Source of the DNA: Chrysochromulina tobinii
Lineage: Eukaryota > Haptophyta > Prymnesiales > Chrysochromulinaceae
Direction of reading: 5' to 3'
Assembly (NCBI GenBank): GCA_001275005.1
Contig: JWZX01003063.1
Span: forward strand, 1-32,425
DNA length: 32,425 bases
In this document: piece by piece, positions 1 to 32,425 of the stretch
How positions within the stretch are numbered: the stretch's first letter is position 1
How the letters are laid out: the number at the start of each line of letters is the position of its first letter
Program-made: the position numbers and the translations under genes
Notes under the pieces: model-generated
Databases searched by the model: none
Told to the model about the DNA's origin: nothing
Seen by the model: only the letters and a program-made list of their open reading frames with translations

Positions 1-30
1 GCTGGCACGTGCTGCACACCACCACCACAT

Positions 31-63
31 GCGGTGCCATTTCTGCGCACGAAATGGCACCGC
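31..63. repeat. Perfect 12-bp inverted repeat (hairpin)
   Basis: Arms 31-42 (gcggtgccattt) and 52-63 (aaatggcaccgc) are perfect reverse complements around a 9-nt loop. It could be a cruciform, a transcript 3'-end hairpin or the remnant of a small mobile element; the sequence does not decide between these. Confidence 0.7.
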
Positions 64-487
64 ACCCGCCGCCCACGCCTCACCCCATCCCCGTGCTCCC
101 GGACAGGTTCTGATGCATTGGTAGGCATCCTCGTGGGGGACAAGGAGGAGCCCAGCAACAAGCGCGGGCACGGCGACGCGTGCGCGAGCGCTGGCGGCGT
201 GCGGACGGCGACGCTCGCTAGCAGGCCTTGAGAGAGGGCCGCGCGCCCGCCGTGAGGGTCCGCCGTGGGCGTTTGGGACCGGTCAAACGAGTACTGTACC
301 GACCTCGTACATGCTTGGGCCGGAGGTACACGCATCAGTAACGTGTGTAGGCTTTACTAACGACCCGCATTCACTCATTTGTCGGAAAGCGACGCGCTTG
401 GTTTCACCCTCGCATGCAACACGTCTAAAGGCAATCTTCCCGGTGGCGCTTTCGTTGCGGGTTGGCCTTGGCGGCGCGTGAACTCTG

Positions 488-595
488 AACAACGTTTAAA
501 CAACGTTAACAGCACTAACGGCTGCTGAACATTAAACAACATTAGGACTTGAAAAAAACACTAAGCCAACGTTAGGAGTCAACATTAACGTTGGA
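488..595. repeat. A/T-rich cluster of AACRTTA motifs
   Basis: About seven copies of AACGTTA, AACATTA or AACGTTT-like words occur within roughly 100 bp, several with an overlapping palindromic GTTAAC or AACGTT core. The composition stands out from the GC-rich surroundings. Function is unknown; a protein-binding array or decayed repeat are both possible. Confidence 0.5.
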
Positions 596-849
596 GAACT
601 CTAGGTGACGCCGACTGAAACTTCCCAAATTCACTAGCAGCGTAGCACAGCCAGACGGTTCGACATAAACATATTCAGTTCACAACATGATTGTTCTCAC
701 AATCGAGCAGCTGGAGGGATGCAAGCGCCGTGCGCGCATGCAGCTCCCCAAAGGCGTCCTGTACAGAGAAGGGTGGCAGCGCACATGCGGCCAGCATAGC
801 ACAACGAGGATGTGACTACCAGGTTGGCCGTACCCGTGACCGCAAAATG

Positions 850-1299
850 TCAAGGGCCCGCCTTCCCCCGCAAGGTATCCAAATACCGCTCCACTTGTAG
901 CCCGAGAATGGGCTGCCCACGCTTCGTACGTTTATTGCACTTAGTGGTCCATTCACAGCGTCGCTTGCGGCTCAGCTCCTTTTTCCGCTCCTGCTCTTCA
1001 TGCGCCTGTCGAGCTACCTCTTCCGCTGCACGCGTGTCCGCTTGCGAAGCCTCCCACTGACGCCTCGCTGCCACGGCAGCGCCCACTTTCGCCTTAGCCG
1101 GCCGCGTAGGGTTGCTCGACGCAGATGCTCCGGCGAATTGCTCGTCTGAAGAACCAAAGTCTTGAGCCACGAGGGCATGGGGCGCTAGTTCTCCCAGACT
1201 CTTGAAGGCGTGGGCCCGTGCGCGGCCCAGCTTGTACTTCTGAACGCGATGGTGCTTTTTGTCGATGGCCCCGTTCCCGTACCTTTTCTGGGCCGACAT
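850..1299 (-). CDS. FYV7/TAP26-like rRNA-processing protein
   Basis: A 149-residue, strongly basic protein. The C-terminal signature around residues 119-145 (KRTKRGQPILGLQVERYL) matches the Fyv7/TAP26 (CCDC59) family hallmark, a basic stretch followed by T-K-x-G-Q-P and a short helix. The middle (about 78-118) is a charged helix rich in Ala, Glu, Arg and Lys. Known members are small nucleolar factors needed for 18S rRNA processing in the small-subunit processome, so a nucleolar role is expected by family. The ATG at 1299 gives a normal length for the family. It is divergent from the glycosyltransferase gene, with under 100 bp between their starts, so the two probably share a promoter region. 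The call rests mainly on the C-terminal motif. Confidence 0.7.
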   Translation of the reverse strand: MSAQKRYGNGAIDKKHHRVQKYKLGRARAHAFKSLGELAPHALVAQDFGSSDEQFAGASASSNPTRPAKAKVGAAVAARRQWEASQADTRAAEEVARQAHEEQERKKELSRKRRCEWTTKCNKRTKRGQPILGLQVERYLDTLRGKAGP

Positions 1300-1397
1300 C
1301 GTGCTGGGGCGACGTCGAACAGAGTCGCGTGAATGGCTGTTACATGTACTATGTAGTAAGAATCCTCTCGGTGTGTTGACTTACATTAATTCGTCAA

Positions 1398-2801
1398 TTG
1401 GGAACGGGGCCCGGCGCTTCGGAAAATGCTGAAATGTTGTCATTCGAAGTGCGGAAAGCCTCCCGCGCTGTACAGCCAGCCCCAGCTCTTTGCCGACGCA
1501 CACGCGCGACATGGACGCGAACACAAAAGTGCCGAGTGGCAGCTGCAGCACTGGCGCTCGTCGCCACTTTATTCCTATTGGGGCGTTCAGACTTCCAAGC
1601 AGATTCCGTCCTACATTCTGCACAGCCTCCACGGATATCGCCACCAAAAGGCCTCGATTGCGTCGACTTTGTCATGGTGACCAATGCGCCTCTCGACTCG
1701 TGCGTCCTATTGGCGAGTGTAAACTCGCTCTGGCGGTATGCTCAGCCAAAGCCGTGCCGCGTTCTGCTTGTGTCGGCGGGCAGATGCAATAACGCACCTC
1801 GAGGTGTGCAGTGCCTGCACGAGGCGACACTGATACCGGGATTATCAATCACCTCAGTCAGAGATGCCCTGGCCCGTCATCCCACACCGACAAAAGGGGA
1901 GCTGCCCGCTGAAACGTTGAAAGCCCGCGCGGGGTGGCTGCTACAGCAATTCCTCAAGCTTGGCCTTGCTGAGTACAAGCATGACCTGACAGAGCATTTT
2001 GTGATCTGGGACTCCGATTGCGTGGTTCTGCGACCAATATCCTTTTTCGACGAAGATTTGCGCTCGGTTGCACGGATGCACGGAGCCAATACGCTTGCGA
2101 ACCGTGACAAGCTCGTGCCGTACAAACCGCAGGCTGTCGCGGCCGAGACAGGCGCAGCACGGCATCCTCCTGTCCCACCAGGCATATCCCACATGAGCGA
2201 GCTCGGCGCCGTGACACCGTCCGCGAACTTTGTGGCGGGCTCCCAAGGCTGCGACTACGCGTGGGTCTTCCATCAGCTAACGGGCGGGCTCCCGTTGATA
2301 GTACCATCGCACAGTCGCGCACATATGACCTCTTTCGTGACACACTACATGGCGACGCGTCGATCGACAGTGAATACGATGACGCAGACCTTTGCTCGCG
2401 TAGGAGCTCGCGTTGGAGCGCAGCAAGGTGCAATGACGCCAGGTATCGAGACCAATGCCTCGGCCAAAGACGGCCTGCCGCCGTGGATGGCTCACGTCCT
2501 CCGAGTGGTTCGCGACAAGTGCGGCTTCACCGAGTACGGCTCCGTGATCAGTTGGACTCTGCAGCGTGCTCCAGAACAGCTGCGGTTCGTTCGTGAGCGC
2601 GACTGGGTGCGTGTGCCACACGTGAACGGGATCTGCCCGACATACGACGCGCTGCGACCTTTCGAGAACTTATCATACGTCGGGTGGGAGCAGAACGGCG
2701 GAGCCGCTGGGTACGGGGGCGGAATGCAGAGTGGCTGGAAGTTTGAGCTGCTGAAGCGTAAAAACCAGCTGCGCATGTGGTTGCTCGGAACGAGCATATA
2801 G
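1398..2801 (+). CDS. Type II membrane glycosyltransferase, DUF6492-like
   Basis: A 467-residue protein. Residues 47-62 form one hydrophobic signal-anchor segment after a basic N-terminus, the layout of Golgi type II glycosyltransferases. The lumenal domain begins near residue 88 (a beta strand, FVMVTNAP). It contains WLLQQFLKL at 180-188, a DxD-type metal/nucleotide-sugar motif in VIWDSDCVVLRP (D205-S-D207) and an F-x-E-Y-G element at 377-381. These features resemble DUF6492 and related GT-A fold enzymes. Donor and acceptor sugars cannot be inferred. A second in-frame ATG at 1434 (residue 13) is an equally possible start. Its stop is only about 80 bp before the next co-directional start, showing how compact the locus is. 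Confidence 0.65.
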   Translation: MGTGPGASENAEMLSFEVRKASRAVQPAPALCRRTRATWTRTQKCRVAAAALALVATLFLLGRSDFQADSVLHSAQPPRISPPKGLDCVDFVMVTNAPLDSCVLLASVNSLWRYAQPKPCRVLLVSAGRCNNAPRGVQCLHEATLIPGLSITSVRDALARHPTPTKGELPAETLKARAGWLLQQFLKLGLAEYKHDLTEHFVIWDSDCVVLRPISFFDEDLRSVARMHGANTLANRDKLVPYKPQAVAAETGAARHPPVPPGISHMSELGAVTPSANFVAGSQGCDYAWVFHQLTGGLPLIVPSHSRAHMTSFVTHYMATRRSTVNTMTQTFARVGARVGAQQGAMTPGIETNASAKDGLPPWMAHVLRVVRDKCGFTEYGSVISWTLQRAPEQLRFVRERDWVRVPHVNGICPTYDALRPFENLSYVGWEQNGGAAGYGGGMQSGWKFELLKRKNQLRMWLLGTSI

Positions 2802-2882
2802 CAGCGTTAAAACTTTTGTCAGTAAACCAATACAGCGCCATCGTGGCAATGCTGACTACATTCCACGGTCTCTCCCCACATC

Positions 2883-4952
2883 ATGTCCTTTTGGCGAGAG
2901 CTGCGTCGCGAGGTGCAGACCACCTTTGGTCGCAGGCGTGCGACCGGTGGAGCTGCGGGTCACACGCGCGTGGTGCGTGCTCCTGCTGGCGTCCACGGTC
3001 TCGTTGTGCAGGAGGATGAGAGTGGCAGCGGCTGGGATCTAATCGAACGCAAGGCTCAGGAGCCGCCCGTGGTATACACGGAGCGGTGCGGAGAGGTCGC
3101 TCTCGCCTCGAGCCAGTACCTAGTGGGTGGCGAGGAAGGTGCTGCCGATGAGGAGGACGCCGAGTACCGACGCATCTGGAACCTGCCACTCCGCCGTGCT
3201 GGTGGCAGCTGCAGCAGTGCATCTTCTCGGTCGCAGGGCAACGTACAGCCGCCCGGCGCCGGGGCCAGTGCCGATCTGGCCCGCGCATCGATCGGACTTC
3301 GTTCGAGTGCGAATGTATCGTTGTCACCCTCAGTTACTGAGGATGCTGCAGCAGTGATGTCACCTGCTACCGCAGCAACAGCCGTACCGGAAGCAGCTGC
3401 GCCATCGCAGTTGGCGATCCGACAAGCGCCGCTAGCCAACTTGCCGAGTCTTCGCGCTGCCTCCTGCCTGTCATCGACCGATCCGTCGTCCGTTTCCTGC
3501 GCACATGAGCCCACGAGCGCCGCGAGCATTGCGGTGCTGGAGCCACTCTCGCCATTGCCGCTGCCTTCGTCAACAGTAGTGATGTCAGCAGCTGGAGCCG
3601 CAGGAGGAGGAGAAGGAGGAGGAGAAGGAGGAGGCGCCGCCGTTGGGGCGGCGGCGGTAGTAATGCCTGCGGATGGATACGCTGAAAGTGCTGTGTGCGC
3701 GTCTGCAACAGCCGGGGTCCCAGTTGGCTCAGGCAGCTCAAGTACCGACCGTGGCAGCACCGGCGGCGGCGAGCCTCCTTTGGCGGCGGCAGACAACTCC
3801 TCTCCTGTGCTCGGTGCACAAGCTGATGCATGCGCCTTTGACGCAGCAAACCAAGGTGTGGCGGATGGCGGTCAGCGCGGCTATTCCAGCGGGATGCTTG
3901 TCGTGAAACTGCTGCGGTTTCTGTGCGTGATCGTGAGATGGTGCGGCATGTTTGCCGTCCACTCCTCCCTCGGGCTGATGCAAGCGCACCACCCCGGGCT
4001 GACTTTCTTCCACCTGCTGCGCAACGTGCACTTGCGCCAGTGCGTGATTCAGTGCGCGATGCTCAACCTGCTGCTCTTCCGCGGCGCACTGCACGTGTAC
4101 GAGAAGCTGCTGCCGGCCCTGTGCCTCTCCGTTCTGGGCGTGCGCTTGATGGGCGACTGGCGGTATGAGCTCGCAATCGTGGTGTTATGGGCGGCGCCTG
4201 CATACGTCGTCTGCGAGATCGTCACAACATCACTCCACTTCAAGATGGCGCAGAAGATGGTCAACGACGCGCAATCCCCGCCACCCGTCGGAGTGCAGAC
4301 TGCAAGGAGCAGCGATCCATGCGACTCCGCCGCTCGCTCCATCAGTCACATGGGCGGTGTCGCCACAGCAGCACCGGCAGCATGCGACAGAATTCTGATG
4401 GCAGCAGCTAATGAGGGGCCCAGCTGTGGAAGGAGCAGTCGTAGAGGCGATGACGACGTGGATAGCGGTAGTGTTCATACGACTGCACGAGGAGAGGATG
4501 GTCAGCGTGACGCGATGCTCAGCTTTACCTCGATCGTCTACACGCGGCTCATCTACCTTGTCTTCGTGCTGCAGATTCGCCTCTTCTGCGGCGTGCCTTT
4601 CGTCGGGCCAGTGCTGACACTCGTGCTCTCGGCGCTCCTCCACGCCTATGACTCGTTCGAGTTCATCTGGGATCAGCAGGGCTGTGGTGTCGCCGAGCGC
4701 TTCGCACTCATCGAAATGCACTGGCTCTACTTCTTAGGATACGGCGGCGTGCTCGCTTGTCTCTCCCTTCACCTGCGCTTCTGGGACCTCTTCGCCATTC
4801 GCACCGTGCTGTACCCCATCTACATCGCCAATGCACCGCATGCACGCTTCGAATCACGCAGGGCAAGCCAACCACTTCCAGTCTTTCAGCTGCCGCTTCT
4901 TGTGTTTAATGCCCTGCTTCAGCTCGTCGCTGCATCTCTCGCGCGATCGTGA
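2883..4952 (+). CDS. EI24/EPG-4-like ER membrane protein
   Basis: A 689-residue protein in two parts. Residues 1 to about 335 are low complexity (Ala, Ser, Gly, Glu) and probably disordered. Residues 338-655 carry several hydrophobic helices (about 343-365, 385-400, 408-422, 428-448, 550-568, 573-588, 612-632, 638-650). The best match to EI24 (etoposide-induced 2.4, PIG8, EPG-4) is YDSFEFIWDQQG at 589-600 followed by WLYFLGYG at 614-621 and a hydrophobic run ending YPIYIANA; human EI24 has the same Y-x-S-F-E-x-x-W, then W-x-Y-F-G-F-G, then FPLFI order. EI24 proteins are ER membrane proteins acting in autophagosome maturation. A hydrophilic insert at about 458-545 interrupts the membrane domain. 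The ATG at 2883 is the first after the upstream stop; unrecognised introns could exist in the N-terminal part. Confidence 0.65.
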   Translation: MSFWRELRREVQTTFGRRRATGGAAGHTRVVRAPAGVHGLVVQEDESGSGWDLIERKAQEPPVVYTERCGEVALASSQYLVGGEEGAADEEDAEYRRIWNLPLRRAGGSCSSASSRSQGNVQPPGAGASADLARASIGLRSSANVSLSPSVTEDAAAVMSPATAATAVPEAAAPSQLAIRQAPLANLPSLRAASCLSSTDPSSVSCAHEPTSAASIAVLEPLSPLPLPSSTVVMSAAGAAGGGEGGGEGGGAAVGAAAVVMPADGYAESAVCASATAGVPVGSGSSSTDRGSTGGGEPPLAAADNSSPVLGAQADACAFDAANQGVADGGQRGYSSGMLVVKLLRFLCVIVRWCGMFAVHSSLGLMQAHHPGLTFFHLLRNVHLRQCVIQCAMLNLLLFRGALHVYEKLLPALCLSVLGVRLMGDWRYELAIVVLWAAPAYVVCEIVTTSLHFKMAQKMVNDAQSPPPVGVQTARSSDPCDSAARSISHMGGVATAAPAACDRILMAAANEGPSCGRSSRRGDDDVDSGSVHTTARGEDGQRDAMLSFTSIVYTRLIYLVFVLQIRLFCGVPFVGPVLTLVLSALLHAYDSFEFIWDQQGCGVAERFALIEMHWLYFLGYGGVLACLSLHLRFWDLFAIRTVLYPIYIANAPHARFESRRASQPLPVFQLPLLVFNALLQLVAASLARS

Positions 4953-5403
4953 AAGGGAGCCGATCTTGCCACTTGCCTCTGGTGCGCACGCGCCGAAGGC
5001 GGTCGTCGGCGCGGCTTCTTCGTTCGTTCGGTTCTCGTTCGTCGGCGTCATTCGTGCATCGTGGGCCACCCAAGCATCCGACAGATCCACGTCGGCCGCA
5101 TCGCAAAGGCATCGCGACGCACCAGCCGGTAGGCCCGACCGTTGTAGAGTAATAAAGTATTTGGCGGGCCCAGGCGTCTTTTTCCCCGGTGTCACACCCT
5201 GTTTAGTTTCGGTTACAGTCGAGATCAATTCGTGGCAGGTCTGGACGAGCCGAGCGCGTCGGTAACTCGCGGCGTCCTCGGTCCTCGGCACAGCCGGGGT
5301 CGGCACCGGGCGCGACGAGCCGGGCTTCTGAACACTCAGCCTGCGCACAAACTCTCGACCGGGCCCGGGGGGGCGCCTTTAACACGCATATGTCCACTGA
5401 GCT
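4953..5403. other. Convergent intergenic region with AATAAA
   Basis: This lies between the ends of the EI24-like gene (+) and the GalT-like gene (-). An AATAAA hexamer at 5151-5156 on the + strand, about 200 nt after the EI24-like stop, could be its polyadenylation signal. Open frames here are short or antisense and resemble nothing I recognise. Confidence 0.45.
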
Positions 5404-6909
5404 TCACCTTCCGGTTTCACCCTCACGCAGGATTTGCGGTCCATGATCGCGGTGCCCCTCAAATGACCCAGATTGGAGCAGCACGCGCAGGCTCGCGGCG
5501 GCCACGAAAAGATCAGTTGATACCGCAGGGGTTTCAAAGAGTTCGTTGGATGAGACATCAGAGACGGTGGCGCCATAGAGACCTCTCGAGACAAGGCGAC
5601 AGAGACGTGGCATGGACGCACGTTTGGCCACGAATGGGTCCATCGGAGGGAAAACGCATGACGCTGAGCTGCCTTCCCAACCAAGCGACAACTGCGCCGC
5701 CACAAGGACATCATAAAAGATGCCCCCGAGCTCACGATTGAGATTTGCAGCACCTCGCTCGCCATTCGAGACCCTGGCATCCCCCATGATGTCGATCTGG
5801 ATGCCAGCGCTGACTGAGGTCAGAGCGACGAATGCGACAAAATGGTCTGTGCGCCGGATAACAAGGCCGAGGTGCGCATGCACCAATGCCACGTCCATAA
5901 ACAGAGAGCGTGCCCGACGATCCGCATAGTCACACGCAGCAAGGCGCATAGCTTCCCACTTGCCGGGGTAACGACTCGCGGCGAGATGCGGCTGCATGTG
6001 CGGATGCGTTTGAGAGGCGCCACCAGAGTGCAGCAGATCGAACGTGACAGACGGGAATTGCGCATCCGTCGGATATTCGGCGCTCGTGCGCAGGAACCAC
6101 TCGTGCGTGAGCGTGAACATGGCCACGACATCCGCTCGTCCAAGCCGCAACGGATTTACGAAGTGCCGGGTAGCCACGACGCCATGGTGCGCAGTCAGCC
6201 GCCCCATATTGGCAAAGCCCACGGCGTCGTCGTTGGACACGTAGCCAACGCGTGCATCCGCCATGGTGCGTTCCTTAGGCGCGCAAAAGTCAGAAGCCGT
6301 CGGCAGTTGGCAAGGCAACGAGCGCAGCTCCTCCACCAGGCCCTCAGGATCCTTTCGCAGCGAAGCACCGCTGCTGTTGGTGTCGCCGTCACCGCCAAAG
6401 CGCTGTGCTCGCACTCGATTGAAGGCCAGAGACTCGCCCGGAAGGAAGCGGCTCGAGATGCCAACAGTCACCTGGTCCTCGAAGGCGCTCACGTCACGGC
6501 CCTGCGCCTCGAGCCCTGGCGTTCGAAAAAGCGCGCATGCGATCAGTGCACGTAACAGAGGTGATGTGCACTTTCAGGAGGTGAGATGCTCACTTTTCCG
6601 CATCTGCGTAGGTATGGTACTGCGAGCGGTGCCAAGCTCAACGATGTAGAGCCCCCGCAACAGCGACGCGTGCTTGCTGCGCAGATCGGCGTACATGGCA
6701 CCAAGGTGTTCCATTCGGCGAGGCTGATCGTCGTGGGTACTGTGTGCGGGCAGATCTACTGCCGAGAACGATATGGCCGCTGCAGAGCAGACGCCAGAGG
6801 TGAATGGAGGCACTATGTCGAGCTTTGGCTGCGGCGCGGCGTTCCACACGAGCAGCGCCAGTGCGGCAGACGACACGAGAAGGAGCATGGAAAAGCCGCG
6901 CGTCACCAT
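5404..6909 (-). CDS. Membrane-anchored GalT/HIT-superfamily protein, two exons
   Basis: Exon 1 runs 6909-6594 and exon 2 runs 6515-5404; joined they give 475 residues. Exon 1 starts with a hydrophobic signal anchor (about residues 7-22). The HIT-like core follows, with HSGGASQTHPHMQ around residues 268-280 of the joined protein. Its H-P-H-x-Q core (H276, H278, Q280) matches the active site of galactose-1-phosphate uridylyltransferases, where the second His is the nucleophile; the preceding G-G-A-S-Q also recalls Ap4A phosphorylases. Nucleotidyl transfer or phosphorylase chemistry is therefore plausible, but the substrate is unknown. The membrane anchor is unusual for a fold that is normally cytosolic. 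Without splicing, the frame carries a single TGA at 6574-6576. It is divergent from the sulfhydryl oxidase gene. Confidence 0.6.
6516..6593 (-). other. Inferred 78-nt intron in the GalT-like gene
   Basis: On the minus strand the donor AAAA|GTGAGC and the acceptor TTTTTCGAACGCCAG|GG bound a 78-nt segment. Both flanks are in phase 1 and keep the reading frame. Removing it eliminates the only in-frame TGA and links the signal anchor to the catalytic domain. Inferred from motifs only. Confidence 0.6.
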
Positions 6910-7219
6910 CGCTGCGACCGGGTAAGTGAGAGGGAGTGAGACTCACTCACATGCATCTCTCACAAAGTGGTTTTCTGCGAAAGGTATTGTGCAGAATATG
7001 CCCAGGCAGCCCAGGCCAGCATGTTTCAGGCGGCCGCGGGTTTTGGTGATTTTCACAGCAACGTTTGCGACCCCCACACGACACACATTTCATGTTGTGG
7101 CGGAAGGTGCTGGCGAACTGCCGGGCGACGCTACCCGGCTCATTCGCTGCGCCGCCACTTTGTCTCTCGTTCTCGCACAAGCGCACTCACTCACCGCATA
7201 TATAAATTAGCGACATACG
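6910..7219. promoter_or_regulatory. Divergent promoter region, GalT-like and Erv-like genes
   Basis: About 310 bp separate two divergent starts. A TATA-like element (gcatatataaat, about 7196-7207) lies only 15-20 nt before the Erv ATG. If it is a real TATA box, transcription would begin at or beyond that ATG, so it may be fortuitous or the start may lie downstream. Confidence 0.35.
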
Positions 7220-7819
7220 ATGGCTCGTGACGCACGAAAGTACCAAGGGCTCACCCTCTTGGGCACGTTCGTCGCCGGCGCTTTCTTCGATGCCTTCGTG
7301 ATGCGGTCAGGCTGCACGAGAGCTGAAGCATCACCTGTGTCACTTTCTGGCAAACACGTTCTGGAGGAACGCGGCCCGCCGACGAAGCAGGAGCTGGGGC
7401 TGGCGGGCTGGACGCTGCTGCATACGATGGCTGCAAACTATCCGGATCAACCCACGGCCGCACAACGGGGTCGAATCGAGGCGTTCCTGCATGCCCTCGG
7501 TCACCTCTATCCGTGCCCTGACTGCGCTGCACACTTCAGACTACACATGAAGGCCCATCCGGTGGTCAGCGCCACACGCGAAGGTCTATCACGATGGATG
7601 TGCGAAGCGCACAACGAGGTGAATTCTCGTAATGGCAAGGACACCTTTTACTGCGATGTAGGAGTGCTCGACGCGAGATGGAAGGACTGCGGCTGTGGCC
7701 ATGGCAATGTTTCCGTAGCGGCAGGCGCGGCACGCGGGGGCCATCAGCAGCCTGAACTGTCGCAGCAGCATCAACACGCGTTAACGTCCGGCAGGGGATT
7801 TCGTAGGCGACTTCATTGA
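7220..7819 (+). CDS. Erv/ALR-family FAD-linked sulfhydryl oxidase, Erv2-like
   Basis: A 199-residue protein. It has the Erv/ALR core: GWTLLHTMAANYPD at about 68-81, the redox-active CxxC (C99-P-D-C102), then W-M-C-E-A-H-N-E-V-N at 126-135, which supplies the FAD-contacting His/Asn and structural C128 paired by family knowledge with C145. Such enzymes use FAD to make disulfides and pass electrons to oxygen or cytochrome c. Residues 9-27 form a hydrophobic signal anchor, and a C-G-C motif (C157-G-C159) follows the core. Both features are shared with yeast Erv2, an ER-lumenal oxidase whose shuttle disulfide is C-x-C. An ER or secretory location is therefore favoured over the mitochondrial intermembrane space. 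The last 40 residues are polar and variable. Confidence 0.85.
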   Translation: MARDARKYQGLTLLGTFVAGAFFDAFVMRSGCTRAEASPVSLSGKHVLEERGPPTKQELGLAGWTLLHTMAANYPDQPTAAQRGRIEAFLHALGHLYPCPDCAAHFRLHMKAHPVVSATREGLSRWMCEAHNEVNSRNGKDTFYCDVGVLDARWKDCGCGHGNVSVAAGAARGGHQQPELSQQHQHALTSGRGFRRRLH

Positions 7820-7941
7820 TTGCCCTATCATCTTTTTTGTGAATGGACGCCAATTAGTACGTTTCAAGATGAAGGTGCTTCACACGAGTTCTTCTCGCGT
7901 GTTCACAGAACAAGTCGAGATTCGTCGTCGCTAGGATTAGG

Positions 7942-9735
7942 ATGCCTCCGCCCCCGCCCCCGCCGCCACCGCCCCCTCCTCCTCCACCACCTCCGCCGCC
8001 ACCGCCACCGCCGCCTCCTCCGCCACCGCCGCCACCACCGGACGAGCCGGCACCTTCCTCTTCCGCGATTCCCGGACCAGCACCCTTCAACTTCAAAACA
8101 AAGAAGAGCTTCGGGTTCAAACTCGGCGGCGGCAGTGCACGCCCCAAAGCCACCCCCGCCGGCATCTTCTCCCAGGACTCCGGGCGTGAGAGTCCAGAGC
8201 CGGAAGTGGAATCCTCTTCGACTGCGCAGCAGCGGGCACCCGCGTTGCCTCGAGCAGCACTATCGGCAGCGAGCTCATCTGGATCAGTGCCGTACATGCC
8301 GCCACCGAGCGGCCTTGCTGCGGCTCAGGCAGTTGCCCAACGGCTCTCACAGAATTTCGCAGAGCGGCCGACCGCTGGTGCTGTGCAGCCGTCAGAACCG
8401 GTGCCATTGGCGGAGCCCGAGCCGGCTGAGGGCGACGGAGAGAGCCTCTGCGATGCTGCGGTCCCGATGGAGGTGTCACGAAACGGCTACACGTTTTGCA
8501 AGAAGTACAATCGTGCCCATCACGTGCGCATCCCTGACACGCAAGGCCTCCAGTCGATTGATCGGTACGAGAATCTCGGACTGGTGGGCCGAGGCGCCTT
8601 CAACAAGATCTACAAGGCACGCCACCGCGAGACGGGCGAGGTGGTGGCCCTCAAGGCGATGCAGCTCGCGGCGCTCGAGCAATCGGGGCACGTGCAGGGT
8701 GACGAAGGCGTGGCGCTCGAGATGATGCGGGAGATGTCCATCTTGCTCTCCATACGCCATCCCAACATTGTCACAGTGCACGAGGTCGTCATGGATCCCA
8801 CCCAAATGTTCCTCGTCATGGAGCTCGTCGATTTCGATCTTGGCTTGCTCCTCGAGCACATGAAGCAACCTTTTAGTGAGGCGCAGGTCAAATGCCTCGC
8901 CATGCAGCTGCTTTCGGCGCTCTCTGCCGTCCACGAGTGCTTCGTCTTACACAGGTGCGCGCCGCCCGATTCTTTCGCCCGACCGTCATGCACGCTGCTC
9001 ACACGTGCTTGGTGCGCTGCTGGTCCCAGGGATCTGAAGCCAACTAACCTGCTACTGGACAAGAATGGTGTCCTCAAGCTCTGCGACTTCGGCCTGGCGC
9101 GGCGGTGCTCTGGCTTCGGCAAAGCCTGCACGCCGAACGTCACCTCCCTGTGGTATCGAGCGCCCGAGATCCTGCTCGGCGAGACGGTCTACGGCTCGGC
9201 CGTCGACATGTGGTCATTTGGCTGCATCTTTGCCGAGTGGCTCCAGCTAGGCGAGCCTCTCGTCCAAGGTACCGGTGAGATCGACCAGATCAACTCTATC
9301 TTCAAATTGGTAGGCACGCCGTCGGAGTACTCGTGGCCCAAGTTCCCGAGCTTACGCGCAGTGCAGGCAGCGCTCCTCCCTTTCGTCGACTGCCACACGA
9401 TCTCGCTCGGCCCAGATGGCTCGCTGGTCAAGCTTCCGAAGAGCTCGCTGCGTAAAAAGTTTCCCGCCGAGGGGTTCACACCAGATGCAGCTAGCCCCGC
9501 ACAGCAGCAGCAGCAGCCGCAGCCGCAGCCGCAGCAGCCGCAGCCGCAGCAGCAGCCGCGCAGGACAGCGCTCTCGGACTGCGGTTTCGAGCTGCTCAGC
9601 TCGGCGTTAACTTGCGATCCTGAGCAGCGCGTCACCGCTGGAGCGGCGTTGGAGCATGCGTGGTTCAAGGAGGAGCCGTTGCCAGTGCCCTTGTCGCGCT
9701 CCGAGATCCGGGCAAATGCGCCGCAATCGCGATGA
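7942..9735 (+). CDS. CDK10/CDK11-type cyclin-dependent kinase
   Basis: The open frame spans 597 codons, 572 residues after removal of an inferred intron at 8955-9029. The N-terminus has 32 consecutive prolines and then a disordered stretch to about 205. The kinase domain follows: glycine loop GRGAFNKIYK (216-225), catalytic lysine K238, a PITSLRE-equivalent helix GVALEMMREM (256-265), HRD split by the intron, DFG at 382-384 (unspliced numbering) and a T-loop ending VTSLWYRAPE. EIDQINSIFKLVGTPSE and the tail (FxLLxxxLTxxPxxR, HxWFKExPLP) match CDK11 and CDK10 best. Members act in transcription and pre-mRNA splicing. A Gln/Pro-rich insert (QP repeats, 9502-9558) interrupts the C-lobe. Coding-like sequence continues in another frame after the stop, so the 3' end is uncertain. 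Confidence 0.85.
   Translation: MPPPPPPPPPPPPPPPPPPPPPPPPPPPPPPPPDEPAPSSSAIPGPAPFNFKTKKSFGFKLGGGSARPKATPAGIFSQDSGRESPEPEVESSSTAQQRAPALPRAALSAASSSGSVPYMPPPSGLAAAQAVAQRLSQNFAERPTAGAVQPSEPVPLAEPEPAEGDGESLCDAAVPMEVSRNGYTFCKKYNRAHHVRIPDTQGLQSIDRYENLGLVGRGAFNKIYKARHRETGEVVALKAMQLAALEQSGHVQGDEGVALEMMREMSILLSIRHPNIVTVHEVVMDPTQMFLVMELVDFDLGLLLEHMKQPFSEAQVKCLAMQLLSALSAVHECFVLHRCAPPDSFARPSCTLLTRAWCAAGPRDLKPTNLLLDKNGVLKLCDFGLARRCSGFGKACTPNVTSLWYRAPEILLGETVYGSAVDMWSFGCIFAEWLQLGEPLVQGTGEIDQINSIFKLVGTPSEYSWPKFPSLRAVQAALLPFVDCHTISLGPDGSLVKLPKSSLRKKFPAEGFTPDAASPAQQQQQPQPQPQQPQPQQQPRRTALSDCGFELLSSALTCDPEQRVTAGAALEHAWFKEEPLPVPLSRSEIRANAPQSR
7945..8040 (+). repeat. Polyproline-encoding CCN repeat
   Basis: Thirty-two consecutive CCN codons using mixed third bases encode 32 prolines directly after the initiator Met of the CDK gene. 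Mixed synonymous codons argue against recent pure triplet expansion. Confidence 0.9.
8955..9029 (+). other. Inferred 75-nt stopless intron in the CDK gene
   Basis: The donor ACAG|GTGCGC and the acceptor GTCCCAG|GGATCTG bound 75 nt, a multiple of three without a stop codon. Splicing rebuilds the R codon of the catalytic H-R-D-L-K-P-T-N motif exactly. Unspliced, 25 residues would separate R from D. Support is strong because the flanking kinase motif becomes perfect. Confidence 0.9.
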
Positions 9736-10521
9736 TGCCATCAGCTCAGGTGCCCACCATCATGCGCTCGCGCAGCAGCGCGCGCAGGTGGCGAGCAAGG
9801 TCGCTGCGGGGCACGCGGCAGCAATCGCCGCGACCATCAAGGAAAGGATGGGGCTGCTGCACAGTTGACTCAGCGTTGGAGGCTGGCGCAGCTCAGAGTG
9901 AAGTGCAAGGGAAAGCTGCACCGACGCACCGTGCACGGGGCTACGCGAACTACGAGCGCGGGCCTGAGGGGCTACGAGCGCGGGCCGGCGCGGCGGGAGC
10001 GTGCCGGGTGCCGCGCGCCAGCCCGCAGCCGGGGCTCGTGAATTTATTTTCGGCCTTTCGGGTCCGCCGCGCGGCCGTATCATTATTTTAGAGGCTGTGT
10101 TCCCGAAGACCGCTATGTAAGCTGGCAAGGGACACACACATTAAGGGAACGGGATGCTGAAGCACTTGCACGCCCCATACATCAATTACACTTAACATCC
10201 ACCTTGAGGTAGGAATGGTGCTGCGGCGCTCCCGCACGCCGCAGCTCGATGTGGGGCCTCCCGACTAGAAGGGTGTGTGGCCGTTCGACGTGAGGCCGCA
10301 CATCGAACGTCGCACGCAGCCGGCAGCCGCCAACCCCAATCGCCGAGGAAAGAGCACTCAGCTGCGTCGTGCCGTTGTACTGCGAGTAATGCGTGCTACG
10401 TGACGACGGTTGAGCTCCGCGTGGGCGTCTGGGCCCACGGCACGCAGCAGAGGACTCCTCCCTGTGGTCTCAGGTGTAGCCAACATCGTGACTACGCCAC
10501 GTGCGCAGGCAGCTGGATCGA
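9736..10521. other. Convergent intergenic region, CDK and VPS26 3' ends
   Basis: The first 130 bp stay open in the +1 frame relative to the CDK (to 9868) and may belong to that gene. The rest shows no recognisable gene. A 9-bp-arm hairpin sits at 10220-10245 (gctgcggcg, 8-nt loop, cgccgcagc). Both flanking transcripts must end here. Confidence 0.45.
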
Positions 10522-11424
10522 TCACTTACGATAGAGCGTGATCTCCTGCTGCTTGAAGTACCTCCTGTCCTCCTCGTCGATGAGCACCAGGTTCAAGAAG
10601 TACTTGACCGAGAACTTGTTGTTGACATTTCGGAAGGTGGGCGTGAGCGTGTCGAAGCCGCCCAGGAAGAGCCGGATAGGGATAGACTCGCCTCGCACGG
10701 GTGCACCGTCCATGATCTCGAATTTAGCGACAGTCTCGCTTTCGTTGTATGTGTTCGCGCCAGTGCCCGTGGACTCGCGCTTGATGATAGCAATCTCCAT
10801 GTGCTTGATCTTTATCCTCACCAAGAGGAAGAAGATCTTGCCCAGCACTGCATCCTTGAGATGGTATTTGGACCTATTGTACTCAAACTCGATGTGCAGG
10901 CAGTCCTCGATGCCGACCTCCATCTTGATCGAGTTGTTCGTCTCGGGTTCCTCGGGAAGGGAGACGAACACACGGATGGTCTCCTCATGTGTGATTTTCC
11001 CGCTATACTGCCGATTGACCGTGACACGCACAAAGTATCGGAGCCGCACGTTGATGCCATCGTAGGACTCGTAATTTTTCTCCGCTTGGTTGAACTCGAA
11101 TGGGTAGGCTTTCGAGCCTGACAACTCGCCAGGCGGCTCGAGCTCGCGCACGAGCGACGTGAACTCGTACGTGTTGCTCCGATCCTGCAGCATCTCGATC
11201 ATGCCGATCAGCTCGACCTTGACACCCGTGTGCTCGAGCTTCCGGCTGCCTTGCACCTCCACTTCCACCATGCCGGTGATGTTATCCGTGGCGCTGAAGA
11301 GGTACTGCTCCTCGTCTCTGCCATCTGACTGCCGCACGCTGACTGTCTGCCGTGTGTCTGCGTCACTGAACTTTACAACCAAGCGCGCCGCGCTGCCAAG
11401 CACGCTGGAGAGCATACTGGCCAT
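10522..11424 (-). CDS. VPS26: VPS26 retromer subunit
   Basis: A 300-residue protein from the ATG at 11424. It is nearly collinear with animal and plant VPS26: NNSIKMEVGIEDCLHIEFEY, SKYHLKD, GKIFFLLVRIKIKHMEI, AKFEIMDGAPVRGESIPIRL and VDEEDRRYFKQQE-type blocks are all recognisable. VPS26 is the arrestin-fold subunit of retromer, which with VPS35 and VPS29 retrieves cargo from endosomes to the Golgi or plasma membrane. The open frame extends upstream to 11529 with 35 Arg-rich residues that do not match the family. The Met at 11424 places the hydrophobic first strand as in homologues, and a possible intron acceptor (gtgcag) precedes it. The protein ends soon after the arrestin core and lacks the variable C-terminal tail of animal VPS26. 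Confidence 0.95.
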   Translation of the reverse strand: MASMLSSVLGSAARLVVKFSDADTRQTVSVRQSDGRDEEQYLFSATDNITGMVEVEVQGSRKLEHTGVKVELIGMIEMLQDRSNTYEFTSLVRELEPPGELSGSKAYPFEFNQAEKNYESYDGINVRLRYFVRVTVNRQYSGKITHEETIRVFVSLPEEPETNNSIKMEVGIEDCLHIEFEYNRSKYHLKDAVLGKIFFLLVRIKIKHMEIAIIKRESTGTGANTYNESETVAKFEIMDGAPVRGESIPIRLFLGGFDTLTPTFRNVNNKFSVKYFLNLVLIDEEDRRYFKQQEITLYRK

Positions 11425-11665
11425 CTGCACGCGTGCCCCAGGCAGTGCCCCTTCGCGCCGCCGCCTGCGCGACAGGCGCAATCGATGCGCAAAGTGCCTT
11501 CGGAAAGCCCGTGAGAACAGCACGTTCATTCACAACACACCAACACGCACAGACCACGTTCACACCCATTCGCTGAAGAAGTGTGAACGTCACTCATCAA
11601 GGGGCCAGGCTCCTACTTGGCTCTTTTTAATGTATAAGCCGAACGCTAAACAATTTCGATGTGGT

Positions 11666-11737
11666 CTTCACAGCCAATGTTTAGAATTCGACACCCAAGA
11701 CACCGGACCTTCACAGCCAATGTTTAGAATTCGACAC
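11666..11737. repeat. Direct repeat of 29 bp in a divergent promoter
   Basis: The 29-bp unit cttcacagccaatgtttaga... occurs perfectly at 11666-11694 and 11709-11737, a 43-bp period with a 14-bp spacer. It lies between the starts of VPS26 (-) and the 11806 gene (+). It contains a CCAAT pentamer, so a duplicated promoter element is plausible. Confidence 0.8.
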
Positions 11738-11805
11738 TTCACACATGGCCAACTCGACGAGCTAACAAACTTGCACACGCACCGCCCTCTTGTACAGCAT
11801 CGCGG

Positions 11806-13338
11806 ATGAAAGCCACGCGTGGCCACGGCCACATAAACCCGCACCTTCCAACGACGGCCTTTTCGGGCTACTGGGATGACGCCACGAGCCGTCCGAATCT
11901 CAAGCCGCCAATGTCACCGGATACGGTCCTGACCAACTTTGCAAGGCAACCGCCCGAGGAGCAGCTGAAGCCCGCGGAGCGGAGGACGCCTGAACCAAAC
12001 CTCCCGGCCGTCATCGCATCTCTAGCCATAAAGTATGACTTGTCGGACCACGAGATCTGCAAGCTTGCAGCAGAACTCGGCGGTGTTCGCACGCATGTGG
12101 ATGAGGCGTACAAGCTCCTCGAGATTAATCCTCCAGCGCCCCAAACGGTTCAGTCACCCGCCGCTCCGAAGACGCCCGAATCCCGCGGGCCTGCTCCTGG
12201 GGCCGGGTCGTCGCCAGCGTCTTCGCCCCAGCCTGATCAGAAGTTCGCAGACGATGACGACCCGTTCGAGGTCGTCATGGAGAAGCGCCATGTGGTGGTC
12301 AAGGCGATGCGTTGGCTGGCCGAGGCGCTCACGGAGCTGAGCTTCGTGCTTCCCAAGCCCACCCGACTTCCTGAAGCGTTGGGCGCTGTCGACGAGGCCC
12401 TTGCACTCGTGCGTGCGACAGGCGATCGCGCGACGGAGCAGCAGATGGTGATTCACCACAGCGACCTCAACAACGCGCTCGCCGAGCACAAGCGCTCGAT
12501 GGAGCAGCAGATGCTCATACGACCAACGCGGCAGAAGCTCCACATCGCCGAGGTCGCCAAGGTCGAGGCGGCCATCAAGGCGGCCCGTGGTGTGCTCGCT
12601 GATGCGATCAAGGCGCTCGGGACGGCGGAGGAGGTCCAAGCGCTCCGACGCATGGGTATTGGGCGACGTGAGCCATCGACCGAGCAGCGCCCGCGCTTGC
12701 GGCGCCGGGTCACATGGAGTGCTAAGGTGCAAACTGACGAACCCGCGACGCCGAACGATACCGCCGCGATCACTCACTCGCCGTGGGGCGAAGCATCCCC
12801 CTCGTCATGCTTACGCTCGCCGACTGTTCTGTCGGATCCATCCGGGCCGCGGCGACAGGGCACCTTCACAGCACCTTTGCCGGGGGCTGCTCTGCCCTTG
12901 CCCGAAGTTGAGCGCCATGGCGAGCCCCCCCGACCGCCCGCCATGCTCAAACGCCAGAGCACCTTGGATCAGTTGGCTGCCATGGCTGGGAGCATCAAGA
13001 ACTTATTCTGGCACGAGAGAGACTTGGCCAAAGAGACACCGGCCTCACCTCGCCCCACCCGCCTCACCTCGCCGCCCCCGCCGCCCCCAACGCAGCTGCG
13101 GCATCCGACCAGCGCCGAGTCTGGGCAGTTCCGCCAGAAGCGCGAGGCGCAGGAGCCGACCATGCAGCAACTGCTCCGCCATAAGCGCGAGGCGCAGGAG
13201 CGAGCACTCGCCAACCACATGCCCACGGGCCCACGGACTACGCGCGAAGGCGCGAAAACCCCTGTAGGCATCACCACGCCATGGACTACGCGCGAAGAAG
13301 TTCCACGCGCGAAGAAAGCCCTCGCTTGGGATGCGTGA
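11806..13338 (+). CDS. Unrecognised protein with helical middle and RVTW motif
   Basis: A 510-residue protein from the ATG at 11806; I do not recognise the family. Residues 66-108 form a compact predicted helical segment. Residues 155-285 are mostly helical with heptad-like spacing and could be a coiled coil. R-R-R-V-T-W at about 299-304 fits the RVxF-class docking motif of protein phosphatase 1. The C-terminal third is Pro/Ser/Thr-rich and disordered, with short tandem repeats near the end (KREAQE twice, TTREGAKTP/TTREEV). Long frame, codon-like composition and a CCAAT-containing upstream region support a real gene. Introns could be hidden. No enzymatic motif is visible. Confidence 0.6.
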   Translation: MKATRGHGHINPHLPTTAFSGYWDDATSRPNLKPPMSPDTVLTNFARQPPEEQLKPAERRTPEPNLPAVIASLAIKYDLSDHEICKLAAELGGVRTHVDEAYKLLEINPPAPQTVQSPAAPKTPESRGPAPGAGSSPASSPQPDQKFADDDDPFEVVMEKRHVVVKAMRWLAEALTELSFVLPKPTRLPEALGAVDEALALVRATGDRATEQQMVIHHSDLNNALAEHKRSMEQQMLIRPTRQKLHIAEVAKVEAAIKAARGVLADAIKALGTAEEVQALRRMGIGRREPSTEQRPRLRRRVTWSAKVQTDEPATPNDTAAITHSPWGEASPSSCLRSPTVLSDPSGPRRQGTFTAPLPGAALPLPEVERHGEPPRPPAMLKRQSTLDQLAAMAGSIKNLFWHERDLAKETPASPRPTRLTSPPPPPPTQLRHPTSAESGQFRQKREAQEPTMQQLLRHKREAQERALANHMPTGPRTTREGAKTPVGITTPWTTREEVPRAKKALAWDA

Positions 13339-13728
13339 AGCGCCGAAGTATTCCGGTTTTTCGACATCTTTTGCGATGCGCAGGGACCAAAACGCCCCAG
13401 ACCGGGCGACCGGGGCCTCGCCGCCCAGAACGTGTGTGCAGTGTGCGGGTCGGATTCGGTTTCGGACGCTCTTTATTAGCGTTCCACGCGCGGCCAGCAG
13501 TCCAAAAAGAATGCTGCAATTGGAGTGCTGAGTCTGAGAGTTTTGGCGCGGGTAGAGGAGAACTGGGGAGAATGTTAAGGAGAAATATCAAAGAGGAAGT
13601 ACATGTCAATTTCTTGGTATAATGTGATTTCTTTGACATGTTTTAAATCAAGTTTTGTGCTCGCTTTTGGAAAAACTCTGTCACGATATCTTCAGCGCGT
13701 CAGCGCGTCAGAGCAGGTCGGGCTACAC
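13339..13728. promoter_or_regulatory. Intergenic region and A/T-rich upstream region of the CHAT gene
   Basis: The segment includes the 3' flank of the preceding gene. About 13560-13690 is markedly A/T-rich with a TATA-like tggtataatg near 13614-13623, then a small tandem (cagcgcgt twice, 13693-13708). I read it as promoter and 5' UTR of the CHAT gene, although the frame stays open from an ATG at 13603. Confidence 0.4.
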
Positions 13729-16080
13729 ATGAACGCCCTTCGCCGCAGCGTTCGTGATCGAGAGTTCCAGATCGTCAAAGACCCGGCAGATTGGACAGTT
13801 GGCACCCATCTTGAGGCGTATGACGTGCGCCAACTTTGGTGCGAAGCCGTCGTGCTCGCCGAAAGTGGCGAGGGTGACTCTCGGAAGCTCTATGTGCACT
13901 ACGTTGGGTGGTCCGCGCGCTGGGATGAGTGGCTATTCGTGCACGGTGGTCAGTTGCGGCCACTTTCCGGCCCAATACGTTGTCTACCGCCCGTTGCCCG
14001 ACGACGTGCACGGCCACCACCTTCCTGCCCAAGCGTGAGACTCATTCATCGGGATCCGCAGAGCCTCGAATCTGATTCACCTCGTCAAGTGCACCTAAGC
14101 ATCGGTGTCATCTCTGGGCGTGTTCGCACCCCGACGTCATCGGGAAATTATTGCTTTTGCGATAAGGCTGACACGCGCGATCCGCAGGCCGAGCACGGTC
14201 GACCACCGATACAAGCAGAGCTCACCTCATGCCCGACACAGCCTGACGGCTACGATTGCTGTGGGACCTGGGGATGCATCCTTGAGGATCGGCACACCGG
14301 TCTTCACATCATTCCGGCATGCACGGCAAGACGCCGCCGAAGCGCTTCCGACGCCGGCCTCCCAATGCACGCCCCACGCTCGCGCCGGCCGCGAACTGAG
14401 TCGGCTGCAAACGCCTCAAGCGCTCAATCGGCCGCGTTGCTTGCGCCCGATGCAAGCGCGAGCATAACGGGGGGCGCGCTGTTTGTGCCAGCCCTCCGCC
14501 CGTCTCACATTGGACCCGAGGTGAGCGAGTCATTCTCTAGGGTGCTCACGCATCGGCCAGTGCATGCGCTCTCGATGCCCGCAGCCGGCACTACGACTGC
14601 AGTTGAGGTCGGGATAGCGGCAGTCCCGTCATCGACTGTGATCCCAACTCCAGTGCACCCTACGGGCTTATCTGGCACGATGTCCGGCCCGACCAGAGCG
14701 CCCTGGCTGCACGGCAGTGCCGGTGGACAAGCCTCGCCGTACGACGCATGTTCTGTGCTTGCGGCGCCCGTTGAAGGCGACCTGCCGTACGACAGCGTCA
14801 TGAGCGCGCTTGGCTTGCGGATGCGCGCGCCCCCGGCGGCAGCGGCCCACATGGGTCGGCTGTGCGCCAAGATGCGACTCTCGCACCCTTTGCGCGAGCC
14901 GCTGCTGACTGACGAGGGCGGCGTCGACGCTCCGTCGGGCTGCACAAGCGAAGAGGACGCTGGTGGCGAGGACCTCGAAGACGGCGACGGTGACCATTCC
15001 GAGCAATCGACGAGCGTCGACGGACGCGCAGCTCACGACGAGGACGAGGCGTCGCCTAGGCTCGGAGGGCCGCCCGCACTGCCGCCTCTCATCCTGCAGC
15101 CATCCAGCCGGGGCTCGAGTCCGCTCTTCTCGCGCTGTGATTCGCACTGCTCGAACTGTTCGCATCGCTCCTCTCGCTCGAGCCCCTCGCTCTCGTCCGT
15201 GCTCCACTCGCGCCAGCTGGTGCGGCCGCCGACGCTCAAGAGTCCAACAGTGCTGATCACGGCCTGCTCGTACGCCAACGTGGCGGGCCTAGTGCGCCCA
15301 CTGGTCGAGGTGCCTGCTGAGGCGCGCGCGATCCAGGACGCCTTCCCCTCCCACGCGACCACGCGCCTCGACGATCCGAGCGTAGATGCGCTCGCGGCGG
15401 CGCTGCCCGGACATAACACGTGGTTTTTCCTCGGCCACGGCGACGCGATGGTGCGCGGAGAGAGGATGCCACTCTTCGTGGGCGACAATGGGCGCTGCGC
15501 CAACGGGCTACAGGCCATCTCACACGAGGCGCTTGTCTCGACGCTAGCCGCGGCGCTCCCCTCGCGCTCCAATGCGCACCTGAGGCTCGTCGTGCTCAAC
15601 GGATGCAAGACATTGCCGCTCGCGGACGCCATCCTGCGCCGGTGCACCTCCGTGCAGCACGTTGTCTGCTGGCAGTCGTCGAGTCACTCGGGCGCGGCGG
15701 CCGTCTTTGGTAGCGCCCTCGCGCGCGGCCTAGCTGAGAGCGGGGCGCGGCCCCGCGGCGTGCGCCGGGCCTTCGAAGGGGCCAAGGCGGCCGTCCTGCG
15801 CCAGCTCGAACCCGGGCGGCTCAAGGGAGGCGCGCCCGTCGGCCTACCCAAGTACGTGCTCGAGGACCCCGAGGATCTCGTCAAGGTGCACGCACGCTGC
15901 CCGTGCTCGCCCCGCTGCGGCCACGGCTTCGTGTGCCCGCTGGTTGGCCGCCTCATCACGCCTGGCAGGGCCACGCACCGACAGCTGCCCCCGATGGCCG
16001 CTGGTCTGCCCTGCTTCCTCTCACGAGAGGTAGATTCCGAAGGCATGGCTGCAGCTGAGCGAGGGAACGGTTCGAGGTAG
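13729..16080 (+). CDS. Chromo-barrel/Tudor-knot protein with C-terminal CHAT protease
   Basis: A 783-residue protein from the ATG at 13729. The open frame reaches 13603, but those 42 extra residues come from A/T-rich promoter-like DNA. Positions here count from 13729. Residues 22-79 form a chromo-barrel/Tudor-knot-like module: VGTHLEAYD, LWCEAVV, LYVHYVGW, RWDEWL and QLRPL follow the standard strand pattern. Residues 141-197 contain a Cys/His cluster (CFC, CPTQPDGYDCCGTWGC, HTGLH) that may bind zinc. A long acidic and Ser-rich linker follows. Residues 505-718 resemble a CHAT domain: catalytic His in WFFLGHGD (H570) and catalytic Cys in LVVLNGCKT (C626). CHAT domains are separase/caspase-like cysteine proteases. 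A last Cys-rich motif (CPCSPRCGHGFVC) lies at about 724-736. Target and regulation are unknown. Confidence 0.75.
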   Translation: MNALRRSVRDREFQIVKDPADWTVGTHLEAYDVRQLWCEAVVLAESGEGDSRKLYVHYVGWSARWDEWLFVHGGQLRPLSGPIRCLPPVARRRARPPPSCPSVRLIHRDPQSLESDSPRQVHLSIGVISGRVRTPTSSGNYCFCDKADTRDPQAEHGRPPIQAELTSCPTQPDGYDCCGTWGCILEDRHTGLHIIPACTARRRRSASDAGLPMHAPRSRRPRTESAANASSAQSAALLAPDASASITGGALFVPALRPSHIGPEVSESFSRVLTHRPVHALSMPAAGTTTAVEVGIAAVPSSTVIPTPVHPTGLSGTMSGPTRAPWLHGSAGGQASPYDACSVLAAPVEGDLPYDSVMSALGLRMRAPPAAAAHMGRLCAKMRLSHPLREPLLTDEGGVDAPSGCTSEEDAGGEDLEDGDGDHSEQSTSVDGRAAHDEDEASPRLGGPPALPPLILQPSSRGSSPLFSRCDSHCSNCSHRSSRSSPSLSSVLHSRQLVRPPTLKSPTVLITACSYANVAGLVRPLVEVPAEARAIQDAFPSHATTRLDDPSVDALAAALPGHNTWFFLGHGDAMVRGERMPLFVGDNGRCANGLQAISHEALVSTLAAALPSRSNAHLRLVVLNGCKTLPLADAILRRCTSVQHVVCWQSSSHSGAAAVFGSALARGLAESGARPRGVRRAFEGAKAAVLRQLEPGRLKGGAPVGLPKYVLEDPEDLVKVHARCPCSPRCGHGFVCPLVGRLITPGRATHRQLPPMAAGLPCFLSREVDSEGMAAAERGNGSR

Positions 16081-16121
16081 GTTCGAGGAACGGTGACGAC
16101 CCTGACGCGTGGTAACGCCTG

Positions 16122-16163
16122 CGCTCGGCGGTCGGCGCGCGTACACGCGCCGACCGCCGAGCG
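16122..16163. repeat. Perfect 18-bp inverted repeat
   Basis: Arms 16122-16139 (cgctcggcggtcggcgcg) and 16146-16163 are exact reverse complements around a 6-nt loop, about 40 bp after the CHAT stop. It would form a very stable hairpin in RNA from either strand. A 3'-end or transcription-stop role is possible. Confidence 0.85.
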
Positions 16164-16276
16164 ACCGTCCTGCCACACCGACCACCGTGCATGATCTGGT
16201 GCATACCGGATCCTTGCCGGTCGCGCGGCGCAAAGGCAACCCGGGCTCGGACGCGCGCGGCCCCGCCGCGGTGCGC

Positions 16277-16300
16277 GGAGTCCGTCGGACAGCGGACTCC
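16277..16300. repeat. Inverted repeat, 8-bp arms
   Basis: ggagtccg (16277-16284) and cggactcc (16293-16300) are perfect complements around an 8-nt loop in the same convergent region. Confidence 0.6.
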
Positions 16301-16581
16301 GGAGACTTCAGGTGAGAGTAGAGAGAGAGACTTGTGAAGAAACAATTGCTCAACATGTAGTACGCACCGCACAATGATCTAAAGAGATAGCAAAACACCA
16401 AAACAGGCATCACCGTGCGAGACTCCTCCTCCTCACCCCACGCGCTCATCGCGCGATCCCCGATGAAAACGTTCGCGTGGTTCAAGCCACAAGCGTCGGC
16501 TCCGCTGCTGGCAAGACGCCGACCTGCCGCCTCGGCCATCGGCCATCGTAAGGTACAACGTGGACTCGGCGGATGCGCAGG

Positions 16582-17385
16582 CTATTCCGTGTCCATGGCG
16601 CCCTCGGCGGGCGCCTCGGCAGGCGGCGCCTCCTCAGGGGCAGCCTCCTCCATTGGGGGCCCGCCCGGGGTGCCCTTGACTGCGTCGACGTACGGCGCAA
16701 TCGTCTCGTCCTCGAGGATGGTGAACCCTCCCTGCAGGCCGCAGTAGCCGACGGCAACGTTGGCGGCCGTGAGCTCCTGGCCTGTGCTCAGGGTCTCCCG
16801 CAGGGCGAGCAGCGCGTGCTTGATGAGGTCGTCGAGTCCGAGCTCGGGGAATTCCTCAAAGTGCTTCTCGAGGTAGGTGCGCCCCGCCTGCGAGCGCGCG
16901 CCGATGGCCATCGCCTTGTACTCAAAGTACTGCCCCGACGGCTGCGTCTCGAACAGGTGCGGCCCCGTTCCGTCCGAGCCAACGACGAGCAAGCCCACGC
17001 CGTACGGCCGACGGCCGACCTGCTGCGTGCCGATCTGCGACTTGTCGGCGACCTGAACGACGAGCCGGCCCACCTGCATCGGCGCGTCGTACACGTAGCG
17101 GTGGTTGATGCACTCGGTGCGCATGTACTTGGCAATCACGCGCGCATCGGCGACGAGGCCCGCAATGCCAATGCCCATATTGTCATCGATCTTGAAAATC
17201 TTCTTCTGGTATGAGGAGAGCTCGCTTGAAGAGCGCTTAAGCGTGGCGACGAGGGCAAATGCGTTCGAGCGCAGCCCAATCGCCGCGCTGCCCTGTTTAA
17301 CTGCCTCCATAGCATACTCGATCTGGTGGATGCGCCCCGCGGGTGACCATGTGATGCAGTCGGTATCGTACTGGTTGCGGAACAT
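16582..17385 (-). CDS. PSMA1: 20S proteasome subunit alpha type-1 (alpha-6)
   Basis: A 267-residue protein from the ATG at 17385. It begins MFRNQYDTDCITWSPAGRIH, the alpha-subunit N-terminal signature, followed by QIEYAMEAVKQGSAAIGL, RRPYGVGLLV, MAIGARSQAGRTYLE and the KHALLALRETL block typical of PSMA1. Alpha subunits form the outer, non-catalytic rings of the 20S proteasome and gate the channel. The acidic Glu/Ala/Pro-rich C-terminal tail (about 235-267) is also typical of this subunit. The frame stays open upstream to 17547, but those residues have no family match and are taken as 5' UTR. It is divergent from SGT1, with 319 bp between starts. Confidence 0.95.
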   Translation of the reverse strand: MFRNQYDTDCITWSPAGRIHQIEYAMEAVKQGSAAIGLRSNAFALVATLKRSSSELSSYQKKIFKIDDNMGIGIAGLVADARVIAKYMRTECINHRYVYDAPMQVGRLVVQVADKSQIGTQQVGRRPYGVGLLVVGSDGTGPHLFETQPSGQYFEYKAMAIGARSQAGRTYLEKHFEEFPELGLDDLIKHALLALRETLSTGQELTAANVAVGYCGLQGGFTILEDETIAPYVDAVKGTPGGPPMEEAAPEEAPPAEAPAEGAMDTE

Positions 17386-17704
17386 GGCGGGGAACGAGGC
17401 GGCGACTAGGAAGACTGCTGCGCAACGATCGGGCAAGGTACACGTCAGCGGACGCGGAGGTCGCGCAGAGTTCGCAAGCGTGTGTGCGTGCGTGCGCGCG
17501 CGCCGCGCCGCATGGCCTACGGTCGCGGCGCCGATGACTCGAGTCACAGCTCAACGGATCTGTGAATATTTCGTACAGTCGACTGTACCCCTGCAAATTG
17601 AGTGCCACGCAACGATCAGGATTGTCGCGTCTGTCGAATTAACGTTCTCACACACGCGTCGCGTTGGGCGCCCTTTCTTTTCTAGAAGCCGAAATCGCGC
17701 GTCC
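17386..17704. promoter_or_regulatory. Divergent promoter region of PSMA1 and SGT1
   Basis: These 319 bp separate two divergent starts and hold no separate gene. Both flanking frames remain open across it by chance, as expected in GC-rich DNA. Two protein-quality-control genes therefore probably share regulatory sequence; no specific motif could be assigned. Confidence 0.5.
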
Positions 17705-18787
17705 ATGGAGTTCGGGAACGCTGCATTCGTCGACGAGGAGTACGAGACGGCGATCAGCCACTACAGCAAGGCGATCGCGGCCAACCCTGAGGATGCCGAC
17801 GCCTTCTCCAAGCGCGCGGCGGCGCACCTGCGCCTCAAGCGCTACACCGAGGCCGTCTCCGACGCGACGCTCTCTGTCAAGCTGCTTGCGACACCCAAGG
17901 CCTTCCAGCGCAAGGGGCAGGCATCGTTCGCGCTGGGCGAGTACGAGGCGGCACGCGCCGCGTTTGCCAAGGCGCTCGAGCTCAGCGGCGACGGCCGCGA
18001 GCTGAAACGGTGGATGCGCAAGTGCGACGCCGAGATTGCACTTGAGAAGGCGCCGCCGACACCCGTGCCGCTCGCGCCCGCCCCGCCGTCGACGACGGCC
18101 AACCCAGCCGCTCCCGCGCCCTCCGCGGCACCCGCCGCGCCCGCTCCCACCTCCGACCCGAGCAAGATCCGGCACGAGTGGTACCAGACTCAGAGTGAGG
18201 TGGTCGTCTCCGTGCTCGCACGCAACGTATCGCCAGAGAAGGTGCAGGTGGACTTCCACGAGGCGGAGGTCGACGTGTCCATCAAGCTCGAGAGCGGCGC
18301 CGAGTATATTCACACCTTCAGCCTATTCCACAAGATCGTGCCCGAACAGAGCAAGTATAGCGTCGGCGCCTCCAAGATCGAGCTCAAGCTGAAGAAGCAC
18401 ACAATGGGCAAGTGGGAGACCCTAGAGGGCTCGGGCGACGCGGAGGTGATTGCGGGGGCACTCAACGCCGAGCCAGCGGTGGCGGATGAAGCGCTCAAGC
18501 CGGCCTCCAAGAAGGTGTATTCGGGGAGCAGCAAGGACTGGGACGCCGTCGAGTCCAAGCTCAAGAAGGAGGAAGAGGACGAGAAGCCCGAGGGCGAGGA
18601 GGCGCTCAATAAGCTCTTCCGCGACATCTACGGCCGCTCTGACGAGACGACGCGCCGCGCGATGAACAAATCATTCCAGACCTCGGGTGGCACTGTGCTC
18701 TCGACCAACTGGAAGGAGGTTGCCGAAAAAGATTACGAAAAGGATCGCTCCGCGCCTGACGGCCAGGAGTGGAAGAAGTGGGGCTAG
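17705..18787 (+). CDS. SGT1: SGT1 (SUGT1) HSP90 co-chaperone
   Basis: A 360-residue protein from the ATG at 17705. It shows the full SGT1 layout: TPR domain (about 3-115), Pro/Ala linker (117-150), CS domain (154-243, RHEWYQTQSEVVVSVLARNV) and SGS domain (271-360, ending in WKKWG). The SGS core includes LNKLFRDIYGRSDETTRRAMNKSF-type sequence. SGT1 works with HSP90 (through CS) and SCF ubiquitin ligases (through SKP1), and in plants supports NLR immune receptors. The frame remains open to 17105 antisense to PSMA1, but that part is not SGT1-like and is excluded. Length and domain order are normal. Confidence 0.95.
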   Translation: MEFGNAAFVDEEYETAISHYSKAIAANPEDADAFSKRAAAHLRLKRYTEAVSDATLSVKLLATPKAFQRKGQASFALGEYEAARAAFAKALELSGDGRELKRWMRKCDAEIALEKAPPTPVPLAPAPPSTTANPAAPAPSAAPAAPAPTSDPSKIRHEWYQTQSEVVVSVLARNVSPEKVQVDFHEAEVDVSIKLESGAEYIHTFSLFHKIVPEQSKYSVGASKIELKLKKHTMGKWETLEGSGDAEVIAGALNAEPAVADEALKPASKKVYSGSSKDWDAVESKLKKEEEDEKPEGEEALNKLFRDIYGRSDETTRRAMNKSFQTSGGTVLSTNWKEVAEKDYEKDRSAPDGQEWKKWG

Positions 18788-19155
18788 TTCGGGAGGCGGT
18801 GCGGACCTGCATGCACGATGCACAGTCGGAGCACTGCCCGCTGTTAGAAGAAGGCTGTGTCGTATGCCGCCGTGCGTGCACGGCCGGCACGCGAATCGAG
18901 ACCACGAGAAGCACCGCTGTAGACAACGAGACGCACACCGCGAGTCCGCGACGGCCTGGAGACTCGACAGAGAGTGTATGTAACGAGTTACTATTTCTTA
19001 AACCGCTTTGACGGCAGCATCTGCGCGCCTTCGACGTTTCACGCGTCGTGTCCTGTATATAAATGCACACCGTAACTTTCACTTCAAAAACGAAAAAGCC
19101 GCAAGACCGCGAAGCCGCAAGACCAAGAGGCCAAACAGCCAGAAGGCACGCGGTC
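18788..19155. other. Convergent intergenic region, SGT1 and kinesin 3' ends
   Basis: No supported gene. A tatataaat element at about 19056-19063 lies between two gene ends and is more likely part of 3' sequence than a promoter. Confidence 0.45.
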
Positions 19156-22100
19156 TCATTTCGATTTCCTAATGAAGATGCTGGGCCCAGGTTCTGCGAA
19201 GCTGACGACAGCTGGACCTGCAGGCGCCGGTGGCTCGGGGGCGGCGGCATGGTTCGCCACCTTGGTGGCGGACGGCGCTCCCTCAACCGCCTCGTGCTCG
19301 TCGAACGCACGCTCCCCCTTCCACATCTTGAAGCCCCCCACCAGCCGCGTAAGAAGGGGGCGCTTCTTGCTGTGCCCATGGCCGCTGAGGTGGCCACGCC
19401 AGTGGCGGTTGCGCAGGAAGTCGACAATGTCACGAGCAAGCTCCTTCTCAAGGTACTTGGGCTGTCGGAGCTTGGTGTACTCGACGGTCTTCGCGTGGAT
19501 GAGCGCCTCAGTCATCTTGGACGCTAGCGCCACCTCCTTGGCCTTGCCTTCGATGGCAAGGAGCGCCGGCTGAAAGATGCCGTGGAGCGCCTCGGTGTCG
19601 CGCACCTGCGGCTCGACCACGCACAGGAAAGAGCATAGGTTAGGCTGCTCGACGAGCGCCTCGAAGACAGCGGCTGCGCCCTCGGCGGAAGCAAGCACGC
19701 AGTATGCAAAGTGTTTGCCACAGCTTTTGATGACGTCCGCCAGGAAGTCGGAGGTGGCGATCGGATCTTCGGCCTTGCGACGCGCCTGCAAGCTGGCCCG
19801 CGAGGCACCAAAGCCCGGAAGGTCGATTGCCACGTGAAAGAAGTCGATGGGCTCGTCGCACCCCTTACCAGTGTTGAGCTCCTCGAGGAAAGCCCTCCGT
19901 GGGCCCGCAGGCGCCTCAGGGCCAACGAGCTCGACCATCTGCCCGTACAGCGCACTCACCACGTGGTCGGCCCCTTTCGAAGCCGATTGCAGCAGCAGTG
20001 TGGGGGTCTTCTCCTTGGGCGCCAAGTCGATCGAGGGCGGCACGCGAAGAGGTGCCCCTGCTGCCATCACCAACGAAGGTACGATAGGAGGCGCAGCCAA
20101 AGCTGATGAAAAGGGTGGCGGCGGCGCTGGTGCCTGTGGGGGCTGCGGGGGCTGCGGGGCCCGCGCTGCAGCTGCGGATGCACTACGGCCCACGCTACCG
20201 TTGCCGCTGCCGCTGCCGCTGCGTGGCGGTGCTCGTGGTGACGCCGAGTGACGACGTGCTGAGCTCTGCCCGGATACGGGTGGGCGCTGTTTGGTTCGGT
20301 TGGAGGTGCGACCTGCACGAGGTGATGGTGGGCGTGATAGCGGCGGGCGCGAGCTACTCGTCTTCGGGCTTGCAGGCGCAGCAGTAGCCCCCCCGCTAGG
20401 CGGTAATGTGGCAGGTCCTGGCAGTATGGTGGTGGCACTGGGCTCGGACGTAACAACGGGATCAGGCGGCGGCGATGGTGGGTTGATGCGGTCTGGGCTG
20501 CGGCTACGGCTGCGGCTGCGGCTGTGACTCGCATCGGGCGGCGAAAGCGGCGAAGGTGGTGATGGCGGTGATGGCGGCGATGGCAGCGATGTCGGCGATG
20601 GCGGCGAAGGCGGAGGCCATGTTCCAGATAGTGGCCGATGCTGCGGCTGCGGTTGTGGCTGCGGCTGCTGCCGTGCACCGCCCACTGCAGCGCTCGGTGC
20701 GAGCAGACGGGCGGCCTCGGGCAGAGCAGGAGCAGGCAGGGACGCACTCTGGCTCTTGGGCACTGCGCTGGTCGTCTTCGGACCGCAGCTCGATCGTGAT
20801 CGAGCTGCAGTCATGCTGGCGCTCTGCCCAGCGCCTGCGATGCTGCCGCCACCGACGCAGCCACTGCCTCCGCCGCCGTTCACAGCTGCGACAGAAGCAA
20901 ATGCGCTCGGTGGTGCTGCTGGCCCAACCCGTGCCAGAGGATCGTCGGGCACAGCGGCGGCACGAGAATGTGCCCGTTTGGCTGCGTGCACCAACGGCAG
21001 CGCTTCCCCTGCGGCGACCGCAGCCGCAGCCGCTGCAGCGGAGGTGAGCGGTGCGCCGACACTCGCCGCCAGCGCCAGCTTGATCTGCGCCTCGCCGATT
21101 GAGCCAATGCTCCGGCTGGCTGCTTTCGTAGCGTCAACCCCGGACACTGCAAGCCGAGTGGCGGCCAACTCGGTGGGCGCCACAATGAGGTTCGCATTTT
21201 TGGCCCCTAGTGGCGGCGCGGCGGCACCAACGGTGACGCGGGCGCTCGTGCCGACCAGTTTGGAGTGCCCGCGCCCGAGGTACGATACCCATCCCGATAA
21301 CTCCTGGCCGCGCCGCTCCGCGTACGTGACCGGGGCGGCGTGGCCGAGCTCCTTGTCGCGCCTAACCGGCAGCTCCGATGGCAGCTGAACGACGATGTGA
21401 CGAGCAAACACACCCGAGGTCTCACGACCAAGCGTCTCACGACCAAGCTTGTGGACGATCTGAAGCGGCGCCACGCCTATCTCGGCGCCCCAGTGCACTC
21501 GAATGTGCACGGTCGCGCCTCGGCGCATCGGGCGCGTGAATATGTAGTCGACGCGCTGATCACTCACCTTCGAAGGCTGCGTGAGCGCCACAGTGCTGTC
21601 CGCGTCGTCGGTCGACTCGGGGTTGTAATTGAGCACCACCTCAGCAATGATCGAGTTTGGCGCGTCGTCGAGTTGCTGCGTACAGTCGCAGCCACGATGG
21701 ACGAGCGTGCCACCTTTGGCCCTGAGCAGCCCGACGAAGATGCTCGCCTTGGTGCGTTGGCGCGGCGTCGAGTCTCCAGCACCCGCGAGCGTCGAGCCAA
21801 ATTCGATCACGAGCCGCAAGCTGCTGCGCCGTTCCGCTTCGTGCTCGTCGAGGCGTGCGCGCCAAGCGGTGACCATCAGCGGCTCGTCACGGAGCGTCTC
21901 CATACGCACGCACATCGCCTTGTCGTGCTCGCTGTCGCACTCGGGCGCGCCATTGGGCGTGGCGCACACGGGGCAGACTCGGTGGTACAGGATGGAGCGC
22001 TCGACACAAAGGGCGCAGAGCACGTGCCGGCAGGCCACAAGCCTTGTCGGCCGCAACAGTGGCGATTTACACAAGGAGCAAAGCGTCTGCGCGAGCTCGC

Positions 22101-23892
22101 GCTGTCGCCGGAGCAGAGCCTTCGCCAGCTTGCCTCGCAGCACGGCGAAGCGGTCGTCGTAGTCGTCCTCATCGCGGCCCTCAGCGCCCTCATCGTTTGC
22201 CACAACGTCCTTGCCCCTGCCTTCCTTGCCCCTCTTGCCCTCAACCCCGCCCTCCGCCGCACCCGCCGCCTTGTCGCCCGCTCCGCTGCTGCCGCTCGCC
22301 GCGGTGCCCTTGGCCTTGCCACCCTTAGCTTCCCCCTTTGCGTCCTGGTTGGGCTCGCCCTTCATCTCCTTGAGGACTCCCTTGCGCCCGAGCAGTGCGT
22401 TCGCATGGCTCTCCCGCTTCGCGATGGACAGGTTGGTCACGAGGCTGTTCCAGGCCATCGACGTCTGGCCGGCACCGTGCACGTAGAGCATGAGTGGGTT
22501 GGCCGGGTCGCCGCACGTGCGCGCAAAGACGGAGCCCATCCGGATCTGTACCGTCTCGGCGCGCCGGTTCATGTCGTCGTCCTCGTCGAATTGGTCATTA
22601 GCCATCGGGCTCGCGGCGGCGATCGCCTTGTGCTCCTCCGTCACTACCGTCTCCTCAAAGGCGTCGCCCTCGAGCAAGGCGTCGTTGTTGCTCTCCTCAA
22701 GGCGTGCAGTGCGTCGCGCGTACTCGAGCGTGCATTTGGTCTCATGCGCGAACGCCGAGTTTGGCGAGATGCAGCATAACATCTCGGTCAGGCACGGCTT
22801 GTCGCCACCGAGCACGCTAGAGAGGAGCTGAGTCACCACCGAATCTCGGTAGGGCACGTGGGCTGCCTTGTCACTCATGGCCATCAGCACGCGGCCGAGC
22901 GCGACGAGGCCCGCGTTGATGCCGCGCAGAGGCTGATCGTCTTGATACCGGAATGTCTCGCTGCCAGCCAGGTCAATCATGTAAAAATTGGACGTCGTCT
23001 TTTCGGACTCGGCGAGGCCGTCCTTTATTTGTTCGCGCGTCGTCGCGCCGCGCTTGGACTGGCTCCGCTCGAGGATGAGCTGAAGGAAGCAGTGCGAGCG
23101 CGACGAGTGCTCGTGCATCAGATTGGCTGCCGTTGTGCGTGTGGCCATGCCGCGCTCAATGGTGTGAGTGAGCGAGCGGCTGCTGTAGATGCGTTCGATC
23201 CTGTTGCCAAGCAAGCTGCTGCCTAACAATCCGCACTGCGGCTGGTTGCCCTCCTTGTCCGAGGGCGCGAGCAGGTCGTAAATGTTCTTCCCCTGGATCT
23301 CGACGAGAGTCGCGAAGAGAGCAAACTTGACCATGCCCACCGTGTCCTTCTCGATGGCCATGGTCCGCCGGAATAGCTCGGAGACAGTTGCTGGCACCAC
23401 ACCGTCGAGTTTGCTTGGGTTCTTTCCGCCCTCTGCGCCATACATGGAGAAGGTCTTTCCCGCACCCGTCTGGCCGTAAGCGAAGAGCAGCGAGTCGCGG
23501 CCCTTGAGTGCAGATTCGATCATCGGCACGCCGCAGGACAGGTACACCTCGTGCTGCGTGCAACTGGGCCCTAGCACCACGCCAAATTTGGACTCCTCCT
23601 TGGAAGGCTTGTGCACCTCCAAATACCCGCCAACGTGAGGCTCGCAGCGGATGTGGTTATCTTCATTGCTATTAGGTGGGCGCACACGGCAAATAACACG
23701 AGTGACGTTGTTGATGTAGGCGTACGGGTCTCGTGCTGAAGTAGGGCGTGAGGCAGGTGGTGACGCCGGCCGTGAGGAAGGTCGAGAGGGCGGTCGAGAG
23801 CCAGGAGGGGACGTTGGCCCGGAGGCTGGACGAGAGGTTGATGCGGGCGAAAGGCGGTCAAATAGCGTCGTGGACCGGGGCAATGCGGGCAT
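19156..23892 (-). CDS. Kinesin motor fused to split alpha/beta-hydrolase with RING insert
   Basis: An uninterrupted 1578-residue frame. Residues 1-55 are Pro/Ser/Arg-rich. The kinesin motor spans about 60-400, with P-loop GQTGAGKT (140-147), switch I HEHSSRSH (260-267, with His where Asn is usual) and switch II DLAGSE (307-312). Residues 450-490 match the start of an alpha/beta-hydrolase (LMLYVHGAGQTSMAWNSL, oxyanion HG). The hydrolase resumes only at about 1346-1495: FFHVAIDLPGFGAS, nucleophile elbow LASAEGA (S1402), final helix DIVDFL. About 855 residues lie between: a charged linker, a C3HC4-like RING (605-643), a beta-rich region faintly YEATS-like (690-840) and a Pro/Ser/Ala-rich segment (1040-1295). 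It predicts a microtubule motor with possible ubiquitin-ligase function. No coiled coil is evident, and stopless introns within the low-complexity part cannot be excluded. Confidence 0.8.
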   Translation of the reverse strand: MPALPRSTTLFDRLSPASTSRPASGPTSPPGSRPPSRPSSRPASPPASRPTSARDPYAYINNVTRVICRVRPPNSNEDNHIRCEPHVGGYLEVHKPSKEESKFGVVLGPSCTQHEVYLSCGVPMIESALKGRDSLLFAYGQTGAGKTFSMYGAEGGKNPSKLDGVVPATVSELFRRTMAIEKDTVGMVKFALFATLVEIQGKNIYDLLAPSDKEGNQPQCGLLGSSLLGNRIERIYSSRSLTHTIERGMATRTTAANLMHEHSSRSHCFLQLILERSQSKRGATTREQIKDGLAESEKTTSNFYMIDLAGSETFRYQDDQPLRGINAGLVALGRVLMAMSDKAAHVPYRDSVVTQLLSSVLGGDKPCLTEMLCCISPNSAFAHETKCTLEYARRTARLEESNNDALLEGDAFEETVVTEEHKAIAAASPMANDQFDEDDDMNRRAETVQIRMGSVFARTCGDPANPLMLYVHGAGQTSMAWNSLVTNLSIAKRESHANALLGRKGVLKEMKGEPNQDAKGEAKGGKAKGTAASGSSGAGDKAAGAAEGGVEGKRGKEGRGKDVVANDEGAEGRDEDDYDDRFAVLRGKLAKALLRRQRELAQTLCSLCKSPLLRPTRLVACRHVLCALCVERSILYHRVCPVCATPNGAPECDSEHDKAMCVRMETLRDEPLMVTAWRARLDEHEAERRSSLRLVIEFGSTLAGAGDSTPRQRTKASIFVGLLRAKGGTLVHRGCDCTQQLDDAPNSIIAEVVLNYNPESTDDADSTVALTQPSKVSDQRVDYIFTRPMRRGATVHIRVHWGAEIGVAPLQIVHKLGRETLGRETSGVFARHIVVQLPSELPVRRDKELGHAAPVTYAERRGQELSGWVSYLGRGHSKLVGTSARVTVGAAAPPLGAKNANLIVAPTELAATRLAVSGVDATKAASRSIGSIGEAQIKLALAASVGAPLTSAAAAAAAVAAGEALPLVHAAKRAHSRAAAVPDDPLARVGPAAPPSAFASVAAVNGGGGSGCVGGGSIAGAGQSASMTAARSRSSCGPKTTSAVPKSQSASLPAPALPEAARLLAPSAAVGGARQQPQPQPQPQHRPLSGTWPPPSPPSPTSLPSPPSPPSPPSPLSPPDASHSRSRSRSRSPDRINPPSPPPDPVVTSEPSATTILPGPATLPPSGGATAAPASPKTSSSRPPLSRPPSPRAGRTSNRTKQRPPVSGQSSARRHSASPRAPPRSGSGSGNGSVGRSASAAAARAPQPPQPPQAPAPPPPFSSALAAPPIVPSLVMAAGAPLRVPPSIDLAPKEKTPTLLLQSASKGADHVVSALYGQMVELVGPEAPAGPRRAFLEELNTGKGCDEPIDFFHVAIDLPGFGASRASLQARRKAEDPIATSDFLADVIKSCGKHFAYCVLASAEGAAAVFEALVEQPNLCSFLCVVEPQVRDTEALHGIFQPALLAIEGKAKEVALASKMTEALIHAKTVEYTKLRQPKYLEKELARDIVDFLRNRHWRGHLSGHGHSKKRPLLTRLVGGFKMWKGERAFDEHEAVEGAPSATKVANHAAAPEPPAPAGPAVVSFAEPGPSIFIRKSK

Positions 23893-24138
23893 GCTCGTGG
23901 GTGGGCAATATCAGCGCAGCTGCCCGCTCCAAGATGAGGACGGACGTCGGGCGTGGAAGTCGTGGAAGCCGTTTAGAGGACCTTTAAGCGTGAACTTACG
24001 TGTGAACGGAGCGAGCCCTCCTGAAAAGTGAAGAGTGCTCAACGTGGTGCAATTCGCCTGCTGGCAGGTCTTAATTTTTCTAGAAGCTCCCAGGGGAGGA
24101 TTGAATTTAGTTGGGTTTCGCGACAGCCCCCCTCGGGT

Positions 24139-25107
24139 CTAAGCTGAGCTTCGCCATCCCGCCAACCCGACGCTGATCTCGAGTAGCACTGCAGCATACT
24201 GCTCCGGCCCTTCCTCGTCGCCGTTCCATCCCTCTGCGCCATCCAGGGCGATGTCGAGGCCGAGACGCCGTTCTTGGGCCGCCTGCAGCATAGAAAGGCG
24301 GGCGTCCTGATCGACGAGACGCGCCGCGATAAATCCCAGGCATCTAAGCTCATCAAGCATCGTCTGCCCATCTTCGTCGGCGTGACCGGACAGACCATCC
24401 GCCAGCGCGCGTGCGGCAGTGCATGCGCTGCCGAGGGCTTCGTGCCTCGACTCGGATACGATCCAGCAATCGGGCAGCTCGCCCAAAAAGTCGAGGACGA
24501 GTACTAATTGCGGCAGAAGATGGCGAAGGGCCGCCGCGCTGCCCGAAGCCGTCAAGGCCAGCTCATCGTTGATGCGTGTTGCAAGGCGGCCGGCACACTG
24601 TGTGGCCTGGGAGACGGCCACATTCGGCGGGAGCGGCTCATCAGCCGTGTGCGCCGCCGCGATGCTCCGCTGTAGTAGGCCCACTGCGAGAGGAACGTGC
24701 TGCTCCAGCCATTGCCTGACGGGCAGCGGCCCGACACAGCGGCCATCCGGGGTAAGCACACAGTCGCCAGCAGTGCCTTTCGCCTCAGCCATGAGAGCCG
24801 TGGCCCATGCCTGGATCGGATCGTCACGCCAGTGCTCGATAAGAAGGCGCCCATCTTCTGTGCCGTCGTCCTCATCATCGTCACCGTCCACCTCGCCTGT
24901 GATCAAGGCGCGCTCGATCTCGGCAATCTCTTGGTCGCTGAGGTGCTCAGAGAGCAGGTAATGTCCCAGCTGCTCTGGCAAAGGTAGGCGCATGTCCTTG
25001 ACGCGCTTCGGGTTCAGAAAGATGTCGTCGCGCGCACGCACGAAGGCGAGAAGGTGCTCCTCGTGCGCCCGCGCGAGAGCAACGAGTTGGTCAGCGGAGG
25101 CAGGCAT
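24139..25107 (-). CDS. Unrecognised 322-residue helical acidic protein
   Basis: From the ATG at 25107. The protein is acidic and mostly helical, with Leu- and Ala-rich amphipathic helices. One Asp/Glu-rich loop (about 75-86) separates an N-terminal helical pair (1-70) from the rest (90-322). No signal peptide, membrane segment or catalytic motif is visible. The helical pattern could be an alpha-solenoid or scaffold, but that is inference. It is divergent from the 25260 gene across a 152-bp G-rich region. Confidence 0.6.
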   Translation of the reverse strand: MPASADQLVALARAHEEHLLAFVRARDDIFLNPKRVKDMRLPLPEQLGHYLLSEHLSDQEIAEIERALITGEVDGDDDEDDGTEDGRLLIEHWRDDPIQAWATALMAEAKGTAGDCVLTPDGRCVGPLPVRQWLEQHVPLAVGLLQRSIAAAHTADEPLPPNVAVSQATQCAGRLATRINDELALTASGSAAALRHLLPQLVLVLDFLGELPDCWIVSESRHEALGSACTAARALADGLSGHADEDGQTMLDELRCLGFIAARLVDQDARLSMLQAAQERRLGLDIALDGAEGWNGDEEGPEQYAAVLLEISVGLAGWRSSA

Positions 25108-25130
25108 CCCGCCGTCCTCGGGGCGGAAAA

Positions 25131-25225
25131 TGGAGGGCGGGAAGGGAAAACGGGGTTACAGGGGAGGGTCCTGAGGGAGGGGACAGGAGGGGAGGGAGGA
25201 GTGAGGGAGGGAGGCTCGGTGAGGT
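25131..25225 (+). promoter_or_regulatory. G-rich tract in a divergent promoter
   Basis: Almost 95 bp of the + strand are purine-rich, with about ten runs of three or more G separated by 1-7 nt (for example ggggttacaggggaggg). This is favourable for G-quadruplex formation. It lies between the starts of the 24139-25107 (-) and 25260-26147 (+) genes. Confidence 0.6.
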
Positions 25226-25259
25226 ATTTCTTGACGGCGAATTCCTCAGAAACATTCAT

Positions 25260-26147
25260 ATGAACGAAGCCACGCGGACCGTTGGCAGCGTCGGCAGAGT
25301 CATGAAGCGGCACGCCGCGAAGCAGGCCGAGGAAGTGAATGCGCGGCAGATGGTGATCCGTGATGCCGACGCGGCGACCATCGCGCGCTATTGCCAGCCG
25401 CGAGGCAACACACCCGCTGCGAGACCGCCGCCGTTTGCTGTCAGCCACACAGACCCGATGCAGCAAACGGCGATGCAGATGTCACAGATGCGTCTCTCCG
25501 CGACGCCACAACAGCCGCCGCACGCGTATGCCGCCCCGGCTGTTGATCGTCCGGAGACGCCCAACCTATTTGCAGAAGCGAAGAAGCGCAAGGCGAAGAT
25601 CAGTGTGAACGACGTCTTCCCCAACGACGCATCGGAGGCTGAGCCCATGCCCTGGCCCGCCGGTGGCGCCGCGCAGCCGCCGCCTAGTGCAGGCCGTGCG
25701 ACCTTGCCGCCGTCGACTGCCTTCGAGCCCCTCGTGGCGGGCGCGCCCAAGGCCGGGCGCAGGCTGCTCGGCAACCCGTTTCCGGGCGACTCGCGTGGCC
25801 AGCAGTCCGGCAGCAACTTGTGGCGCACGCCTGAAGACGCCACTGCGGTGGCGCCCCCCTCGAGGGGCGGGCTCGGGTCAACAGCCGCTTCCCCGACCCC
25901 GCTCGGAAGCCACCCGGGCTCGCAGTATGCACAGTATGCGCAGCCGACGATGGTCATGCAGCCGCAGCAGCCGCCCACGCCATTTGGCATGCCACAGCCG
26001 CAGCCGGCGCCCTTCGGGATGCAGCCCGCATCCAAGCTGGGCGCGCAGCCCTACTCGTTCAACGCCATGTTTGCGGCGAACAACGCGAAGCCGGCGGCGG
26101 GCGCGCAGGCAATGGGTCGGTCCTCGAGCAAGTTTATTCTTGGCTGA
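25260..26147 (+). CDS. Unrecognised low-complexity 295-residue protein
   Basis: From the ATG at 25260. Residues 1-45 form a basic amphipathic helix. The rest is rich in Pro, Gln, Ala, Met and Gly and is probably disordered, with short repeats such as PQPQPAPFGM / PPTPFGMPQ at about 235-255 and PFPGDSRG near 174. A basic stretch (KKRKAKIS, about 107-114) could be a nuclear localisation signal. A conserved-looking end (FNAMFAANN, SKFILG) may be a peptide motif. No domain is recognised. Frame length, composition and a clear divergent promoter argue that it is real. Confidence 0.5.
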   Translation: MNEATRTVGSVGRVMKRHAAKQAEEVNARQMVIRDADAATIARYCQPRGNTPAARPPPFAVSHTDPMQQTAMQMSQMRLSATPQQPPHAYAAPAVDRPETPNLFAEAKKRKAKISVNDVFPNDASEAEPMPWPAGGAAQPPPSAGRATLPPSTAFEPLVAGAPKAGRRLLGNPFPGDSRGQQSGSNLWRTPEDATAVAPPSRGGLGSTAASPTPLGSHPGSQYAQYAQPTMVMQPQQPPTPFGMPQPQPAPFGMQPASKLGAQPYSFNAMFAANNAKPAAGAQAMGRSSSKFILG

Positions 26148-26933
26148 TGCACTGCGAGGTACGAAACGGCGAGGCGTCGTGTGATCGCTGCTGCATAAAT
26201 TCCCCGCTCCGAAAGAAGAGAGAAAGTTGGGCGCTGCGCGCGACCCCGGCATCGAAACTGCGGCCCCCACGGCCACGCAGCCCACGGCACGCGCACGACC
26301 GCCCATCGACTGCGAAAGCGAGAGCTACGGACGGTACTACCAGGACGCGCACGGCCAGCTGCGCACGGCAGCTCGCTGCGGCCCTCTCGCCTCTGCCGAC
26401 AATGGGTCAATGCTCGCCACGCTCGAGAGGCGTATCATTAGTGTGCTTGTTGCCGCCCTGGTTATCCCATAGGACACGGTCTTCTTTCTTGTCTCGGTGG
26501 GGTTCATCATACAAAAAAATTACCAGTGGCAGTTGCTGGGCCTGGGGCCCCAGTGCTACACCCTGTGAGCTGTGTTGAACGGCGGTTCCGGGTCGGTCTG
26601 TTCGTCAAAATATTAATAGAAGCAACCGTGTCCACGTTGTCCGTTCTCGGAGCACTTCGACCGACCGACGCCAACATCGTCCCGAACCGGGCGCTCCGTT
26701 CGGGACGAGCCTCCGTCGACGCACATCATGAGCATGACCGTGCCGCGCGAGGGTAGCTTGTTCAGTTACAAATCTCGTGCCGCGCGATTTCCGGACCCTT
26801 CGCGCCGCATGATTGTTGATGATGATGTTCTCCAGCGCGCCTTTCCGCAATGCAGTTCAGTTCCGCCTCGTTCTCGTGAGGTGCCATTGTCTGCTCTCCA
26901 ATCTCCTCTCCTTATGGTGCATGGCCACGGACC
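26148..26933. other. Convergent intergenic region
   Basis: Between the ends of the 25260 gene (+) and the PqiA-like gene (-). Only short unconvincing frames are present, with a perfect 12-bp palindrome ctggggccccag at 26542-26553 and an A-rich patch just before it. No tRNA or other RNA gene could be recognised. Confidence 0.45.
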
Positions 26934-29900
26934 TCAATGCACGGCCTTCGCGCGAGGTACGCCTGCACGCTCGTCGAGCTCATCAAGGGCCTGGTGCGCA
27001 GCGGTCATGACGAAGCCACCACACATGTGCGAAGCGACGACTGCGAGGACGCACACCCAGAAGCCATCATTCAGTGTGGTCTGCACGCCGAAGCACGAGG
27101 CTTCGCCGGGCAGCAGCGAGCCGATCGAGTCATAGTGCTCGAGCATCTCGTTGAGGCTATCGCACTCGGAGCCCAGGATGAACTTGGCGACCTGGTCGAT
27201 CTCGAGCAGCGAGATGGCAATCACGACGAGCATCACGTCTAGCGACGCCCACGCGTAAACCGTCTCGGCGAAGACGAGCATCGAGCGCAGCGTGTCCGGG
27301 CGCATCGGCACAAGCCAGATGATGAGTGCAAGCACGATCCAGAGCAGCGGCAGCACGAGGCACAAGATGGCGTAGAATCCCGTGAGCCCCCAGAGGGCAA
27401 GCGGGGCGGTCTCCGACGAGACCGTCCCCACCTTACTCGCGAGCTGCACGAGCGAGAAATCCGTGTTGGCGTCCTTACCGAGTAAGGCGCCAATCAAGCC
27501 CACCACGTGCAGCGTGAAGTTGGTCATGCCGACCGCCACGCACGTGAGGAACTCGCACGCGAGTAGCCCAAGGGGCACGCCAAAACGCACCCACAACGAG
27601 AACGGCAGCGCGGGGCCGGTGCGCTTCCAGATCAGCCACGGGCCCGAAGCCTCGTACGACAGTCGGCTCACGCAGATGCGCTCCAACGACGGCGCGCGGC
27701 TCGATCCGCCCAAGCGACGGGGGGTAGGAACGCCACCCAAAATAGGAACGCGGGCCTCGCCGAGATGATCAGAGCCGAATGAGCCAGTGCCCAGCGTGGT
27801 GGGCGCGTTCTCGAGGGCGGCGGTCCGGGATGAAGCAGCCCAAGAGCGATCCTCAGTGAAATGGAGAGCGAGGCGGTGATAGTACATCTGGACGTGCGTC
27901 ATCGTGAGCGAGAGCAGCGTGGCAAGAGCGAAGAGGCCAAAGCCGATCTCGGGTGTGGTCTCGACCGACGCGACGACGAGCGCGGGCGCGTCGTGTTTGC
28001 CGCTGATCACGATCGTGAAGTGCATGGCGATCATGAGCAGGATGAGCATGGCGCTGTCGACCAGGCACCACTTGCCCGTCGCGTCCAGCACACGCAGCAC
28101 GGCGCCACGCGAGCGCGGCGAGAAGCGGCGAGGTGGCACCCACCATAGGAACATCATCAAGATGAGCTTCAAGTATGTCCAAATGCCTGAGCAGATGACG
28201 ATGATGATGGCGAGCCAGTACGCCTTCGACTTCCAAAAGTCGCTGACCGAGTTGAAGAGGGTGAAGTCGAAGATGGTGGGCATGGGCACGGGTTGCCCCG
28301 CAATCGTGAGCACCACGTGCACCGCAGCGCCCACCTGCACGTTGCCCCACAGAAACATCCCCCCGTTGAGCAGCAGTACGAGCGTGAAGCTCACACGCGC
28401 GACGCCGCAGGCGTGCTGTGCGAGGCAGTCGTCTAAGCTCGGCGCGGGGCGGCCGAAGAGGTAGCTGCCGAGTGGTTGCCCCTTCTTGGCACGGATGGGC
28501 TCGTCGGGCTCGTCCACGGGCGCGGCACGGAGCGAATCGGGGCACGCGGGCAGCGGCTGCAGATCACTGCCGGGGGGCGTGCTCGTGCGCGGCGGTGTGC
28601 TGCCCTCGCTCCCGCCGCCGAGGGTCTCGGAGCCCGAGGACGGCGCGAGCATGCTCTCGTTGGAGAGGGCAGAGCTGCCATCCGAGACGGTGCGCGTGTG
28701 CGCCGCTGCCCGACGCGCCGCCTTGGGCGACGCGTCGTTGGCTTGACCCTCTTCAACGGTCACTCGCAGCTCCTCCATCTCCGGCGACTCGAAGAAGAGC
28801 GTGAAGCACCAGCACGTGGCCACGATCAGCAGCACGCACCCGACGATGCCAAGGAAGGCGACGATGCCTTCGGTGACCGCCGAGATGGGCGGCGATGATG
28901 CGGGCGCCGGGGCGGGCGGCGGGGGTGCGTTTATGGCGCCGCGGGCGATGTTGCATGAGGCGTGCGCGTCGTCAAAGAGATGCGAGAGCTTGCGCTTGTT
29001 GAGAATGTCGATGACCACCGCCCCCAAATGGGGAGGGATATTCGTGTAGTGAACGCGCGAGAAGGGCAGCGGCGGTGGCGGTGGCACGTCGCTCGGCGGC
29101 AGCGGCGGCGCGCCCGGCGGCGGCGCCGCTCGTAGACCGAGCTCGAGGAAGCCGTCGCCGCGCACGTCGAAGCTGAAGCCCGTCGAGTCGGGGTCGAGCA
29201 ACGTGGCGTTGAGCGGCAGCAGGAAGCAGCGCGAGCCGCGGGTGGTGAGCGAGCTGAGCGAGAGCATCTCGTACGCGCTCAGGTCGACGTACACGAGCAT
29301 GCCGAGCCCGATGAGCAGCTGGCGAATCTCGATCTCGAGATCGAACCCTGTCCACACGCCCGCGAGGCGCAAGTGAAGTTTGGCGGACACGCCTAGCGAG
29401 CCGTGCTCTCCGAGCCCGAGGCCGCTCGTGAGTGCCTCGGGGTGCTCAGGCTCCTCGCCCACGGCGAGCACCTTGAGACCGTAGAGCTGGTCGAGACCCG
29501 AGAACATGATGTTCGAGAGCGAGACGGCGACATCGCCGATGATCTCGTTGGAGAAGCGTAAGGAGATCGCGCTGAACGGGATGGTGCCGTTGGGGAAGGG
29601 GCCCTCGATCCAAGGGTGGATCTTAGCGGAGGGCTGCCACCGGAGGCTCGCCCACTTGCGGAGGGCACGGTCGACGGCCTGGTTGAGATCCGCATCGGTG
29701 ATGTGCGAGAGCGTCGTGTTGAGCCAGCCCAGCAGCCTGGACTCGTTCCAGGGGCGGTAGTGCGGCGGCTTGGAGGGGCGCAAGGGAGGCTCGGGGGCAT
29801 AGGGGCACTTAGGCACGTGATCCAGCCAACTCGAGGCCGCCACGTTGACTCGCGTCTCGATGGCGCGTAGCAGCGACTGGGGCACCACGGCCGCGGCTTT

Positions 29901-32336
29901 GGGTGCCACCTCTGCGGTGATGCCGTCGGGCTCAGCTGCGCCCCACTCGTTTCCCCACACGCTCAAGTTGAGCTGCCGCGAGTCCAAGCTGAGGCTCGAG
30001 ATCTCGATCCGCTTGATCTGGTGCAGCAGGCAGTCTGGCTCACCCCACGAGAGCAGCGGCATGTGCACGAAGCCGCTGCGGTTGAGCTCGAGGCGCCACA
30101 GAGCGAGGAAGCTCACGTTGCTCGCACTGACGCTCAGGTTGAAAGCAATTGGAGGCGCGCCGGGCGCGCTCGGCCTGAGGCGCACGCCCAGCCGCATCGC
30201 GAGCAGATCGGCGGCGACGTAAGAGACGAGCGCCGCGGGGTCGTCGTTGGGCGACACGGGCGGCATACCAGCGACCTCGAGCAACTCGGCGAGGCCAGGA
30301 GTGAAAGCACCGCCCTCTGGCGTGGAGGAGAGCTGTGCCGTGGTCCAGTCCCACGACGAGTCCCACGACTCACGCGGCCCGAGCGTCGGGCCGGGCCCGT
30401 AGACCAGCCCCGCGGCTTGTGCCGCCACCGCGCCGATCGCGAAGGAGCGCCCAAAGATGTCGTCAGCCTCGACCGCAGCCGCAGCCGCCGCGGCGATCAC
30501 TGGCGACCCCTCGGCAGGCGGCACCTCGAGGGGCTTCAACGCGCTGATGGTGTCGAGGCCATCGAGCTCGAGCTCGAGCTCGAGCGGCAGCTCGAGACCG
30601 AGCAGCCTCGACACATTGACGCGCAGCGTGCCGTTGCCCGAGTTTGGCAGCTTGTCGAGCAGCCAATCGATCACGCCATCAAGTCCCTCGGGACCTAGCT
30701 TGTCCACGAGCCCCTCAGCCGCACGGCGCAGCGTTGAGTTCTTCCAGTCGAGCGTGCCCGGAGGCGCCGGCGGCGGCGGCCTCGGAGGGCTCGGTGGCGG
30801 GCGCGGCGGCGGAGCGGCTGGGCAGGGTTTGCCTCCGAGCAGCGACGATAGTCCCTCGACGAGCGTCGTATTGAGCGCATCGCGCACCGGGCCGCCGACG
30901 ATCGAGTCGGAGAGGCGCGGCACGAGAGTGGGGAAGCCGCTGAAGATGAGAGCCATCGCGTTATCGAGTAGCCGGTCGACCTGTGCCTCCAGCGGGAAGC
31001 CCGTGAAGTCGTGGAAGTTGATGTCGCCTATGCTCACGTTGAGCGCCATGCTCGGCACGCCTGTCTGGGGCGTGAGACCGTGGGTAGCTGGCAGCATGAG
31101 CGCGTAGTGGAGCATGCATCGGCCATCGAGCGCGCTGGGCTGCTGGAGCGTCTCGATGAAGGTCTGGTTCACGCCCAGAAGCAGCTCCACGCGCAAGGCC
31201 ATCTCGGAGAGACGCAGCACCACCTCAACGACCTCATCGAGGTCATCATCATTGCTCAGCAGCCCGCCGGGCACCGGCGCCACGTGCAGCCGCAGCCGCA
31301 GCCGCAGCCGCACGTCTTGCCACGCGAGCGCCACGTCGAGCGCATGGGCCGTGCGGGCGTCGGGCTCGAGCAGCGAGAGCTCACGCACGTGGTCGAGCCC
31401 CTCGAGCGTCGCGCTCAGCGCTGCGATGCTAATGTTCACCAGCGAGAGGTTGCCCAGCGCGATCGGACGATCGCCGCTCGCGAAGGTCAGGTTGCTGCGC
31501 GTGAGGTTGCCGCCGCCCGTGGCGAGCTTCACAAGCCCGGCGATACCAAGCGGCCCAGAGGCGCCGACGACGTCGTTGAGCACGTAGTCAATCGCCCCGA
31601 GCGCCGCCGAGTCTGGCCAGGACACGAGCTTTGTGGGCGGCGGTGGCAGCGCCGGCTCCGGAAGCGGCGTGGGCCATGGAAAGTTGTCGTTGATCATGTG
31701 GTCAAGCTTCTCGAGCGCGCTCGTGAGCGTTGATCCGAGGCCCTCGAGCGCCTGTTTGAGCGCGGCGGGCACCTTGGCCTTGATCACGCTCTCCAGCGCA
31801 GCGTCGATCGCGCCTTTGAGGTACCTAAGAGCCCCCTCAAACTCCAGGTCGATGACGAGCTTGGGCAGATCGACCTTGCTGACCTGGATGGCCGCCGCAG
31901 CGGGAAGCCCTCCCGCGTCGGTGAGTGCGAGGCTAAATTCCAGCGTCAGGCCGAGGTCCACCGCTAGAGATGCGTCGATGCTCACCGTCGGCAGCGACGG
32001 GAAGCCGTGGTGCTCGAGCTTGAGGTTTACGTGTGTTGCGGAGCAGTTTAGGATGAGATTGTCCAGACCAATTGCGAGCTCTGGCCTCACGCCTAATGTG
32101 ACAGCCGAGCCGAGCTTGCCAATCTGCAGCCCACCGCACTTGAGGCCCTTGACGTCCACGAACGCTTGGTAGCCACCTCCCACGTCGAGGGGTCCGATGT
32201 CAATCGGCCCCGGGATGCTGAAGGTGGACACGCACAGCCAGCCGGCCGCACCGCCGACACCCTTGGGGCATGGGGTCGGCGCGCCGTCCACCAGCGCCGC
32301 GAGCAGCGCAAGCGGCGCGATCAAAGAGCTCGGCAT
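26934..32336 (-). CDS. Secretory membrane protein: TULIP/BPI-like ectodomain plus tandem PqiA-like modules
   Basis: An uninterrupted 1800-residue frame. Residues 1-19 are a signal peptide. The ectodomain (about 20-1150) has alternating hydrophobic beta strands, many N-x-S/T sites and recurring segments of the form N-x-x-x-x-G-L-D-x-L followed by L-x-L-x-L strands (about 296-350 and 928-990), resembling TULIP/BPI lipid-binding domains. Proline-rich linkers lie at 505-527 and 1071-1091. One membrane helix (1154-1182) precedes a cytosolic Ser-rich linker (1183-1310). Two homologous four-helix modules follow (about 1312-1490 and 1583-1785), each with the PqiA pattern of a helix, a conserved W-x-x-x-K-L-type helix, then GKWCLVD / YAWASLD before a third helix. 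Bacterial PqiA works with PqiB/PqiC in intermembrane lipid transport, so lipid transfer is inferred. Membrane topology is predicted by eye. Confidence 0.7.
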   Translation of the reverse strand: MPSSLIAPLALLAALVDGAPTPCPKGVGGAAGWLCVSTFSIPGPIDIGPLDVGGGYQAFVDVKGLKCGGLQIGKLGSAVTLGVRPELAIGLDNLILNCSATHVNLKLEHHGFPSLPTVSIDASLAVDLGLTLEFSLALTDAGGLPAAAAIQVSKVDLPKLVIDLEFEGALRYLKGAIDAALESVIKAKVPAALKQALEGLGSTLTSALEKLDHMINDNFPWPTPLPEPALPPPPTKLVSWPDSAALGAIDYVLNDVVGASGPLGIAGLVKLATGGGNLTRSNLTFASGDRPIALGNLSLVNISIAALSATLEGLDHVRELSLLEPDARTAHALDVALAWQDVRLRLRLRLHVAPVPGGLLSNDDDLDEVVEVVLRLSEMALRVELLLGVNQTFIETLQQPSALDGRCMLHYALMLPATHGLTPQTGVPSMALNVSIGDINFHDFTGFPLEAQVDRLLDNAMALIFSGFPTLVPRLSDSIVGGPVRDALNTTLVEGLSSLLGGKPCPAAPPPRPPPSPPRPPPPAPPGTLDWKNSTLRRAAEGLVDKLGPEGLDGVIDWLLDKLPNSGNGTLRVNVSRLLGLELPLELELELDGLDTISALKPLEVPPAEGSPVIAAAAAAAVEADDIFGRSFAIGAVAAQAAGLVYGPGPTLGPRESWDSSWDWTTAQLSSTPEGGAFTPGLAELLEVAGMPPVSPNDDPAALVSYVAADLLAMRLGVRLRPSAPGAPPIAFNLSVSASNVSFLALWRLELNRSGFVHMPLLSWGEPDCLLHQIKRIEISSLSLDSRQLNLSVWGNEWGAAEPDGITAEVAPKAAAVVPQSLLRAIETRVNVAASSWLDHVPKCPYAPEPPLRPSKPPHYRPWNESRLLGWLNTTLSHITDADLNQAVDRALRKWASLRWQPSAKIHPWIEGPFPNGTIPFSAISLRFSNEIIGDVAVSLSNIMFSGLDQLYGLKVLAVGEEPEHPEALTSGLGLGEHGSLGVSAKLHLRLAGVWTGFDLEIEIRQLLIGLGMLVYVDLSAYEMLSLSSLTTRGSRCFLLPLNATLLDPDSTGFSFDVRGDGFLELGLRAAPPPGAPPLPPSDVPPPPPLPFSRVHYTNIPPHLGAVVIDILNKRKLSHLFDDAHASCNIARGAINAPPPPAPAPASSPPISAVTEGIVAFLGIVGCVLLIVATCWCFTLFFESPEMEELRVTVEEGQANDASPKAARRAAAHTRTVSDGSSALSNESMLAPSSGSETLGGGSEGSTPPRTSTPPGSDLQPLPACPDSLRAAPVDEPDEPIRAKKGQPLGSYLFGRPAPSLDDCLAQHACGVARVSFTLVLLLNGGMFLWGNVQVGAAVHVVLTIAGQPVPMPTIFDFTLFNSVSDFWKSKAYWLAIIIVICSGIWTYLKLILMMFLWWVPPRRFSPRSRGAVLRVLDATGKWCLVDSAMLILLMIAMHFTIVISGKHDAPALVVASVETTPEIGFGLFALATLLSLTMTHVQMYYHRLALHFTEDRSWAASSRTAALENAPTTLGTGSFGSDHLGEARVPILGGVPTPRRLGGSSRAPSLERICVSRLSYEASGPWLIWKRTGPALPFSLWVRFGVPLGLLACEFLTCVAVGMTNFTLHVVGLIGALLGKDANTDFSLVQLASKVGTVSSETAPLALWGLTGFYAILCLVLPLLWIVLALIIWLVPMRPDTLRSMLVFAETVYAWASLDVMLVVIAISLLEIDQVAKFILGSECDSLNEMLEHYDSIGSLLPGEASCFGVQTTLNDGFWVCVLAVVASHMCGGFVMTAAHQALDELDERAGVPRAKAVH

Positions 32337-32425
32337 CCCCGTCTCAAAGAGTTCTCAAAGACGAAAGCAGGCTCGTTGTTACGGCGATGTACAGTCGAAA
32401 TTTTTGGCATTGGCCGGGAGGGGGG

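Follow-up and report, generated by a model that had tools for sequence, protein, structure and literature searches.

Coding capacity on the minus strand of the 32,425-nucleotide stretch of DNA analysed here (the window) includes a gene that probably encodes one kinesin-family protein, in which a motor domain is followed by the first third of an alpha/beta-hydrolase, an insert consisting of a RING finger, a predicted YEATS fold and a linker, the rest of the hydrolase and a basic tail, with the RING–YEATS pair as a putative ligase module. The case for this reading is built from domain profiles, a predicted structure and the recurrence of the same order of parts in related sequences.

Coding frame and genome context

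The gene is read as a single frame of 1578 residues plus a stop codon, opening with an ATG at 23892 (Table 1). Motor, hydrolase and RING motifs that a preliminary description of this DNA had placed in one open frame were all found there: the P-loop GQTGAGKT (residues 140–147), switch I SSRSH (263–267), switch II DLAGSE (307–312), the hydrolase motif HGAGQTSMAWN (472–482), the first RING cysteine (605), the second hydrolase motif DLPGFGAS (1357–1364) and the elbow ASAEG (1401–1405), with 874 residues separating the two hydrolase motifs. With a GC content of 63% and long antisense frames here as well, an open frame alone is little proof of a gene, and the argument for a real protein comes more strongly from the same domain order in relatives. 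Within the C-terminal half, conservation is highest in the tail, which has near-invariant columns in the family alignment; matches of the tail to PDB profiles were at chance level only.

Table 1. Features of the window, with residue ranges for the parts of the kinesin-family protein.
Feature	Position	Strand	Evidence or remark
Whole coding frame	19156..23892	-	Single exon as read; P0002 and P0003/C1396 paralogue have the same order
Kinesin motor domain, aa 64-399	22696..23703	-	Pfam PF00225, 210 bits; P-loop, switch I and switch II intact
N-terminal part of alpha/beta-hydrolase core, aa 441-495 (strands 1-3, HGAG, start of helix A)	22408..22572	-	BchO model, hhalign
Charged low-complexity linker, aa 496-572	22177..22407	-	Composition; identity 37-44% over aa 496-582
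Conserved helix preceding RING, aa 573-601	22090..22176	-	67-76% identity over aa 583-603; helix at model 134-162
C3HC4 RING finger, aa 602-646	21955..22089	-	Pfam 20.2 bits (cut-off 21); ligands
Predicted YEATS-fold domain, aa 679-841	21370..21858	-	AF2; Foldseek and VIA-align against PDB
Conserved region past YEATS fold, aa 842-950	21043..21369	-	43-67% identity over aa 861-950
Pro/Ser/Ala/Gly/Arg-rich linker, aa 951-1290, presumably disordered	20023..21042	-	72% PSAGR; identity 26-30%; pLDDT mostly <50
C-terminal section of hydrolase core with loss of catalytic residues, aa 1291-1494 (DLPGFG of strand 4 through final helix)	19411..20022	-	
Family-specific tail WRGHLSGxGHSKxRPLLTRLVGGxxMWxG, aa 1495-1530	19303..19410	-	Three relatives, each 72% identical
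SGT1-like co-chaperone (TPR, CS, SGS)	17105-18787	+	Convergent neighbour of kinesin gene
1800-codon frame, PqiA-like domain	26934-32336	-	
Protein kinase domain	7942-9735	+	Matched in two stretches

Among the neighbouring genes, the kinase gene may be interrupted by an intron or an insert, since its domain match falls in two stretches. The 53 Mb genome yielded 130 matches to the kinesin domain, each exon piece being counted on its own, and 58 chlorophyll-binding-protein matches, and on the strength of the latter we read it as that of a photosynthetic eukaryote.

Kinesin motor

The match to the Pfam kinesin profile (E 5.7e-62, against a cut-off of 29.3 bits) bears out the motor recognised in the preliminary description, and among the three copies compared only the C75 paralogue lacks switch I. 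The loop after DLAGSE departs from the usual kinesin pattern, so microtubule binding by this motor may be atypical. A small motor tree, in which the comparison set was six other kinesins of the same genome (eight loci tried, two without sequence), grouped P0002 with the window gene and both of its paralogues in one clade on a long branch.

RING finger and YEATS-fold domain

The RING score in the window protein falls just below the Pfam cut-off, and the best relative reached E 1.4e-6. Ten of the 23 sequences scanned cover the RING (the other 13 are fragments without that region) and all ten carry the eight C3HC4 ligands complete, in agreement with the RING finger proposed earlier for the insert; they amount to eight distinct copies, since the C1396 paralogue contains P0003, and P0018 shares 99.8% identity with the window protein. 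The leucine between the first cysteine pair and the proline in the last pair, which are typical of E2-binding RINGs, are kept in all ten. A basic residue after the last RING cysteine helps ligase activity; here that residue is non-basic (alanine in the window; alanine, methionine or serine in the seven relatives listed).

Over positions 241–400 of the AF2 model, block means were 71–94, with one block at 55, and the fold was matched to YEATS structures in the PDB by Foldseek and VIA-align, at 11–16% identity in those rows. Residues 679–841 are thus predicted to adopt a YEATS fold. With HMMER's filters in place and E-values up to 10 admitted, none of six members matched the Pfam YEATS profile. 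Against the YEATS protein of the same genome hhalign did no better than shuffles, and a PDB profile search with the domain returned chance-level rows. Aromatic residues of the acyl-lysine cage were not evident at the cage positions in the weak alignment.

The same protein might instead use the RING–YEATS pair as an adaptor, the RING holding partners or dimerising while the kinesin positions some protein assembly on the spindle or cytoskeleton. We consider this rather unlikely: the non-basic residue after the last cysteine would suit it, as would the origin of YEATS domains of known structure in chromatin and transcription proteins (judged by PDB titles), but the retention of the leucine and proline in all ten RINGs speaks against it.

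An apparently divided alpha/beta-hydrolase core

Core hydrolase motifs occur in the expected order—strand 3 with HG, strand 4 with DxxGxG, the elbow and later strands—in comparisons with the BchO model and with hhalign, more weakly in the first hhalign run. On the NCBIfam BchO model (TIGR03056) the N-half occupies positions 19–54 and the C-half positions 55–107, consecutively, with E-values of 0.0053 for the N-half alone, 0.097 for the C-half alone, 2e-4 for the whole protein and 3.7e-6 for the joined halves (three of five members); the score of 20.5 bits is far below the model's cut-off of 172.6, and the C-half also matches SglT, an unrelated-looking model, at E 0.011. Pfam gave no hydrolase match on five joined-halves sequences, and Abhydrolase_1 was weakly matched in two of 21 whole relatives (best E 0.0085). 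PDB profile searches with the joined halves and the C-half returned chance-level rows, of which the best matched a Cas3-type protein in the tail region (E 0.016–0.06); one PDB profile row was a hydrolase (1c4x, E 0.52, over the N-half).

A first hhalign comparison of the joined halves, using five family rows and same-genome hydrolase templates L009, L010, L018, L019 and L021, reached a score of 29.2 with a probability of 55.5, a weak result that left the N-half unaligned. A later comparison took 20 family rows and the templates L009, L010, L019, L020 and L021; in it the N-half scored 36.7 (template 14–47) and the C-half 47.3 (template 50–140); joined in their natural order they scored 69.2 (probability 96.4, P 1.2e-9), and in swapped order 47.9, barely above the C-half alone. 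Column-shuffled controls stayed at or below 18.5 in 60 shuffles of the joined profile and at or below 20.5 in 25 shuffles of each of seven sets, including N, C and joined. The RING, YEATS-fold and pre-strand-4 regions scored 10.8–12.0, as shuffles did, and residues 1291–1350, the first part of the C-half, were without a profile match. From these comparisons we conclude that the two pieces appear to be complementary parts of one hydrolase core, broken between strand 3 and strand 4, much as the preliminary description had supposed in proposing two complementary halves with an insertion between them.

AlphaFold assigned the hydrolase halves pLDDT values of roughly 30–60 (means 46.7 and 44.2), did not build strand 4 as a strand and gave no confident hydrolase. 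This poor confidence, the weak first profile test and the loss of catalytic residues described below would fit halves that are relics without a common fold, in a kinesin with a RING, a YEATS domain and decayed pieces of hydrolase. Conservation makes that unlikely: between the window protein and C1396, identity is 60% in the N-half and 46–48% in the C-half while it drops to 27% in the linker (motor 64%, RING 81%, YEATS-fold domain 50%, tail 72%), and all 13 covering members retain the D-x-x-G-x-G motif that follows strand 4. One pseudo-hydrolase core, divided by the insert, is the likelier reading.

Relatives of the protein

Three protein searches, two of which scored the best 8000 candidates, listed 4, 4 and 15 proteins within the length limits that apply, 20 of them different (P0001–P0020). 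Most family members are fragments on short contigs; P0002 is 95.3% identical to P0003, and P0015 and P0017 share the tail. The complete motor-to-tail order is present in the window gene, P0002 and P0003/C1396, while P0001 is complete apart from the motor and the beginning of the N-half, and P0004 lacks the motor in its frame and ends before strand 4. The C75 paralogue (C75:6000-13000) has all parts but in several frames, the shifts lying close to a run of G and a simple repeat, and may represent a pseudo-motor, a pseudogene or assembly errors.

Two further observations concern individual relatives. The C-half of P0001 contains two in-frame stretches absent from its relatives, possibly unspliced introns, which the window gene does not have. 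P0018, with 62 member sequences, diverges abruptly from the window protein after the YEATS fold, which may reflect a contig end, a chimera or a splice form.

Neither an undivided relative, whether a kinesin with its hydrolase intact or a hydrolase of this type standing alone, nor a member without the insert was present among the protein matches listed. The genome itself held no relatives beyond the two paralogues, other rows being weak (two for the C-half, four for the N-half/RING/YEATS query), and none of 344 pattern matches in viral contigs was a relative. Since relatives recur in public sequence data, this looks like a real protein family, and apparently an undescribed family of kinesins.

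It is very improbable that several genes, or a frame from which part is spliced out, have been read as one in GC-rich DNA. The long frames on the opposite strand, the intron-like stretches of P0001 and the scattered frames of the C75 copy would be in keeping with such an error, but the one-frame order recurs in P0002 and P0003/C1396 and for the most part in P0001 and P0004, the frame is made up of adjoining conserved blocks, and six sequences keep the linker open in frame (window, C1396 copy, P0001, P0002, P0004 and P0005), of which the P0002 and C1396 copies are 95% alike. A fusion of neighbouring genes, already rejected in the preliminary description, was dropped on the same recurrence of domain order and on the complementarity of the halves.

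Loss of catalytic residues

In the hhalign alignment, the nucleophile position is alanine in the window protein; across 14 covering members (the P0017 row was left out as misaligned) it is serine in five, alanine in eight and glycine in one. No conserved acid or histidine of the triad was seen in the rows shown, and a Ser-acid-His triad was not found. With alanine at the nucleophile position and neither acid nor histidine conserved, this is no working hydrolase; to judge from these residues, the core is catalytically dead, a pseudo-hydrolase. Of the hydrolase-like fold that the motor had been suggested to deliver, pieces are present and a working enzyme is not. Delivery of an active hydrolase together with a RING ligase is scarcely credible and was dropped for the same reasons, despite the five members with serine. 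The preliminary description contained neither the YEATS fold nor the lost triad.

Proposed mechanism

In the mechanism that we propose, the hydrolase pieces would close into one non-catalytic scaffold from which the RING–YEATS module projects, the chain leaving on the charged linker and coming back via a flexible stretch of some 340 residues. The motor would carry or hold this scaffold along microtubules. Partner choice would fall to the YEATS-like face, the pseudo-hydrolase or both, and the RING would recruit an E2, placing a ubiquitin mark at a microtubule-defined site. Ubiquitination at specific sites, on microtubules or close to them, would be the likely output. A more specific version is highly doubtful: a motor-borne ligase that senses its track or its cargo, the YEATS-like domain binding an acylated (e.g. 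acetylated) lysine of tubulin or of the cargo, with ubiquitination by the RING at that place. A YEATS fold together with a RING finger on a kinesin would bring a modification-reader fold, ubiquitin signalling and a motor into one chain.

Comparison with known systems

A kinesin and a RING-HC finger are already combined in one protein in a plant kinesin-7 (group FHC22; PMC6118397), for which, in the part of that paper considered, neither a YEATS nor a hydrolase fold is named; the comparison is by domain content, not motor descent. A survey of kinesin architectures lists 'zinc finger' among kinesin domains in the part considered (PMC1434745), and the terms 'hydrolase' and 'RING finger' do not occur in the main text, supplements apart, of two such surveys (PMC1434745, PMC2867816). 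No protein with YEATS and kinesin domains was apparent in the open-licence literature, judged by the matches listed. The earlier claim that no kinesin of this layout had been described seems to hold for the combination and is too strong for the RING, RING kinesins being known in plants; what is new is apparently a kinesin with an unrecorded combination of tail domains.

The predicted YEATS fold differs from those of GAS41, Yaf9, AF9 and ENL in its low identity, in its lack of a Pfam YEATS match, in cage residues that are not evident from the weak alignment, and in sharing a chain with a motor and a RING. The divided core is resembled by BchO-type hydrolases in that both halves match their model at consecutive positions, and differ from it in the score, far under the model cut-off, and in the catalytic residues, which are absent here. 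NDRG1 and GID1 are non-catalytic proteins of the alpha/beta-hydrolase fold in which the fold is continuous, whereas here about 800 residues with two domains break the core between strands 3 and 4. Inserted lids in alpha/beta-hydrolases usually lie later in the fold, and the split pseudo-hydrolase would clearly exemplify the insertion of a two-domain module between core strands 3 and 4.
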